From assembly GCF_032842945.2 (NCBI RefSeq), contig NZ_CP146606.1, positions 3,548,962 through 3,612,961 on the forward strand: a DNA stretch of 64,000 nt, in the 5' to 3' direction. Source of the stretch: Roseovarius sp. W115 (GTDB taxonomy: Bacteria; Pseudomonadota; Alphaproteobacteria; Rhodobacterales; Rhodobacteraceae). Below, one piece after another: positions 1-64,000 of the stretch; within the stretch, counting starts at the first letter, position 1, and each line of letters starts with the position of its first letter. The notes below the pieces were generated by a model, which worked only from the letters and a program-made list of their open reading frames with translations, was not told the origin of the DNA and did not search any database. Position numbers and translations under genes: made by a program.

Positions 1-982
1 ATCGGTCCGTGCGCACTTGTTCCGATCCAGAGATTTCACTGGCCACCCTTGCGGCAAATTCTGTTTCCTCTGGATGGTTCACAGTGGCCGGATACCCGTC
101 TTCGATGCGCAGCTCAGCCGATACGCCATAAGACGAGGCCTGCCCTGCTGTCACCTCGGTCAACCGGGTGTGGGCCATGCGCCGGACATCCTCATTAAAG
201 CTGCGGATTGTGCCGTTCACATAGGCCGTTTCGGGCACGATATTCTCGGCACTGCCTGTATGGATTTGCGTGACGGACACGACCAGATCCTCAAGCGCGT
301 AATGATTCCGGCTCACAATCGTCTGAATGGCCTGCACCATACCTGCGGCCGCGATGACGGGATCGCGAGTTTCATGCGGGAAAGCCCCGTGTCCGCCTTG
401 ACCGGTGATATCAATATGAAACGTGTCCACCGCTGCCATAAACGGCCCCGGAGAGGTGGAAAAACTGCCCTCGTCCTCGCCGGGCATGGTGTGCAGGGCA
501 TAGACCTGATCAATGTCGTAACGCTCCATGATCCCGTCTTCGACCATCAGGCGCGCACCGCCCGGATTGGCCTCTTCGCTGGGCTGAAAAATGAGCGCCA
601 CACGGCCTTTGAAATTGCGTGTCTCCGCCAGATACCGCGCCGCGCCTAAAAGCATCGTGGTATGCCCGTCATGACCACAGGCATGCATCACGCCGGGCCG
701 GGTTGAGCTGTGTTCAACACCGCTGGTTTCCTCCAAAGGCAGCGCATCCATATCCGCGCGCAAACCAATTGTGGGGCCGTCTCCTTGCCCTTCGATGACG
801 GCCACAACGCCTGTTTTGGCGATCCTTGTCTCAATCTGCGTGATGCCAAATTCACGTAACCGCTCGACCACAAAAGCAGCCGTATCATGACATTCCAACC
901 CAAGCTCTGGATGGGCGTGCAGATGCCTCCGCCAGGCGGTCATGTCCTCGGCAAAGCCGGCGATGCGATTGATGATGGCCAA
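1..982 (-). CDS. M20 family amidohydrolase, 3' end beyond the window
   Basis: Metal-dependent N-acyl amino acid / hippurate-type amidohydrolase. The reverse strand is open from a TTG start at 982 to the window edge, with AAGGAG nine bases upstream (992-997). The translation begins with the family pattern AWRRHLHAHPEL, has the metal-site signature HACGHDGHT and FQPSEE, then the dimerisation-domain region GGHGAFPHETRDP. It is a clear paralogue of the M20 gene at 44053. It diverges from mazG, with about 65 bases between the two starts. The C-terminus is missing only because the window ends. Substrate is not predictable. Confidence 0.9.
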   Translation of the reverse strand, partial: MAIINRIAGFAEDMTAWRRHLHAHPELGLECHDTAAFVVERLREFGITQIETRIAKTGVVAVIEGQGDGPTIGLRADMDALPLEETSGVEHSSTRPGVMHACGHDGHTTMLLGAARYLAETRNFKGRVALIFQPSEEANPGGARLMVEDGIMERYDIDQVYALHTMPGEDEGSFSTSPGPFMAAVDTFHIDITGQGGHGAFPHETRDPVIAAAGMVQAIQTIVSRNHYALEDLVVSVTQIHTGSAENIVPETAYVNGTIRSFNEDVRRMAHTRLTEVTAGQASSYGVSAELRIEDGYPATVNHPEETEFAARVASEISGSEQVRTDR

Positions 983-1046
983 GTCTCTGGACTCCTTGCG
1001 TGCGCAACGTCAGGGTCCACTCAACGCCAGAAAGGAGGCCAGTGCA

Positions 1047-1859
1047 ATGGCTGATGAGCTGATCCAAGACCCCAAAGGTGGGATGCCGCGCCTGCGCGAG
1101 ATCATGCGCCGTTTGCGCGATCCTGATACGGGCTGTCCCTGGGATATTGAACAGGATTTCGGCACCATCGCCCCCTATACGATTGAAGAGGCCTATGAGG
1201 TGGCAGATGCCATTGAACGCGGAGCGTTTGATGAGCTGCGCGATGAGTTGGGCGATCTGCTGTTGCAGGCGGTGTTTCATGCGCAGATCGCCGAGGATCG
1301 CGATCTGTTTGATTTCGACGATGTGGCCAATGGTATTTCCGACAAGATGGTCGCGCGCCACCCACATGTGTTTGGCTGCGAGAGCCGGGACAAATCCGCC
1401 GAACAGCAAACTCGCGACTGGGAGGCGGTGAAGGCCGCAGAAAGGGCGGCCAAGGCGCAGACAGGGGTTCTCGACGGCGTGGCCGTTGGGCTTCCTGCGC
1501 TGTTGCGGGCGGTCAAGCTTCAGAAACGCGCGGCACGGGTCGGGTTTGACTGGCCCGATGCAGGACATGTGATCGACAAGATATCCGAGGAGGCAGAAGA
1601 ATTGCGTGAGGCTGCTGACGATCTGGGCCCTGACAAGGTCGAGGAGGAATTCGGAGACCTCTTGTTCGTCATGGCCAATCTGGCGCGACATATGAAGGTC
1701 GACCCCGAACAAGCCCTGCGCCGCGCCAATGCCAAGTTTACTCGGCGCTTCGAGCGGATTGAGGCCTTGTTGACCGCGCGAGGCAAACGCCCCGAGGAGT
1801 CAGATTTGGAAGAGATGGATGCGCTTTGGGATCAGGCAAAGGCAGAAGAGCGCGCGTAA
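1047..1859 (+). CDS. mazG: Nucleoside triphosphate pyrophosphohydrolase MazG
   Basis: Hydrolyses NTPs or dNTPs to monophosphate and pyrophosphate (house-cleaning, cytoplasm). 270 residues with two MazG domains: the first has CPWDIEQ and the EELRDELGD-type helix (DELRDELGDLLLQ), the second EEAEELREA and EEEFGDLLFVMANLARH. Start chosen at ATG 1047 because AAAGGAGG lies at 1031-1038; the longer open frame upstream would overlap the divergent M20 gene. Length and domain pair match E. coli MazG. Confidence 0.95.
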   Translation: MADELIQDPKGGMPRLREIMRRLRDPDTGCPWDIEQDFGTIAPYTIEEAYEVADAIERGAFDELRDELGDLLLQAVFHAQIAEDRDLFDFDDVANGISDKMVARHPHVFGCESRDKSAEQQTRDWEAVKAAERAAKAQTGVLDGVAVGLPALLRAVKLQKRAARVGFDWPDAGHVIDKISEEAEELREAADDLGPDKVEEEFGDLLFVMANLARHMKVDPEQALRRANAKFTRRFERIEALLTARGKRPEESDLEEMDALWDQAKAEERA

Positions 1860-1895
1860 TGTGCTTGCAATCCCGTGCGTTTTAAAAAGGCGGCC

Positions 1896-2702
1896 TTAGG
1901 CCTCAACTTCTGCGCCCACGGTTTCCCGCGCCCCCGCCTCGACAATCAACCGGTAAAGATGCCATGTGGCATGCCCCAAAAGCGGCAGCACCACAAACAA
2001 CCCAAGGAATGCAGGTAGCATCGCCAGAAATGTCAAAACAGCGATCACTATACCCCAGACAATCATCGGCACCGGATTTTGCAGAACCACCTGCACACTG
2101 GTGATCATCGCGGTGACGAAATCCACTTCGCGATCCAGCAAAAGCGGCAGGGCAATGACCGTGATGCTGTAGAGCAGGAGTGCAAAACCAGACCCGATGA
2201 CCGTGCCAAAGCCCAGCATCATCAGCCCGTCTTGTGAGACATAGATTTCATACGAGGAGGATATGTTGGTCATTGTTGAAAAGCCCAGAAAGAGCGCGAA
2301 AATCATGTGCCCAACAAAAAACCAAAAGAGAAACATGACGATGATGACGGCACAGATCGACGGCAGTTGTCGGTTGCGCTGATCAAAGATAACGCCAAAA
2401 ACCTCTCTTGGTGTCAAAGACATGCGCTGTTCCAGCCTGTGACTGACTTCATAAAGCCCCACCGCTGCAAACGGTCCGACAAGTGGAAAGCCTACGGCGG
2501 CAAAGACAAGCCAGTAGCTATGCCCCGTCACCCATGTCACCCACGCCATGATCCAGCCAATCACCACATAGACACCGGCAAAAATCACCGCATAGCCCGG
2601 TGCCTGTCGGATATCCTGCCAGGCCCGAGACAAGGCCATGCTCAACATTGAAAACGTGACATGGCCCAGGTCGGGTACACCCAATGGTCGTGTTTCGGTC
2701 AT
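1896..2702 (-). CDS. DUF2189 integral membrane protein
   Basis: Function unknown. About 268 residues with several hydrophobic segments ([20 protein letters not shown] helix near residue 45, further helices around 65-90, 115-150, 165-190 and 205-250), matching the DUF2189 (COG5473) membrane family common in Rhodobacteraceae. The ATG at 2702 follows GGGGAGG (2708-2714), so the six residues upstream of it are probably not translated. It converges with mazG. Family assignment is from the recognisable N-terminal pattern and topology. Confidence 0.8.
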
Positions 2703-2758
2703 TTCCGCCTCCCCGTTCACAGCCTAACGGCGGGGGGCGGTGTGCGCAAAGTAGAAAA

Positions 2759-4168
2759 TCAAAGCTGCGGCGGACGCGTTTGAGGCCACTGGGTCGCTTC
2801 GTGATATCCCATCGCCATGTTCAGCAAGGCCCCATCGTTCCCGTGCGCCCCAATGAGTTGCAGTCCCATTGGCAGACCCGCCTGCCCAAAACCGGCTGGC
2901 ACGGCCACGGCGGGAAGGCCAGCCAGGCTCGTTGGGATCATCACCTCCATCCAGCGGTGGTAGGTGTCCATCTGGCGACCAGCGATCTCACGCGGCCAGG
3001 TATTTTCCATCGGGAATGGCCAGATTTGCGCGGTGGGAAGCGCCAGCGCGTCGTACTCCTGCAAAAGCTGCGCGGCGGTGCGATACCAATCAGACCGGAT
3101 TTCGCTGGCGCGGTGCACGTCGAGCCCCGAAAGCTTGCGTCCAGCCTCGATTTCCCACACCGCCTCTGGTTTGAGTTGGTTATGTGTCGCCGGGTTGTCC
3201 AGAACCGACCCCAGAGATGCGGCCATGGACCAGCTGCGCAAGGTCGTCCAGCTTTCCCATAAAAGGTCCCGATCAAAAGGGGCAGGAAGTGTCTCAACCT
3301 GCGCGCCTTCTTTGGCGAAAGTGTCCAGCGCGGTTTCGCAGAGCGCCAATATACCCTCTTCAAAGGCCCAGGCCTCGGACCAGTCACCAAGCCAGGCGAT
3401 GCGTTTGCCTTTGAGATCGGATGTTGGCCTTCCGACCTGCGCGAACCCCTGCGCATATGGCGCATGGTCGCCTTTGCCGGACATCACATCCAACAGCAGC
3501 GCCAGATCTTGGGGCGTGCGCGCCATAGGGCCGTTGGTGGAAATCCGGTGCAGGAACATGTCACCCCCAGCATCCCCCGGTACCCGCCCCCAGCTGGGGC
3601 GCATGCCATAGACATTGTTCCAGCCTGCCGGATTGCGCAGGCTGCCCATCATGTCAGAGCCATCGGCAATCGACAGCATGCCTGTCGCCAACGCCACCGC
3701 TGCACCACCCGACGATCCACCGCAACTGCGCGAGGTGTCATAGGGGTTGGCGGTCGTACCATGCACCGGGTTATAAGTGTGGCTGCCCAATCCGAATTCG
3801 GGCGTGTTGGTCTTGCCGATAATGATGGCCCCGGCCTCGCGCAAGAGCGTCACGTAGGGGCTGTCCACATCTGGCATGTGCCCGGCAAAGGCGGGTGAGC
3901 CTTGCGAGGTGGGAAACCCCTTGGCATCCTCAAGATCCTTGATGGCGATGGGAAGACCATGCAGAGGACCTTTGGTTGCTGCGCCATCAGCCTTGCGCGC
4001 GTCGGCCAAGAGCACCTCTTCATCCCCCATAGAGACAATGGCATTCACCGTGCCGTTGACTTCGCCAATCCGCGCCAGAGTGGCCTGCATCAACGCCTCA
4101 GCACTTAGGTTGCCGTCACGGATAGACGCGACCTGCTCTACAGCGGAGAGCTTCAACGGATCAGACAT
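2759..4168 (-). CDS. Amidase (amidase-signature family)
   Basis: Hydrolyses a carboxamide; the substrate is unknown. 469 residues with the Ser-cisSer-Lys amidase signature: Lys77 in AIKDLEDAKG, the glycine/serine stretch CGGSSGGAA (residues 149-157) and Ser176 in SDMMGSLRNPA. GAAGGGA-type RBS lies about eight bases before the ATG. It resembles GatA-like amidases, but no gatB or gatC is adjacent, so it is a stand-alone hydrolase. It is followed on the same strand by the DUF2189 gene. Confidence 0.88.
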   Translation of the reverse strand: MSDPLKLSAVEQVASIRDGNLSAEALMQATLARIGEVNGTVNAIVSMGDEEVLLADARKADGAATKGPLHGLPIAIKDLEDAKGFPTSQGSPAFAGHMPDVDSPYVTLLREAGAIIIGKTNTPEFGLGSHTYNPVHGTTANPYDTSRSCGGSSGGAAVALATGMLSIADGSDMMGSLRNPAGWNNVYGMRPSWGRVPGDAGGDMFLHRISTNGPMARTPQDLALLLDVMSGKGDHAPYAQGFAQVGRPTSDLKGKRIAWLGDWSEAWAFEEGILALCETALDTFAKEGAQVETLPAPFDRDLLWESWTTLRSWSMAASLGSVLDNPATHNQLKPEAVWEIEAGRKLSGLDVHRASEIRSDWYRTAAQLLQEYDALALPTAQIWPFPMENTWPREIAGRQMDTYHRWMEVMIPTSLAGLPAVAVPAGFGQAGLPMGLQLIGAHGNDGALLNMAMGYHEATQWPQTRPPQL

Positions 4169-4204
4169 GCTAATATCCCTTCAACAGAGCCCGAAAGGCG
4201 ACCC

Positions 4205-5335
4205 TTACGCGTCATCGCCCTGCGCTTCGGCGCGGCTCTTGCCGCTGACATTCATGGCAAGCGTTGCGGCCATAAAAGGATCAAGATCTCCATCCAGAAC
4301 GCCTTTGGTGTCACTCGTCTCGTGACTTGTCCGCAGGTCTTTGACCATCTGGTAAGGCTGCAAGACATAAGACCGGATCTGATTGCCCCATCCCGCGTCA
4401 CCCTTGGCTTCGTGCGCTTCGTTGATGGCCTGATTGCGCTTGTCGAGCTCCAGTTGATAAAGCCGCGATTTGAGGGCTTTCATCGCAATATCCCGGTTCT
4501 GATGCTGTGACTTTTCTGATGAGGTCACGACGATCCCTGTGGGATGGTGAGTAATCCGCACCGCCGAGTCCGTCTTGTTGACATGCTGTCCGCCTGCGCC
4601 CGAGCTGCGGTAGGTGTCGATGCGGATATCACTGGGATTGACGTCGATCTCGATGTTGTCGTCCACCACCGGATAGACCCAGACCGAGGTAAAGGACGTG
4701 TGCCGCTTGGCCGCAGAATCAAAGGGCGAAATGCGCACCAAACGGTGCACGCCGGATTCTGATTTGAGCCAACCATAAGCGTTGTGTCCCGAAATCTTGT
4801 ATGCGGCGGATTTGATCCCGGCCTCGTCACCCGCCTGCTCGGATTGAAGCTCGACGGTGTACCCCTTAGCTTCGGCCCATCGCACATACATCCGCGCCAG
4901 CATCGAGGCCCAGTCACAGCTCTCCGTGCCGCCTGCCCCGGCATTGATCTCAAGGAAGGTATCATTGGCATCAGCCTCACCATTCAAAAGCGCCTCGAGC
5001 TCTTTCGCAGCGGCTTTCTTGGCCAACGCCTTCAGCGCGTTTTCCGCCTCCGTCACGACCTCATCGTCCTCTTCCATCTCGCCCAGCTCGATGAGGCCGG
5101 TGTTGTCCTCCAGATCGGCCTTGATGGAATCATGCGTGTCCATCGCATCGACCAGAGCCTGCCGCTCGCGCATCAGGCCTTGCGCCTTGGCTGGGTCATC
5201 CCAAAGGTTGGGGTCCTCCACCCGCGCATTGAATTCCTCCAACCGATGCTGGGCGGTCTCCCACCCCATCCGTTGGCGCAGAAGCTCCAGCGAATTCTCG
5301 ATCTCAGAGACAAGCGTTTGAATTTCAGCGCGCAT
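4205..5335 (-). CDS. prfB: Peptide chain release factor 2
   Basis: Terminates translation at UGA and UAA. 376 residues from ATG 5335 (AAGGA at 5346-5350). It has the ISPF tripeptide region that specifies RF2 stop-codon reading ([12 protein letters not shown]) and the catalytic GGQ loop in [14 protein letters not shown]. The N-terminal region is in one frame, so the programmed +1 frameshift of E. coli prfB is absent. It lies downstream of mrcA on the same strand. Confidence 0.95.
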
Positions 5336-5478
5336 GTGGGTGATGTCCTTGGTCTGCTCAGAGCAAGGTGATAGCAAGCACCGCGCGGCGCGACAAGACG
5401 AAGGCGTTGTATGGGCTGTCGGGTGCCGCCTACTCTACAGGAATGGCACAGGTTGGGTGAAACCTTACGTTTCCACGA

Positions 5479-7998
5479 TCAATAAAGCCCACCGGAACTC
5501 AGGTTGCCGAAGCTGGATTTCTCCCCCACTTGACCCGTGTCCCCGGTTGAGGTGGTGACTTCGCGGACCTGCTCTGTTTCGCCTGCTGCGAAGAGATCAA
5601 AGTCGCTGCCCATGCCAAATCCGCCGTCAAAGAGCAGACCGAAAATCGCCTCTTCTCCGGCACGGAAACACTCGGGCACAACATAGTCTCCATACGTGCC
5701 TTCGGGCAAACGCGCACCTGTGAACCGGTCGATGTTGATAAACTCACACTCATCAGGAACGCGGAAACTTGCACCACCATACTTCTCAATGGCCTTGGAC
5801 ATAAACGCCTGAAACACCGGACCGCACATGGTTGAGCCAAATGCGTTGGGGCCAAGCCCGCGCGGTTGATCATAGCCAATGTAGCAGCCTGCAGCGATGT
5901 TGGACGAAAACCCGACAAACCAGACGTCACGCGCATCATTGGTCGTGCCGGTCTTGCCCGCAATCGGAACTGGCAGGTTGATCGCCCCGGATGCTGTGCC
6001 ACGATCCACCACGCCCTGCATCATCGAGGTGATCTGGTAGGCCGTGACGGCATCCATCACACGGCGGCGATCCGAGGTGATCTTGGGCGATAGGTTGCGC
6101 GCGATACCGGGATCGTCGCATTCCTCGCAATTGCGCGGATCGTGGCGATAGACGGTTTTGCCATACCTATCCTGCACCCGGTCCACGAGCGTCGGGCGCA
6201 CCTGTTCACCTCCATTGGCAAACATCGCATAAGCCGAAACCATTTTGTAAAGCGTGGTTTCTTCGGACCCCAGCGAATTGGCCAGAAACGCGCCCATGCG
6301 ATCATAGACGCCAAAGCGTTCGGCATAATAAGCCACCGTGTCCATACCGACCTCTTGAGCAAGGCGGATGGTCATCAGGTTGCGTGATTGTTCAATCCCC
6401 GTGCGCAGCGGCGTGGGGCCATAAAAGCGATTTGACGAGTTCTTAGGCCGCCACAGGCCCTGCGGCGTATCGATTTCAATCGGCGCGTCCACTACGATGG
6501 TGGCTGGCGAATAGCCGCTGTCGAGCGCTGCGGCATAGACGAAAGGCTTGAAGCTCGACCCCGGCTGACGCTGGGCTTGTGTGGCGCGGTTGAAAACCGA
6601 GTGCTGGTAAGAAAACCCACCTTGCATCGCCAGAACGCGGCCGGTGTTGACGTCCATCGCCACAAAGCCGCCCTGCACCTCGGGTACCTGACGCAGTGAC
6701 CAGCGGGCAAAATCGCCGTCGTCGTTCAGAAGGCGGCGCACATAAACCACTTCGCCCTTTTCAAAGGTTTGTTGGAAGTTGCCAGGAAGCCAGCCGATAT
6801 CTTTACGCGGTACAATTTGCGGCTCGGCCTCAGATTCGCGGATGCGGTCTACGCCGATACGCATCTGCTGATCGCCAATTTCCAGGATCACCGCTGGGAA
6901 CCACGGGCCGTTCAATACAATATCCCGCGCCACATCGGCCTCTTCCAATGCCGCACGCCAATCCTCTTCCGAGGCAAGCGTCTCTTGCGGCAGGATGATT
7001 TCAGTGCCGCGCCATTTGCCGAGCCCACGATCGTAAATCTCAAGTTGGCGACGCAGCGCCTCTGCAGCCTCTTCTTGCAATTCGGGGTCAATCGTTGCCC
7101 GCACGGTCAGGCCGCCGGTGAAAAACTCGCCTTCCCCAAAATCACGGCTCAGCTGACGGCGGATCTCATCGGTGAAGTAATCACGCGGCGGAAGCTGGGC
7201 CGAGAATGGCTCAAAATCCCCGTTCTGCACCGATAATAGCGGCGCTTCGATTTCGCTCTCGTAAGTCGCTTTGTCGATATAGCCGTTCTCGTACATCTCT
7301 TCGAGCACGAAGTCGCGGCGCTCTTTCAGCCGGTCTTTTTGGCGCACAGGGTGAAAATCAGACGGCGCTTTGGGCATAGACGCCAGAAAAGCCGCCTCGT
7401 GCGGGGCCAGTTCGCTGAGCGATTTGTTGAAGTAAGTCTGAGCAGCAGCCGCCACTCCGTAGGAGTTTTGCCCTAGGAAAATCTCATTGAGGTACAGCTC
7501 AAGAATATCATCTTTCTCTAGCGTGCCCTCGATCCGCGTCGCCAGGATGATCTCTTTGATCTTGCGTTCAATGCGCCGGTCCCCGGACAGCAGGAAATTC
7601 TTCATCACCTGTTGCGTGATCGTCGAAGCACCACGCACAGTAGCGCCACGGGTTTGCACCGCCTCATACATGGCCGCCGCAATTCCGCGCGCATCATAAC
7701 CTTTGTGGTTGTAAAAATTCTTATCCTCGGCGGAGATGAACGCCTGTTTCACCAGATCGGGAATATCCTCAGCGGGCGTAAACAACCGTCTTTCGCGCGC
7801 AAATTCGTCAATGATCACACCTTCGCCGGAATAGATGCGGCTGATCGTAGGTGGGGCATAATTGGCCAAAGACTCGTGGCTTGGCAGATCTCGGCCATAG
7901 ACATGAAAAATCGCGCCGATGCTAACAGCCACCACCACCACGCCCAGCGTTGCCAAGCTGAAAATCGTACCAAAGAAGCTTAGGATAAGTCTCAACAC
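5479..7998 (-). CDS. mrcA: Penicillin-binding protein 1A, bifunctional
   Basis: Polymerises and cross-links peptidoglycan from the inner membrane into the periplasm. 839 residues: an N-terminal membrane anchor (about 5-33), a GT51 glycosyltransferase domain with the catalytic Glu91 in SAEDKNF and TITQQVMKN, an OB-like insert, then a transpeptidase domain with the SxxK serine in QPGSSFKPF (about 481-484), SRN and KTGTTNDARD. Downstream of the cell-wall amidase gene at 8087, same strand, 88-base gap, so they are probably cotranscribed. Confidence 0.95.
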   Translation of the reverse strand: MLRLILSFFGTIFSLATLGVVVVAVSIGAIFHVYGRDLPSHESLANYAPPTISRIYSGEGVIIDEFARERRLFTPAEDIPDLVKQAFISAEDKNFYNHKGYDARGIAAAMYEAVQTRGATVRGASTITQQVMKNFLLSGDRRIERKIKEIILATRIEGTLEKDDILELYLNEIFLGQNSYGVAAAAQTYFNKSLSELAPHEAAFLASMPKAPSDFHPVRQKDRLKERRDFVLEEMYENGYIDKATYESEIEAPLLSVQNGDFEPFSAQLPPRDYFTDEIRRQLSRDFGEGEFFTGGLTVRATIDPELQEEAAEALRRQLEIYDRGLGKWRGTEIILPQETLASEEDWRAALEEADVARDIVLNGPWFPAVILEIGDQQMRIGVDRIRESEAEPQIVPRKDIGWLPGNFQQTFEKGEVVYVRRLLNDDGDFARWSLRQVPEVQGGFVAMDVNTGRVLAMQGGFSYQHSVFNRATQAQRQPGSSFKPFVYAAALDSGYSPATIVVDAPIEIDTPQGLWRPKNSSNRFYGPTPLRTGIEQSRNLMTIRLAQEVGMDTVAYYAERFGVYDRMGAFLANSLGSEETTLYKMVSAYAMFANGGEQVRPTLVDRVQDRYGKTVYRHDPRNCEECDDPGIARNLSPKITSDRRRVMDAVTAYQITSMMQGVVDRGTASGAINLPVPIAGKTGTTNDARDVWFVGFSSNIAAGCYIGYDQPRGLGPNAFGSTMCGPVFQAFMSKAIEKYGGASFRVPDECEFINIDRFTGARLPEGTYGDYVVPECFRAGEEAIFGLLFDGGFGMGSDFDLFAAGETEQVREVTTSTGDTGQVGEKSSFGNLSSGGLY

Positions 7999-8086
7999 GT
8001 CTGAATATCCTTTGAATTGATCTTCATATAGGCATCCCGATTTGCAGCGTCAAAACACATTCCGGCAGCGGCAAAGCGCGGGCGGG

Positions 8087-9304
8087 TCATTGCCGCACCA
8101 GATCGGCTTGGGCTGCGTCCGAGATACGCCACGCCTGTATGGCTTGAACAACTGCCTTGGCCATTTCGTTCCGCCAGCCAGGATCAGTGATGTTAGTGCG
8201 GTCCCGTTCCGAGGACAAAAATCCCAATTCCAGCAAAACTGACGGAATATCTGGTGACTTGAGCACCGAAAACCCTGCGGACCGTAGGGGACGAGAGTTG
8301 AGCGGCAAGCCCTGTTCTTCAATTCCGGCTTTCAGGCTTTTGGCGAATTCTTCTGCGCGTGGCTGGGTTTCCTGCCGCGCCAGATCCATAAGAACGTCGG
8401 CCACGACATCATCGCTTTCGCTCAGGTCAATACCTGCGAGAATATCCGCCCTGTCGTGACGCTCGGCAAGTGCGGCAGAAGCCTTATCCGACGCGCTGTC
8501 CGACAGCGTGTAGACTGTGGCCCCATTGGCGCGCCCCTCGCTTAGGGCATCGGCATGGAACGAAATAAAGAGGTCGGCCTGAACCTGATGCGCCAGAGCA
8601 ACGCGGCCCTCCAACGAGACGAAAATATCCTCCTCCCGCGTCAGGATCACGTCAAATTCCCCCGCACGAAGCAGCATGTCTTTCAGTTCCTTGGAAAAGG
8701 CCAACATCAGTTCTTTTTCATTGACGTCGCCCTGCTCGGCACCGGGATCAATGCCGCCATGACCAGGATCGATCACAACGACCAAAGGCGTATCGCCACG
8801 CTGACGTGGGCGGATCACACCCTTGAGCGGCGTTCCGGTTGCCTCCCATCCCGGCAAATCAGGCGCTCCTGAGGCTGCGGCAAAGCTCTCGGCGTCCATG
8901 TCTTCCAGTTGAATGGTCAAAATCGCAGCACCCGTCTGCGTGGCTATGGCCATATCGGCCCCTGCCACGCCATATGGACCGGCCAGATCGACTACCATAC
9001 GGGACCATCCGGGTCGAAATCCGCCCATACGAACCGCGACAGCGCGCTCTGAGCGGTCAATACTCTCGGGCGTGGCCTCTCGCCAATCCACTTCGCGGAA
9101 GTCCATGACAAGGCGCGGAGGGCTTTGCAGGGTAAAGACGCGCCACGGCACGCCCTGGCTCAGCTGCAGGCGCAGCTCGACGCCATCCCGTGTATCGACG
9201 ATCTCTGAAGCAGCTTCGTCAAAGCGCGCCAGACCGCTGAAGTCCTGCGCTACCGCCAGTGACGCCCATAGCGCCATGACACATCCCAGTATCACCCGGA
9301 TCAT
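8087..9304 (-). CDS. amiC: N-acetylmuramoyl-L-alanine amidase (AMIN + Amidase_3)
   Basis: Zinc enzyme that removes stem peptides from peptidoglycan, needed for cell separation. 405 residues: signal peptide (ILGCVMALWASLAVAQ), an N-terminal AMIN domain (about 25-140) and a C-terminal Amidase_3 domain with zinc ligands in IDPGHGGIDPG, a glutamate in NEKELML, the histidine in SFHADAL and the catalytic glutamate in LLELGFLS. amiC is used as a family name; AmiA/B/C are hard to tell apart by sequence alone. Neighbour mrcA supports a role in wall remodelling. Confidence 0.9.
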   Translation of the reverse strand: MIRVILGCVMALWASLAVAQDFSGLARFDEAASEIVDTRDGVELRLQLSQGVPWRVFTLQSPPRLVMDFREVDWREATPESIDRSERAVAVRMGGFRPGWSRMVVDLAGPYGVAGADMAIATQTGAAILTIQLEDMDAESFAAASGAPDLPGWEATGTPLKGVIRPRQRGDTPLVVVIDPGHGGIDPGAEQGDVNEKELMLAFSKELKDMLLRAGEFDVILTREEDIFVSLEGRVALAHQVQADLFISFHADALSEGRANGATVYTLSDSASDKASAALAERHDRADILAGIDLSESDDVVADVLMDLARQETQPRAEEFAKSLKAGIEEQGLPLNSRPLRSAGFSVLKSPDIPSVLLELGFLSSERDRTNITDPGWRNEMAKAVVQAIQAWRISDAAQADLVRQ

Positions 9305-9378
9305 TTCTGCTCGCCTGCCGTTAGGTCTGATTTTGTTTCAGCTTACACCAGCGCGCAGCGATTGCCCACTCAATCTTG

Positions 9379-10524
9379 TTATGACCGCGCGTCCATAAAC
9401 GTCTTTAGCCGCGCAAGCCCTTCTTCGATATCAGCCGTGGAACGTGCATAGGAAAACCGCAGGGTGCCCGCCCCGCGCTTGGGGTCAAAATCAAGGCCGG
9501 GGGTCACGGCCACACCCGCTTTCTCAAGAATCTCGGCTGCAAAGGCACGGCTGTCTTCGGTCAGGTCGCTGACATCGACGTAAACGTAGAACGCGCCATC
9601 AGGCGGCGCGATACGGTCAAACCCGGCTTTCGGCAAGCCTTCTAGCATCAAGGCGCGGTTGGCCGTGTAAACATCCATATTCGCTTGCAATTCGTCGCCG
9701 CAATCCATCGCCGCTAGCGCGGCCAATTGACTGGCATGTGGCGGACAAATAAAGAGATTTTGCGCCAGACGCTCCACCACGCGGACGTGATCTTCGGGCA
9801 CGACCATCCACCCCACGCGCCAACCCGTCATTGAGAAGTACTTTGAAAAGGAATTGATCACATAAGCGTCGTCGCTGATCTCCAGCGCGGTGACGGCCTT
9901 CGCCTCATATTCGATCCCGTGGTAAATCTCGTCACTGATGAAACTGGCCCCCTGCGCGGCGGCGGCCTGCATCAAAGCACTCAGCGATGCGCGATCCAGC
10001 ATCGTGCCGGTGGGATTCGCCGGACTGGCCACCATCAACCCATCCAGATTGAGGCCTTCCAGATCACCCGGCACCGGCTGCAGGCGGTTTTCTGCCGCGG
10101 TTTCAATATCGACCGGGGTCAGCGCGAGGGATTTCAGGATCTGCCGGTAGCTGGGATAGCCCGGCGCCCCGATGCCAACCCGCGCGCCTGTGTCAAAAAG
10201 CGCCGTGAAGGCCAGAATGAACGCCCCTGACGAGCCGGGCGTGATCACCACACGCTCCGGCGACAGGTCAACATCATACCATTCGCCATAAAGCTTTGCG
10301 ATGCGCGCCCTGAGCTGCGGCAGCCCAAGTGCCACGGTATAGCCCATCGCGTCGGTTGCCATCGCCTTGGCCAGCGCCTCTCGTGCACCATGCGGCGCAG
10401 GGGTTCCGGGCTGGCCCACTTCCATGTGGATGATGTGCCGCCCCGCTTCTTCGGCCTGGCGCGCAGCTTCCATGACATCCATCACGATGAAGGGATCGAC
10501 CTCGGACCGGCTTGAGTTTCGCAT
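9379..10524 (-). CDS. Pyridoxal-phosphate-dependent class I/II aminotransferase
   Basis: Amino-group transfer; substrate unclear, annotated as aspartate-aminotransferase-like. 381 residues with fold type I landmarks: ASPANPTGT, SDEIYHGIEY, the PLP lysine at about residue 228 in SFSKYFSMTGWRVGW and a C-terminal arginine in LRFSYARS. It diverges from the M48 protease gene at 10588. No neighbouring biosynthetic genes hint at the substrate. Confidence 0.9.
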   Translation of the reverse strand: MRNSSRSEVDPFIVMDVMEAARQAEEAGRHIIHMEVGQPGTPAPHGAREALAKAMATDAMGYTVALGLPQLRARIAKLYGEWYDVDLSPERVVITPGSSGAFILAFTALFDTGARVGIGAPGYPSYRQILKSLALTPVDIETAAENRLQPVPGDLEGLNLDGLMVASPANPTGTMLDRASLSALMQAAAAQGASFISDEIYHGIEYEAKAVTALEISDDAYVINSFSKYFSMTGWRVGWMVVPEDHVRVVERLAQNLFICPPHASQLAALAAMDCGDELQANMDVYTANRALMLEGLPKAGFDRIAPPDGAFYVYVDVSDLTEDSRAFAAEILEKAGVAVTPGLDFDPKRGAGTLRFSYARSTADIEEGLARLKTFMDARS

Positions 10525-10587
10525 TTGCTTCCCCGTAAACTGCGCTAACGTTTAGATGGGTTTCACTTGGAAAGCGCGACGCCGTCA

Positions 10588-11928
10588 ATGTCTCTCTCAC
10601 ACATCTTACGTATTCTGACCGCAAGCGCCTTGTTGGCGATGCTTCTGGCACTGCCAGCACGGGCGCAGACAATCTTGCGCGATCCCGATATCGAACACGC
10701 CCTCAAACAGCTTGCCGCGCCCGTCTTACACGCCGCTGGATTGGGCACGGCGGGCATGCGGATACTCGTCATTGACGATGGCTCTCTCAATGCCTTTGTC
10801 ATTGATCGGAATCATATTTTCCTCAATTCCGGCCTGATCCAGCGCATGGAAACGCCGGACATGCTGCAATCGGTGATCGCGCATGAGGCGGCGCATATCG
10901 CCAATGGGCATTTGACCCGGCGACCTATCAATCTGCGCAATGCACGTACGGCAGCTGGCATCGGATCGGCACTTGCCGCGATCGCTGCGGTTGCGGCGGG
11001 GGGTGGTGCCGAGGCGGCGGGGGCCGTCGCACTCGGGGCACAGACCACAGCACAGCGCCTCTTTTTCGTGCACACACGTGCTGAAGAGAACGCGGCGGAC
11101 CAAAGTGGCCTGCGTTACCTGGTTGAGGCTGGGATCAGCACAGAAGGTGCGCTCAAAGTGCTTGATCTCTTTCGCGGACAAGAGCTTTTGATTTCCGCCC
11201 GACAAGACCCCTATGCGCGCACGCACCCTCTATCGCAAGATCGCTACCGTACGATGCAGCGCCTGAGCCAGGCACATGTTGGGCGTGAGACGCCCAAAGA
11301 TACCGCAGCGTGGTACTGGTTTATGCGCGCCAAGGGCAAATTGTCGGCCTTCCAGCGGTCGCCGAAGTGGACCCTGAATCGCGCAGGTGAATCGGGCTAT
11401 GCCGATATCAAGGCGATGCGCGAGGCAGTGGCTTGGCATCGGCGCGCAAATCTCAACCGTGCCCTGCCGTTGATCGACCAGGCGATCGCCGCCAACCCGA
11501 ATGATCCCTACTATTATGAGCTTAAGGGACAGATCCTGATGGAAAGCCGGCAGTTCGACGCCGCCGTCACGGCCTATAGAAGTGCGGCACAGCTTGCGCC
11601 ACGCAACGCACTCATCCAAGGGTCGTATGGTCGGGCTATGTTGGCCACGGGTCAAACGCAGGACGCTCTGCAAATGCTTGAAAAATCACGCGCATCAGAT
11701 GGACGGGATCCGCGGCTTTTAAGAGATATGGCCACGGCCTATGCCAAACTTGGAAACACCGGCATGGCCTCGGTTGTGACGGCAGAGCGGTACGCCATGG
11801 TCAATCGGATGGAAGACGCCGCAATCCATGCCAAACGCGCATCGGGGCTTTTACCTCAGGGCTCCGCGGGGTATCGAAGGGCCCAGGACATCCTGTCAGC
11901 GGTCAAGCGCGCCGCTCGGAACAAGTAG
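10588..11928 (+). CDS. M48 family metalloprotease with TPR domain (BepA-like)
   Basis: Periplasmic zinc protease of the BepA/YfgC type, which in E. coli supervises outer-membrane protein assembly. 446 residues from ATG 10588 (a TTG at 10567 is also in frame). Signal peptide LLAMLLALPARAQ, zinc motif HEAAH in VIAHEAAHIANGH, the downstream glutamate in ENAADQSG, then C-terminal TPR repeats from about residue 290. The DsbA-like gene follows after 17 bases, which suggests one operon for periplasmic folding and quality control. Confidence 0.9.
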   Translation: MSLSHILRILTASALLAMLLALPARAQTILRDPDIEHALKQLAAPVLHAAGLGTAGMRILVIDDGSLNAFVIDRNHIFLNSGLIQRMETPDMLQSVIAHEAAHIANGHLTRRPINLRNARTAAGIGSALAAIAAVAAGGGAEAAGAVALGAQTTAQRLFFVHTRAEENAADQSGLRYLVEAGISTEGALKVLDLFRGQELLISARQDPYARTHPLSQDRYRTMQRLSQAHVGRETPKDTAAWYWFMRAKGKLSAFQRSPKWTLNRAGESGYADIKAMREAVAWHRRANLNRALPLIDQAIAANPNDPYYYELKGQILMESRQFDAAVTAYRSAAQLAPRNALIQGSYGRAMLATGQTQDALQMLEKSRASDGRDPRLLRDMATAYAKLGNTGMASVVTAERYAMVNRMEDAAIHAKRASGLLPQGSAGYRRAQDILSAVKRAARNK

Positions 11929-11945
11929 AGTTTGGGGGAGAGCGA

Positions 11946-12692
11946 ATGAAAAACTGGCTTATAGCAGCAGCAGCCGTCACGGCGCTCACCCTGCCCGCGC
12001 ACAGCCTAGATGTGGACGGGATGAGCGATGCCGAGCGCGAAGCTTTTCGGGCGGAAATCAGGCAGTATCTTCTGGAAAATCCTGAAGTGATTATGGAGGC
12101 CGTCGCGGTTCTGGAACAGCGTGAAGCAGAGCAACAAGCCCAGGCAGATGTGGCTTTGGTTGCGGCAAATGAAGAGGCGCTGTTTGAGGACACTCACTCT
12201 TGGGTCGGGGGCAATCCAAACGGTGACATCACGCTGGTTGAGTTCATTGACTATCGCTGCGGGTTTTGTCGGCGTGCCCATCCCGAAATCGAAAACCTAC
12301 TCGAAACTGATGGAAACATCCGCCTGATTGTAAAGGAATTTCCCATTCTTGGAGAGGATTCTGTAACCGCATCGCGCTTTGCCATCGCGGTGAAGCAGCT
12401 GGCAGGCAATGAGAACTACAAGGCTGTTCATGATGCCTTGATCGCCCTGCCGGGAGAGGTGTCTGAACCTGCGTTGCGACGGCTCAGCGATGCGTTTGAC
12501 CTGCCCACTGATGATATTCTCGCGCATATGGAAAGCGATGATGTGACCGAAGTGATCGCGTCAAATCATGCCCTGGCACAACGTCTGCGCATTTCCGGCA
12601 CGCCGACATTTGTGATGCAAACCCAGATGTTACGAGGGTTTGTTCCTGCGGATGACATGCTGGCGATAGCGGAAGATCTGCGAAGCGAATAA
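11946..12692 (+). CDS. DsbA family thiol:disulfide oxidoreductase
   Basis: Periplasmic thioredoxin-fold protein. 248 residues: signal peptide to about residue 19, a charged coiled region (25-75), then the thioredoxin domain with the redox pair Cys105-Gly-Phe-Cys108 in DYRCGFCRR and the cis-proline loop GTPTF. GGGGGAG lies six bases before the ATG. The long N-terminal extension and CGFC motif fit the BdbD/Com1/ScsC-like group more than classic DsbA (CPHC). Confidence 0.9.
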   Translation: MKNWLIAAAAVTALTLPAHSLDVDGMSDAEREAFRAEIRQYLLENPEVIMEAVAVLEQREAEQQAQADVALVAANEEALFEDTHSWVGGNPNGDITLVEFIDYRCGFCRRAHPEIENLLETDGNIRLIVKEFPILGEDSVTASRFAIAVKQLAGNENYKAVHDALIALPGEVSEPALRRLSDAFDLPTDDILAHMESDDVTEVIASNHALAQRLRISGTPTFVMQTQMLRGFVPADDMLAIAEDLRSE

Positions 12693-12733
12693 CTTGCCGC
12701 AAGATTGCGCGCTAAGCTCTTATGAAATAATTA

Positions 12734-13862
12734 TTATTCCGCAGCTTGTGCCGCTTCTACAGCATCAATTTCTGCGGCTTTTTTCTCAACCTGTTCGACG
12801 ATGTGCTCAATCATCTCATCATTGGACAGTTTGTGACTGGCTTTGCCAGCCAGATAAACCATCCCCGATCCTGCACCGCCACCGGTAAAGCCCACATCGG
12901 TCATCAAAGCCTCGCCAGGACCATTCACAACACAGCCAATGATCGAAAGGCTCATGGGGGTTTTGATATGCTCCAGCCGCTTTTCCAGCGCCTCGACGGT
13001 CTTGATGACGTCAAAGCCCTGTCGCGCACAGGATGGGCAAGAGATGATATTCACACCGCGATGACGCAGCCCGAGAGACTTCAGGATTTCATACCCAACC
13101 TTCACCTCTTCCACCGGATCGGCGCTTAGGCTTACCCGGATCGTGTCGCCAATGCCCATCCAGAGCAGGTTTCCAAGACCAATCGCGGACTTGATTGTAC
13201 CAGACACAAGGCCACCTGCCTCAGTGATGCCAAGGTGAATCGGCGCGTCCGTGGCCTCGGCCAGGGCCTGATAGGCAGCGGCCGCCATGAATACATCAGA
13301 CGCCTTACAGCTTATCTTGAATTCATGAAAATCATTGTCTTGCAGCACCTTGATATGGTCGAGACCAGACTCCACCATCGCCTCGGGCGTGGGCTCTCCG
13401 TATTTCTCAAGCAGGTGCTTTTCCAGCGATCCTGCGTTCACACCAATGCGCATAGAGCACCCATGATCGCGCGCGGCCTTGATCACTTCGCGCACGCGGT
13501 CTTCTGAGCCGATGTTGCCCGGATTGATCCGCAGACAGGCCGCGCCGGCCTCTGCCGCCTCAATTCCGCGCCGGTAGTGAAAATGAATATCTGCCACAAT
13601 CGGCACCGGGCTTTCGCGCACGATGTCCTTGAGCGCGCGCGACAGAATCCTCATCGGGCACGGAAATACGCACGATATCCGCGCCCGCCTCTGCGGCGGC
13701 CTGAACCTGTGCGATGGTGCCGGGGATATCCGTAGTGACCGTATTGGTCATGGTCTGCACGCTGATCGGGGCATCCCCGCCCACGGGAACGTTGCCCACC
13801 ATGATCTGACGGCTTTCGCGGCGATAGATATTGCGCCAGGGACGGATGTGATTAAGCGACAT
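12734..13862 (-). pseudogene. ispG: ispG (4-hydroxy-3-methylbut-2-enyl diphosphate synthase), frameshifted
   Basis: [4Fe-4S] enzyme of the MEP isoprenoid pathway. Residues from ATG 13862 run in one frame to [10 protein letters not shown], then the reading continues in another frame from [11 protein letters not shown] to the stop at 12734. The rest is normal, including the cluster cysteines ([10 protein letters not shown] and GCVVNGPGE). Removing one base, most simply the C at 13643 (a G on the coding strand), restores the expected DSSRALKDI. Since the MEP pathway should be essential here, a sequence error is likelier than a real pseudogene. It is downstream of rodZ, a conserved pairing. Confidence 0.9.
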
Positions 13863-13939
13863 GAGCGCGGGTCCGCAACGTTGTAAACTTAAACTGACAA
13901 TAGGTTGCAGTGGCACAAGAGGCAATTGCCTTGCGGCGT

Positions 13940-15244
13940 TTAATCCTCGATTGGGGCCTCCGGCGTCTCTGCCACGCCCTGAAGCTCTGCCACGTAGCGC
14001 AGCAGGTCTTCATCCTGGTTAAGGTCAGCGACCTGCAAAGCGTCTGCCAACATCTGCGCATCCAGCGGCAAACCTGACGTCACCTGCCCGCTGGGCCCAG
14101 CCGGACCATAGTGCTGGCCGTTCATGGCAAAATAGATAGAACCGGATTCGCCCACGCGCAGCTCGGACGGTTCTTCGGTCACAGGGACATCCCAAGTGTC
14201 ACCGGCATTCATGATTCCTTCGAACAGGACCGTGCCATCAGCCGCCCGAACACGAACCCAGGCCGGACGCACAGCCACCATGCGCACGCCCTGTGGCTGA
14301 TCACTCAGAACCTGCGGGCTCGCAACCGGTGTTTCGATACCCGGCTCTTCCGCTGTTACCGAAGCAAGCGCATTGTTGGACGAGAAATTGGCAGGTGCCG
14401 TGTCAGAGGCGAAATTCGAAGGTGCCGTGTCCGCCGAAGGAAGTTCTGGACGGAACGTTCCCACTTCAGATGGATCGAGCGTGGAAATCGGCGCATCGCG
14501 CGCAGTCAGCACGGGCACATCAAGCGCCTGTGGACGGTAAAGCCGATCCAGCCGTTCATCCCGCGGCGCCTCAAAGCCATTGTCTGCTGTTTGGGCCGGA
14601 TCCTCGGTGCTCTCCACACCCGGAGGTGCCACCACGACACCGTTCAGGGGATCAAGATCGCTGAGAACATCAGGTGTGTTTTCCACGGGTGCAAACTGCA
14701 CGCGTTGAACTTCATTCAGAACGCTCCAGCCGCCGTAGCCAATCCCGCCGATGAGCAGCATCAGAACAAGGGCCGACCCAATCGCGCCGGGTTCAACGCC
14801 GGACACAATGGAATCCTTGGCCGGGACAAAGGGTGTCTTGGGAACCGCAATCGGATCCTCGCGATGCATCTTGCGGCGCGCTTTGGCAATCTCGCCACGC
14901 CGCAGGCTCGACGCCTCTGCGGACATACCGTGCGCAATGGAAAACCCGCTTTCCTGACAAAAGCCTTCAAATGCCTTGTCGGGGTCCATGTTCAGATAGC
15001 GCGCATAAGAGCGCACATAGCCGGGAATAAAGCCGGGTGTGTCAAAGGCATCGGGATCGCAATTCTCGATCGCAGCCACATAAGAGGCCTTGATCCGAAG
15101 CTCGCGTTCCACATCCAGCAGAGATTTGCCCATGGTCGCGCGTTCGCCGCGCATCATGTCGCCAAGGCGCAGGTCAAATGCATCGAAACCGCGAGGTTCG
15201 TCTCCCGGTTCGTCTGACACACGTTTTGACCGGAAACCGATCAT
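13940..15244 (-). CDS. RodZ-like helix-turn-helix / DUF4115 membrane protein
   Basis: Probable cytoskeletal cell-shape factor. 434 residues: an N-terminal Xre-type helix-turn-helix (about 24-95, with [18 protein letters not shown] and [14 protein letters not shown]), a basic linker, one membrane helix (about 155-176, [16 protein letters not shown]), a Pro/Asp-rich disordered stretch, then a C-terminal DUF4115 periplasmic domain (from about 320). This order is that of E. coli RodZ. Placement just before ispG agrees with rodZ-ispG synteny seen widely in proteobacteria. Confidence 0.85.
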
Positions 15245-15354
15245 ACCCTTACTGCCTTTGTCCTATGCCTGCTCGCAATCTCATGATTCGCGTGCATCCC
15301 GCCCGTCTCACATAACTGTAACATATCGCAGATGCGAATGCACCCGCAGCACGT

Positions 15355-16578
15355 TTATGCAGACAATTCGGACCGATTTAAGGCGCAATGGCTCCAAAGT
15401 GCGTCCATTGCGTGGACAAGTTGGTCAATTTCTTGCGGCCCATGCACCGGAGATGGCGTGAAACGAAGCCGCTCAGTGCCTCTTGGAACCGTGGGGAAAT
15501 TGATCGGCTGGACGTAGATTCCATAGCCGTCGAGCAGCATGTCACTGAGCTTTTTGGTATGAACCGGATCACCAACGATGACAGGCACAATGTGGCTTCC
15601 ATGATCAATCAAAGGAAGTCCAAGCCCCTTGAGCCGCAGCTTAAGCGTCTTGGCTTGTGTCTGGTGCAGATCACGAAGCGCCTGATCGGTTTTGAGATGC
15701 GCCACGGATGCCGCCGCGCCAGCCGCCACCGCAGGTGGCAGGGATGTGGTGAAGATAAAGCCCGGCGCATAAGACCGTATGGCATCGCACATCTTGGCCG
15801 TCGCCGCGATATAGCCGCCCATCACGCCAAAGGCTTTGGCCAGCGTGCCGTTGATGATGTCGATGCGGTGCATCAGCCGGTCGCGTTCCGCAACACCTGC
15901 TCCGCGTGGCCCATACATGCCGACGGCATGCACTTCGTCGATGTAAGTCAACGCACCGAACTCGTCTGCCAGATCACAAATCGCCTCGATCGGAGCAAAA
16001 TCGCCATCCATGGAATAGACCGATTCAAACGCAATCAGTTTCGGTGCATCCGGGTCATCGGCAGCGAGCAGTTCGCGCAGGTGATCCAGATCGTTGTGCT
16101 TGAAAATCCGCTTGGCCCCGCCATTGCGGCGCACACCCTCGATCATCGAGGCGTGGTTGAGTTCATCGGAATAGATGATCAGACCGGGGAACAGTTTTGG
16201 CAAAGTTGAGAGCGTGGCATCATTGGCGATATAGGCGCTGGTGAAAAGCAGCGCCGCTTCCTTGCCATGCAGGTCTGCCAGTTCGGCCTCAAGACGTTTG
16301 TGATAAACGGTTGTGCCGGAAATGTTGCGCGTGCCGCCCGAACCGGCCCCGGTGGAATCCAGCGCTTCGTGCATCGCCTCCAAAACGACGGGATGCTGCC
16401 CCATGCCAAGATAGTCATTGCCGCACCAGACCGTCACGGGCTGTTCGGTGCCATCCGGACGACGCCAGATCGCATGCGGGAACTGCCCCTTTTGACGTTC
16501 AATATCGATAAACGTCCGATACCGGCCTTCTTCATGCAGGCGCGCAATCGCTTCATCAAGCTTCGCAGAAAAATCCAC
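15355..16578 (-). CDS. hemA: 5-aminolevulinate synthase
   Basis: Condenses glycine and succinyl-CoA to 5-aminolevulinate, the first step of tetrapyrrole synthesis in alphaproteobacteria. 407 residues from GTG 16578, preceded by a purine-rich RBS (AAGGAAGGGA, 16585-16594). PLP lysine in [14 protein letters not shown], the glycine-rich [10 protein letters not shown], and the [10 protein letters not shown] strand. Upstream is an FNR-type box (16711-16724), which matches known oxygen control of hemA in Rhodobacter. The product feeds cysG (siroheme) and the cobalamin genes in this window. Confidence 0.95.
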
Positions 16579-16710
16579 GCGTCTTCCCTTCCTTGGCAGT
16601 CTGGCCTGGGTGGGCCACATGTCACCGAAATGACATGCTCAGGTTTCTTGGGACGGATATAGAACCCGTCGCTTGCAAGCAATAGTTTACAAATTGCCAC
16701 GGGGGTCTCT

Positions 16711-16724
16711 TTGACCCAAATCAA
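16711..16724. promoter_or_regulatory. Putative FNR/FnrL-binding site between hemA and an M20 dipeptidase
   Basis: The 14-mer TTGACCCAAATCAA fits the FNR consensus TTGAY-N4-RTCAA exactly. It lies 133 bases from the hemA start and 71 bases from the dipeptidase start. In Rhodobacter sphaeroides hemA is known to be FnrL-controlled, which favours hemA as the target. Confidence 0.65.
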
Positions 16725-16794
16725 GATGCTGGACAGTGCGCACGGGGCTGGTAGGGTCGCGCCAAACTCCACGACCAATGATTGGAGACATCTC

Positions 16795-18183
16795 ATGTCC
16801 CTTGACGCCGTTTTGGCCCGAATTGATTCCGACATGCCGCAGGCGATGGATCGCCTGATGGAGCTGTTGCGTATTCCGTCAATTTCGACCGATCCAGCCT
16901 ATGCCAAACCCTGTCAGGAAGCCGCCGATTGGCTGGTGGCAGACCTGCAAAGCCTTGGAGCGCGCGCTGAGAAACGCCTGACATCGGGCCATCCGATGGT
17001 GGTCGGCCATATTGACGGACCGGAAGGCAAGGACACGCCGCACCTTTTGTTTTATGGTCATTATGACGTGCAGCCGGTGGATCCCCTCGACCTGTGGCAC
17101 ACCGATCCGTTCCAGCCCGAGCTACAAGATACCCCCAAAGGTCAAGTCATTCGCGGGCGCGGATCGTCAGACGACAAAGGGCAATTGATGACCTTTGTCG
17201 AAGCCTGCCGCGCCTACAAGGCGGTCACTGGCACCCTGCCCTGTCGCATCACGTTTTTCTTCGAGGGCGAAGAAGAATCCGGCTCGCCTTCGCTTGTGCC
17301 TTTCATGGAAGAGAATGCCGCCGAACTGAAAGCCGACCTGGCCCTGATTTGCGACACGTCCATGGTCGCGCCGGGTGTGCCGTCTATTGCTTCACAATTG
17401 CGTGGGATGGTGAAGGAAGAGTTCACAATCCACGGCCCAAGAATCGATTTGCATTCAGGTCATTACGGAGGACCGGCGCTCAATCCGTTGCGCGAAATCT
17501 CTCGTCTCATCGCCAGCTTCCATGACGACACAGGCCGCGTGGCGGTCGAGGGATTTTATGAAGGCGTGCACGAAGTGCCGGACGATCTTTTGCGCCAATG
17601 GGAAAACAGCGGCTTTGATGAGGATGAATACCTTACATCCGTGGGCTTCACCGAGCCGCATGGCGAAGACGGCTATTCGACGCTGGTTCAGCAATGGGCA
17701 CGACCAACGCTAGAAGTCAATGGCCTGTGGGGCGGGTATCAGGGCGTGGGCACCAAAACGGTGATCCCGGCCGAGGCGCATTGCAAGGTCACCTGCCGGT
17801 TGGTTGGAGATATGGACCCCGACGCGCTTCGTCGCAAGCTGCGCAAACATGTCGAGGACCGGCTGACCCCAGATGCGCGGGTAGAATGGAATGATGATCT
17901 TGACGGCTCGCCCGCGGCGGTGATGAACATCGCGCGCCCCGAGTTCGAAGCCGCGCGTCAGGCGCTTAGCGATGAATGGAACCGGGAGGCGGTCTTTGTT
18001 GGCATGGGTGGCTCGATCCCGATTGCCGGGTTCTTCAAGGAAATCCTCGGGCTGGATTCCATGCTGATCGGATTTGCCAACGAAGACGACGCCATTCATA
18101 GCCCGAATGAGAAATACAACGTCGAAAGCTTTCAAAAAGGCGTGCGCAGCTGGGCGCGGGTGCTGGACGAGCTGACAGGCTGA
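16795..18183 (+). CDS. M20 family dipeptidase
   Basis: Zinc-dependent peptidase of the carnosinase/DapE-like M20 branch. 462 residues from ATG 16795 (TTGGAG upstream). Metal-site motifs FYGHYDVQP and GRGSSDDKGQL, the catalytic glutamate pair in FFEGEEESGS, and the terminal histidine in EDDAIHSPNEKY. The alpha/beta hydrolase at 18190 starts six bases after its stop, so the two are probably cotranscribed. Substrate unknown. Confidence 0.9.
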   Translation: MSLDAVLARIDSDMPQAMDRLMELLRIPSISTDPAYAKPCQEAADWLVADLQSLGARAEKRLTSGHPMVVGHIDGPEGKDTPHLLFYGHYDVQPVDPLDLWHTDPFQPELQDTPKGQVIRGRGSSDDKGQLMTFVEACRAYKAVTGTLPCRITFFFEGEEESGSPSLVPFMEENAAELKADLALICDTSMVAPGVPSIASQLRGMVKEEFTIHGPRIDLHSGHYGGPALNPLREISRLIASFHDDTGRVAVEGFYEGVHEVPDDLLRQWENSGFDEDEYLTSVGFTEPHGEDGYSTLVQQWARPTLEVNGLWGGYQGVGTKTVIPAEAHCKVTCRLVGDMDPDALRRKLRKHVEDRLTPDARVEWNDDLDGSPAAVMNIARPEFEAARQALSDEWNREAVFVGMGGSIPIAGFFKEILGLDSMLIGFANEDDAIHSPNEKYNVESFQKGVRSWARVLDELTG

Positions 18184-18189
18184 TCTGTG

Positions 18190-19062
18190 ATGATCCTGGG
18201 CTTTGAGGATCATGTCGAGATGTTGAACGGCATCGAGATTGCCTGGAGCATGGGCGGTGATGGCCCACCCCTGCTCTTGCTGCATGGCTTTCCGCAAACC
18301 CGCGCGCTTTGGGCAAAGGTGGCCCCGCAATTGGCCAATACGTACCAAGTGATCTGCCCCGATCTGCGCGGCTATGGCGCAAGCGGCAAGCCGCACCCCG
18401 TCAGCGCCTACAGCTTTCGCGAAATGGCGCGGGATCAGATCGCGTTGATGACCCATTTGGGCCATAAGAGATTTGCAGTGGCTGGCCATGATCGCGGTGG
18501 GCGCGTGGCGCATCGTTTGGCTTTGGATGCGCCGGGGGCTGTCTCAAAGCTCTGTGTCATGGACATTATTCCCACCCATACCCTACTCACCGAGCTGCGC
18601 ATGGATGTGGCGCAGGCCTATTACCACTGGTTTTTCCTCGCCCAGCCCGAACCTTTCCCGGATCACATGATCGCCGCTGATCCGGATCGGTACTTTGAGT
18701 CCTGCCTGTTGGGTTGGGGTGCTGCCAAACTGGAGGACTTCGACGCCGACCAACTGGCCGCCTACCGCGCAGCCTGGCGTGACCCCTACACGATCCGCGG
18801 CATGTGCAATGACTACCGCGCGGCGATTTCCCATGACGTTGAAGATGATGCCGCCGATCTAGATGCGCAGATCACCTGCCCCACGCTTGTCCTCTATGGC
18901 GCAGACGGGGCCATGGCCAAAGCCTATGATGTGGCAGAGACCTGGGCTGGGAAATGCACGGATATGCAGGCCAAGGCTCTGCCTGGCGGGCATTTCTTTG
19001 TGGATTGCGCGTCAGATGAGACGGTGGACGTGCTGCAAACGTTCTTTGAGGACGCAGTGTAA
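18190..19062 (+). CDS. Alpha/beta hydrolase, fluoroacetate/haloacetate dehalogenase-like
   Basis: 290 residues from ATG 18190 (a GTG just before it is also possible). The residues follow the fluoroacetate dehalogenase pattern at the same spacing: nucleophile Asp101 with Arg102 and Arg105 (GHDRGGRVAHR), Asp125, the halide-binding pair His146-Trp147 (YYHWFF), a tyrosine near 209 (NDYRA) and the catalytic His near 268 (PGGHFF). The corresponding Rhodopseudomonas palustris residues are D110, R111, R114, D134, H155, W156, Y219 and H280. Dehalogenase activity is inference; epoxide hydrolases are related. Confidence 0.8.
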   Translation: MILGFEDHVEMLNGIEIAWSMGGDGPPLLLLHGFPQTRALWAKVAPQLANTYQVICPDLRGYGASGKPHPVSAYSFREMARDQIALMTHLGHKRFAVAGHDRGGRVAHRLALDAPGAVSKLCVMDIIPTHTLLTELRMDVAQAYYHWFFLAQPEPFPDHMIAADPDRYFESCLLGWGAAKLEDFDADQLAAYRAAWRDPYTIRGMCNDYRAAISHDVEDDAADLDAQITCPTLVLYGADGAMAKAYDVAETWAGKCTDMQAKALPGGHFFVDCASDETVDVLQTFFEDAV

Positions 19063-19095
19063 GGTCCGCTTTGCGGACTGCACGGACCTTGCGTT

Positions 19096-19272
19096 GAGCC
19101 GTGCCAGCGGCGGACCGGGGGACGGCGCAACCGTACAATGATCGGCGCGCTTTATCCCGGCCAAGTCCGCCTGCCAAATAATCGTAGCACTGACGCCACC
19201 CAAAGCGCCGGCCCATCGGGCCGGTCCGGCGCTGGCACGGCGGGCCTGCGGCCCTCGATTCCGTGCCATGAG
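19096..19272. repeat. Structured palindromic repeat, copy 1 of 2
   Basis: Fills most of the 325-base gap between the hydrolase and tRNA-Asp. Arms at 19098-19118 and 19221-19241 are complementary with one mismatch. Inside and beyond them lie stem GCGCCGG/CCGGCGC (about 19205-19231), stem GGCACGG/CCGTGCC (19234-19240 with 19261-19267) and the apical hairpin GGGCC-TGC-GGCCC (19242-19254). The same layout with different but still complementary stems occurs at 31166-31338. No open frame of note. Confidence 0.75.
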
Positions 19273-19387
19273 TGTGGAGAACGAAGGAACGGGATGAGCT
19301 AAATAGCAGACTATCGCATTGCGCAAACACTAGTCACGCGGTCAAGTCCGTTAAAACCACCCAGTATCAAGTCATAGTCGGAAACAT

Positions 19388-19464
19388 TGGCGCGGTTGAC
19401 GGGGCTCGAACCCGCGACCCCCGGCGTGACAGGCCGGTACTCTAACCAGCTGAGCTACAACCGC
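19388..19464 (-). tRNA. tRNA-Asp (GTC)
   Basis: Cloverleaf on the reverse strand: acceptor GCGGTTG/CAACCGC, anticodon loop CTGTCAC with GTC, T-arm GGTTCGAGCC, and encoded CCA (19388-19390). 77 nt. Differs from the next copy at one D-loop base. Confidence 0.97.
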
Positions 19465-19485
19465 GCAGATCATGTTTTACAGCAG

Positions 19486-19562
19486 TGGCGCGGTTGACGG
19501 GGCTCGAACCCGCGACCCCCGGCGTGACAGGCCGGTACTCTAACCAACTGAGCTACAACCGC
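19486..19562 (-). tRNA. tRNA-Asp (GTC), second copy
   Basis: Same acceptor stem, GTC anticodon and encoded CCA (19486-19488) as the copy at 19388. The two are 21 bases apart, so they are a tandem duplication with a single difference. Confidence 0.97.
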
Positions 19563-19697
19563 CCGCTGCAAGTCTGATCCTGAAGGCCCAGACGTGAGGT
19601 GCTTCTTAGGCTGCGCGCTTCGCCCCGTCAAGCGCTCTCAGTGGGAAATCACATGCAACGCCGCCGGATCATGTTGGCTTGCAATTTCGAAGGAAAA

Positions 19698-19773
<76 letters not shown>

Positions 19774-19979
19774 GCCTTGCGCGCCCTCTAGCAAATGTCA
19801 GACCGCAGACGCAAGGGCAGAAGCGCATCGCGACCAAGTTTCGTCATCAAATGTGGTTATCATCTGCTTCAGGACGTTACGTCACGTCAAGATTTGGGCA
19901 AACACATCTTCTTTTTGGACCTGATTGAAGTACCAGTCGCATTGGTTGTGGTGAGGGGCATGGTAAGGAGATTTCGTCT

Positions 19980-20330
19980 GTGGCGTCCTGGTTTGTCGGT
20001 ATTGCCCTTCCTCTGGCCTTGTACTTTGGCCTTGTTTTTCTTCCCAGAGCAGGCGCGATACGCCTCTTGATCCTGACGGGTATGGGACTTGGCGTGCTAT
20101 GGACCGCCTACTTTCTGAAAGTTGGCGGCTCGGGTGCGCTTGATCCGGTGAAAGGCGCCTACAGCGTCCTTATGCTTTTGGCCTTTACAATTGCTCTTGT
20201 TCTTGGCGGTACAATGATGGTTATGAAAACCCGCCTGCCCGAGACCTGGCCTACATGGAGCTGGCCAATATGCGTTTTGGTCGCCCTTGTGGCCGTAGGG
20301 ATCCCATTGGTCCGCATGTTCGGAATGTGA
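19980..20330 (+). CDS. Small hypothetical membrane protein
   Basis: Unrecognised. 116 residues from GTG 19980, which is preceded by TAAGGAG (19964-19970). Four hydrophobic segments (about 3-22, 26-44, 60-80, 92-112) suggest an inner-membrane protein with little exposed mass. It lies between tRNA genes and converges with the histidine phosphatase gene. No domain assigned. Confidence 0.7.
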   Translation: MASWFVGIALPLALYFGLVFLPRAGAIRLLILTGMGLGVLWTAYFLKVGGSGALDPVKGAYSVLMLLAFTIALVLGGTMMVMKTRLPETWPTWSWPICVLVALVAVGIPLVRMFGM

Positions 20331-20348
20331 AAGACACCTTGCAGACTA

Positions 20349-20957
20349 TCAGCGAAGGATAGAGGCTGTGCCATCCCTGACGTGATGCACGATCCCCTGC
20401 CCGCCCTCAAGCGACGACAAAGCCTCTGGCGACAGCCCAAGTGCAAAGCACCGCATCAGCCGCGATGTGACACCATGCGTGACGATGACTGTGGGGCCCT
20501 GCAACCGCATCAACCCGCTTTGCACCCGTGCGCTCATGTCTTCAATTGTTTCGCCCCCAGGAGCGGTGAATTTCCACAAATTCGGATCTTCCGAAACCGG
20601 TAATTCCGGGTGTGCCTTGGCCAGCGCATCCACTGTTTTTCCTTGCCACGCGCCCATATCAATCTCGGTGAAGGCTGTTTCAACTTTGACCGGCAACCCA
20701 AGGGTTTCATTCACGATCTCTGCAGTCCGCCACGCGCGGCCCGAGGGACTTGTCACCAGAACCGTGTCGCGTGTCAGCGCACAGTGCTTCAGGATGTTGC
20801 CCTGTGTTCGGGCCTGAGACAGGCCGGTCTTGGTGAGCGGGCTATCCAAGCGCCCCTGCAAACGTCCGACACGGTTCCATTCGGTCTCGCCATGCCGCAG
20901 CACCCAAAGCTCGGGCAGCTTGGGCACACGGGCTTGATCCGGCTGGAGTTTAGGCAT
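20349..20957 (-). CDS. Histidine phosphatase family protein (phosphoglycerate mutase-like)
   Basis: 202 residues from ATG 20957. The phosphohistidine motif LRHGETEWN (residues about 20-28) and the second catalytic histidine in VTHGVTSRLM place it in the histidine phosphatase superfamily. The longer open frame to 21014 would run into the tRNA-Val gene, so the internal ATG is used. Substrate is not predictable; CobC-type phosphatases look similar, but cobalamin genes are far away in this window. Confidence 0.88.
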   Translation of the reverse strand: MPKLQPDQARVPKLPELWVLRHGETEWNRVGRLQGRLDSPLTKTGLSQARTQGNILKHCALTRDTVLVTSPSGRAWRTAEIVNETLGLPVKVETAFTEIDMGAWQGKTVDALAKAHPELPVSEDPNLWKFTAPGGETIEDMSARVQSGLMRLQGPTVIVTHGVTSRLMRCFALGLSPEALSSLEGGQGIVHHVRDGTASILR

Positions 20958-20981
20958 GGCTATGATCCACACAGCGAAAAA

Positions 20982-21056
20982 TGGTGGGCGATAACAGATT
21001 CGAACTGCTGACATCTTCGATGTGAACGAAGCGCTCTACCACTGAGCTAATCGCCC
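20982..21056 (-). tRNA. tRNA-Val (CAC)
   Basis: Acceptor GGGCGAT/ATCGCCC, anticodon stem CTTCG/CGAAG with loop TTCACAT (CAC), T-arm AGTTCGAAT and encoded CCA (20982-20984). 75 nt. Confidence 0.95.
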
Positions 21057-21126
21057 GCCGGAGAGCTGTCTAGCCACACAACCAGGTGCGTGCAAGTCTC
21101 AACTCAAGCTTCCCTGAGTGCGCGCT

Positions 21127-21570
21127 TTAGTTTTGCTGTTTGACCTGACGAATGCGCACAACGCTGATATCCGCGTTTGGGGTTTCCTTGCGTCGCTTGT
21201 GTACCATTCGCCCCAAAGGTTGAAGATTCATGGTCCGGCCTTCTGCAACGGCTTCGCCCATGACGGCGATCATCGCCTCAACCACCGGTTTGACTTTGTG
21301 CTTTGGAAGCTCAGCACGACGGCTCACCTCTTCGACCAGTTCCTTGCGCTTCATTTCGGTTTGCACAGGTGTCGCTATCGGGGCCGCAGGTTTGGAAACC
21401 GCCGCAATTGGCGCTTTGGATGCCGGAGGATCAGAAGGCGTCGGCGTGGATTTTGCCGCGGTCGCCTTGGCCGGCGTCGCTTTCACCCCTGCTTTTGGTG
21501 TCTTCGCCTTGCTGCTTGCACCTGACGCAACCGATTTGGATTTTGCCTTTGTCGCGCTGCGTGTTGCCAT
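21127..21570 (-). CDS. HU-family DNA-binding protein with Lys/Ala/Pro-rich N-terminal tail
   Basis: 147 residues from ATG 21570 (GGGTGG upstream). The first 70 residues are a low-complexity histone-H1-like tail rich in Lys, Ala, Ser and Pro; the rest (from MKRKELVEEVSRRAEL) has the HU/IHF fold pattern with GRTMNLQPLGRMVHKRR in the DNA-binding arm region. Probably a nucleoid-associated protein. The divergent small gene at 21698 is separated by about 130 bases. Confidence 0.8.
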   Translation of the reverse strand: MATRSATKAKSKSVASGASSKAKTPKAGVKATPAKATAAKSTPTPSDPPASKAPIAAVSKPAAPIATPVQTEMKRKELVEEVSRRAELPKHKVKPVVEAMIAVMGEAVAEGRTMNLQPLGRMVHKRRKETPNADISVVRIRQVKQQN

Positions 21571-21697
21571 AATAACCACCCGATTGTTTATATTTTGGAA
21601 ACAGCATACGGAAATCTACATTAAAGACCACCTCTCAGTTGACCTTGCCGTTTCAGGAAATGTAAACTGTTGCAGAATAAATTCTGGGGGAATTTAC

Positions 21698-21895
21698 GTG
21701 AAACACTTAACTATTGCTGTCGGTTTGATTTTTGTGCTTGCGGCAGAGCCATCTCTTGCCGGGTCTTTGTCGGACCCTGTTGTGGAACCTGAAGTGATCG
21801 CTGAGGACTCGACGGCGAGTTCCGAAAAGCTTGAAGGCACATTGGCCGGTCTTGCAGTTCTGTTGATCATCCTCGGAGCTGCAGGCGCGCTTTAA
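21698..21895 (+). CDS. Small exported/membrane protein, 65 residues
   Basis: Starts at GTG 21698 after TGGGGGAA. It has a signal peptide (VKHLTIAVGLIFVLAAEPSLAG), an acidic mid part (SDPVVEPEVIAEDS) and a C-terminal hydrophobic helix (LAGLAVLLIILGAAGAL). Very similar small proteins are widespread in Rhodobacteraceae and have been mislabelled as ferrochelatase. A strong terminator follows at 21937. A longer frame opening at 21230 is spurious in its first two thirds. Confidence 0.75.
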   Translation: MKHLTIAVGLIFVLAAEPSLAGSLSDPVVEPEVIAEDSTASSEKLEGTLAGLAVLLIILGAAGAL

Positions 21896-21936
21896 ACTCA
21901 AAGGTCGCTGCACAAGTCGCTCGATTCAAAAGAACA

Positions 21937-21975
21937 ACGGCGCTTTGGGCTAAAGCGCCGCTTTCTGTGTTTTTC
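21937..21975 (+). terminator. Rho-independent terminator
   Basis: Perfect 9-bp stem CGGCGCTTT/AAAGCGCCG with a five-base loop, followed by the T-rich CTTTCTGTGTTTTT. It serves the small gene at 21698. Confidence 0.8.
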
Positions 21976-21978
21976 AGA

Positions 21979-22085
21979 GTGTTTCGCATTTAACTTGAGC
22001 CATCTCAAAATGCGAAACACGCGCAACATTCGAAGGTTGCGCTGCGTTTCGCGAAAAGCTGTGATTCAGAGTTTTCCCGAAACGC
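21979..22085. repeat. Cluster of GTTTCG palindromes in the lon 3' region
   Basis: Three inverted repeats in a row: GTGTTTCGCATTT (21979-21991) with AAATGCGAAACAC (22008-22020), GCGCAAC/GTTGCGC (22021-22042) and GCGTTTCG (22044-22051) with CGAAACGC (22078-22085). They lie directly downstream of lon on the reverse strand and could end or protect its transcript. Confidence 0.6.
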
Positions 22086-22096
22086 TGTAGGTAGAA

Positions 22097-24499
22097 TTAA
22101 TGTGCTGTTGCGCCTGATCCTTGCGTGGATTGCAGCGCGGCAGCCGCCGCTTCCTCAGCCTCTTCATCCCACTCCACCGCCTGTGGCGTGTCCACCAAAG
22201 CAAGACGCAGCACTTCGCTCACGTGATCGACGGGGATGATTTCCAGCCCCTCTTTCACATTGTCGGGAATCTCCACCAGATCCTTCTCGTTGTCGCGCGG
22301 GATAAGCACCGTGGTGATCCCCCCGCGCAACGCGGCAAGAAGTTTTTCCTTCAAGCCTCCAATGGGAAGGGCCGTGCCGCGCAGGGTGACTTCACCCGTC
22401 ATGGCAATGTCCTTGCGCACCGGAATGCCGGTCAGAACCGAGACAATCGACGTCACCATGGCAAGACCGGCACTTGGCCCGTCTTTCGGCGTCGCGCCTT
22501 CGGGCACATGCACGTGGATGTCCCATTTCTCAAACTTGGGCGGCTTGACCCCGATCTTTGGTGCAATCGAACGCACATAGGAATTCGCCGCGTCGATGGA
22601 TTCCTTCATCACATCGCCCAGCTTACCGGTGGTTTTCATCCGGCCTTTACCCGGCAGACGCAGCGCCTCGATGTTCAAAAGCTCACCGCCCACCGAGGTA
22701 TAGGCCAGACCGGTCACGACACCGACCTGATCTTTTTCCTCGGCCAGGCCGAACTTGAACTTTTTCACGCCAAGGAAGTCGTCGATGTTTTCTGATGTGA
22801 CATCAACGCTTTCCGCCTCTTTGCGGATGATCTTGGTCAGCGCCTTACGCGCCACCTTGCCAATCTCACGTTCAAGATTCCGAACCCCCGCCTCACGCGT
22901 GTAGTAGCGGATGATATCGGTCAGCGCATCGTCGCCAAAGCTGAATTCCTTGGCTTTCAACCCGTGGTTCTTGATCTGCTTGGGCAGCAAATGCTGCTTG
23001 GCGATCTCGCGCTTTTCGTCCTCGGTGTAGCCGGCCAGCGGAATGATCTCCATCCGGTCCAACAGTGGCCCGGGCATGTTGTAGGAGTTCGCCGTGGTCA
23101 GGAACATCACGTTCGAGAGGTCATATTCGACCTCCATATAGTGATCGACAAAGGTCGAATTCTGTTCGGGATCAAGAACTTCGAGCATGGCCGAGGCCGG
23201 GTCACCCCGGAAATCCTGACCCATCTTGTCGATCTCATCCAAAAGAATGAGCGGATTGGTCGTCTTGGCCTTTTTCAGCGCCTGAATGATCTTACCGGGC
23301 ATTGAGCCGATATAAGTCCGGCGGTGACCGCGAATTTCGCTTTCATCACGCACGCCACCCAAAGAGATGCGAATAAATTCGCGCCCGGTGGCCTTCGCCA
23401 CGGATTGACCCAGGGACGTCTTGCCAACACCCGGAGGACCAACAAGGCACAGGATCGGGCCCTTGAGTTTCTTCGAGCGCTGCTGCACCGCAAGATACTC
23501 GACGATACGTTCCTTCACCTTTTCAAGGCCATAGTGGTCATTGTCGAGCACATCCTGCGCGCGACTGAGGTCCTTTTTGACCCGGCTTTTCACACCCCAT
23601 GGAATCGACAGCATCCAATCGAGGTAGTTGCGCACCACGGTGGCCTCGGCCGACATGGGGCTCATGTTCTTGAGCTTTTTCAGCTCGCCATCGACCTTCT
23701 CACGCGCCTCTTTCGAGAGCTTGGTGTTGGCGATTTTCTCTTCAAGCTCAGCGATTTCGCCCTCGCCCTCTTCGCCATCGCCCAATTCCTTCTGAATGGC
23801 CTTCATTTGCTCATTCAGGTAGTATTCACGCTGAGTGCGCTCCATCTGGGATTTGACGCGGGTCTTGATCTTTTTCTCGACCTGAAGCACCGACATCTCG
23901 CCCTGCATCAGACCGTAAACCTTCTCAAGACGTTCGCTCACCGAGAGCGTTTCCAAAAGCTCCTGCTTTTGGTCCACTTCAATGCCCAGATGCCCCGACA
24001 CAAGATCGGCCAGCTTGGCCGCATCATCGGCCTCGGTCACGGCCGCCAACGCCTCTTCGGGGATGTTTTTCTTGATCTTGGCGTAGCGTGCGAATTCATC
24101 CGTCACCGTGCGCAACAACGCCTCAATCGTTGCGGCATCGCCCGGCATCTCGGTCAGATACTCGGCGCGAGCCTCAAAAAAGTTTGGATTTTCAATGTAA
24201 TCCGAGATTTTCACACGGCTCACGCCCTCAACCAGCACTTTGACCGTGCTGTCGGGCAGTTTGAGCAGCTGCAGCACATTGGCCAGCACACCGGTGTTGT
24301 AAATGCCGTCAGATGTCGGATCGTCCTCAGATGGATCAATCTGACTGCTCAGCAGGATTTGTTTGTCATCCTGCATCACCTCTTCCAGCGCGCGCACCGA
24401 TTTTTCACGGCCCACGAAAAGCGGCACGATCATATGTGGAAACACCACAATATCGCGCAGCGGCAGCACTGGGTAAGAGGCGTTAAGGGGATCTTTCAT
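22097..24499 (-). CDS. lon: ATP-dependent protease Lon
   Basis: Cytoplasmic AAA+ serine protease that degrades misfolded and regulatory proteins. 800 residues from ATG 24499: N-terminal substrate domain (PVLPLRDIVVFPHM), coiled region, Walker A GPPGVGKTS, Walker B LILLDEIDKM, and the Ser-Lys protease domain with the serine in PKDGPSAGLAM and the lysine in GGLKEKLLAA. The 55 residues of open frame before this ATG are non-coding in character. A sigma-32-type promoter lies 81-109 bases upstream. Confidence 0.97.
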   Translation of the reverse strand: MKDPLNASYPVLPLRDIVVFPHMIVPLFVGREKSVRALEEVMQDDKQILLSSQIDPSEDDPTSDGIYNTGVLANVLQLLKLPDSTVKVLVEGVSRVKISDYIENPNFFEARAEYLTEMPGDAATIEALLRTVTDEFARYAKIKKNIPEEALAAVTEADDAAKLADLVSGHLGIEVDQKQELLETLSVSERLEKVYGLMQGEMSVLQVEKKIKTRVKSQMERTQREYYLNEQMKAIQKELGDGEEGEGEIAELEEKIANTKLSKEAREKVDGELKKLKNMSPMSAEATVVRNYLDWMLSIPWGVKSRVKKDLSRAQDVLDNDHYGLEKVKERIVEYLAVQQRSKKLKGPILCLVGPPGVGKTSLGQSVAKATGREFIRISLGGVRDESEIRGHRRTYIGSMPGKIIQALKKAKTTNPLILLDEIDKMGQDFRGDPASAMLEVLDPEQNSTFVDHYMEVEYDLSNVMFLTTANSYNMPGPLLDRMEIIPLAGYTEDEKREIAKQHLLPKQIKNHGLKAKEFSFGDDALTDIIRYYTREAGVRNLEREIGKVARKALTKIIRKEAESVDVTSENIDDFLGVKKFKFGLAEEKDQVGVVTGLAYTSVGGELLNIEALRLPGKGRMKTTGKLGDVMKESIDAANSYVRSIAPKIGVKPPKFEKWDIHVHVPEGATPKDGPSAGLAMVTSIVSVLTGIPVRKDIAMTGEVTLRGTALPIGGLKEKLLAALRGGITTVLIPRDNEKDLVEIPDNVKEGLEIIPVDHVSEVLRLALVDTPQAVEWDEEAEEAAAAALQSTQGSGATAH

Positions 24500-24579
24500 G
24501 CTCGATATCCTATACTCGCAAAAAGGCTCTGGTCCCGACTTGGCGGCAACGCCCGGCCTTTTCCGTTTCGATTTGGTTA

Positions 24580-24608
24580 ATCTGGGGCGATGCCCGCCCT
24601 GTTTCAAC
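24580..24608 (-). promoter_or_regulatory. Putative sigma-32 (RpoH) heat-shock promoter of lon
   Basis: On the reverse strand, GTTGAAA (24602-24608), a 14-base spacer, then CCCCAGAT (24580-24587). The RpoH consensus is CTTGAAA, 11-16 bases, CCCCATNT, so it differs at two positions. lon is a classic heat-shock gene. Confidence 0.7.
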
Positions 24609-24714
24609 CTTGGTCGGCTTATATGGGGTCGTTTTACCTGTGGCGCCGACAATGCCGTGCGCACAGCGCTGGCACAAGCGCGAATTCAATCAAATTTCAG
24701 GTTTGTTTAAGGGT

Positions 24715-24783
24715 TCAGGCCAAAACGGACGCTGCCAAAACGGCGACAGAAATCCAACTGGCGGTAAATACGGCAAATGGCAT
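24715..24783 (-). CDS. 22-residue hydrophobic peptide A (tandem family of three)
   Basis: Too short for usual gene calling. The ATG at 24783 has GAGGA about eight bases upstream. The peptide begins MPFAVFTASW and ends ASVLA, followed by TGA. It shares M-x-F-A-x-F-x-x-S-W, an Ala at 14 and 17, and a final Leu-Ala with peptides B and C, all exactly 22 residues. One hydrophobic helix with no charged residue suggests a small membrane peptide. Function unknown: type I toxin-like or stress peptide are possible. Confidence 0.6.
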   Translation of the reverse strand: MPFAVFTASWISVAVLAASVLA

Positions 24784-24814
24784 GGTCAGGTCCTCACTAG
24801 TTACACTTCAAACT

Positions 24815-24884
24815 AAGAAAGGACCGCACACGCGCCTAGTCAGGTTACCCTGACTTTTGGTCACATAGACGCGCGTGCGGTTCC
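24815..24884 (-). terminator. Hairpin terminator between peptide genes B and A
   Basis: On the reverse strand, a GGAACCGCACGCGCG-type arm (24867-24884) pairs imperfectly with 24821-24837, followed by TTTCTT. Its loop holds a second perfect hairpin, GTCAGG/CCTGAC (24839-24854). Confidence 0.65.
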
Positions 24885-24899
24885 AAAAATCCGGCGAGG

Positions 24900-24968
24900 T
24901 CAGGCCAGCAGAGAAATTGCGACCATCGCCATAAAGGCCCAGGAAAAGGAAAAGACAGCAAAAGACAT
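24900..24968 (-). CDS. 22-residue hydrophobic peptide B
   Basis: ATG 24968 to TGA 24900. It begins MSFAVFSFSW and ends ISLLA. It is the most diverged of the three but keeps length, the FA-x-F-x-x-SW core and the Leu-Ala end. A weak GGGA lies about ten bases upstream. The gene is followed by its own hairpin terminator at 24815-24884, which supports a separate short transcript. Confidence 0.55.
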   Translation of the reverse strand: MSFAVFSFSWAFMAMVAISLLA

Positions 24969-25066
24969 TTTATCGGTTCCCATCAACCGGGCGTGAACCG
25001 CCCGTGAAACCGAAGGTGCATGCAAAACCTTCTCAAAGGGTAAACGGATCATAACGAACCTTAACT

Positions 25067-25135
25067 TTACGCCAGAACAGCGACCGCCAAAACGGCTGCT
25101 GACATCCAGCTCACAGCAAACATTGCAAAAGGCAT
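25067..25135 (-). CDS. 22-residue hydrophobic peptide C
   Basis: ATG 25135 to TAA 25067. It begins MPFAMFAVSW and ends VAVLA; 15 of 22 positions are identical to peptide A. The upstream GAGTGA is a weak ribosome site. Downstream (toward 24980) are two small hairpins, GAAGGT/ACCTTC (about 25013-25033) and CGGGCG/CGCCCG (about 24988-25005). It lies 125 bases beyond the tgt stop and could be read from tgt or from its own promoter. Confidence 0.55.
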   Translation of the reverse strand: MPFAMFAVSWMSAAVLAVAVLA

Positions 25136-25260
25136 AATACTATCACTCACAGACATCACTAAAACACGGGTATCCTACCCCGAGTCAGGCGATATCACCT
25201 AGCAAGAATCCGCCGATGGGGCAGAAACGGACTGATGCCAAAATCGGGATAATGCAGTTT

Positions 25261-26385
25261 TCAGAGCGGATCGATGTCGCCACGGGCGCGTTCCGCATGG
25301 AAGTTTTCTTCCCACGCGGCAAAATTTCTATTGGCTATCGCGCTGCGCATTCCATCCATAACATCCTGATAATACTGCAAATTATGCCATGTCAGCAGCA
25401 TGGAGCTTAAAATTTCCTGACTGCGAAACAGATGATGCAGATAGGCGCGCGAGTAGTTGCGGCAAGCAGGACAGGAACACGCCTCATCCAGCGGACGTGT
25501 GTCATCCATGTGACGCGCGTTCTTGATATTGAGCTGTCCATACCGGGTGAAAACTTGCCCCGTGCGCCCCGAACGAGAGGGCAAAACACAGTCCATCATG
25601 TCAATGCCGCGCTTCACGGCGCCCACAATATCGTCAGGTTTGCCAACCCCCATCAGGTAGCGTGGTTTGTCCTTTGGCAGGCTGTCGCAGGCATAATCCA
25701 GCACGCCAAACATGGCCTCCTGCCCTTCCCCCACGGCAAGGCCGCCGACGGCATAGCCATCAAACCCAATCTCAACCAGCGCCTTGGCGCTTTCTTCGCG
25801 CAGCTCTCGCGTCACGCCGCCCTGCATAATGCCGAAAAGCGCATGTCCGGGCCGGTCGCCGAATGCATCCTTCGACCGCTCCGCCCACCGCATCGACAGG
25901 CGCATGGCCCGCGCCACCTCTTCGTCCGTGGCTGGCAGTGCGGGGCACTCATCGAAACACATCACGATGTCCGAGCCCAAAAGCGCCTGAATTTCCATCG
26001 AGCGTTCCGGCGTCAACTCATATTTGGACCCATCAATATGGCTCTTAAACGTCACGCCCTTTTCGGTCAGTTTTCTTAACCCTGCCAGGCTCATCACCTG
26101 AAACCCGCCGCTGTCGGTCAGGATGGGCCGGTCCCAGTTCATGAACCTGTGCAACCCGCCAAGGGACGCAACGCGTTCTGCGCCCGGACGCAGCATCAGG
26201 TGATAGGTATTGCCCAACAGGATATCCGCGCCGGTCTCACGCACACTTTCCGGCATCATCGCCTTGACCGTCGCCGCCGTGCCCACAGGCATGAAAGCGG
26301 GCGTGCGGATGTCTCCACGCGGCGTGTTGATTACACCAGTACGTGCCGAGCCATCTGTGGCCTGCAAATCAAAAGAAAAACCCAA
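25261..26385 (-). CDS. tgt: Queuine tRNA-ribosyltransferase
   Basis: Exchanges guanine-34 for a queuosine precursor in tRNAs with GUN anticodons, such as the two tRNA-Asp here. 374 residues with the nucleophile region [22 protein letters not shown] and the zinc site [16 protein letters not shown]. The start is a TTG (26385); no better ATG exists before MPVGTAAT, and the residues after the TTG ([10 protein letters not shown]) already fit the family. The ribosome site is weak. Confidence 0.93.
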
Positions 26386-26464
26386 TCGACACCCGTTTCT
26401 TACACTTTCGCCTCTCTCTAAAGCGGTTTACCTTACATTGTAAATTCGCCGTGAGCACATATAT

Positions 26465-26482
26465 TGTATACTGTAGTATACA
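26465..26482. promoter_or_regulatory. Perfect TGTATAC inverted repeat, putative operator
   Basis: TGTATAC-TGTA-GTATACA, seven-base arms with a four-base centre, 17 bases before the SPFH gene start and 80 bases before tgt. The spacing and sequence resemble operators of GntR-type repressors. The regulator is not in this window. Confidence 0.5.
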
Positions 26483-26498
26483 TTAAAGAGGGACCTAC

Positions 26499-27389
26499 AT
26501 GACAGAAGATCAAATCATCAATCTGCTTTCTTCGAACCTGATTTACATCCTGCTCGCCTTTCTTCTTTTCCTTGTCATTTTCAAGGGCATCAAGATTGTT
26601 CCCCAATCGGAACAACATGTGGTCGAACGCTTTGGCCGCCTGCGCTCGGTGCTTGGGCCTGGCATCAACTTTATCGTGCCTTTTCTGGACGTTGTGCGAC
26701 ACAAGATATCCATTCTTGAACGCCAACTTCCCAATGCCAGCCAGGACGCCATCACCAAGGACAACGTGCTGGTGCAGGTGGAAACCTCTGTCTTCTACCG
26801 CATCACGCAACCCGAAAAGACCGTCTACCGGATCCGCGATGTAGATGCCGCGATCGCCACCACTGTAGCCGGGATCGTGCGGGCCGAAATTGGTAAAATG
26901 GATCTTGATGATGTGCAGGCCAACCGAAATCAGCTGATCTCGACCATCAAAATCCTGGTCGAAAGTGCCGTGGATGATTGGGGAATCGAAGTCACCCGCG
27001 CTGAAATCCTCGATGTGAACCTCGATCAGGCGACGCGTGATGCCATGCTGCAACAGCTCAACGCCGAACGTGCGCGCCGGGCGCAGGTGACTGAAGCCGA
27101 AGGGCAGCGCCGCGCTGTGGAGTTGGCTGCCGATGCCGAGCTTTATGCAGCCCAGAAAGCCGCCGAAGCCCGCCGGGTGGAAGCCGATGCCGAAGCTTAC
27201 GCAACCGGCGTTGTCGCCAAAGCGATTGCCGATAACGGTCTGGAGGCCGCGCAGTATCAGGTCGCCCTGAAACAGGTGGAGTCGCTCAACGCATTGGGCC
27301 AAGGCCCGTCCTCATCCACCGTTCTGGTGCCCGCGCAGGCGCTTGAAGCCTTCGGAAATGCCTTCAACATGCTGAAAGGAAAGTCATAA
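26499..27389 (+). CDS. SPFH/Band 7 family membrane protein (QmcA/stomatin-like)
   Basis: Forms membrane-microdomain or protease-modulating assemblies. 296 residues: one N-terminal membrane helix (about 10-29, IYILLAFLLFLVIFKGI), an SPFH domain (FKGIKIVPQSEQHVVERFGR onward to about 190), then an Ala/Glu-rich coiled coil (190-265). AGAGGGA precedes the ATG. The stop overlaps the NfeD gene start, the common stomatin-NfeD operon layout. Confidence 0.92.
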   Translation: MTEDQIINLLSSNLIYILLAFLLFLVIFKGIKIVPQSEQHVVERFGRLRSVLGPGINFIVPFLDVVRHKISILERQLPNASQDAITKDNVLVQVETSVFYRITQPEKTVYRIRDVDAAIATTVAGIVRAEIGKMDLDDVQANRNQLISTIKILVESAVDDWGIEVTRAEILDVNLDQATRDAMLQQLNAERARRAQVTEAEGQRRAVELAADAELYAAQKAAEARRVEADAEAYATGVVAKAIADNGLEAAQYQVALKQVESLNALGQGPSSSTVLVPAQALEAFGNAFNMLKGKS

Positions 27390-27658
27390 TGGCCTGGGTA
27401 TCACTCTGGTGGGTCTGGCTTTGCGCAGCACTCGTGTTGGCCATTCTCGAACTCCTGGTGCCAAGCTATATCTTCCTTGGCATCGCCGTGGGCGCTGCCA
27501 TCATGGCGGGCATAGTGGTCATCTTTCCGCCGCTTGGGGTGTCGACCCTTATGGCCATATTCGCAGCACTTTCCCTCGTCTCTTGGCTTGTCTTGCGGCG
27601 CATTTTCCGGTCTCCCGATGACCAGACGCGCATCGTGCACGAGGACGTCAACAAATAA
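27389..27658 (+). CDS. NfeD family protein
   Basis: 89 residues: two or three membrane helices (about 5-25, 28-47, 50-70) and a short cytoplasmic tail. It starts at the last base of the SPFH stop codon, so it is translationally coupled. This is the short NfeD form; the usual C-terminal OB-fold domain is largely absent, ending at IVHEDVNK. Partner of the SPFH protein. Confidence 0.85.
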   Translation: MAWVSLWWVWLCAALVLAILELLVPSYIFLGIAVGAAIMAGIVVIFPPLGVSTLMAIFAALSLVSWLVLRRIFRSPDDQTRIVHEDVNK

Positions 27659-27751
27659 GCGCCCTTGAGTTGGCGCAGGATACATGTTGGGATCAGGGCT
27701 CGGCCGGAAGACGTCTCCGCGCCGGGCCCTTGAATTTAAAGCAGGTTTCTT

Positions 27752-29155
27752 ATGGCTGACAGCTCCACTCCCGAAACACTTCAATTTGGTTGGGAAGAAT
27801 GGATCAGCCTGCCCGATCTGGGCGTCCCTGCCCTGCGTGCCAAAGTGGATACCGGCGCGCGCACCTCGGCGCTGCATGCCTTTGATATCGAAACCTTTGG
27901 CTCTGCAGCCAAACCCAAGGTGCGGTTCACTGTGCATCCCATTCCGGGCCGCGATGATCTGGTGATCCCCTGCTCGGCCCCCATCGTGGACCGTCGCGAA
28001 GTGGCCAGTTCAAACGGTGAAAAAGAACTGCGCTTTGTGATCGAAAGCACGATGGAAGTGGCCGGGCAAAGCTGGCCCATTGAGATCACGCTGACCAACC
28101 GGTCCTCAATGACAAGCCGGATGCTCTTGGGGCGACAGGCGATGAAGGATCACATTTCCATTGCAGCTACGGATCGGTTTCTGCAGCCCGAGCTCAATTA
28201 CGATGTCTATCACACCAAGCGCATGCGCGAGGTCCAGCCCAATCGCGCCCTGCGCATTGCCGTGCTGAGCCGGGAGGACAATTACTCGACCAGACGGCTT
28301 GTGGAAGAGGGTGAAAAGCGCGGCCATGCGGTTGAGGTGATCAACACAACCCGTTGTTATATGGCGATAAACACGCTGGCCCCTGAAGTGCATTACGATG
28401 GTAAGCGCCTGCCGCGCTATGACGCCGTGATCCCGCGCATCGGCGCCTCGATCACCGCTTATGGCGCGGCTGTCATCCGCCAGTTTGAAACCATCGGCAC
28501 CTATTGTGTGAACCCGTCGGCAGGCATCACCGCCAGCCGGGACAAGCTCTACGCACATCAGATCATGGCGCGCGCCAAGGTTGGGATGCCCAACACAGCC
28601 TTTGCCGCCTCGCCCCAGGACACCGGCAATCTCATCGGGTTGGTGGGCACGGCACCGTTGATCGTGAAACTTCTGGAATCCACCCAAGGCAAGGGCGTTG
28701 TTCTGGCAGAAACCAAAAAGGCCGCCGAGTCGGTGATCGACGCCTTTCGCGGGCTCAAGGCCAACTTCCTCGTGCAGGATTTCGTCAAGGAGGCCGCAGG
28801 TGAAGATATCCGCTGCCTGGTCATTGGCGGCAAGGTCGTCGCCTCAATGAAACGCACCGGGGCCGAGGGAGATTTTCGCTCGAACCTGCACCGCGGCGGA
28901 TCGGCCAAGTCGGTGCGCATCACCAAAACCGAACGCGAAACCGCCCTGCGCGCGGCCAAGTCATTTGGGCTTGGCCTGGCTGGTGTGGACCTTTTGCGCG
29001 CTGAGGCTGGACCCAAAGTGCTGGAGGTCAATTCCTCGCCGGGCATGGAAGGGATCGAGACATCCACGGGTAAAAATATTGTCGGTATGCTCTATGAAGA
29101 TATCGAAGCACGTGTGCGTCCGGCGCCAATTCGCAGGCGGAAAGCGGCGAAATAG
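27752..29155 (+). CDS. rimK: RimB-RimK fusion: retropepsin-like protease domain + ATP-grasp ligase
   Basis: 467 residues. Residues about 15-150 are a RimB/ATP-dependent zinc protease-type domain with the aspartic-protease motif [11 protein letters not shown]. From about 165 it is an ATP-grasp ligase like RimK, which adds glutamates to ribosomal protein S6, with [30 protein letters not shown] and [12 protein letters not shown]. In Pseudomonas, RimB and RimK are separate interacting proteins. The true amino acid ligated here is unproven. Confidence 0.88.
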
Positions 29156-29239
29156 CACAACCTTGGTTGGGACACGCCTCTGGACGTGCCCTGACTTAAA
29201 CCTTATATCTTTGCTCAGGAAAACGTCATAGGACCGGAC

Positions 29240-29602
29240 ATGACCCAAAATCCTGATCCCATGGAAGGTGCGCCGCTCATTGCGCCCTCAACCACAGATC
29301 ACCCGCTTTACGACCAGATTGTCGAGGCGTGCCGCTCGGTGTTTGACCCTGAGATACCGGTGAATATCTATGACCTGGGTCTGATCTATACCATTGATGT
29401 TGATCCAGAAAATGCGGTGAAGGTGATTATGACGCTCACAGCGCCGGGTTGCCCCGTGGCCGGCGAAATGCCTGGCTGGGTGGCCGAGGCAGTTGAACCA
29501 TTGCCCGGTGTCAAACAGGTCGATGTGGAACTCACTTGGGAGCCCCCCTGGGGCATGGACATGATGAGCGATGAGGCGCGGCTAGAGCTGGGCTTTCTGT
29601 AA
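29240..29602 (+). CDS. sufT: SufT-like Fe-S assembly protein (DUF59/MIP18)
   Basis: 120 residues. The DUF59 core is plain: VFDPEIPVNIYDLGLIY, then MTLTAPGCPVAGEMP with the reactive cysteine, and ELTWEPPWGMDMMS. It helps mature iron-sulfur proteins. The adjacent sufA-like gene starts 30 bases downstream, so they form a Fe-S pair away from a main suf operon. Confidence 0.9.
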   Translation: MTQNPDPMEGAPLIAPSTTDHPLYDQIVEACRSVFDPEIPVNIYDLGLIYTIDVDPENAVKVIMTLTAPGCPVAGEMPGWVAEAVEPLPGVKQVDVELTWEPPWGMDMMSDEARLELGFL

Positions 29603-29631
29603 GGCGGTTATTGGATCGAAAGGCGAGCTAC

Positions 29632-29997
29632 ATGTTCGGCATTCCAGGCAAACAAGCGGTCAGCATGACCCCAAAGGCGGCAGAAAAGATTGCCACACTG
29701 ATGGAGAAAGACGGCCATCAGGGGCTGCGTATCGGCGTCAAGAAAGGCGGCTGCGCGGGCATGGAATACACCATGGATTACGTCAATGAGGTCGACCCAC
29801 ATGACGAGGTGGTCGAACAGGACGGCGCGCGGGTGATGATCGCGCCCATGGCGCAGATGTTCCTCTTTGGCACCGAGATTGATTACCAGACCTCGTTGCT
29901 GGAATCCGGTTTTGTCTTCAACAACCCCAATGTCTCCGAGGCCTGCGGCTGCGGCGAGTCGATCAAGTTCGATGAGGCGTTGTTCGAGAAGAAATGA
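29632..29997 (+). CDS. sufA: A-type Fe-S carrier, SufA/IscA family
   Basis: 121 residues from ATG 29632 (AAGG upstream; the TTG at 29611 is less likely). Conserved cysteines in KKGGCAGMEY and in the C-terminal EACGCGES. It ferries Fe-S clusters to target enzymes. The last bases overlap the next gene in ATGA. Confidence 0.92.
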   Translation: MFGIPGKQAVSMTPKAAEKIATLMEKDGHQGLRIGVKKGGCAGMEYTMDYVNEVDPHDEVVEQDGARVMIAPMAQMFLFGTEIDYQTSLLESGFVFNNPNVSEACGCGESIKFDEALFEKK

Positions 29998-30323
29998 GCG
30001 TCTCAGACGCCGATATCGCCGGTTCAGTTGAGCTTTTTGGCCCCATTGGAGACATCACCACACGCAAGATGATGGGCGGGCTGTGCCTTTATGCCGACGG
30101 CACGATCTTTGCCATTCTGCACAGCGACGGCACGCCCTATCTCAAGGCGCAAAGCGCTGATATGATTGCCAAGCTGGAAGAGATGGGCGGCACCCGCTGG
30201 ACCTACAGCCGCAAAGGCAAGCCGCCCACATCCATGCCCTACTGGTCCCTGCCCGACGCCGCGCTTGACGACGCGGAGCTGGCCTGCGATCTGGCACGCG
30301 AGACATTGAAGGACCTCAGATGA
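29994..30323 (+). CDS. TfoX N-terminal domain protein
   Basis: 109 residues with the TfoX/Sxy N-terminal pattern ([27 protein letters not shown] and [16 protein letters not shown]). Only the N-terminal domain is present. It overlaps sufA by four bases and tpiA by four bases. Its role outside competence is unknown; co-transcription with Fe-S and glycolysis genes does not settle it. Confidence 0.85.
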
Positions 30324-31078
30324 CCCAAGCCCGCAAACTCGCCGCTGGAAACTGGAAGATGAATGGCACCCGCGCGGCGCTTGCAGAGCTGGAGGCGCTG
30401 GCCCGGGCGCATCCCAATCCTTCGGTCGGTATCCTGATCTGCCCGCCTGCCACGCTCATTCAGACCGCAAGTGCGGCAATGGCGGATACACCCGTAGAAA
30501 TTGGCGGACAGGATTGTCACGCCGAGCCATCTGGCACCCATACCGGCGATATCTCGGCGGAAATGCTGGTGGATGCCGGGGCCACATCCGTGATCCTGGG
30601 CCATTCAGAGCGCCGCGAGGATCACGAGGAAAGCAGCGAAGATGTCCGCGCCAAGGCCAAGGCGGCACAGGCGGTGGGTCTTGTGACGATCATCTGCCTG
30701 GGCGAGTCGCTGGCCCAACGCGAGGCCAACAACACGCTCGACATCATCGGCGGTCAGCTGGCCGCCTCCCTGCCCGACAGCTGCTGTGCCACCAACACCG
30801 TTGTCGCCTATGAACCCATCTGGGCCATTGGCACCGGCAAAGTGCCCACCACCGCACAGATTGACGAAGTGCATGACTTCATTCGCACGCGGCTGATCCA
30901 GCGTTTCGGGGAGGCTGAGGGCGGTGGGATACCGTTGCTTTACGGCGGGTCCGTGAAACCCGGCAACGCGGCCGAGATTTTTGCGACGGACAATGTGGAT
31001 GGCGCACTTGTGGGCGGCGCGAGTTTGAAGGCCGAGGATTTCTCGCCGATTATCACGGCGCTGGAGGGGTCGGCGTAG
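30320..31078 (+). CDS. tpiA: Triosephosphate isomerase
   Basis: Interconverts dihydroxyacetone phosphate and glyceraldehyde 3-phosphate. 252 residues with AGNWKMNG (Lys), VILGHSERR (His), [13 protein letters not shown] (Glu) and [14 protein letters not shown] overlap with the upstream gene. Its TAG stop is formed by the first bases of a GTAGG palindrome (31075-31131), so the extreme C-terminus may have been trimmed or changed by that insertion. Confidence 0.97.
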
Positions 31079-31131
31079 GGCGGGGTTTCACCCCGCGATC
31101 GCAACACGTGCCGGGTTGAAACCCGGCCTAC
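31075..31131. repeat. REP-like GTAGG...CCTAC palindrome
   Basis: 57 bp between GTAGG and CCTAC. It contains two hairpins, GCGGGGTtTCACCCCGC (31080-31096) and GCCGGGTTgaAACCCGGC (about 31110-31128). The same double-hairpin plan is seen at 62198 and 62797. The TAG stop of tpiA is inside it. Confidence 0.65.
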
Positions 31132-31165
31132 CAACTGCGTTAAGCCATACATAACATTTACCATT

Positions 31166-31338
31166 GAGCCGCGCGATTGTCAGACCGCGGGGTGGCGACC
31201 TGCTGAAAGTTCAAAGCACTTTATGTCTGCCAAGCCGCAAACTCTTTGAACAATGTGCTGACATCAACCAATCGCCAGCCCGATGGGGCGGTCTGGCGAT
31301 CGCGCGGCGGCGCTGCGCGCCTCAATTCCGCGCGAGAG
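31166..31338. repeat. Structured palindromic repeat, copy 2 of 2
   Basis: Same architecture as 19096-19272. Arms 31168-31188 and 31288-31308 pair with few mismatches; inner stem TCGCCAG/CTGGCGA (about 31272-31300), terminal stem GCGCGG/CCGCGC (31302-31307 with 31328-31333), apical hairpin GGCGC-TGC-GCGCC (31309-31321). Shared unpaired strings include CTTTAT, GCCAAG and CTGAC. Lies in the 3' region between tpiA and the Lrp gene. Confidence 0.75.
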
Positions 31339-31349
31339 TTACACCCCCC

Positions 31350-31820
31350 TCACCCCACCTCCATCGGCAACACCGTCGTCGACTTGATTTCTTCCATCGA
31401 CAAAAGCGCCGTAACATTGTGCACTTTCACTTCCGATATCAGCGCCTGGTAGAACGTGTCGTAGGCCCGTGCGTTGGCCACCACGACCTTCAGGATGTAG
31501 TCGATATCCCCTGCCAAACGGTGTGCCTCCAGCACTTCGGGGCGGCTTTTCAACGCGTTCAGAAACCGCCCCTGCCAGCCGGCATCATGCTCTGACGTGC
31601 GGATCAGGACAAAGAAACACGCCTCGAACCCGAGCGCTTCAGCATCCAGCAGATAGGTCTGGTGCTTGATCACGCCCCCATCGCGCATTTTGCGAATCCG
31701 GTTCCACACCGGGGTCTTGGAACTGCCCACGGACTTGGCGATATCATCCAGCGATTGCCCTCCGTCGCGCTGCAGCTCCAAAAGAATTTTCCGATCCAGA
31801 TCGTCGAGACGAACAGCCAT
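31350..31820 (-). CDS. Lrp/AsnC family transcriptional regulator
   Basis: 156 residues from ATG 31820 (AAGAGGA nine bases upstream). N-terminal winged helix (LDDLDRKILLELQRDGGQSLDDIAKSV then SKTPVWNRIRKM), C-terminal RAM ligand domain (RPEVLEAHRLAGDIDYILKV). It diverges from cysG, and this regulator-cys pairing is a repeated feature in Rhodobacteraceae, so it probably controls sulfate assimilation. Confidence 0.9.
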   Translation of the reverse strand: MAVRLDDLDRKILLELQRDGGQSLDDIAKSVGSSKTPVWNRIRKMRDGGVIKHQTYLLDAEALGFEACFFVLIRTSEHDAGWQGRFLNALKSRPEVLEAHRLAGDIDYILKVVVANARAYDTFYQALISEVKVHNVTALLSMEEIKSTTVLPMEVG

Positions 31821-31964
31821 TCCGGTTTTTCCTCTTTTCCAGAACATTCCCGATAAGTTAGCTAAAAATTAGAACATTGATCCTTATTTGCAAGCGTATA
31901 TGGCGCTTTATTGGAATAATTTCCTATATATTACTCAAGAATTCTGGAACCGGAGGCGACGGCC
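31821..31964. promoter_or_regulatory. Divergent promoter region of the Lrp gene and cys operon
   Basis: 144 bases, AT-rich against its surroundings. TTCCAGAA (31837-31844) and TTCTGGAA (31942-31949) are reverse complements at either end, and GGAA-TAAT-TTCC (31913-31924) is a palindrome between them. GAACATT occurs twice (31842 and 31872 areas). These are candidate sites for the Lrp-type regulator. Confidence 0.5.
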
Positions 31965-33359
31965 TTGAAACATTTTCCTATCTTCGTAGCGCTGGAAGGA
32001 CGGCGCGTGGTGCTGTCGGGCGGCGGTGAGGCGGCTTTGGCCAAGTTGCGTCTACTTCTAAAAACCGAAGCCAGCCTGACCGTGTTCTCATCCGATCCCG
32101 CGAAAGAGATCGAAAACTGGGCAAATGAAGGCCGCCTGCGTCTGGTGCGCCGCGCGATGGAGCCGGGTGATGCGACCTGCGCCGTGCTTTTCTATGCCGC
32201 TGACGAGGATGACGCCGAAGACGCGCGCACCTCGACCATTGCCCGTGCGGATGGGGCGATGGTCAATATCGTCGACAATCTGGGCGACAGCGAATTTATC
32301 ACACCTGCCATCGTCGATCGTGACCCTGTCACCGTCGCCATCGGCACCGAGGGCGCAGCCCCGGTTCTGGCCCGAGCCATAAAATCCGACCTTGAGGCGC
32401 GCCTGCCCGCCAACCTGGGTCCGCTCGCGCGCATCGGCAAGGCCTTCCGCAAAGCGGTTGAAGTGCTGCCCATGGGCCGCAAGCGTCGCGACTTCTGGTC
32501 GGACTTTTACTTCAACGCAGGCCCCCGCGCGATGGATCAGGGCGGTGAAAACGCTGTGCAGGACACCCTGCCCGCTCTTCTCGACAAACATGAGCGCGCG
32601 CAAGAGCGTGAAGGGCATGTCGCCTTTGTCGGCGCAGGTCCCGGCGACCCGGAGCTTCTGACGCTCAAGGCGCGCAAGGCGCTCGACGCGGCCGATGTGG
32701 TCATTCACGACCGTCTTGTGACCAAGGACATTTTGGAACTCGCCCGCCGCGAGGCCATCCTGATCAACGCTGGCAAAGAGGGGTTTGGCCCCTCCATGTC
32801 GCAAGATGACATCAACGCGCTGATCATCGAGCATGCCGCCACAGGCGCACAGGTGGTGCGCCTCAAGGGCGGCGATCCCACCGTTTTTGGCCGTCTGGAT
32901 GAAGAAATTGAGGCCGTCATGGCCGCCGACATCAGCTGGCACGTCGTGCCTGGCATTACCGCCGCCTCGGCCAGTGTCGCAAGCCTGGGTCAAAGCCTGA
33001 CCAAGCGGGGGCGCAACTCGTCTGTGCGCTTTGTCACCGGTCACGACATGAAGGGTTATGCCGATCACGACTGGGCCTCGCTGGCCCGCCCCGGAGAGGT
33101 GGCCGCCGTCTACATGGGCAAGAAATCCGCCCGCTTTATTCAGGGCCGTCTGTTGATGTACGGCGCGGATCGCAGCACACCGGTGAGCATCATTGAAAAC
33201 GCCAGCCGCCCGGATCAGCGCATTCTGGCGACCACCCTGTCGGGGCTGGTCAATGATCTCGACGCCTCTGACCTCAATGGCCCGGCCCTCACGCTCATCG
33301 GCCTTGCCCCCCGCGCCGCCGAAGCCGCCCTTACAGATATTCAACAGGAGTTCGCCTGA
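31965..33359 (+). CDS. cysG: Siroheme synthase CysG, multifunctional
   Basis: 464 residues. The N-terminal third (KHFPIFVALEGRRVVLSGGGEAALAK) is precorrin-2 dehydrogenase/ferrochelatase; residues from about 215 (HVAFVGAGPGDPELLTLKARKAL) are uroporphyrinogen-III methyltransferase, with VRLKGGDPTVFGR and VPGITAASASVA. It makes siroheme for cysI. Start is TTG 31965 with CGGAGGCG at 31951-31958. A separate cobA at 58738 serves cobalamin. Confidence 0.94.
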   Translation: MKHFPIFVALEGRRVVLSGGGEAALAKLRLLLKTEASLTVFSSDPAKEIENWANEGRLRLVRRAMEPGDATCAVLFYAADEDDAEDARTSTIARADGAMVNIVDNLGDSEFITPAIVDRDPVTVAIGTEGAAPVLARAIKSDLEARLPANLGPLARIGKAFRKAVEVLPMGRKRRDFWSDFYFNAGPRAMDQGGENAVQDTLPALLDKHERAQEREGHVAFVGAGPGDPELLTLKARKALDAADVVIHDRLVTKDILELARREAILINAGKEGFGPSMSQDDINALIIEHAATGAQVVRLKGGDPTVFGRLDEEIEAVMAADISWHVVPGITAASASVASLGQSLTKRGRNSSVRFVTGHDMKGYADHDWASLARPGEVAAVYMGKKSARFIQGRLLMYGADRSTPVSIIENASRPDQRILATTLSGLVNDLDASDLNGPALTLIGLAPRAAEAALTDIQQEFA

Positions 33360-33667
33360 TGCCCCGTGAATTCACTCCCAAAGTCGTCACCGCCAACGCG
33401 CTGATTGAGGGCGATGTGGTCTATCAGACCGCCGATGACCGCTGGACGCGCGATCTTTCCGAGGCGGAACTTATCAAAGACGAGGGTCTGGCCAATCTGC
33501 GTCTGGCCCAGGCAGAAGGCCAGCCCGAGCTAGTTGTGGGCGCGTATCTGGCCGATGCCGCACCGTCCGAGGATGGACCGCAGCCGACGCATTTCCGCGA
33601 AGAGTTTAGGCGCACCGGGCCGTCGAATTACTTCCACGGCAAACAGGCGGAGTTGACTGATGTATAA
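33359..33667 (+). CDS. DUF2849 domain protein of the cys operon
   Basis: 102 residues. Between cysG and cysI it overlaps both, one base with the cysG stop and eight bases with the cysI start. It matches the DUF2849 family found at this place in alphaproteobacterial sulfite reductase operons. It has no membrane segment or cysteine. A chaperone or small accessory role for sulfite reductase is inference. Confidence 0.85.
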   Translation: MPREFTPKVVTANALIEGDVVYQTADDRWTRDLSEAELIKDEGLANLRLAQAEGQPELVVGAYLADAAPSEDGPQPTHFREEFRRTGPSNYFHGKQAELTDV

Positions 33668-35327
33668 CTATTCCGAATTCGACGCCGCTTTCGTGGCCGA
33701 GCGCAACCGCCAGTTCCGTGCTCAGGTCGAGCGCCGCATTGACGGCTCGCTCACCGAGGACGAATTCAAGCCCCTGCGCCTGATGAACGGCCTTTACCTG
33801 CAACTGCACGCCTACATGCTGCGCGTGGCCATTCCCTATGGCACGCTTGGCAGCGCCAAGATGCGTCAGTTGGCGCTGCTGGCAGAGAAGTGGGACAAGG
33901 GCTATGGCCATTTCACCACGCGTCAGAACATTCAATACAACTGGCCCGAGCTGCGCGATGTGCCGGATATGCTCGATGCGCTGGCCGAGGTGGGGATGCA
34001 CGCCATCCAGACATCCGGCAACACGATCCGCAACGTGACGGCAGACCATTTTGCAGGGGCTGCGGCAGATGAGATTGCCGATCCCCGCCCTGTGGCCGAG
34101 CTTTTGCGTCAGTGGTCCACCGACCACGCGGAGTTTCAATTCCTGCCGCGCAAATTCAAGATTGCCGTCACCGGCGCACCCGCTGACCGGGCCGTGACGC
34201 TCGCCCATGACATCGGCCTGCAGATCGTAGAGCGCGAAGGCGAGATCGGCTATAAGGTCATCGTAGGCGGTGGTTTGGGCCGCACGCCGATGATTGGCAA
34301 GGTCATCGCTGAGTTTGTCTCTCAGGACGACTTGTTGCCCTATGTTGAGGCCGTAGTTAGCGTCTGGAACCTGCTGGGCCGCCGCGACAACAAATATAAA
34401 AGCCGCATCAAGATCACCGTGCATGAGCATGGCATCGAGGACATCCGCGCGCGGGTCGAGGAGCGGTTCAAGGTGATCCGCCCGACCTTTAGCGGCATTG
34501 ACGTGCAGCTCTTTGAAGAGATCAAGGCCGCCTTTGCGCCCCCTGCGTTCCGCGAGGAAAGCACCGCGATCTTTGAAACCACCTACAAAACCGATCCGAT
34601 CTTCCGGTCCTGGGCGGATGTGAACCTCGCAGACCACCGCGCGCCGGGCTATGCCATCGTGCAGATCAGCCTCAAGGCGCATGGCGAAACGCCCGGTGAT
34701 GCCACAGCCGAGCAGATGCGCGTTATGGCCGATCTGGCCGAGCGCTATGGCCATGATGAGTTGCGGATCAGCCATGAGCAGAACGTGATCCTGCCGCATG
34801 TGCATAAATCCGACCTGCCCGCCATTCATGCCGAGCTGAAAAAGCATGGGCTGGCCACGGCCAATATCGGGCTGATCAGCGATATCATCGCCTGCCCCGG
34901 CATGGATTACTGTGCGCTGGCCACAGCCCGGTCCATCCCGATTGCCCAAGAGATTGCCACGCGCTTTGACGAGCTAAAGCTGGAGCATGAAATTGGCGAG
35001 CTGAAGATCAAGATCTCGGGCTGCATCAACGCCTGTGGGCACCACCATGTGGGCCATATCGGCATCCTGGGCCTCGACCGCGCGGGTGTGGAGAACTACC
35101 AAATCACGCTGGGTGGCGACCACACCGAAACTGCCGCCATTGGTGACCGCACCGGGCCGGGGTTCTCTGCGGACGAGATCATTCCGGCCATCGAGCGGAT
35201 CGTTGAGGCGTATCTTGACCTGCGCGATGGAGCAGATGAGACCTTCATCGAAACCTACCGCCGTGTGGGTATGCCTCCGTTCAAAGCGGCCCTTTATGAG
35301 CAGGCCGAAGCCTATGCTGCTGAATAA
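33660..35327 (+). CDS. cysI: Assimilatory sulfite (nitrite/sulfite) reductase, hemoprotein
   Basis: Reduces sulfite to sulfide using siroheme and a [4Fe-4S] cluster. 555 residues, two ferredoxin-like repeats; cluster ligands are CPGMDYC (about 423-429) and CINACGHH (about 462-469). LRLMNGLYLQLHAYMLRVAIPYG near the N-terminus and FTTRQNIQYNW are typical. No cysJ flavoprotein is nearby, so electrons probably come from ferredoxin, for which fpr at 36554 is a good supplier. Confidence 0.93.
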   Translation: MYNYSEFDAAFVAERNRQFRAQVERRIDGSLTEDEFKPLRLMNGLYLQLHAYMLRVAIPYGTLGSAKMRQLALLAEKWDKGYGHFTTRQNIQYNWPELRDVPDMLDALAEVGMHAIQTSGNTIRNVTADHFAGAAADEIADPRPVAELLRQWSTDHAEFQFLPRKFKIAVTGAPADRAVTLAHDIGLQIVEREGEIGYKVIVGGGLGRTPMIGKVIAEFVSQDDLLPYVEAVVSVWNLLGRRDNKYKSRIKITVHEHGIEDIRARVEERFKVIRPTFSGIDVQLFEEIKAAFAPPAFREESTAIFETTYKTDPIFRSWADVNLADHRAPGYAIVQISLKAHGETPGDATAEQMRVMADLAERYGHDELRISHEQNVILPHVHKSDLPAIHAELKKHGLATANIGLISDIIACPGMDYCALATARSIPIAQEIATRFDELKLEHEIGELKIKISGCINACGHHHVGHIGILGLDRAGVENYQITLGGDHTETAAIGDRTGPGFSADEIIPAIERIVEAYLDLRDGADETFIETYRRVGMPPFKAALYEQAEAYAAE

Positions 35328-36060
35328 GATCAACACGGATCTGCCGGTTCGGGTTGATAGCCTGAATGAGTGGTACAGGCTGCATTCGGCCACAGCCGTG
35401 CTGACACATGCGCTTGGCAACCCGGATGCGGGCAAGCTGGCGCTGGTGTCGAGCTTTGGCGCCGAGTCCGTCGTGCTCTTGCACATGGTCTCGGTCATTG
35501 ATCGCAGCACACCGGTCATATTTATCGACACCGAGATGCTCTTTGCCGAGACGCTGGTCTATCAGCAGGAGGTGAGCGAGCGGCTGGGGCTGAACGATGT
35601 GCGAACCATTCGCGCCTCAAACGTGGCGCTCAAGGCCGAAGACCCGGATGCCACGTTGCATCAACGCGAAACAGACGCCTGCTGCGCTTTGCGCAAAACC
35701 CAGCCTTTGCAAGACGCGCTTGCAGGCTTCGATGGCTGGATCACAGGCCGCAAACGCTATCATGGCGGGGACCGCACCACTCTCGATTTCTTCGAGGTCG
35801 AAGAGGCCACAGGTCGCATGAAGATCAACCCGCTCGCCCATTGGACGCGGAAAGATGTGCAGACCTACATGGAAGAAAACCGGCTGCCGCGTCATCCGAT
35901 GGTGACCAAAGGCTATCCGTCGATCGGCTGTATGCCCTGCACCAGCCCGGTAAACAGAAATGAAGATATCCGCGCAGGCCGTTGGCGTGGAACAGAAAAA
36001 TCCGAGTGCGGCATCCATTTCGTGGACGGGAAAGCCGTCAGAACAGGAGAAAGAGCATGA
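35314..36060 (+). CDS. cysH: Adenylyl-sulfate (APS) reductase
   Basis: 248 residues from ATG 35314, overlapping cysI by 14 bases. PP-loop VSSFGAESVVLLH, the paired cysteines in DACCALRK and CMPC of SIGCMPCTSP that mark the [4Fe-4S] APS-reducing type, and the catalytic ECGIHF end. It makes sulfite for cysI. The longer frame from 35035 is spurious. Confidence 0.93.
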   Translation: MLLNKINTDLPVRVDSLNEWYRLHSATAVLTHALGNPDAGKLALVSSFGAESVVLLHMVSVIDRSTPVIFIDTEMLFAETLVYQQEVSERLGLNDVRTIRASNVALKAEDPDATLHQRETDACCALRKTQPLQDALAGFDGWITGRKRYHGGDRTTLDFFEVEEATGRMKINPLAHWTRKDVQTYMEENRLPRHPMVTKGYPSIGCMPCTSPVNRNEDIRAGRWRGTEKSECGIHFVDGKAVRTGERA

Positions 36061-36488
36061 GCATTATCGTATCCGACGCAGGTTTTGCACAAGACGACTG
36101 GGAGGGCGATTTCGCCGCGCTCAATGACGCGCATCCTGGTGTCGCCATTGACCTGGCCTCGTCCAATGACCCCAATGAGTTGGCCGGGCGTCTTGATGAC
36201 ACGCCCATGATCAGGGTGGATTTCCCCAACTTTGCTGATGGGCGCGGGTTCACTATCGCACGTCAGCTGCGACTGATGGGGTTCAAGGGCCGCCTTCGCG
36301 CCCGCGGCCATGTGATTGCGGATCAATACGCAATGGCGCGGCGTGCGGGGTTTGACGAGATTGAAATCTCGGAAGATCTGGCCAAGCGTCAGCCCGAGGA
36401 TCAGTGGATGTTCCGCGCCGATTGGCGCGCGCACGACTACCAAAGCCGTCTGCGGGGAGCCTCTGCGAGCGAATTTGCCGCTGAATAA
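36057..36488 (+). CDS. DUF934 domain protein of the cys operon
   Basis: 143 residues from ATG 36057 (AGGAGAAAGAGC upstream), coupled to cysH by ATGA. It has DFPNFADGRGFTIARQLR, the DUF934 core. The family is found only with sulfite reductase genes and is thought to act with it, but its reaction is unknown. No cofactor motif is seen. Confidence 0.87.
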   Translation: MSIIVSDAGFAQDDWEGDFAALNDAHPGVAIDLASSNDPNELAGRLDDTPMIRVDFPNFADGRGFTIARQLRLMGFKGRLRARGHVIADQYAMARRAGFDEIEISEDLAKRQPEDQWMFRADWRAHDYQSRLRGASASEFAAE

Positions 36489-36497
36489 CCCCTTCAC

Positions 36498-36511
36498 CTG
36501 ACCTAAATCAA
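36498..36511. promoter_or_regulatory. Degenerate FNR-like site upstream of fpr
   Basis: CTGACCTAAATCAA differs from TTGAY-N4-RTCAA only at its first base. It lies 43 bases before the fpr ATG at 36554. One mismatch makes this weak. Confidence 0.3.
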
Positions 36512-36526
36512 TGTATACGAGGAGAT

Positions 36527-36548
36527 GCCGGGGATAAAATTCCCCGGC
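36527..36548 (+). promoter_or_regulatory. Leader hairpin before fpr
   Basis: Eight-base perfect stem GCCGGGGA/TCCCCGGC with loop TAAAAT, ending five bases before the fpr ATG, so it lies where the ribosome would bind. GAGGAG is at 36519-36524, and the ATG at 36525 opens a nine-codon frame whose TGA overlaps the fpr ATG. Confidence 0.5.
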
Positions 36549-36553
36549 AATTG

Positions 36554-37405
36554 ATGCGCATGAATGAGACCGTAAAAGTGACCGAAGCCAAAGCTGTCAA
36601 AGTCCCCACCCTGCCCGACGCCCAGACCGTGACAGAAGTCAAGCACTGGACGGACCGGCTGTTTTCCTTCCGTACCACGCGGCCTGCATCGCTGCGCTTC
36701 CGCTCGGGCGAGTTTGTGATGATCGGCCTCATGCAGACGGATGAGAAGACCGGCAAGGAAAAACCCCTTCTGCGCGCCTATTCCATCGCTTCGCCCTCCT
36801 GGGATGATGAGTTGGAGTTTTATTCGATCAAGGTGCAGGACGGCCCGCTCACATCACGGCTTCAGCACATCCAGCCGGGCGACCAGATCATTCTGCGCCC
36901 CAAACCGGTTGGCACGCTGGTGCATGACGCGCTTTTGCCGGGCAAACGGCTCTGGCTGTTTGCGACTGGCACCGGGTTCGCGCCCTTTGCCTCGCTTTTA
37001 CGCGATCCGCAAACCTATGAGGATTACGACGAGGTCATCATCACCCATACCTGCCGCGAGGTGGGTGAGTTGACTTATGGCGCGGAGCTGATTGAGAGCA
37101 TCCGCAGCGATGAAATGCTCGCCGAACTGATCGGCGAAGGCTTTGACGAGAAGCTGCGCTACTACCCCACCACCACCCGCGAAGAGAGCCCCAAAATGGG
37201 TCGCATCACCGATCTGATGCGCTCGGGCGAGGTGTTTGAGGATCTCGGCGTGGCTCCTCTGGCCCCCGAAACCGACCGCGCGATGGTCTGCGGCAACATG
37301 GCGTTTAACCTTGAGATCAAGGACATGCTGGAAGAATACGGCCTGCGCGAAGGGGCCAATTCAGATCCCAAGGAATACGTCGTCGAAAAGGCGTTTCTGG
37401 ACTGA
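36554..37405 (+). CDS. fpr: Ferredoxin--NADP(+) reductase
   Basis: 283 residues from ATG 36554 (an ATG at 36560 is also possible). FAD-binding FRSGEFVMIGL and RAYSIASP, NADP-binding FATGTGFAPFASLLRDP and CGNMAFNLEI, and the Y/F end VEKAFLD. It belongs to the bacterial Fpr class. It is separated from the cys operon by about 65 bases and may have its own promoter; it could reduce ferredoxin for cysI. Confidence 0.93.
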   Translation: MRMNETVKVTEAKAVKVPTLPDAQTVTEVKHWTDRLFSFRTTRPASLRFRSGEFVMIGLMQTDEKTGKEKPLLRAYSIASPSWDDELEFYSIKVQDGPLTSRLQHIQPGDQIILRPKPVGTLVHDALLPGKRLWLFATGTGFAPFASLLRDPQTYEDYDEVIITHTCREVGELTYGAELIESIRSDEMLAELIGEGFDEKLRYYPTTTREESPKMGRITDLMRSGEVFEDLGVAPLAPETDRAMVCGNMAFNLEIKDMLEEYGLREGANSDPKEYVVEKAFLD

Positions 37406-37718
37406 GGTTTTTGGCTTAGGTGTCCTGTTTTTGATCCTGGCGACCTCAACATCAACGCCGATCCGAAGGATCAAATCAGAATTTGCGCGGCAATGAAGCG
37501 GGTGTCTGGAATGACCCCCAAACCGCCGTATGCTGCGCTGCGCACCAGTGTCCGCTTTGCTTACTGTGACCACAAACAACCCTTTTCTGCGCAGGGACTC
37601 TGAAAAGGATCTATGTCCGACACATGTGGCCAAGCGATTGCTGCCCACTCGACGGTCATTTGCCTTTCTGTTACCAATGACGCAGGTTCGATCCTGCCCC
37701 ATTGTCGAGGACAATATT
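37406..37718. other. Non-coding stretch with no recognised content
   Basis: 313 bases. A 189-bp open frame continues into the secreted-protein gene but has no coding character before 37719. The only structure is a small hairpin GATCC-GAA-GGATC near 37460. No promoter or repeat was recognised. Confidence 0.4.
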
Positions 37719-38177
37719 ATGCTGCGTTCAATGCTACTAACTGTCGTTCTAATTGCACCTCAGTGCCTGAATGCGAGCGAGAAAGTAGCCGTAACGAACT
37801 ACTATGTTGTCAACCAAGAGCAGGTTCCTGCGGGAGAGAACGTTTTTTGGAAAGAAGACAACTACGGGACCTATACCGTTGAGGAGGGACCAATCGAGTC
37901 TGGATTTGTCCGGTGCGTGGGCTCAGGATTTGGTGGACCCAGCGGTGTCAACGGCAGCGGTGTCTGTGTTTACGGTGAAAACGAAGACACCTTCACCATG
38001 CGATGGGAGGTTGTTTCCTTCGGCTTCAACGAATGGCAGATCGTTGCATCTACCGGCAAATATTCCGGAATGACCGGAAGTGGAACGACCAAGACACGCG
38101 TGGCGTCGGAATACTTAGCGTTTCCGCACCGAATTTCTGACTGGGAAGGTGAACTCACCCTGCCCGATGGGGATTAA
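37719..38177 (+). CDS. Secreted hypothetical protein with Gly-rich beta motifs
   Basis: 152 residues from ATG 37719 (GAGGA nine bases upstream). Signal peptide MLRSMLLTVVLIAPQCLNA. The mature part has FVRCVGSGFGGPSG, GVCVYGENEDTFTMRWE and STGKYSGMTGSGTT. The last two resemble the secreted protein at 50685, where the matching parts are GMCVYTSADGSM and GNGKMEGLTGGGT. Function unknown; a beta-barrel of the allene-oxide-cyclase/dirigent type is possible (inference). Confidence 0.7.
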   Translation: MLRSMLLTVVLIAPQCLNASEKVAVTNYYVVNQEQVPAGENVFWKEDNYGTYTVEEGPIESGFVRCVGSGFGGPSGVNGSGVCVYGENEDTFTMRWEVVSFGFNEWQIVASTGKYSGMTGSGTTKTRVASEYLAFPHRISDWEGELTLPDGD

Positions 38178-38324
38178 ATTGAGACCTACAAAGCTTTAGA
38201 ACAAGCTTGTTTGGGAAGCTGATAAAGTCGTCATTCAGACCATATCAGCATGTGCCGATACTGAGCTATCTGCGGCCAACTTCAAACTGCTCCGGAAGTT
38301 GTTTTTCAATAGTCTGGAATAAAT

Positions 38325-38365
38325 TCGGGCCGAACCTTTGCGGCATGGCAAGAGGTCCGGCCCGA
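38325..38365. terminator. Bidirectional terminator-like hairpin
   Basis: Arms TCGGGCCGAACCT (38325-38337) and AGGTCCGGCCCGA (38353-38365) pair over 13 bp with one mismatch, between convergent genes. GTGTTTT follows on the plus strand. Confidence 0.65.
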
Positions 38366-38398
38366 GTGTTTTGCGTCTGTTGAGACCTCGCGGTTGTC

Positions 38399-39280
38399 TT
38401 ACAGCCCAAGCGCCTCGCGGACGGCTTTAAGCGCGCTCTCAAGCAGTTCAGGATTATCCTGCGCCGCCTTGAGGCTGGTGGTCAGGCCAGTTTTTTCCAA
38501 CGCGCCCAAGTTTGAGCCGTCGATAAACTCAGTGACTTTATCAAGGTCAAACCCATCCACAGTCAAAAGCTCTGTGATGTCTGGTGTGGCATCACCGGCG
38601 GCGTCTGCCGTAGAGGACGCGGCCTCTTCGGTGTTGGTGTCCAGCGCAGCAGTCTCCGTTGCCTCTTCTGCGGCCTCCGCGGCCGTGTCAGCTGCGGTAT
38701 CGGCTGCTTCACTTGCTGTGTCAGCCACAGAATCTGTTGCCTCGGCGGCGGTGTCTGCTGCTGCATCTGCGGCTTCGGCAGCTGTGTCAGCAGCGGCGTC
38801 GGCTGTTTCTGCAGCAGTATCCGTTGCTGCATCTACCGCACCTTCAGCGGCTTCAACCGCCTGATTGGCGGTATCCGCCGCTGCATCTGCTGCGCCTTCA
38901 GCCGCCTCGGTTACGGTATCGACAGCTTCTTGTGCCGTGTCTGCGGCGGCATCCGCCACCTCACCCGCCGTGTCTGCCGCCCCTTCCGCAAGGTTTTGCG
39001 TGCCTTCCACAGCGCCTTCCACGGCCTCTTCGGTTGCTGCGGCGGCATCGCTTGCGGCCTCTGTTGCAGTCTCAACTGCGCCTTCTGCCGCTTCCGTCAC
39101 GGCCTCAGCCGCGTTCTCCACTGCCTCACCCGCAGCATCCGCAGCACTGTCCAGCGCTTCTGGTGCGTTTACATTCTCGCTGACGTCGCTTGCGATCTCC
39201 TGTGGTGACTTGCCGGAAAACAGCATGTACCCTCCGGCAATCACAATCAGTGCCACAAGAACCCAAAGCAGGTTTTTCAT
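38399..39280 (-). CDS. Membrane-anchored LEA-like 11-residue-repeat protein
   Basis: 293 residues from ATG 39280. An N-terminal membrane helix (NLLWVLVALIVIAGGYMLF) is followed by about 180 residues of Ala/Glu/Asp/Thr-rich amphipathic helix in 11-residue units such as ADAAADTAAEA, TDSVADTASEA and ADTAADTAAEA. A globular tail (LTVDGFDLDKVTEFIDGS to the end) closes it. It is like group 3 LEA or apolipoprotein helices. Function unknown; a periplasmic spacer or stress protectant is inference. Confidence 0.75.
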   Translation of the reverse strand: MKNLLWVLVALIVIAGGYMLFSGKSPQEIASDVSENVNAPEALDSAADAAGEAVENAAEAVTEAAEGAVETATEAASDAAAATEEAVEGAVEGTQNLAEGAADTAGEVADAAADTAQEAVDTVTEAAEGAADAAADTANQAVEAAEGAVDAATDTAAETADAAADTAAEAADAAADTAAEATDSVADTASEAADTAADTAAEAAEEATETAALDTNTEEAASSTADAAGDATPDITELLTVDGFDLDKVTEFIDGSNLGALEKTGLTTSLKAAQDNPELLESALKAVREALGL

Positions 39281-39389
39281 TTGTCTCATCCCCTTTTAAA
39301 GCAGTCTTTGCGCCTCATGCGCGAACTGCGATGTCTGTAGCTGTCAGATGCGCCCGAGCTTGAAAAGGTACAAGGGGAAATTCGACACC

Positions 39390-39411
39390 AATCGGCTCAG
39401 ATCAGCCGATT
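39390..39411 (+). promoter_or_regulatory. Leader hairpin upstream of infC
   Basis: Eight-base stem AATCGGCT/AGCCGATT with loop CAGATC, followed by TTG, 73 bases before the infC start. It may be an attenuator of infC or the end of a short leader transcript. Confidence 0.4.
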
Positions 39412-39483
39412 TTGCCGCTTGAATCAGTCCCTCAGCGGCGTTAGGTTGCCACTTCAAGTCAAACCATAAGAAGGACCAAAGCC

Positions 39484-40029
39484 ATAGCTCGCAGACCCCA
39501 CAACGCGCCCCCTACGCGCGACACCGGACCGCGCATCAACGACCGCATCCGTTCCTCTGAAATCCGCCTCATCGGCGCCGAAGGAGAAAATGTAGGGGTT
39601 GTGACACCCGAACGAGCAATGGAGATGGCGGCAGACGCCGGTCTTGATCTGGTCGAGATTTCCCCAAATGCCGAACCTCCGGTCTGTAAGATCATGGACT
39701 ACGGCAAGTACAAGTACGAACAGCAAAAACGCGAATCCGAGGCGCGCAAAAAGCAGAAGGTTATCGAGGTCAAAGAGGTCAAGTTCCGACCCAACACTGA
39801 CACGCACGATTATGACGTGAAAATGCGCAACGTCTTTCGCTTTCTAGAGAACGGCGACAAGGTCAAAGTTACCTTGCGGTTCCGCGGCCGTGAAATGGCA
39901 CATCAGGACCTGGGCCGCGACCTTTTACAGCGTGTTGCCGAGGATATAGAGGGCGTGGGCAAGATCGAAAACATGCCCAAAATGGAAGGCCGCCAGATGA
40001 TTATGATCATTGGGCCTGGCGGCAAGTAA
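39484..40029 (+). CDS. infC: Translation initiation factor IF-3, ATA start codon
   Basis: 181 residues. The family N-terminus ([19 protein letters not shown]) is in frame from ATA 39484, and AAGAAGGA (39468-39475) lies eight bases before it; no ATG, GTG or TTG is available until much later. The N-domain ([15 protein letters not shown]), linker ([19 protein letters not shown]) and C-domain ([17 protein letters not shown]) are complete. IF-3 discriminates against non-AUG starts, so an ATA start lets it limit its own synthesis. Confidence 0.93.
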
Positions 40030-40053
40030 CCTCAAACCTTTGAACTCAAAATG

Positions 40054-40087
40054 AAAAAGCGATCAGAAGCTATCTGGTCGCTTTTTT
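40054..40087 (+). terminator. Rho-independent terminator of infC
   Basis: AAAAAGCGATCAGA pairs with TCTGGTCGCTTTTT through a short loop, followed by TTATT. Classic form. Confidence 0.85.
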
Positions 40088-40271
40088 ATTGTGAACACAC
40101 ATTGATTGCATCGTGGTCTTTGCTATCGTTTCAGGAGGCTTCTGAAGACAAACACGCGCCGGATCATCACTCTCTGGCAAAAGAATAATCAACCTGCAGC
40201 CCCAAAATCGGCTGCATATGTCTTGTGAAGCAAAGAAGAGACGAACAAACGTCCACAGCGGGGGAGACAAC

Positions 40272-41978
40272 ATGGCGCGAAGATGCAAAGCCCTTTGGGC
40301 TGGCGCTTTATGTTGCCTGGCGACAACAGCCAGCGCGGAACGGGCCAGCGACGGCCAGCTTAATCTCTATTACTGGCAAGCGCCGTCTATTCTAAACCCG
40401 TATCTGTCGGGTGGCAGCAAAGACATTGAGGCCGCCAGCCTGATCCTGGAACCCCTGGTGCGCTATGATGAAGCCGGTGCAATGGTGCCCTGGCTTGTGG
40501 ATGACATCCCATCGTTGGAGAACGGTGGTGTGTCCGAAGATCTGACTTCTGTCACCTGGCGGCTCAGCGAAGGCCTTTTGTGGTCAGATGGAAGCCCGGT
40601 GACATCTGAGGATATCAAATTCACTTGGGAATACTGCACAGCCGAAGGCGGCGGGTGTGCGCAGTTTGAGAAGTTCGGCGGCATTTCTGCGATTGACACA
40701 CCTGATGCGCTCACCGCAGTGGTGCGCTTTGAAGGCCCGAAACCTTTCCCCTACTCTGCATTTGTTGGCGGGTTGTCTCCTGTTTTGCAAAAGGCGCAAT
40801 TTGCCGAGTGTCTTGGCCCCCGCGCCCAGGAATGCAGCGCCGAGAATTTCGCACCGATTGGCACCGGGCCCTTTGTCGTTGATGATTTTCGCCCCAATGA
40901 CGTGGTGCAACTCTCGGCCAATCCCAATTACCGTGACCCGGTCAAACCTGCATTTGGCAGCGTTCTGATCAAAGGTGGCGGAAATGCCAGCACCGCAGGA
41001 AGCGCGGTGTTGGAGACCGGCGAATTTGACTATGGCTGGAATCTGCAGCTGGCGCCGGACGTTCTGGCCCGCATGGAAGCCGCGGGAAAGGGTCAAGTTG
41101 TCTCGGCTTTTGGCACGGTTGTGGAGCGGATCGTGCTCAACCTCACAGACCCATCACGCGAGCGAGGAGAAGCTCGTTCGACCGTTGCACACCCTCACCC
41201 GTTTCTGACTGACCCAGCTGTTCGCGAAGCGCTTAGCCTGGCGATTGATCGCGCGCTATTGGTTGAGATTGGCTATGGGCCTGCCGGGCGTGTGACGTGC
41301 AACGTCTTGCCCGCACCGGCGATTTATGTCTCGACCGCCAATGATGCCTGTCTGATGCAAGACATCTCAGGCGCTCAGACGCTCCTGGACGACGCGGGTT
41401 GGACCGACACTGATGGCGATGGCGTGCGGGACAAGGATGGCGTTGCCCTGCGCCTTCAGTTTCAAACCTCGACCAATGCCGTGCGGCAGGATTTCCAGGT
41501 TCTCATCAAACAATGGTGGGCCGAGATTGGTATCGACACACAGTTGCGCAACATTGATGCCAGCGTCTTTTTCGGCGGCGATCCTGGAAGCCCGGATACA
41601 TTTCAAAAGTTCTTTGCCGATGTGCAGATGTTTGCCGGAAGCTTCGATGGCACCGATCCCGAGGCTTACATGTCAAGCTGGCGCTGCGACAAGATCCCGG
41701 CACCTGAAAACCAATGGCAAGGCAGCAATATCTCGCGGTTTTGTAGCGCAGACTATGACATGCTCGCCGACACAATGCGGCGCACCGGTGCCATGCACGA
41801 GCGCGCCGCCTTGGCCAAAACCATGAACGACGCTCTGGTCGGCGCGTTTGTCCTGCTGCCGCTTGTGGATCGCGGCCGTGTCTCCGCCCACGCCAATTCC
41901 CTGGGCGGTGTGCGGATCAACACCTGGGACACAGAGCTTTGGAACGCCGCCGATTGGGTGCGCAAGGACGGCAACTGA
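40272..41978 (+). CDS. Peptide ABC transporter substrate-binding protein
   Basis: Periplasmic binding protein of the SBP_bac_5 (DppA/OppA) family. 568 residues from ATG 40272 (GGGGGAG seven bases upstream). Signal peptide LWAGALCCLATTASA, then NLYYWQAPSILNPYLSGG, TWRLSEGLLWSDGSPVTSEDIKFTW and FAPIGTGPFVVDDF. The first gene of the importer with the two permeases downstream; ligand probably short peptides. Confidence 0.93.
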   Translation: MARRCKALWAGALCCLATTASAERASDGQLNLYYWQAPSILNPYLSGGSKDIEAASLILEPLVRYDEAGAMVPWLVDDIPSLENGGVSEDLTSVTWRLSEGLLWSDGSPVTSEDIKFTWEYCTAEGGGCAQFEKFGGISAIDTPDALTAVVRFEGPKPFPYSAFVGGLSPVLQKAQFAECLGPRAQECSAENFAPIGTGPFVVDDFRPNDVVQLSANPNYRDPVKPAFGSVLIKGGGNASTAGSAVLETGEFDYGWNLQLAPDVLARMEAAGKGQVVSAFGTVVERIVLNLTDPSRERGEARSTVAHPHPFLTDPAVREALSLAIDRALLVEIGYGPAGRVTCNVLPAPAIYVSTANDACLMQDISGAQTLLDDAGWTDTDGDGVRDKDGVALRLQFQTSTNAVRQDFQVLIKQWWAEIGIDTQLRNIDASVFFGGDPGSPDTFQKFFADVQMFAGSFDGTDPEAYMSSWRCDKIPAPENQWQGSNISRFCSADYDMLADTMRRTGAMHERAALAKTMNDALVGAFVLLPLVDRGRVSAHANSLGGVRINTWDTELWNAADWVRKDGN

Positions 41979-42004
41979 ATGCACGTCGTGTGCGGAGTTG
42001 TTGA

Positions 42005-43012
42005 ATGCTGAGCTATACGCTCCGCCGGCTCATCCTGACAGTGCCTACACTGCTTTTCATCGCTTTGGTTATCTTCTTGCTGCTGGAGCTGGCACCCGGT
42101 GATCCTATGGCGCAGGTGCCACTTACCGTGCCGCCCGAGGTCAAGGCGCAAATGCGCGAGGCCCTAGGTCTTGGCGAGGCGATGCACATCCGCTTTATCA
42201 AATGGCTGGTGCAGTTCTTCTGGATCGAGCCACAGGTCTTCATGGATCATATGTTCGGCACCTCCCTGTCCGAGGGCAAACTGCGCGTGCTCAGCTGGCA
42301 GCATCGCGGCCCGGTCATGGATGTGGTGGCAGAACGCCTGCCGCAGACGCTCTGGGTTGTGGGCACGGCCTATGTCGTGGGCATTCTCATCGCTCTACCC
42401 ATCGGGATATACTCAGCCTACCGCCAGTACTCGGTGTTCGATCAGGCGGGCACATTCGTCACCATGATCGGCTATTCGATCCCGCCCTTTTTCAGCGGTC
42501 CGCTGGTGATTGCCCTTTTCTCGGTGCAGTTGGGCTGGTTCGACTTTGTCTATGACACCACCCACGAGGTCACTGACTGGGCCAGTTTCAAAGTGCAACT
42601 AAGCCAGATGGTCTTGCCGGTGATGGTTTTGTCCCTGCAGACCACCGCACAGATCAGCCGCTATATGCGCGCCACTATGCTGGACAATCTGAACCAGGAT
42701 TATGTGCGCACCGCACGCGCCAAAGGTCTCTCTGAGGTGGTGGTGGTTCTGGTGCACGTTCTGCGCAACTCAATGATCCCTGTGGTCACGGTCATCGCCC
42801 TTGGCCTGCCTGCGGTCTTTGGCGGCGCGATCATCACCGAACAGCTGTTTTCCATCAACGGCATCGGCGCCCAGTTGATTGACGCGATCCGTGCCAATGA
42901 TCTGCCGACGGTGCACACGCTGACTTTTATCTTTGCGGTGCTGATCGTTTTGGCCAACCTGCTTGCCGACATCCTGTACGGACTGCTCGATCCGAGGATT
43001 CGCTATGACTGA
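42005..43012 (+). CDS. Peptide ABC transporter permease (DppB-like)
   Basis: 335 residues, six membrane helices, with the EAA-type loop EVVVVLVHVLRNSMIPVV that contacts the ATPase. 26 bases after the binding-protein gene. Inner membrane. The next permease starts inside its last codons. Confidence 0.93.
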   Translation: MLSYTLRRLILTVPTLLFIALVIFLLLELAPGDPMAQVPLTVPPEVKAQMREALGLGEAMHIRFIKWLVQFFWIEPQVFMDHMFGTSLSEGKLRVLSWQHRGPVMDVVAERLPQTLWVVGTAYVVGILIALPIGIYSAYRQYSVFDQAGTFVTMIGYSIPPFFSGPLVIALFSVQLGWFDFVYDTTHEVTDWASFKVQLSQMVLPVMVLSLQTTAQISRYMRATMLDNLNQDYVRTARAKGLSEVVVVLVHVLRNSMIPVVTVIALGLPAVFGGAIITEQLFSINGIGAQLIDAIRANDLPTVHTLTFIFAVLIVLANLLADILYGLLDPRIRYD

Positions 43013-43898
43013 GCCGCATAAACCCTCTTCCAGTCTCTGGCGCGATGTCTGGCACGGCTTTGCACGACACCGCGGTGCGCTTCTGGGCGCTGTTGTATTT
43101 GGCCTCATCATCCTGACGGTTTTTCTCGGCCCATTCCTCTGGACGCTTGATCCCGGCTTTACCGATATCCGCGCGCGCAACCAAGGCCCAAGCTGGGCGC
43201 ATCCCTTCGGCACCGACAATCTAGGCCGCGACACGCTGGCACGGGTCATGGCAGGCGGACAGATTTCCATCGCGGTCGGCCTGGCAGCCATGGCGCTTTC
43301 CATCGGTCTGGGCAGCTTGATCGGCGTGCTGGCGGGCATGTTCCGCTATCTCGATGGCCCGCTGATGCGGCTCACAGACCTTTTCTTGTCCCTACCTCTC
43401 CTGCCGTTGCTTTTGGTCATGATGCTGCTCTTTAATGAAAGCCTCACGGGCCTTCTGGGCCCTGAAACCGGCACGTTCATCCTCATCGTCGGCGCTATTG
43501 GCCTGACAAGCTGGATGCCCACAGCACGGATCGTGCGCGGCGATGTCCTTGCCCTGAAAGAACGCGAATTCGTGCTGGCTGCGCGCTCCATCGGTACATC
43601 ACCCGCCAAACTCATCACGCGCCATATCCTGCCCAATGTGCTCTCGCCCATCCTGGTCTCCGCCACGCTGGGCATTGCCACGGCGATTATCACCGAAAGC
43701 GCGCTTAGCTTTCTCGGCTTCGGCTTCCCACCAGACTTCGCCACCTGGGGTCAGCTTCTCAAAGACGCGACCGTTTACCTGCAGGATTACCCCGAACGCG
43801 TGATCTGGCCCGGGCTGGCCATTTCCCTGACGGTGCTGAGCGTGAACTACATGGGCGACGGGCTGCGCGACGCGCTCGACCCGCGTGCCCGGCGCTAA
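43005..43898 (+). CDS. Peptide ABC transporter permease (DppC-like)
   Basis: 297 residues from ATG 43005, overlapping the first permease by eight bases. N-terminal helix then HPFGTDNLGRDTLARVMAGGQISIAVGL, the DppC/OppC signature, and EREFVLAARSIGTSPAKLITRHILPN. Heterodimer partner of the DppB-like protein. Confidence 0.93.
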   Translation: MTEPHKPSSSLWRDVWHGFARHRGALLGAVVFGLIILTVFLGPFLWTLDPGFTDIRARNQGPSWAHPFGTDNLGRDTLARVMAGGQISIAVGLAAMALSIGLGSLIGVLAGMFRYLDGPLMRLTDLFLSLPLLPLLLVMMLLFNESLTGLLGPETGTFILIVGAIGLTSWMPTARIVRGDVLALKEREFVLAARSIGTSPAKLITRHILPNVLSPILVSATLGIATAIITESALSFLGFGFPPDFATWGQLLKDATVYLQDYPERVIWPGLAISLTVLSVNYMGDGLRDALDPRARR

Positions 43899-43987
43899 GG
43901 TGGGATGCCTCCGGCGGGGATATTTTCGGCAAAGAGAAAGGCGGGGTCGCGACGTGTCTTTCTTCTTGCCAGAAATATCCCGGGGGT

Positions 43988-44034
43988 TTGGGGGCTGGCC
44001 CCCAAGTTTACCTGCGTTTTGGGGCTGACCCCCA
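43988..44034. repeat. Two G/C-rich hairpins between convergent genes
   Basis: TTGGGGG-CTGG-CCCCCAA (43988-44005) and TGGGG/CCCCA (44020-44034) in tandem after the DppC-like gene. GCCTCCGGCGGGGATATTT lies at 43910-43928. Repeats of this kind are frequent between Rhodobacteraceae genes; here they probably end both transcripts. Confidence 0.55.
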
Positions 44035-44052
44035 GCAAAACCTACGACCCCT

Positions 44053-45213
44053 TCACACCGGCATCCGTTGCTCGACCACTTCCGCCCACCAGCTGCAGCC
44101 AAAGGGGATGGCATCGTCGCTGAAATTGTATTCCGGATGATGCACCGGGGCAGTCTGCCCATTGCCCATCAGGATATAGGCACCGGGCCGTTCCTCCAGC
44201 ATGAAGGCGAAATCCTCGCCGCCCATGACGAGAGGCGCATCCTCGCATTGCCCGGTCACTTGTCGCGCAGCGTGGGCGGCAAACTCGGTCTGTTCGGCGT
44301 GGTTGGCCATCACTGGATAGTTGCGCTCATACTCCAATGTGATCGTCCCACCAAAGGCCTCGCCGATGTTCTCACACAGCGCGCGCATGCGCTTTTCAGT
44401 CAGATCGCGGATGGCCGGGCTGAGCGTGCGCACCGTGCCCATCAGCGTGACCTGTGAGGGAATGACATTGAACGTCTTCGAGGATGTCTCCATCGACGTC
44501 ACGGAGACCACGGCATTCTCAATCGGATCAGCGTTGCGGCTCACAATGGTCTGCAGCGCATTCACCAACTGGGCCGTCATCACCACGGGGTCTATGGTTT
44601 CATGCGGTTTGGCGGCATGTCCGCCTTTGCCATCCACCACGATGTCAAACTTGTCGGTCGCGGCAAAAAATGGTCCGGGGCGAATGGCAAACGTGCCCTC
44701 CGGCACGCCGGGCCAGTTGTGCATGCCGTAAACTTCCTGAATGCCGAACCGGTCCATCAGCCCGTCTTGGCACATCTCGCGCCCGCCGCCGCCGCCCTCT
44801 TCGGCCGGTTGAAAGATCACCACCGCCGTGCCGTTGAAATTTCGCGTCTCCGCCAGGTACTTCGCCGCCCCCAAAAGCATCGCCGTGTGACCGTCATGCC
44901 CACAGGCATGCATCTTGCCGTCGGTTTTGGAGGCATAGTCGAGCCCGGTTTGCTCATGTATCGGCAGTGCGTCCATATCGGCACGCAGGCCAATAACCTT
45001 GCCCGATCCGCTTTCGCGCCCCTTGATCACGCCCACAACACCGGTGCGGCCAATGCCAGTCACCACCTCGTCACAGCCAAAGTCTTTGAGCTTTTCCTCG
45101 ACCAAAGCGCTGGTGCGATGGGTGTCAAACATCAGCTCAGGATTTGCATGAATATCCCGTCGCCAGGCGGTGATTTCATCCTGCAGGTCGGCAAAGCGGT
45201 TTTTCACGGGCAT
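44053..45213 (-). CDS. M20 family amidohydrolase
   Basis: 386 residues, complete. HACGHDGHTAMLLGAAKYLAET-like zinc site, FQPAEEGGGGGREM, GKGGHAAKPHETIDP and the C-terminal GGEDFAFMLEERPGAY. Hippurate/N-acyl-amino-acid hydrolase type. Placed between the importer permeases and its ATPase, so its substrate is probably what the importer carries. Paralogue of the gene at the start of the window. Confidence 0.93.
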   Translation of the reverse strand: MPVKNRFADLQDEITAWRRDIHANPELMFDTHRTSALVEEKLKDFGCDEVVTGIGRTGVVGVIKGRESGSGKVIGLRADMDALPIHEQTGLDYASKTDGKMHACGHDGHTAMLLGAAKYLAETRNFNGTAVVIFQPAEEGGGGGREMCQDGLMDRFGIQEVYGMHNWPGVPEGTFAIRPGPFFAATDKFDIVVDGKGGHAAKPHETIDPVVMTAQLVNALQTIVSRNADPIENAVVSVTSMETSSKTFNVIPSQVTLMGTVRTLSPAIRDLTEKRMRALCENIGEAFGGTITLEYERNYPVMANHAEQTEFAAHAARQVTGQCEDAPLVMGGEDFAFMLEERPGAYILMGNGQTAPVHHPEYNFSDDAIPFGCSWWAEVVEQRMPV

Positions 45214-45224
45214 GGGGCGTCCTT

Positions 45225-46997
45225 TCAGTCATATCCGCTGTCAGAGATCAGCACATGATGCCCCGGCGTCACCTCTTGGTAAATTGAAGGGCCGGGATCA
45301 TGTCCGATCTTATGTATAGGTGAGGGAATTGGTTTGAAATTCAACTCATCATCTTTGATGCGCTGCTTGGGATTCGGGACCGGCACAGCGCTCAGCAAGG
45401 CTTTGGTATAGCTATGACGAGGATCGCGCAGCACCGCGTCGCGGGGTCCACGCTCAACAATGCGCCCCAGATACATAACCGCAATCTCATGGCTCATCTG
45501 CTCAACCACGGCCATGTCGTGGCTGATGAAGAGAAAAGACAGCCCCAAATCCGCCTGCAAGTCCCGCAACAGGCTCAGGACCTCGGCCTGCACACTGACA
45601 TCCAGCGCGCTGACGGCCTCATCCGCCACAATCAGCTTGGGGCTCAACGCCAACGCGCGCGCAATCGCGACCCGTTGACGTTGCCCTCCGGAAAGTTCAT
45701 GCGGATAGCGTTGCAAAAGGTCTTGCGGCAGGTGCACCCGGTCAAACAGCTCTGCAACACGGGCCTCTGTATCCTGACGTGGCATGGGCGCATAGTTCCA
45801 CAGCGGCTCGGCCGCCTGATCTGCCACGCGGCGCTGCGGGTTGAGGCTGGCGTAAGGGTCCTGAAAAATCATCTGCATGCCCGACCGCGCCGTGCGCAGG
45901 CCCTGCGTGTTGAGCGCCAGAACATCCTGCCCATCGAACTGCACCGTGCCGGATGTCGGCTTAACCAGCCGCAGGATGGACCGGCCCACAGTGGATTTCC
46001 CACTGCCCGACTCGCCAACCAGCGCGAGTGTGCGCCCCGGTTGCAACGAGAAAGACACGTCCGTCACTGCGTGCAGCTCAGCCACCGTGCGGCGCAGCAT
46101 ACCTCCCTTCACCGCAAAGCGGGTTGTGAGGTTATTGACCTTAAGCAGCGGCGGACCTGTATCCGCCACCTCAGAGACAGTGCTCCCCTGCCCCAGACGT
46201 GGCACCGCCTTGAGAAGCGCCTTGGTGTAAGTCGCCTTTGGGCGCTCAAAGATGTCGTTGACCGGGCCTTCTTCCACCTTGCGCCCATCCTGCATGACCA
46301 CCACACGGTCCGCCACTTGGGCCACCACGGCCATGTCATGCGTGATAAACAGGACCGCCGCGCCGGTTTCAGCCTTGAGCCGGTTGATCAGTGCCAGGAT
46401 CTCGGCCTGCGTGGTCACATCAAGCGCCGTGGTCGGCTCATCCGCGATGAGCAGTCTGGGCCGACAGGCCAGCGCCATGGCAATCACAACACGCTGCCGC
46501 ATCCCGCCCGAAAGCTCATGCGGATATTGCCGCAGACGCCGCTCCGGCTCTGGCAATCGCACTTGCTGCAACAAGTCCAGCGCTCGATCACGCGCCGCTT
46601 TGCGGCTTAGCCCTTCATGCTGCCGCAAACCTTCGGTGAGTTGCCGTTCCACCGTGAACACCGGATTGAGCGCGGTCATCGGCTCCTGAAAGATCATCGC
46701 TATGTCGTTGCCGCGCAGATGACGCATGGTGTCAGCAGTGGCTTGCGTCAGGTCCTGTGCTGTGCCTTCGGCCTCAAACCGAACCCGCCCGCCTGTGATC
46801 TCTCCGCCACCAAATTCGACCAGCCGCATCAGCGAAAGCGCCGAGACCGATTTGCCCGAGCCGGATTCACCGACGATACAGAGCGTCTCGCCCGGGAACA
46901 CATCAAAAGAGACATCCTCCACCCCCGCGACCACACCCTGCCGTGTCGCAAAGCGCACTTGCAGGTTTTCGATCTTGGCGAGAGGACGGTCGAGCAT
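45225..46997 (-). CDS. Dipeptide ABC transporter ATP-binding protein, fused DppD-DppF type
   Basis: 590 residues with two full ABC ATPase domains: Walker A GESGSGKSVSAL then ABC signature LSGGMRQRVVIAMAL in the first, and GESGSGKSTVGRS then LSGGQRQRVAIARAL in the second. A C-terminal extension (RIKDDELNFKPIPSPIHKIG) is like OppF. It powers the binding protein and permeases at 40272-43898, although it is read from the opposite strand. Eleven bases separate it from the M20 gene. Confidence 0.93.
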   Translation of the reverse strand: MLDRPLAKIENLQVRFATRQGVVAGVEDVSFDVFPGETLCIVGESGSGKSVSALSLMRLVEFGGGEITGGRVRFEAEGTAQDLTQATADTMRHLRGNDIAMIFQEPMTALNPVFTVERQLTEGLRQHEGLSRKAARDRALDLLQQVRLPEPERRLRQYPHELSGGMRQRVVIAMALACRPRLLIADEPTTALDVTTQAEILALINRLKAETGAAVLFITHDMAVVAQVADRVVVMQDGRKVEEGPVNDIFERPKATYTKALLKAVPRLGQGSTVSEVADTGPPLLKVNNLTTRFAVKGGMLRRTVAELHAVTDVSFSLQPGRTLALVGESGSGKSTVGRSILRLVKPTSGTVQFDGQDVLALNTQGLRTARSGMQMIFQDPYASLNPQRRVADQAAEPLWNYAPMPRQDTEARVAELFDRVHLPQDLLQRYPHELSGGQRQRVAIARALALSPKLIVADEAVSALDVSVQAEVLSLLRDLQADLGLSFLFISHDMAVVEQMSHEIAVMYLGRIVERGPRDAVLRDPRHSYTKALLSAVPVPNPKQRIKDDELNFKPIPSPIHKIGHDPGPSIYQEVTPGHHVLISDSGYD

Positions 46998-47054
46998 GAG
47001 GGCCTGTGGCTCCGCTATGAATGCATCAGACGCTAGTGCTGCTACCGTCTGACG

Positions 47055-49544
47055 TCAAACAAGGCATGCTGCTTTATTTGGCTGGCAGAAACCGCGTGAC
47101 CCCAACAGACGCCGCCCTTGCCAGATCTGCATCAAGCGACATGGGAATATACTCCCCCGCCTCCAGAGCTGCGACAGGTCATCGTAATGTCGGCTCAGGA
47201 AGTGACCCGACTGACCGGTGGAAATGATGAACACGCTGCTGTCCGGATCCGCGAAGTCATAGACCCCGCGATAAGCGGCGCCATGCACGTTGTGGAAAGG
47301 ATCAGCTCCCTCTCCCGCCGTGCGCCCGCGCAAGAGCGTGTTATCGCCCCCGGAGGTGGACTGGCGAATGTTCACAAAATACCGCAGCACCGGGATATCT
47401 CCCAACACTTGATGATCATGGGTGGCCTGATGCGCATCGCCCCAGCGCAGGCTTTCCAGCGCGGTGCCATAGCGCTCATCAATCCACACAAGCGCGTCAT
47501 CCAGCGCCAGCCGGGCAATGTCGGTGCAGGTCTCGGTGATGGTTGACTGCCGGATATCGCACCAGGCCGATGCACCGTCGATATCTCGGTAAACGCGCTC
47601 GATAAACACCGGATCGGGATGGGTGAACTCTTCGGCCAGCGGCCCCATGTCATCCTCGATGAGCCGCTCCTGCAGCGCGCGCAGCCAGGCAGCATAAATC
47701 AGCGGCTCAGGCAGATGCTCGTTCATCTCACCGTTCCAGCGTTGCAACAGGTCCAAAGCCCGCTGGCGTTGCCGTTCAGGCGTACCGTCAGGAGCAGCCT
47801 CGCCAGTGAACCAAAGGTCCTTGCCGATGAGGGGTAGAAGTGACCGCGCGGTGAAACTCACCGTATCAAGCTGTGCCTCGATAAAGCTGTCTCGCGTATG
47901 CACCTGCCGCGTCTGCATCAACCGCCGCCAGCGCAAAACGCGCTGCGTGTCGCCCCAGACATGGCTGACATGCTGTGGGAAAGGCCGGTCCACGGTTTTG
48001 TTGTTGGTATTGCCCAGCAAACCGCCTGCGGGGGCCACAAACTCCGGATTGGCCGAATAGGCATTTATCCCCTGCCAGCGGTTCTCTTCGATCCATCCCC
48101 GGCTGGGCATACGCCCCTGGCTTTCGTGGGCGGCATTGCGGCGTGGCATCGCCCCCACGGTTTTCATCGCAATCATGTTGCGGTCCACCACGGTCAGATT
48201 CTGCGACGGGGCCACGTATAGCTCGCCCGCGGCCAGCGCCTCGCGCACCGACTGCCCGCGCATCAACGCATAGCCCGCGCTCATGGTGGTGTCGCGATCC
48301 GACAACGCCGTCCAGGCCAGCGAGGCGACATGGCCAGCAGGTGTCACTTCGGCGAGGTTGTAGTGCGAGCCGGGGAGGACCGGGCCATTTTCGGTCCACC
48401 GCAAGGTCATCGTGACGGGTGTGGTATCCTTGATGCGGATAATCGAGCTTTCTGTGCGAAATGGCTGATACCCATCCGGGGTCAGATATTCCTGCGGGTT
48501 TTCGGGGTTGAGTTTTTCAACGTAAAGATCCTGATCATCTAGATAGGATGACGTAATCCCCCAGCCCAGCGTATCCGACCGCCCCGTCATGACAATCGGA
48601 ATGCCCGGAATTGTGCCGCCGATAACCCCGCCGGTCTCAAGCTCAAGCCGCGCCAGATACCACATCGCCGGTGCGGTAAAGCCGAGATGCGGATCGTTGG
48701 CCAGTAGCGTCGCGCCAGCCGCAGAGCGTTTGGGCGCTGCCGCCCAGACATTGGAGGCTCCTGCATGTGCGCGCTTTTGGAACGGCGACAAGGGATGGTC
48801 TGGAATGCCGGTTCCCGTAGCTTGCGCAAAACTTTGCCCCTGTGGGAACAGCGACGCGTAGTCCGGCAACGCCGCGATGCCATTGCCCGGGGCCAACGGC
48901 ATGATGTCGTTCAGTCGCGCGGCGTTGTTCAGCGCCAGCGAACTGCGCGCGTAAAGCACTTCTTCTTCCAGATGCGAGGACAGCTGCACCGACAGAAGTT
49001 TCAGAATGGCCAGCGAATCCGCAGGCTGCCAGGGTGAAATGGGTGAGTTGATAAAGAAAAGTTCCGGCGCGCCGCGCCCCAGGGCAAACGTGTTGATTTC
49101 ACTCAGCCGCGCGTTGATCCCGGCTGAGTAAGCTGCCAGTGCAGCCTGCGTCTGGCTGTCCTGTGCGGCAACGGATGTCTTGGCGAGAGTATAGAGATCA
49201 AACCGGCGCATCAGCTTGTCGATCTCAACCGTGCGCACACCCAGCACTTCTGACAACCGCCCCTGCGCCGTGCGCCGCAGCATCACCATCTGCCACAGCC
49301 GGTCCTGCGCATGGGCATACCCCAGACCAAAGAACGTATCGCTGTCCTGCTGACCAAAGATATGCGGCACGTTGGAATTGTCGCGCACGATATCCATCGG
49401 CTGCGCAACGCCATCCGTGCCTAGCGTTTTCTGGTAATCCGGCAGCGACCGCGATAGCAGGTAGTAACTGATCAACACAGCAGCCAATCCCAGAAGGATC
49501 ATCCCCCCTGCGATCCGGATCAGCCACACAAAAACTTGCGCCAT
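47055..49544 (-). CDS. Penicillin acylase family protein, C-terminus frameshifted
   Basis: Ntn-hydrolase. 829 residues as read: N-terminal membrane anchor (about 5-30), alpha chain, then the beta-chain start with the nucleophile Ser in GASNVWAAAPK, and NDPHLGFTAPAMWY. Just after LWRRG the frame shifts: with one more G in the G5 run (plus-strand C run 47154-47158) the family end EYIPMSLDADLARAASVG appears, with stop at 47074-47076. Acyl-homoserine-lactone acylases belong to this family, but so do many amide hydrolases. Confidence 0.88.
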   Translation of the reverse strand: MAQVFVWLIRIAGGMILLGLAAVLISYYLLSRSLPDYQKTLGTDGVAQPMDIVRDNSNVPHIFGQQDSDTFFGLGYAHAQDRLWQMVMLRRTAQGRLSEVLGVRTVEIDKLMRRFDLYTLAKTSVAAQDSQTQAALAAYSAGINARLSEINTFALGRGAPELFFINSPISPWQPADSLAILKLLSVQLSSHLEEEVLYARSSLALNNAARLNDIMPLAPGNGIAALPDYASLFPQGQSFAQATGTGIPDHPLSPFQKRAHAGASNVWAAAPKRSAAGATLLANDPHLGFTAPAMWYLARLELETGGVIGGTIPGIPIVMTGRSDTLGWGITSSYLDDQDLYVEKLNPENPQEYLTPDGYQPFRTESSIIRIKDTTPVTMTLRWTENGPVLPGSHYNLAEVTPAGHVASLAWTALSDRDTTMSAGYALMRGQSVREALAAGELYVAPSQNLTVVDRNMIAMKTVGAMPRRNAAHESQGRMPSRGWIEENRWQGINAYSANPEFVAPAGGLLGNTNNKTVDRPFPQHVSHVWGDTQRVLRWRRLMQTRQVHTRDSFIEAQLDTVSFTARSLLPLIGKDLWFTGEAAPDGTPERQRQRALDLLQRWNGEMNEHLPEPLIYAAWLRALQERLIEDDMGPLAEEFTHPDPVFIERVYRDIDGASAWCDIRQSTITETCTDIARLALDDALVWIDERYGTALESLRWGDAHQATHDHQVLGDIPVLRYFVNIRQSTSGGDNTLLRGRTAGEGADPFHNVHGAAYRGVYDFADPDSSVFIISTGQSGHFLSRHYDDLSQLWRRGSIFPCRLMQIWQGRRLLGSRGFCQPNKAACLV

Positions 49545-49635
49545 ACCTGCCTCGAATTACCTTGCATCTTGGGTCGGGATAGTCAGAAATCCCGCCCATG
49601 ACAATGACCGCCTTAAGGCGCAAAGGGAGAATATC

Positions 49636-50508
49636 ATGGCAAAGCTGGCATTTCTGGGCATGGGCGTAATGGGATACCCAATGGCAGGGCACCTGAAGGC
49701 CGCTGGTCATGAGGTATGCGTCTACAACCGAACCTTTGCCAAGGCCGAGGCTTGGGCCGCCCAACATGGCGGAACGGCCGCCAAAACGCCACGCGAGGCC
49801 GCGGCAGGCGCAGAGTTTGTCATGGCCTGTGTAGGCAATGATGATGATTTGCGCAGCGTCTGCACAGGCGACGATGGCGCGTTTGCAGGCATGTCCAAGG
49901 GGGCGATCTTTGTCGATCACACCACCGTTTCGGACACGGTCACACATGAGCTCTATGCCGTTGCCAAAGGTCACGGCCTCAACTTTGTCGACGCGCCAAT
50001 TTCCGGTGGTCAGGCGGGTGCAGAGAACGCCCAGCTCGGCATCATGTGCGGCGGCGATCAAGATGCCTACGACGCGGCAGAGCCGGTGATGAATGTCTAT
50101 GCCAAGCTCTGCAAACGCATTGGCGAGAGTGGCGCGGGCCAGGTCACCAAGATGTGCAACCAGATTGCTATTGCCGGGCTGGTTCAGGGCCTGTCAGAGG
50201 CCCTGCATTTTGCGGAAAAAGCCGGGCTTGATGGGCGTTCGGTGGTCGAGGTGATCAGCCAGGGCGCAGCAGGAAGCTGGCAGATGTCCAACCGCTACGA
50301 GACCATGCTGGATGATCACTTTGAACACGGGTTTGCCGTCGACTGGATGCGCAAGGACCTTGATATCTGCCTGACCAGCGCCGACAAAAACGGCGCCTCC
50401 CTGCCCGTCACAGCGCTTGTCGATCAGTTCTACAAGGACGTGCAAAAAATGGGTGGCGGGCGGTGGGATACCTCCAGCCTGTTTAAGCGCCTGCGCAAAA
50501 TGGGCTGA
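49636..50508 (+). CDS. NAD(P)-dependent oxidoreductase, 3-hydroxyisobutyrate dehydrogenase family
   Basis: 290 residues. N-terminal Rossmann motif FLGMGVMGYPMAGHL, substrate loop DAPISGGQAGAENAQLGIMCGG, and the catalytic lysine helix GAGQVTKMCNQI. beta-Hydroxyacid dehydrogenase superfamily (HIBADH, tartronate semialdehyde reductase, related enzymes). Substrate not settled. Followed by a double hairpin. Confidence 0.92.
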   Translation: MAKLAFLGMGVMGYPMAGHLKAAGHEVCVYNRTFAKAEAWAAQHGGTAAKTPREAAAGAEFVMACVGNDDDLRSVCTGDDGAFAGMSKGAIFVDHTTVSDTVTHELYAVAKGHGLNFVDAPISGGQAGAENAQLGIMCGGDQDAYDAAEPVMNVYAKLCKRIGESGAGQVTKMCNQIAIAGLVQGLSEALHFAEKAGLDGRSVVEVISQGAAGSWQMSNRYETMLDDHFEHGFAVDWMRKDLDICLTSADKNGASLPVTALVDQFYKDVQKMGGGRWDTSSLFKRLRKMG

Positions 50509-50520
50509 GCGACGCCCGAC

Positions 50521-50570
50521 CCAAAAGCTTTCAAAAAGCTTTTGGGAATTCCTTTCGCGAAGGAATTCCC
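50521..50570. repeat. Two adjoining perfect palindromes
   Basis: CCAAAAGCTTT-CAA-AAAGCTTTTGG (50521-50545) and GGGAATTCCTT-TCGCG-AAGGAATTCCC (50544-50570), 11-bp stems sharing two G bases. They start 13 bases after the oxidoreductase stop and could act as terminator or transcript-end stabiliser. Confidence 0.75.
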
Positions 50571-50684
50571 ACCCCGTTTGGGCAAGGTTACCCATGCGCG
50601 CGGCCCCATCCCTCCTCTACAACTATGCCTGCACAGCGCACCCATGTTTTTGGTGCGCCATAATTTTCAGCGTGGGAGGAGAAA

Positions 50685-51161
50685 ATGAAACAGGTTTTGG
50701 CAGCAGCGTTCTGCATGGCGCTAGCCAGCACAGCACAGGCTGGAGGAACATACGACTCAACCGGCACTGTAGTTGGCCAATCCACCAGCAGCATTCACGC
50801 TCTGCAGGATGGTCATCTGGTGCTTGAACTGCGTTCGACCCATGACGCATTCCAAATGGCGGCGGCCGACCACCCCTTTTCGGGCATGAGCGGGTCCTGC
50901 ACGGGTGCGGCAGAAATTCGCGGCGCATCTGCGACCGGTGGCGGCATGTGCGTCTACACCAGCGCAGATGGCAGCATGGCCGTCAATCGTTGGACAGTGA
51001 CGGGACTGGGGGCCGACGGCGCATTTGAAGGGCATTGGGTCATGATCGCGGGCAATGGCAAGATGGAAGGGCTGACCGGGGGCGGAACCTATCGCAGTCT
51101 GACCAATCCAGAGACCGGCGCACAACACATCACACTCACGGGCGCGATAACGAAACCCTGA
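50685..51161 (+). CDS. Secreted hypothetical protein, distant relative of the 37719 gene
   Basis: 158 residues (GGGAGGAGAAA before the ATG). Signal peptide to about residue 19 (AAFCMALASTAQA). The mature part has MSGSCTGAAEIRG, GGMCVYTSADGSMAVNRW and IAGNGKMEGLTGGGTY, with four cysteine-sparse beta-like stretches. Function unknown. The shared motifs with the 37719 product suggest a common barrel fold. Confidence 0.7.
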   Translation: MKQVLAAAFCMALASTAQAGGTYDSTGTVVGQSTSSIHALQDGHLVLELRSTHDAFQMAAADHPFSGMSGSCTGAAEIRGASATGGGMCVYTSADGSMAVNRWTVTGLGADGAFEGHWVMIAGNGKMEGLTGGGTYRSLTNPETGAQHITLTGAITKP

Positions 51162-51207
51162 TCCCGGGCGCAATTTCAGCCCCACTCACATTAAGAAGGA
51201 CTCACAT

Positions 51208-51495
51208 ATGTTTGCGCGTGTTACGCATTTTCAGATGAAACCCGATATGGTCCAAGACGCGATTGCGCGGCTCGACCAGATGAAACCGGCCATCATGAAC
51301 CTGCCGGGGCTGCATCAGTTCATCAATGCCATCAACGAGGACGGTAGCGGATGTGTGGTTGCATTGGTGGAAAGCAAGGAAATCTCAGATGCCAATGAAG
51401 ACGCCGTGGCGCAGCTTTGGTCGCAATTTGCCGACCACCTCACCGCCCCTCCAGAGGCCTCTGGCTTTGATTTTGTGGCCAACTGGTCTGCGTGA
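51208..51495 (+). CDS. Small dimeric alpha/beta barrel protein (ABM-like)
   Basis: 95 residues. Short ferredoxin-like (ABM/Dabb superfamily) pattern: FARVTHFQMKPDMVQDAIARL, GLHQFINAINEDGSGCVVALVESKE. AAGAAGGA precedes the ATG. Family level only; the function is unknown. Confidence 0.65.
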   Translation: MFARVTHFQMKPDMVQDAIARLDQMKPAIMNLPGLHQFINAINEDGSGCVVALVESKEISDANEDAVAQLWSQFADHLTAPPEASGFDFVANWSA

Positions 51496-51561
51496 CCGAG
51501 TCAATGACCTCAAACGCGCCCGCTCTCTCCTCCAGATTGATCGGGCGTGTGGGGGCGGTGT

Positions 51562-52782
51562 TCAATTGCGAAGCTCAAACATGTGTTTGTCTTCCACGTT
51601 GAAGATCGCCCCAACCGTTTTGAACACAGACAAAGCGTCGTTCAGCGATTGCGCCGAATTCACACCCACCTTTTCGTAGACCGCCTGAATCTGGTTGCGG
51701 ACAGTCTTTTCCGCCCGCCCCGTCGCTGCTGCAATCTCGGACGGGCTTTGTCCCGCAACCACGGCGCTACAAATCTCTGCCTCGCGTTGCGTCAGCTCAA
51801 ACACATCCCGCAAGAGCCCTGTGTTCACCGGCTCATCACCGAGACTTCCCACGAAGATCGCATAGAGCCGGCGCGCATCGTAAAGATCCTGATCCGCCTC
51901 ACCTGCATCCGCCATCGAGGGATGAAACGGCGCAATGCAAAGTGACACCGGCCCGTCATGCTCCTCCAGCCGCAACCCGGCAGGCACATTATTTTGCGCA
52001 AGACCTTCAATCTGACGGTAGACCGCGCTGGTGTTTCTTGGGTCGCTCAGCATCAGCTGACCCGATGCATTGGTGCGAAACAGGGCGTCCCGGTCCAAAA
52101 GCCGCTGACCGGCGGCATTGGAAAAGACCAGCCGCGCCTCGCGATCCGTGACCAGCATCGGCAAAGCGATGGCATCCAGAAAGCCCTGAAATGTCTCAGA
52201 GGCTTCCTTGGCCATCCGCAAGGCCCGTGCAATGCGCGTTGCACGCACCACATGGGGTGAGATCAGTTCAAACACCTGTTTGAGCGCCTCGGGGTCAGGA
52301 GTGTCATTGCTTTTCTCATTTTCGAAAAAGATGAACACCGCCTCGCGAAGCCCGCTCTGAGCAAATTTCAGCGACACCCAATGGCCAATTCCGGCCGGTT
52401 CCAAAACGGTCTTGTACGAAGTTGAGGATCTGAATTCCTCGTCCGTGAAAATCTCACGCGAGTAATAGACATCGCCAATCTGCGGATCGATGCGCTTCAG
52501 AAGCTCCCGGCGGTGGTCGTTCTGATCCTCGCCGATGCCGTGTACTTTGCCGTCTTTGGTGTGCTTGTCATAGACCTCTTGTGAGGCTGTGTTGAACCCA
52601 TCAGGGTTATACATCCCGATGAATTTTTCGCCTTCCTGGGTGTAGACAGCCCCCATAAAGCCTTGGAATTTCTGGTTGAGCGTCACCAACAACTGCTGCC
52701 ACTGCTTCGGCTCCAGCGCCGAGTCGTACACCACCCCGATTAAATCGCTCAGTTCCTGAAGTTCAGACCGCGTCTGCTCCAT
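51562..52782 (-). CDS. LuxR-type transcriptional regulator with N-terminal PAS-like region
   Basis: 406 residues. The C-terminal LuxR helix-turn-helix is clear (LTQREAEICSAVVAGQSPSEIAAATGRAEKTVRNQIQ, shown here in its two halves LTQREAEIC and EKTVRNQIQAVYEKVGV). The N-terminal part has a PAS-like sensor region (LDAIALPMLVTDREARLVFSNAAGQRL) but no autoinducer-binding domain motifs. Target genes unknown; it diverges from no adjacent gene. Confidence 0.85.
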   Translation of the reverse strand: MEQTRSELQELSDLIGVVYDSALEPKQWQQLLVTLNQKFQGFMGAVYTQEGEKFIGMYNPDGFNTASQEVYDKHTKDGKVHGIGEDQNDHRRELLKRIDPQIGDVYYSREIFTDEEFRSSTSYKTVLEPAGIGHWVSLKFAQSGLREAVFIFFENEKSNDTPDPEALKQVFELISPHVVRATRIARALRMAKEASETFQGFLDAIALPMLVTDREARLVFSNAAGQRLLDRDALFRTNASGQLMLSDPRNTSAVYRQIEGLAQNNVPAGLRLEEHDGPVSLCIAPFHPSMADAGEADQDLYDARRLYAIFVGSLGDEPVNTGLLRDVFELTQREAEICSAVVAGQSPSEIAAATGRAEKTVRNQIQAVYEKVGVNSAQSLNDALSVFKTVGAIFNVEDKHMFELRN

Positions 52783-52897
52783 CTACCATACCCTACGTCA
52801 CCCACGACAGGCAGACTGCGTCGAAGGCGCGAAAAAAGCAACGTTTTCGCAGCCTGGAAACGTCAGAGCTTTGGAAATCACGCCAATACGTGTTCCG

Positions 52898-53875
52898 TCA
52901 CCGGTCGATTTCGCGCGTGTTCTTGGTAGGCTCCCTGTCGGATGACGCCCACCCTCCACCAAAGCCGAACTGTGTCGTGGCGGCCTCCCTGAGGTCAGGT
53001 GTGCTGCGCAGCAGCTCGGCCACACCGCGCGCAATCACCCGTCGTGTGGAGGCTGGTGCATGGGTGTGCTGAAGAGCAAGGGCCTCAAGAAGCCTGATGC
53101 GGGTGTCCAAAGTCAGAGCCTCATCCTCTGTCATGCGATCCAAAATCGACTGTGCCGCGGTCTTCCCTTCCAGCTCGATCCAAGCCGTCGCATAGGCCCC
53201 GAGATAGGGCAAATCCCGCGCAATCGCCGCATCCAGTTCTTGCGACAAATAAGGCCCAAAGCCGGGGTCTTGTGAAAGCCCCGCCAAAAGGATGCGAATA
53301 GGCAACAGATCACTATCCCCGGAATTCAGATCCTGCTTCAGGGTCGGGATCTGCGGCAGACGCGCGGCACGCAGAGCGCCGTAAGGCGCACGATCCAACT
53401 CTTGCAATGCCAGGCGGCGCAGGTCCGGGTTGGGGTCGTTGAGATAGCTTGAGAACATCGACAGTCTTTCGGCATCCGCACCAAAGGACCATTCGATCTG
53501 ATGTTCCACAACATGGTCAATCACGCCTCGAAACCTGTCATCCAGAACCGCGAGCTCCAGCCACGATCCATAGGCCCCGTCCCGCGCCAGCAGAACCGTT
53601 TGAGTGGTCTGCTCAGACAGCCGCGCGCGTGTCGCGGGGCTTACCCCCACGGGAACGCTGGCGGTATCAGGGCCCAAAAGCGCCTTTATCGGTTTGTACC
53701 TGGTGGGATCAGCCGGGTCAGGCCGCGCGACCACGATATGTTCTGTGGCCAGCAGGATATCCACCAGAGTCGGGTCTGGGACATAGCCGTGAAACGCGCA
53801 AGCCTCTGCGCTTTGCCCGGCGCCTAGGCTGATCATGCCGCCAAGAAGCCATGCTGCGATACCTGTTCGTCTCAT
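52898..53875 (-). CDS. Secreted hypothetical protein, helical repeat-like
   Basis: 325 residues from ATG 53875. Signal peptide (GIAAWLLGGMISLGAGQSAEA) then CAFHGYVPDPTLVDILLATEHIVVARPD. The mid part (about 150-300) has repeated helices reminiscent of HEAT repeats (NPDLRRLALQELDRAPYGAL, LPIRILLAGLSQDPGFG). No enzyme motif seen. Function unknown. Confidence 0.65.
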   Translation of the reverse strand: MRRTGIAAWLLGGMISLGAGQSAEACAFHGYVPDPTLVDILLATEHIVVARPDPADPTRYKPIKALLGPDTASVPVGVSPATRARLSEQTTQTVLLARDGAYGSWLELAVLDDRFRGVIDHVVEHQIEWSFGADAERLSMFSSYLNDPNPDLRRLALQELDRAPYGALRAARLPQIPTLKQDLNSGDSDLLPIRILLAGLSQDPGFGPYLSQELDAAIARDLPYLGAYATAWIELEGKTAAQSILDRMTEDEALTLDTRIRLLEALALQHTHAPASTRRVIARGVAELLRSTPDLREAATTQFGFGGGWASSDREPTKNTREIDR

Positions 53876-54015
53876 GCCCGTTCACCACCTCATCCACGGC
53901 GCAAAATATCCGTCTTCGCGACCTGCGCCCTTGCATCATGATTAGCATACATTCACAGCCGATGGCCTGTCACATTTGGGTGTGCTCTGTCATTTCAGCG
54001 GCGGGTATTCGCGCC

Positions 54016-54681
54016 TCAAAGCCCTAGCTTGTCACGCATAAAGGCCAGAGCCACCGACAGGCCATCAGGCGCGATGCCATGACCGGTGCCCTTCATGATA
54101 TGCGCGTAGACATCAGTCCATCCAGCCCCCTGCAGAGCCTCAGCAGCCTCCGGCAAGGATTGCGGCGGCACCACATCATCGGCATCGCCGTGCACCAAAA
54201 GCACCGGTGGTCGGCTGACCACTTCATCAGCGAGAAGATCAGGCTGCAACAATCGGCCCGAAAAGGCCACGATCCCTGCCACCGGGTCCTCCCGGCGCGG
54301 GGCCACATGCAACGCCATCATCGTGCCTTGGGAAAAGCCAAACAGCACGACTTGCTCAGGCAGAACGTCTTCATCGACCATAAGCGCATCGAGAAAAGCG
54401 TCCACGTCCGCGGCAGAGGCCCGAAACGCGGTTTCCGCCGCATCATCGCTGGAGCCGTCAATCCAAGGGATGGGCGACCATTGAAATCCGAACGGAGCAC
54501 CAGGAATCGTTTCCGGCGCATCGGGGGCGACGAACAGCGTATCCGGCAGGTGTTCTCCCAACGGGTCTGCAAGCCCCAAAAGATCCGCCCCATTGGCCCC
54601 ATAGCCATGCAAAAACACCACAACCGACCGGGTTGTCCCGGAAAGCGGCTCTTTGCGACCTGCATTCAAAACACGTGTCAT
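54016..54681 (-). CDS. Alpha/beta hydrolase, carboxylesterase/phospholipase family
   Basis: 221 residues of the LYPLA-like type: FLHGYGANGADLLGLAD, nucleophile Ser in GFSQGTMMAL, Asp in LLVHGDADDVVPP and His near GTGHGI. Hydrolyses a small ester or acyl chain. No signal peptide, so cytoplasmic. Isolated gene between two hypothetical proteins. Confidence 0.9.
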   Translation of the reverse strand: MTRVLNAGRKEPLSGTTRSVVVFLHGYGANGADLLGLADPLGEHLPDTLFVAPDAPETIPGAPFGFQWSPIPWIDGSSDDAAETAFRASAADVDAFLDALMVDEDVLPEQVVLFGFSQGTMMALHVAPRREDPVAGIVAFSGRLLQPDLLADEVVSRPPVLLVHGDADDVVPPQSLPEAAEALQGAGWTDVYAHIMKGTGHGIAPDGLSVALAFMRDKLGL

Positions 54682-54894
54682 GGGGGCTCTTCCTTCGTTT
54701 ATGTGAAACGGGTGTAGGGGGTCAGCGAGAGAGGTTCAACTGTTAGTCTATGGCTCGAACGACTGCATCCACCACTCTTTCCGCGTGGATTTGCAATGCC
54801 AAAAACGCTTCTCGAACCAGCTATAGCGTTGCCAGCTTCTTTGTGAGATCAGCGCCCGTTGTCTTGATGTCCCCGAAAGAGTATTCATCTTGTA

Positions 54895-55398
54895 TCAAAG
54901 CAGGGCCCGGGCTTCGACACGTTTTCCAATATACAATTGCGTAAGCCCTTCGGCTTTTTCCCGCCGCTCAGTTTGGTCCATGTAGTCTTCGACGAGAGCG
55001 CTATCGAACGCCTTGCGCAGACGTTCCAACTGTTCAGCAATGGCATGACGTACATCATCATCTGTGCCGGCCGCACCTGCTGCTGAATTGCACAACAAAC
55101 AACCGCGTGCCTCATCAGACGGGACCATGTCAAAAAAGCGCCTGATGCGGTCCTGACCTGTATCGCCGGACCGGGTCAGCACATCAATTCCGGGATCAAC
55201 GAATTTTGTCACATAAAGCGCAAGCGCCTTGAGAAACAGTTTTTTCTTCGACCCGAATTCCTGGTATAAAGACCCTCGTTGAATGCCCATGGCGCTTTGC
55301 AAGTCTGACAAGCTCGCCAAATCATATCCAGCCCGCCAGAAAACATGCATGGCCGCGTCAAGTGCGACGTCTGGGTCAAATGAATACGGGCGTGCCAT
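54895..55398 (-). CDS. TetR/AcrR family regulator, 3' end frameshifted
   Basis: 167 residues as read. N-terminal helix-turn-helix (LSDLQSAMGIQRGSLYQEFGSKKKLF). The reading ends at ARALL, 20-30 residues short of the family. One additional base near the GGGCCC at about 54903-54908 would continue as ALIQDEYSFGDIKTTGADL to the stop at 54821-54823, giving about 192 residues, the normal length. The operators upstream of it (55473 and 55525) fit a TetR protein. Confidence 0.85.
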   Translation of the reverse strand: MARPYSFDPDVALDAAMHVFWRAGYDLASLSDLQSAMGIQRGSLYQEFGSKKKLFLKALALYVTKFVDPGIDVLTRSGDTGQDRIRRFFDMVPSDEARGCLLCNSAAGAAGTDDDVRHAIAEQLERLRKAFDSALVEDYMDQTERREKAEGLTQLYIGKRVEARALL

Positions 55399-55472
55399 GG
55401 TTTCGTACGTTTACAATCTCTGCTTAAGGCTGGCATAGGCCAGCGCTTCATCTTGTGCATCCTATAGCCCAT

Positions 55473-55490
55473 GTTGACCAAGTGATCAAC
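55473..55490. promoter_or_regulatory. Putative TetR operator 1
   Basis: GTTGACCAAGTGATCAAC, an 18-bp near-palindrome with one mismatched pair, in the divergent region between the TetR gene and the YHS gene. Confidence 0.6.
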
Positions 55491-55524
55491 AATTCACAAA
55501 ACCGTGTTCGGCTCATTGAGTTGT

Positions 55525-55538
55525 TGACCATTCGGTCA
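55525..55538. promoter_or_regulatory. Putative TetR operator 2
   Basis: TGACC-ATTC-GGTCA. It shares TTGACCA with operator 1; the two centres lie 50 bases apart. The form matches operators of other TetR repressors. Confidence 0.6.
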
Positions 55539-55622
55539 CTTTGATCTCATATGACATTCGCAACGTGCTTCCCAAGCATTCGCACCCAAACAACATGACC
55601 CGCTAAAAATGGAGATTTACTC

Positions 55623-56099
55623 ATGAAAAAGACACTGATTGCATTTGGCCTCGCCCTTTCATTTGCCGCATCCAGCCCCGCGGTCGCCTATGACATCACC
55701 TCAACCGCACCGGTCAATGTCAGTGCTGCCAAGATCGCGCTGAAAAGCCATGACCCCGTCGCCTATTTCACAGTGGGCAAGCCCGTACTGGGCAGCGAGA
55801 AATATTCCGCCGAGCATGAAGGCGCCATCTATCGCTTTTCATCTGCGGAAAACATGGAAACATTCAAAGCAGACCCTGCCAAATATGCCCCTCAACATGG
55901 CGGTTTCTGCCGCATGGGTGCAGCACTCGGCAAGAAGCTTGATGGCGACCCAACATTGTTCCGCGTCGATGACGGCAAGCTGTCTGTCTACTCCTATCCT
56001 GCGGCTTTGGAAGGATATAGCAAGGATGTGTCCGGCAACGGCGCAAACGCGGATGCCAACTGGCCCGAGATCAAGAACAAAGCTCCTAAAGATCTCTGA
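55623..56099 (+). CDS. YHS domain periplasmic protein
   Basis: 158 residues. Signal peptide KTLIAFGLALSFAASSPAVA, then the YHS domain (KSHDPVAYFTVGKPVLGSEKYS, FKADPAKYAPQHGGFC), a metal-binding fold seen in copper-related enzymes. The C-terminus is Pro/Asn rich. The operators upstream and the adjacent TetR gene make it the likely target of that repressor. Function unknown. Confidence 0.85.
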   Translation: MKKTLIAFGLALSFAASSPAVAYDITSTAPVNVSAAKIALKSHDPVAYFTVGKPVLGSEKYSAEHEGAIYRFSSAENMETFKADPAKYAPQHGGFCRMGAALGKKLDGDPTLFRVDDGKLSVYSYPAALEGYSKDVSGNGANADANWPEIKNKAPKDL

Positions 56100-56113
56100 A
56101 CAAAAGAGACGTG

Positions 56114-56180
56114 ATGCGGGTTATGCCGCATGACCTCTAAGCCTGAAGCGGTTCGTCTCAGTTCGAGCAATCGCTTCAGG
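56114..56180. terminator. Hairpins after the YHS gene and after alkA
   Basis: ATGCGG/CCGCAT (56114-56131) follows the YHS gene. CCTGAAGCG (56142-56150) with CGCTTCAGG (56172-56180) lies beyond the alkA-like stop on the opposite strand. Neither has a long T run. Confidence 0.45.
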
Positions 56181-56202
56181 ACACCAAAGCCTTGATCCGG
56201 CG

Positions 56203-56829
56203 TCAGATACCCTCTCGGTTCTTGACAACCCGGTAGAACGCCCAAAGCTGCCGAGCTGCCACTGATCTCCAAGGCGACCAGGCCTGAGCCATGTCCCGCA
56301 GAGCCCTCTCCTTGGGACGCTCTGGCAAATTGTAAAGCACCCGTGCCGCCTCTTGCAGGGCCAGGTCTCCCGGCGCAAAGATATCTGCACCGCCAAGCGA
56401 GAACATGGCGTAGATCTCCGCGGTCCACACACCGATCCCGGGCACATCTGTCAATGTTGCAATCACCTCCGGCGTCGGCGCGTCTCTCAAGGCGCGATAG
56501 TCAATCCCGGCCTGCGAGAGCGCGCGGGCATATCGGATTTTCTGACGGCTGAGGCCCACGGCGCGCAGAGCGTCATCACTGGCCCACTTGACCTTGCGTG
56601 GCCCTGTCAGGCCCGCGTCTTTCATACGTCCCCAGATGGCCTGCGCCGAAGCCACGCTCACCTGTTGGCTGACAATCGCACTAAGAAGCTCGGCAAACCC
56701 ATCCGGTTTACGCCGGAGCGGCAATGCCCCGGTCTGAGCATAGGCATAGGCCATGCGAGGGCAGATTTTACATAGTTCCTGAACCCCCTCTTCCACATCG
56801 TCGGATGTCTGGATAATGCGGTCTTTCAT
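56203..56829 (-). CDS. DNA-3-methyladenine glycosylase (AlkA / HhH-GPD type)
   Basis: Removes alkylated bases. 208 residues from ATG 56829, which overlaps the cobK stop in ATGA. HhH-GPD hairpin with DVPGIGVWTAEIYAMFSLG and the catalytic Asp in IFAPGDLALQ. No N-terminal AlkA domain, so it is a short form. Cotranscription with cobK is probably accidental in function. Confidence 0.9.
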   Translation of the reverse strand: MKDRIIQTSDDVEEGVQELCKICPRMAYAYAQTGALPLRRKPDGFAELLSAIVSQQVSVASAQAIWGRMKDAGLTGPRKVKWASDDALRAVGLSRQKIRYARALSQAGIDYRALRDAPTPEVIATLTDVPGIGVWTAEIYAMFSLGGADIFAPGDLALQEAARVLYNLPERPKERALRDMAQAWSPWRSVAARQLWAFYRVVKNREGI

Positions 56830-57554
56830 AGGTTTTGCACCCATGCCAACGCCTCTTCGACGGTCGTCACGCGTTTGGCGTCGGGCTGCACCGGGCGATT
56901 GAGCATGATCACGCGAATGCCCAGATGGCGTGCGGCCTCAAGCTTGGTGCGAGGGATGGTACCCCCGGCGTTTTTGACGATCAGCCACTCGACCCCCAAC
57001 TCTTTGAAAAGACGGACTTCATCATCAAAGGAAAACGGCGGGCGTCCGATGCAGTAGCGCCCATTGGGAAAGGGAAACGGACCATCGGGGGGATCAATCT
57101 GGCGGCAGATGAGCGTGCAGTTTGCCAGGTTCTCAAACCGCAACAAGGTTTGCCGCCCGGTGGCCAGGAAAACGGTGGACCCATCCGGAATATGCGTTGC
57201 CGCCTCTTCCTCACGGTCCAGACAAATCCAGTCGTCTCCGGGCTGTGGCGTCCATGCCGGGCGCAGGAGCTGACAATAGGGTATGTTCTGCTCGCGACAG
57301 ATACGTTCAGACCGGTGTGAGATGCGATCAGCAAAAGGATGTGTGGCGTCCAAAACGGACTTAATATCATGTGCTTGCAGGTAAGACTTAAATCCAGTCT
57401 CTCCGCCAAACCCGCCGCTATCTGTTGGAATCGCCAGAGGGCTCGGTGCACGGGTGGCTCCGGCAAGCGAGGCACGTGCCTTGATGCCTTTGTCGTGCAA
57501 AGCCTGGGCGATGATCTTGGCCTCGCCGGTTCCGGCCAAAAGCAAAAGCGTCAT
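56826..57554 (-). CDS. cobK: Precorrin-6A reductase
   Basis: NADPH-dependent reduction of the corrin macrocycle. 242 residues from ATG 57554, which overlaps the cbiD stop in ATGA. LLLLAGTGEAKIIAQAL, DATHPFADRISH (the substrate loop) and VKNAGGTIPRTKLEAARHLG are family marks. Part of the cobalamin block cbiD-cobK. Confidence 0.9.
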   Translation of the reverse strand: MTLLLLAGTGEAKIIAQALHDKGIKARASLAGATRAPSPLAIPTDSGGFGGETGFKSYLQAHDIKSVLDATHPFADRISHRSERICREQNIPYCQLLRPAWTPQPGDDWICLDREEEAATHIPDGSTVFLATGRQTLLRFENLANCTLICRQIDPPDGPFPFPNGRYCIGRPPFSFDDEVRLFKELGVEWLIVKNAGGTIPRTKLEAARHLGIRVIMLNRPVQPDAKRVTTVEEALAWVQNL

Positions 57555-58608
57555 GATCCCGGCCTCTGCCCTGCGCGCGCAATGATATCGCCTTGCCGAT
57601 CTATGACCACAGCATCGCAAGAAACCGTATCGGGGAGCATGGATTGCACCTGTTCACAGGCTGAAGACGCAATCCATTCGGCCATCTCTTTCCCAACAGT
57701 TTCATAAACTTGCAGCGCTGTATTCATGCCAGACAGTTCAGGTTTTCCAAGTATACCGGCCAAGCCATCAAAATCCACCTGACTGCGTCCTGAATGCAGA
57801 TCACGCGCACCTTGGGCCAGCTTGGTCATCTTGCCGATGCCGCCACCAATGGTGATATGCGGAACGGGATGTTTGGCGAGGTACTTGAGCAAACCACCTG
57901 CAAAATCGCCCATATCCAACATCGCGTGGTCGGGCAGGTCGTAGAGCGCCTGAACCGCCTTCTCGCTGGTGGCCCCGGTGCAGCCTGCCACATGTGTGAG
58001 GCCCGTTTCACGCGCCACGTCGATGCCACGATGGATCGAGGCAATCCAGGCAGCGCAGGAAAAGGGGCGCACGATGCCCGTCGTGCCAAGGATCGACAGC
58101 CCCCTTTGACGCCAAGGCGGGGATTCCATGTTTTCTGCGCCAACGCCGCTCCACCGGGTATAGATACGGTAATCTCAATATCTGGTGCATTGCCTGTTCG
58201 CGCAGCCATCTGCTCAACGACCTCGCTCATCATCTGCCGCGGCACCGGATTGATCGCAGGTTCCCCCGGCGGAATCGGCAGCCCCGGCATTGTCACGGTG
58301 CCCACGCCCTCCCCTGCGCGAAACACCACGCCACCCGATGAGGCGCTGACACGGGCGCGCAGCTCGGCCCCGTGCGTGACATCCGGGTCGTCGCCGGCAT
58401 CCTTGATGATCCCGGCCTCGGCCCAATCTGAACCCTCCGCCCAGTGGGACAGTGCAAACTCTGGCTGCTCTCCACCGGGCAGCGTGATGCCCACCGTATC
58501 GGGCCGCCCTGCCCCCCACAGCCCCATCAACGCCGCCTTGGTGGCGGCGGTGGCGCAGGCGCCTGTGGTCCAGCCACGGCGCAAAGGTCCATCGGGTTTG
58601 CGAGCCAT
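57551..58608 (-). pseudogene. cbiD: Cobalt-precorrin-5B C1-methyltransferase CbiD, frameshifted
   Basis: N-terminal part (RRGWTTGACATAATKAALMG, GGEQPEFALSHW) runs to KTWNPRLGVKGG, then the frame must change to reach LSILGTTGIVRPFSCAA. The G run there (plus-strand C5 at about 58102-58106) has five G on the coding strand; six would give GVKGGLSIL and a whole gene to the stop at 57551. About 350 residues in total. Possible sequence error. Divergent from cobA. Confidence 0.88.
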
Positions 58609-58737
58609 ATCGCGCGGACTATAGGCACGGCCTGCGCCCGCGCCAACGGCCAAATTACTCCGCGAATGTCGCCTCTTAGTGTGCAACCGGTCGTTCCAGG
58701 GCTTTCAAGCGGCGCCAAAGCCCGGCATAGAAGAGAC

Positions 58738-59589
58738 ATGACTGAGTCTGTGACCCTGCCTGAGACCGATTGGCCCGAGCTTTCGCCCGGCTGGGTGTGG
58801 CTATGCGGGGCGGGTCCCGGCGACCCGGGGTTGTTGACGCTGCACGCGCTCAATGCGCTGCGTCAGGCCGATGTGGTGGTCTATGACGCGCTGGTAGAGG
58901 ACCGCATACTCGACTGGGCGCCGCAGGCTGAGCATATCTATGCAGGCAAACGGGGCGGCAAGCCCTCTGCCAAGCAGCGCGACATTTCCCTGCGGCTGGT
59001 CGATTTGGCCAAAGCGGGCAAACGGGTACTGCGCCTCAAGGGCGGCGATCCTTTTGTCTTTGGCCGCGGCGGCGAAGAAGCGCAGACGCTGGTGCAACAC
59101 GGTGTGCCCCTTCGCATTATTCCCGGCATCAGCGCAGGCATTGGCGGGCTGGCTTATGCCGGTATTCCCGTCACCCACCGCGATGTGAATCAATCGGTGA
59201 CCTTTGTCACCGGCCATGACCAATCGGGCCAAACGCCAAGTTCGCTCAACTGGCGCGCCATCTCCGAAGGCAGTCAGGTGATCGTGATCTATATGGGCAT
59301 GAAACACGCAGGCCCCATCACGTCCGCCTTGCTTGATGCGGGGCGGGATGCGGATGAGCCCTGTGCTGTGGTGTGTTCGGCCACGACGCGTGATCAGCAG
59401 GTGCTGGAGACGACGCTGGGCGCGATGGCAAAAGACATCGAAGACAGCGGGCTGGAGCCGCCTGCAATCCTCTGCGTTGGGCGCTCGGTGCTGATGCGTC
59501 AGGCCCTCGACTGGCAGGCGATGATCGACGGGCAACCGCCACGCGACCTTGATCCCCTGGGCCGGGGGCGACCGGCGGAAAGCGCTTGA
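58738..59589 (+). CDS. cobA: Uroporphyrinogen-III C-methyltransferase
   Basis: Makes precorrin-2. 283 residues from ATG 58738 (AAGAGA upstream). VWLCGAGPGDPGLLTLHALNAL, LRLKGGDPFVFGRGGEEAQ, PGISAGIGGLAYAGIPVTHRD. The longer frame from 58444 is antisense to cbiD. A stand-alone SUMT beside cobB, cobK and cbiD marks it for cobalamin; cysG at 31965 is the siroheme copy. Confidence 0.94.
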   Translation: MTESVTLPETDWPELSPGWVWLCGAGPGDPGLLTLHALNALRQADVVVYDALVEDRILDWAPQAEHIYAGKRGGKPSAKQRDISLRLVDLAKAGKRVLRLKGGDPFVFGRGGEEAQTLVQHGVPLRIIPGISAGIGGLAYAGIPVTHRDVNQSVTFVTGHDQSGQTPSSLNWRAISEGSQVIVIYMGMKHAGPITSALLDAGRDADEPCAVVCSATTRDQQVLETTLGAMAKDIEDSGLEPPAILCVGRSVLMRQALDWQAMIDGQPPRDLDPLGRGRPAESA

Positions 59590-59659
59590 GTTTCATGGCG
59601 ATGCGCGTGTGTCCTGCGAAGGACTTGAGTATTTTGGGAACAGTGAAAGACCTGGGCGC

Positions 59660-60931
59660 ATGGGCCAAGGGCTGATCATTGCAGCCCCGGCCTCTGGCAG
59701 TGGCAAGACAACAGTGACGCTGGCCTTGCTGCGGCATTTGGCGCGTCAAGCTGTGCCAGTGCGCGGGGCCAAGTCCGGGCCGGACTACATAGATCCCAAA
59801 TTTCATGAGGCCGCATCAGGCAAGGTTTGCATGAACCTCGATGCCTGGGCGATGACGCCGGACCGGATCAAAACGCTTGCGGTAGGCGACGGGCTTTTGA
59901 TCGTTGAGGGCGCGATGGGGCTTTTCGATGGCGCGCCACCTGAGGGCAAAGGGGCCGTGGCCGATCTGGCCCGGATGCTCGGTTTGCCGGTTGTACTGGT
60001 GGTGGATGCGGGCAAACAGGCGGGATCGGTTGCACCGCTTGTGGCAGGGTTTGTGGGCCATGATCCTAATGTGTGTGTGGCGGCGGTGATCCTCAACAAT
60101 GTGGGCAGTGATCGGCACGAGATGATGTTGCGCCGGGCGCTTCAGCCTTTGGGCCTGCCAGTCCTGGCAGCGCTGCGCCGGGATGCAGACCTTGCCATGC
60201 CATCCCGCCATCTTGGCTTGGTGCAGGCCGGCGAACGCGCTGACTTGGAGGCGTTTCTGGACCGGGCCGCGGAGGCTTTGGCGGGCAGTTTGGATCAGGA
60301 GACTCTGTTGGGGTTGAGTGCTGATCTACCTAATGCACGGCTTGCAAAGGGCCTTACGCCCCCCGCACAGGTGATTGCGGTGGCACAGGATCAGGCCTTT
60401 GCCTTTGCCTATCCGCATATGCTGGCCGATTGGCGGGCCGCGGGCGCTGAGATCAAGGTCTTTTCGCCTTTGGCCGACGAAGCCGTGCCGAAGGCAGAGT
60501 TCGTCTTTCTACCCGGCGGTTATCCAGAGCTTCATGCCGGTCGGCTGGCGACAGCAGACAGGTTTCTCACGAGCTTGAGGAATGCTGCTGAACACTCTGA
60601 TATTTATGGTGAATGCGGCGGTTATATGGTGCTTGGGGAGGGCTTGGTTGATGCGGATGGCCAGCATCACGCCATGGCCGGGCTTTTGCCGTTAGAGACC
60701 TCCTTTGCCGCCCGCAAGCTGCATCTAGGCTACCGCCATCTGACCGCAAAATCCGGCCCGTTTAGGGGACGCTACACCGCGCATGAATTCCACTACGCCT
60801 CAACGCTGAAGGCGCAAGGCACGCCGCTCTTTTCCGCCACAGATGCCGAGGGCACCGCCCTGCCCGATATGGGCCTAAGCCAGGGCCGTGTGCATGGCTC
60901 ATTTGCGCATATCATTGATGCGGCGGAGTGA
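59660..60931 (+). CDS. cobB: Cobyrinic (hydrogenobyrinic) acid a,c-diamide synthase
   Basis: 423 residues from ATG 59660. ATP-binding P-loop APASGSGKTTVTLALLRHL, SGPDYIDPKFH, VEGAMGLFDG, then a glutamine amidotransferase domain with the nucleophile Cys in YGECGGYMVLGEG. Aerobic-pathway name cobB is used; CbiA is equivalent. Starts 70 bases after cobA. Confidence 0.93.
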   Translation: MGQGLIIAAPASGSGKTTVTLALLRHLARQAVPVRGAKSGPDYIDPKFHEAASGKVCMNLDAWAMTPDRIKTLAVGDGLLIVEGAMGLFDGAPPEGKGAVADLARMLGLPVVLVVDAGKQAGSVAPLVAGFVGHDPNVCVAAVILNNVGSDRHEMMLRRALQPLGLPVLAALRRDADLAMPSRHLGLVQAGERADLEAFLDRAAEALAGSLDQETLLGLSADLPNARLAKGLTPPAQVIAVAQDQAFAFAYPHMLADWRAAGAEIKVFSPLADEAVPKAEFVFLPGGYPELHAGRLATADRFLTSLRNAAEHSDIYGECGGYMVLGEGLVDADGQHHAMAGLLPLETSFAARKLHLGYRHLTAKSGPFRGRYTAHEFHYASTLKAQGTPLFSATDAEGTALPDMGLSQGRVHGSFAHIIDAAE

Positions 60932-60970
60932 GCCCTTGTGGGGGCGCCTAAAGAGGTCTAGCACAGAACC

Positions 60971-62195
60971 ATGACTGATGCCGTGATCACACCTGTCGAT
61001 GACAGCCGCGCCAAGCGCAATGTCTGGGTGCTGGTCTTCGCGCAGGCGTTCCTGGGCGCGCAGATGGCGATGATTTTTGTGGTGGGCGGTCTGGCCGGGC
61101 AAACGCTGGCCAGCAATATCTGTTTTGCCACCCTACCCATTTCCCTCATCGTTCTGGGGTCGATGGTGTCGGCCAACCCCCTCTCCATGGCGATGCAGCG
61201 CTTTGGGCGCCGGGCCGGGTTTCTCATCGGCGCCATGGGGGGCGCTTTGGGCGCGTCTGTCGCAGCCTACGGCCTCTATGTCGCCTCCTTCCCCATTTAC
61301 CTCATCGGCAGCTTCATGACCGGCATCTATATGTCGGCGCAAGGGTTCTACCGCTTTGCCGCCGCCGACACCGCGAGCGACAGTTTCAAGCCCAAGGCGA
61401 TTTCCTATGTTATGGCCGGGGCTGGCGAGCGCCATCATCGGGCCACAGCTTGTGAAGGTAACGGCGGGTGCGATGGTGATCCCTTTCCTTGGCACGTATT
61501 TCGCGGTCATCGCCATCAACCTCATCGGCGCGTTTCTGTTTCTGTTTCTCGACATCCCGAAACCCGCCCCTATCACCCAAGACAGCCCCAAGGGCCGCAG
61601 CCGGTGGGAGCTTTTGACCACACCGCGCATCGCTGTGGCGGTGATCTGTGCCACGGTGTCTTACGCCTTGATGAACCTCGTCATGACGTCCACACCGCTG
61701 GCCGTTGTCGGCTGTGGCTTTTCGCAGAATAACGCCGCGGACGTGGTCACGGGCCATGTGCTCGCGATGTTTGCACCATCGTTTTACACCGGCCACCTGA
61801 TTGCGCGGTTTGGGGTGGAAAAGATCATGGGTGCGGGTCTGGTGATCCTCGCCTGCGCAGGTGCCGTGGCCATGCAGGGCGTGGAACTTGAGAATTTCTT
61901 TATCGCTTTGATCCTGCTGGGTCTGGGGTGGAATTTCGGTTTCATCGGGGCAACCACGATGCTGGCCGGTGCGCATGAGCCGCATGAGCGGGGCCGCATG
62001 CAGGGGATGAATGACCTGATCGTGTTTGGCGGCGTGACGCTGGCCTCGCTGTCCTCAGGCGGGTTGATGAACTGCACCGGTGGCGCGCCGGAGGTGGGGT
62101 GGCTCTCGGTGAACCTCGCCATGGTGCCCTTCCTGACACTGGCAGGCGGCGCGCTGATTTGGCTGGTGTTAAGGCCGGAGGAGGTTCGGGGGTAG
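60971..62195 (+). pseudogene. MFS transporter, frameshifted
   Basis: First half (about 60971-61418) reads NVWVLVFAQAFLGAQMAMIF and other membrane helices to SYVMAG, then the remaining helices (LASAIIGPQLVKVTAG onward) are in another frame to the stop at 62195. The change falls at the four-G run near 61421-61424: three or six G would restore one frame. About 408 residues, 12 helices. Substrate unknown; adjacent to cobalamin genes, which proves nothing. Confidence 0.85.
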
Positions 62196-62197
62196 AC

Positions 62198-62264
62198 GTA
62201 GGGTGGGCAGTCTGCCCACCGAAAACCATCGCCACGCATGGGTGGGCAATATTGCCCACCCTAC
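62198..62264. repeat. REP-like GTAGG...CCTAC palindrome
   Basis: 12-bp perfect ends GTAGGGTGGGCA and TGCCCACCCTAC. Inside are two hairpins GGTGGGCA-GTC-TGCCCACC (62202-62220) and GGTGGGCA-ATAT-TGCCCACC (62241-62260), a cloverleaf-like REP pair. It begins two bases after the MFS stop. Confidence 0.75.
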
Positions 62265-62412
62265 CACCGTCCCGTCATCGCCTTCACCATCAGCCCAAAC
62301 CGCTTCCGACCAAGCAGTGGATCGCTTCAGGATTTGAAAAATGCCTCCCTCAAATTACCGAGCAACAGTTTCCATAATGACTTCCAAGGATATTAAGCAT
62401 ATGCACTGACTG

Positions 62413-62805
62413 ATGGCTGATGAAATCACATGGGCGCTTTTCTCTTGGTTCGAAGAGTGTGGAGCGCATTTAATTCATCCGGAAGATTTGGAGCGCGTGA
62501 GAAGCTTCAATCCTTACGGTGTTGTCTTCAACGTTTTGGCGGACGATGGAGAGTACACAGTGATCGGCGCGGGTAGTGAGAAGTTCCGTGTGCGCCCAGA
62601 AGCTTTGATCTTGATAAAGCCCGAAAAGCCTTGGCGTTTTGAAATTGGTGAAACCGTGTCGGTTGTGGGTCGGGACTACGTTGGGTTAATCGTGGGCATT
62701 AGCTGGCATTTCAAAGAGAAGAAGCCAATGTATGGACTGAAAGTGGCAGGTAAGTTGAAAAGCAAGCGGTATTGGCCTGAGGACCTGGAAAAGCAAGTAG
62801 GGTGA
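62413..62805 (+). CDS. Hypothetical protein, 130 residues
   Basis: Unrecognised family; the N-terminus LFSWFEECGAHLIHPEDLERV resembles uncharacterised small proteins of the DUF6960 type (not sure). Basic C-terminus (AGKLKSKRYWPEDLEK). The stop TGA is the twelfth base region of a GTAGG repeat (62797-62862), so Val-Gly and the stop come from the repeat. No ribosome site is strong. AT-richer than the core genes. Confidence 0.6.
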   Translation: MADEITWALFSWFEECGAHLIHPEDLERVRSFNPYGVVFNVLADDGEYTVIGAGSEKFRVRPEALILIKPEKPWRFEIGETVSVVGRDYVGLIVGISWHFKEKKPMYGLKVAGKLKSKRYWPEDLEKQVG

Positions 62806-62862
62806 GCAGTCTTTCCATCGATACCCAGCGTTACAAATAGGTGGGGAAATTGCCCGCCCTAC
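62797..62862. repeat. REP-like GTAGG...CCTAC palindrome, decayed
   Basis: GTAGGGTGAGCA at the left, TGCCCGCCCTAC at the right, 66 bp, alignable to the 62198 copy with several changes that break the inner hairpins. It starts inside the last codons of the 62413 gene. Confidence 0.65.
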
Positions 62863-62863
62863 G

Positions 62864-63001
62864 CGTGCTAGTGGACGACGAGAAGTGTTGTTCTACGTAA
62901 AAGGCAGCGATGTTGTTGTCACCTCGCTCGGGGGAGAATTTGTAACTGTTCTTCAGAATGGTGTAACAAATGCAAATGTGCGCAGGGCGTTTGGGCAATG
63001 A
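62864..63001 (+). pseudogene. C-terminal stub of a probable polymorphic toxin
   Basis: Open frame without a normal start. It reads GRREVLFYVKGSDVVVTSLG then FVTVLQNGVTNANVRRAFGQ, a pattern of secreted Rhs/CDI-type toxin ends. Its TGA overlaps the ATG of the next gene (ATGA), the usual toxin-immunity coupling. The 5' part is gone, replaced by the REP element at 62797. Family assignment by pattern only. Confidence 0.4.
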
Positions 63002-63390
63002 ACCTGGAACTCTTAAAAGGTGTTGAAGGAGAAAGAACATCGGCGGTGCACGCTGTGTTTTTTTGTGGTCAGGATGGCGTGATAAGCGATCCAATTTCGA
63101 TTATCTTACACTCGGGCAGTTCTGGATGGCTTGAAATTTCATCAGATGGAAATGGCAAAATAAAATACAGTTCAAATATTTTCGAACGACTTTATTTCGA
63201 CGACAAAATTGGGTTCTCTTTCGTCGCTCCGATATTAATTGCCGCGAATGGCAAGGTTGACGGGTCCGAAGAAATTAAAGGCGTGCGCATGGTCGAGGAA
63301 GCAGAAGTAACTTCACTGATATTTGATCTCCATGAGAAAAATCTGAAGCTTCGATTTGAGGATGATAACGTTTGTATTGAAATCGTTTAG
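62998..63390 (+). CDS. Probable orphan immunity protein
   Basis: 130 residues from ATG 62998, in the overlap with the toxin stub. No known domain recognised; acidic and beta-rich (HAVFFCGQDGVISDPISI, SGWLEISSDGNGKIKYSS). Markedly AT-richer than the core genes, consistent with acquired DNA. Immunity role is inferred from position and coupling. Confidence 0.5.
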   Translation: MNLELLKGVEGERTSAVHAVFFCGQDGVISDPISIILHSGSSGWLEISSDGNGKIKYSSNIFERLYFDDKIGFSFVAPILIAANGKVDGSEEIKGVRMVEEAEVTSLIFDLHEKNLKLRFEDDNVCIEIV

Positions 63391-63767
63391 TTTGGTTGCT
63401 GCTTTCTCGCGTAGAGACTTTGTTTGAAAATTTTGATCGAGCATTGGGAGGAAGTAACGTTTTTTGCAAATAAGGCATTTTGAATTATTAGCTGATTTAT
63501 TGAGATATCGACCCGATTGCTGGGTGACGTTTGGCAAGTCTTATCAGATGCGGATGTAGCGCTATCTCAGCAATGGGAGCAAACTCTTCAAGTTCCAGCT
63601 GGCAGAGCCGGCAATTTTTAACGGATGATATTGTACCATGCGGAAGCCAACACACTAATGAAGATTTATCAGGATACAGGGGTAGCATGCCGTCAAATCT
63701 GACCATGCATGTTCACAATATCGCTTGCAGCTCCTGCCAGAGTCATTTGCCTTCGTAGGTTGAAGCT
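63391..63767. other. AT-rich stretch without a confident gene
   Basis: Contains only the weak reverse frame at 63497-63706 and fragments. No tRNA, repeat or terminator recognised. Confidence 0.4.
63497..63706 (-). CDS. Possible small Cys-containing protein
   Basis: 69 residues from ATG 63706. It has CWLPHGTISSVKNCRLCQLE, two cysteines in CRLC and a His-rich end (IALHPHLIRLAKRHPAIG). Codon use looks protein-like but there is no good ribosome site and no family match. It may be a fragment of a larger gene. Confidence 0.3.
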   Translation of the reverse strand: MVRFDGMLPLYPDKSSLVCWLPHGTISSVKNCRLCQLELEEFAPIAEIALHPHLIRLAKRHPAIGSISQ

Positions 63768-63854
63768 ATGGGAATGCAAAGACTGGACATTGTACTCTCT
63801 GATGGCAGATCAGCAGTCGTTACGCCTGAAGAATTCATAGGGAGTTGGCAATAA
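63768..63854 (+). CDS. Possible 28-residue ORF coupled to the next gene
   Basis: MGMQRLDIVLSDGRSAVVTP and then EEFIGSWQ to TAA at 63852-63854, which overlaps the ATG of the next gene as TAATG. AGG lies upstream. Size and coupling suggest a leader or small protein. Function unknown. Confidence 0.4.
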   Translation: MGMQRLDIVLSDGRSAVVTPEEFIGSWQ

Positions 63855-64000
63855 TGTGTGGTAAATGCCGGGTGCGGTTTCTGGACTATGAGATTTGTCA
63901 AGATTTCAACATTGATGGCTATCAACCATTCTTTGAGGACTATTCTAAAGAGAAATGGGCGTCAGAAACCAACGGTGCGATTTTTGATTACCAATTGAAC
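63854..64000 (+). CDS. Hypothetical protein, 3' end beyond the window
   Basis: Starts ATG 63854 (TAATG overlap) and is open to the edge, 49 codons. It begins MCGKCRVRFLDYEICQDF, with a CxxC pair near the start and an acidic aromatic stretch (PFFEDYSKEKWASE). No family recognised from this much sequence. Confidence 0.4.
   Translation, partial: MCGKCRVRFLDYEICQDFNIDGYQPFFEDYSKEKWASETNGAIFDYQLN

Follow-up and report, generated by a model that had tools for sequence, protein, structure and literature searches.

Tandem genes for 22-residue putative membrane peptides between tgt and lon in Roseovarius sp. W115 and related Rhodobacteraceae

Between tgt and lon of Roseovarius sp. W115 lie three short reading frames in tandem, which raises two questions: do such frames encode peptides, and what could proteins of 22 residues do? 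The frames, here called A, B, and C, are part of a 64,000-nucleotide stretch of DNA that was analyzed as a whole (the window), where the minus-strand gene order is tgt-C-B-A-lon (Table 1). Re-reading of the sequence bore out the coordinates, lengths, and strand that an earlier note on this DNA had given for the three frames, and realignment returned the A–C identity claimed there, 15 of 22 residues (46 of 66 nucleotides). A and B are alike at 12 of 22 residues (37 of 66 nucleotides), and B and C at 10 of 22 (36 of 66 nucleotides). The three 22-residue peptides have mean Kyte-Doolittle values of 1.89–2.01. B is contained in a longer frame of 50 amino acids that starts at 25052, and GTG/ATG codons are present upstream of the start of C; judged from the aligned members, the 22-codon starts of A, B, and C appear to be those common to the family.

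Table 1 Peptide genes, flanking genes, and putative control elements in the tgt-lon interval of the window
Feature	Position	Strand	Details
Peptide gene A	24715–24783	−	MPFAVFTASWISVAVLAASVLA; 22 codons + stop; lon-proximal; profile E 2.7e-9
Peptide gene B	24900–24968	−	MSFAVFSFSWAFMAMVAISLLA; 22 codons + stop; middle; profile E 7.6e-7
Peptide gene C	25067–25135	−	MPFAMFAVSWMSAAVLAVAVLA; 22 codons + stop; tgt-proximal; profile E 9.2e-8
lon	22097–24499	−	start 24499 chosen by similarity
tgt (queuine tRNA-ribosyltransferase)	25261–26385	−	presumed name, in part from general knowledge
Shine-Dalgarno GAGGA of A	24791–24795	−	read from sequence
Shine-Dalgarno-like GATGGGAA of B (GGGAA)	24977–24984	−	read from sequence
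Dyad AGTCAGGGTAACCTGACTAGG upstream of A	24835–24855	−	instance of the family's RGT[CA]AGG-N4-CC element
Promoter-like TAGGCG-N17-TAGTTT for A	24810–24838	−	pattern count and sequence reading
Promoter-like TAGGTG-N18-TAGGAT for C	25172–25201	−	read from sequence; same arrangement before C in genomes G275 and G227
Long palindrome, then T-rich tail TCCTTTCTT	24824–24880	−	candidate terminator of B; z = −2.9
Terminator-like site across the B stop codon	24891–24908	−	consensus scan
RpoH-like promoter of lon, TTGAAAC-N13-CCCC	24584–24607	−	downstream of A; read from sequence

A DNA pattern that fits A, B, and C has exactly three matches in the 3.7-Mb genome, all inside 421 bp, and its reversed control has none. 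When one genome from each of 197 other genera was searched, a single further match was obtained, at a sequence encoding MVFAVFALWW that does not match the family profile. Within the genus, the pattern is present in 5 of the 84 genomes, and in two of these it occurs three times, as in the window. A first profile, built from 17 peptides from the window and related loci, matched 28 of the 84 congeneric genomes. One of these, in which the match spans 12 residues of a frame of 686 residues, was left out, and the 27 genomes kept carry 40 copies (three genomes with three, seven with two, and seventeen with one). All 27 have a copy in the tgt-lon interval, which holds 39 of the 40, and a copy is also found there where other sequence has entered the interval. 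Because the profile is blind to genome position, this shared locus is independent support for the family. The one copy found elsewhere, the second of genome G200, lies on contig 38 (139204–139269), downstream of a recJ-like gene (named by eye), and has a promoter-like TAGGAG-N18-TATGCT of its own.

A wider profile of 32 peptides was scanned over 394 genomes of the bacterial family and recovered the window's own copies and only four other matches at E < 1e-5. Each of the four covers the full length and lies in the tgt-lon interval; two (in G408 and G455) were absent from the profile. The peptide family is found in 4 of the 392 other genera sampled, in all four between tgt and lon. Tateyamaria sp. 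ANG-S1 has a copy as well. Seven matches at E 0.01–0.035 were all partial, with neither tgt nor lon nearby, and among 385 genomes drawn from the class the only match other than that of the own genome spans 11 residues (E 0.0095).

Of the 84 congeneric genomes, 57 yielded no member, as did 388 of the 392 other genera sampled. The lon-upstream regions of 49 of those 57 genomes contain no hydrophobic uncharged short frame, and 80 such regions of other genera contain four, two of which are family members; one locus could not be oriented in this survey. Going by these sequences, the absence of the family from profile-negative genomes looks real. Missing from so many genomes, the family is either dispensable or niche-specific; for an obligate subunit, retention would be expected. 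In a tree of tgt from 30 congeneric and 3 other genomes, 14 of 30 inner branches lack resolution and the genus does not come out as a clade; on this tree, genomes with the peptide cluster (5 changes versus 11 when shuffled, with 0 of 500 shuffles as low) and do not form one clade. Frequent loss is the simplest reading of this patchy presence, and transfer is the alternative. A mobile element was considered and rejected, the window stretch having no match in plasmid records and peptide A none in plasmid or phage records, for which a 22-residue query is weak. A link to photosynthesis was likewise rejected: reaction-center genes (PF00124) are present in 15 of the 27 genomes with the peptide and in 24 of the 57 without it, one of the 24 by a partial match (Fisher p = 0.35). 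In a comparison that covers few lineages and ignores kinship, such genes were seen in 10 of 10 multi-copy genomes (G000, G227, G275, G204, G209, G242, G243, G263, G253, and G200) and in 5 of 17 single-copy genomes (p = 0.0004).

The peptide sequence is under purifying selection. Twelve non-overlapping pairs, picked greedily from pairs of at least 70% DNA identity, gave a pooled pN/pS of 0.23, with 53 synonymous differences over 194 sites and 36 nonsynonymous differences over 562 sites (binomial p = 2e-11). The comparison of genomes G243 and G204 agrees: codon positions 1 and 2 are 94.6% identical, third positions 80.4%, and the sequence outside the frames 70.0%. The three nearest genomes tell little, because neither frames nor spacers have diverged enough among them. 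The earlier note had set conserved frames in relatives and a ratio away from one among the tests of its proposal; the frames recur at the same tgt-lon locus in 27 of 84 congeneric genomes, and the ratio is far from one. Its view of A, B, and C as true paralogs of small, hydrophobic, uncharged type also stands. The constant tgt-lon location in relatives, the conserved face of the helix, and the promoter-like elements are additions to that note.

Comparison of 32 members with Pfam, NCBIfam, PHROGs, and PADLOC gave no convincing profile match, and with PADLOC no match of any kind; the best scores for named families were those of DUF2759 (E 0.012, three members), phrog_6155 (0.019), PGF_CTERM (0.042), and FixQ (0.22). 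A profile search of the PDB gave no convincing relative either, its matches being a 15-residue partial one to 6t46, a processed quorum-sensing secretion protein (E 0.008), and two more at E 1.3. The remark that the peptide pattern fits no described family accordingly holds across these five collections. A literature search, with most subscription journals outside its scope, returned no description of the peptide family or of the upstream dyad discussed below. Drawn from the literature and from named-family databases, with small-protein sequence databases outside the scope, this is weak evidence that the family is new.

Conservation within the family follows a helical period. Among 39 distinct peptides registered on the tryptophan, position 3 is F or Y in all, F6 and A17 are each kept in 38, and A14 and L21 are each kept in 34; W10 is invariant also in an alignment made without this registration. 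The conservation moment at 100 degrees is 9.8 versus a permuted mean of 3.4 (39 peptides; p = 1.6e-4). Restriction to peptides less than 65% identical left 21 of 25 in one set (moment 9.5; p = 1e-4) and 22 of 41 in another (9.3 versus 3.3; p = 6e-5). F3, F6, and W10 are conserved partly by choice, because a pattern containing these residues served to find the first members and the rows were registered on W; without them, in columns 11–22, which lie outside the search pattern, the helical signal is weak (p 0.02–0.03). One face of the helix carries F3, F6, W10, V13/A14, A17, and L21 and so combines small residues (A14, A17, and often S or G at position 9) with aromatics, a mixture that is usual at helix-helix interfaces. 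Some members have K, H, or R at position 2; otherwise, the cores of the peptides are uncharged. By length and composition, they would belong to the small single-pass membrane proteins, which have fewer than 50 residues and one hydrophobic helix. We are highly confident that A, B, and C represent a real family of coding genes whose peptides are of the membrane-helix type.

How these genes might be expressed was read from the DNA around them. The intergenic DNA had been described as not alike between copies; this is correct for whole spacers, but copies in relatives have upstream elements in common. The promoter-like pattern was formed after the sequences had been viewed, and the 42 copies counted are related, so that the following motif counts are not independent. 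In 20 of 42 copies, TAGGNN-N17/18-TANNNT precedes the conserved core by 55–68 bp, compared with a mean of 1.05 and a maximum of 4 in 200 mononucleotide shuffles that keep base composition only (spacers of 16–19 allowed). A dyad, RGTNNGG-N4-CC, lies at −71 to −87 from the core in 19 of 42 copies, 17 of them with RGT[CA]AGG, and is directly followed by TAGG in 11 of 18 distinct instances. Its center, at about −43 from the inferred transcription start, would on general knowledge be the place of a class II activator. The dyad was seen at a near-fixed distance from the peptide start in the window and in seven related loci, where no regulator was recognized for it. For B in the window, neither the dyad nor a TAGG-type promoter was seen, and the Shine-Dalgarno sequence of C, as read, is only weak.

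A consensus scan of 24400–25350 found five terminator-like sites versus 1.5 expected. The long palindrome is the best fold among five stretches folded and encloses the dyad site of A; together with the site over the B stop codon, it makes the earlier suggestion that at least one gene has its own terminator plausible for B. In an alignment of a related four-genome clade read by eye, the second copy has a different conserved leader, which starts with TGAACCC and follows a terminator-like hairpin 3′ of the first copy. From these readings, the peptide genes appear to be independent units that come with promoter-like elements of their own. The three frames, folded together with flanking sequence, are unremarkable (z 1.25, 0.97, and −0.56), and Rfam returned nothing above its cut-offs over 22000–28000. 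The dyad was also considered as an RNA hairpin, and this was rejected: beyond two inner G-C pairs, only 6–10 of the 18 distinct instances pair at any given position.

Outside the peptide locus, the dyad is at chance level, because the search of ten genomes with one mismatch allowed gave 18 sites, of which ten are at the peptide locus (one per genome) and eight elsewhere, versus nine sites for the reversed control; the search established no regulon. Four of the eight sites are inside long frames and four are apparently intergenic. Two of the latter, GGTAAGGTTTTCCCGTATAGG in G258 and a one-mismatch match in G266, stand before one and the same gene, where the operator may have another use. Among 118 regions without the peptide, a loose form of the dyad occurs in 23, on either strand, and RGT[CA]AGG-N4-CC in two (L126 and L325), neither of which has TAGG after it; region L150 has a near match, GGTCGGG.

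Two readings would deprive the peptides of a function of their own. If A, B, and C were chance frames in conserved intergenic DNA, they would be three among the 97 frames of at least 20 codons in 22000–28500; this is refuted because matches of a position-blind profile share one locus and because of the pN/pS ratio, and, with the uniqueness of the DNA pattern and the codon-position identities of G243 and G204 added, we regard its likelihood as almost nil. The peptide could instead be a leader or upstream frame controlling lon. As with attenuator leader peptides, short frames precede a gene on the same strand, and the nearest copy is 179–352 bp before lon in the measured loci without an intervening gene. 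Unlike such leaders, the peptides are cut off from lon by long opposite-strand frames in G211, G198, and Tateyamaria (peptide-to-lon distances of 1521, 1538, and 752 bp, respectively), and for this reason they are not a lon leader; the reading is contradicted for these three genomes, and read-through is possible in compact loci such as the window. Furthermore, selection acts on the amino acids, one copy (in G200) sits elsewhere, and lon has between itself and A a promoter-like TTGAA[AC]-N11-16-CCCC, which we take to be RpoH-like. This element precedes lon in 39 of 40 genomes that lack the peptide and in 21 of 30 lon loci of the genus, which include both peptide-bearing and peptide-free ones. 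Control of lon is, in our estimation, very improbable. The peptide genes are independent of both neighbors and are not a tail of tgt, from which they are separated by 0.6–2.2 kb in seven genomes. The neighbors lon and tgt are housekeeping genes, and no linked partner gene is present. As side observations, the lon element is located ~103–134 bp upstream of the lon start in 60 of 70 loci, and the opposite-strand frame that G211 and G198 have between peptide and lon is ATP-grasp-like by eye.

Other readings accept the peptides and give them a different action on the membrane. As type I toxins, they would depolarize it and be restrained by antisense RNAs, in the manner of Ibs/Sib or Ldr/Rdl, which likewise encode tiny hydrophobic helices in several gene copies. 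This reading is favored by the small size, the hydrophobicity, the absence of charge, the tandem arrangement, and the patchy presence; one source gives IbsC 19 residues and no positively charged C-terminus (PMC8309996), and another describes three of four LDR repeats in tandem, five copies of Ibs/Sib, and repeats that in both cases include a non-coding part (PMC4147584). Here, in contrast, the non-coding parts are not repeated: by inspection, the spacers between copies are unlike and contain no repeated non-coding unit, and 3′ of the frames, in one four-genome alignment read by eye, the only conserved blocks are the terminator-like hairpin, the next leader, and the lon promoter region. Opposite-strand promoter-like sites number 1 versus 0.7 expected. 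The present family also differs in having one conserved helix face, whose W10 would fit a specific partner better than bulk membrane damage, and one fixed chromosomal locus for all but one copy; the plasmid and phage record searches described above, weak as a 22-residue query is, point the same way. These points are not decisive, since a cis antisense RNA needs conservation of its promoter alone. A toxin is possible on size, hydrophobicity, and tandem copies, which make up all the positive evidence for it, and we consider it unlikely. Similarly unlikely, in our assessment, is a self-assembling peptide that lowers the membrane potential or alters membrane order under stress without an antitoxin, a role that the conserved face of small residues and aromatics would allow. 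Its model is the 27-residue YohP of E. coli, which is reported to lower the membrane potential and protect under stress (PMC12719787) and which resembles the present peptides in shape, as a short hydrophobic single helix.

The most likely reading, to which we give about an even chance, is that the peptides are modulators, that is, condition-regulated single-helix micropeptides of the inner membrane with one face against a partner helix. A, B, and C would be three separately transcribed paralogs of a Rhodobacteraceae small-protein family, each yielding an uncharged 22-residue peptide that, once translated, would insert as a single inner-membrane helix. The conserved face F3, F6, W10, V13/A14, A17, L21 would pack on another helix, that of a specific membrane-protein partner or of the peptide itself. 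By this contact, the peptide may tune a membrane complex whenever the condition that activates its promoter prevails; several copies in tandem, each behind a different promoter, would allow dose and condition to be controlled. The computed basis of this proposal consists of the family, the locus, purifying selection, the helical period, the shared upstream elements, and independence of lon and tgt. The patchy presence, the lack of a linked partner gene, and the failure of reaction-center genes to follow the peptide weigh against it. Modulation of membrane proteins by single-helix peptides is well established, as with AcrZ and CydX. These enterobacterial proteins, which act on a partner, are similarly very short with one hydrophobic helix, and KdpF presumably belongs with them. 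The peptides described here differ from all three in having 22 residues, an uncharged core, tandem copies, genes unlinked to a partner, and no profile match to a named family. More tentatively, and with rather lower probability, we propose that they are switchable membrane micro-subunits whose aromatic-alanine face docks on a single inner-membrane complex, with dedicated promoters, an activator bound at RGT[CA]AGG-N4-CC near −43, and one to three genes that, each answering its own signal, set the dose.

Peptides this small are easily overlooked by gene callers. A membrane role for 22-residue peptides of this family is a proposal, and the family offers a chart of which residues are kept, a set of genomes with and without it inside one genus (27 of 84 with), natural copy-number variants (1–3), and a candidate operator, so that its function is directly testable. 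The candidate operator could, in turn, lead to its regulator in marine roseobacters.
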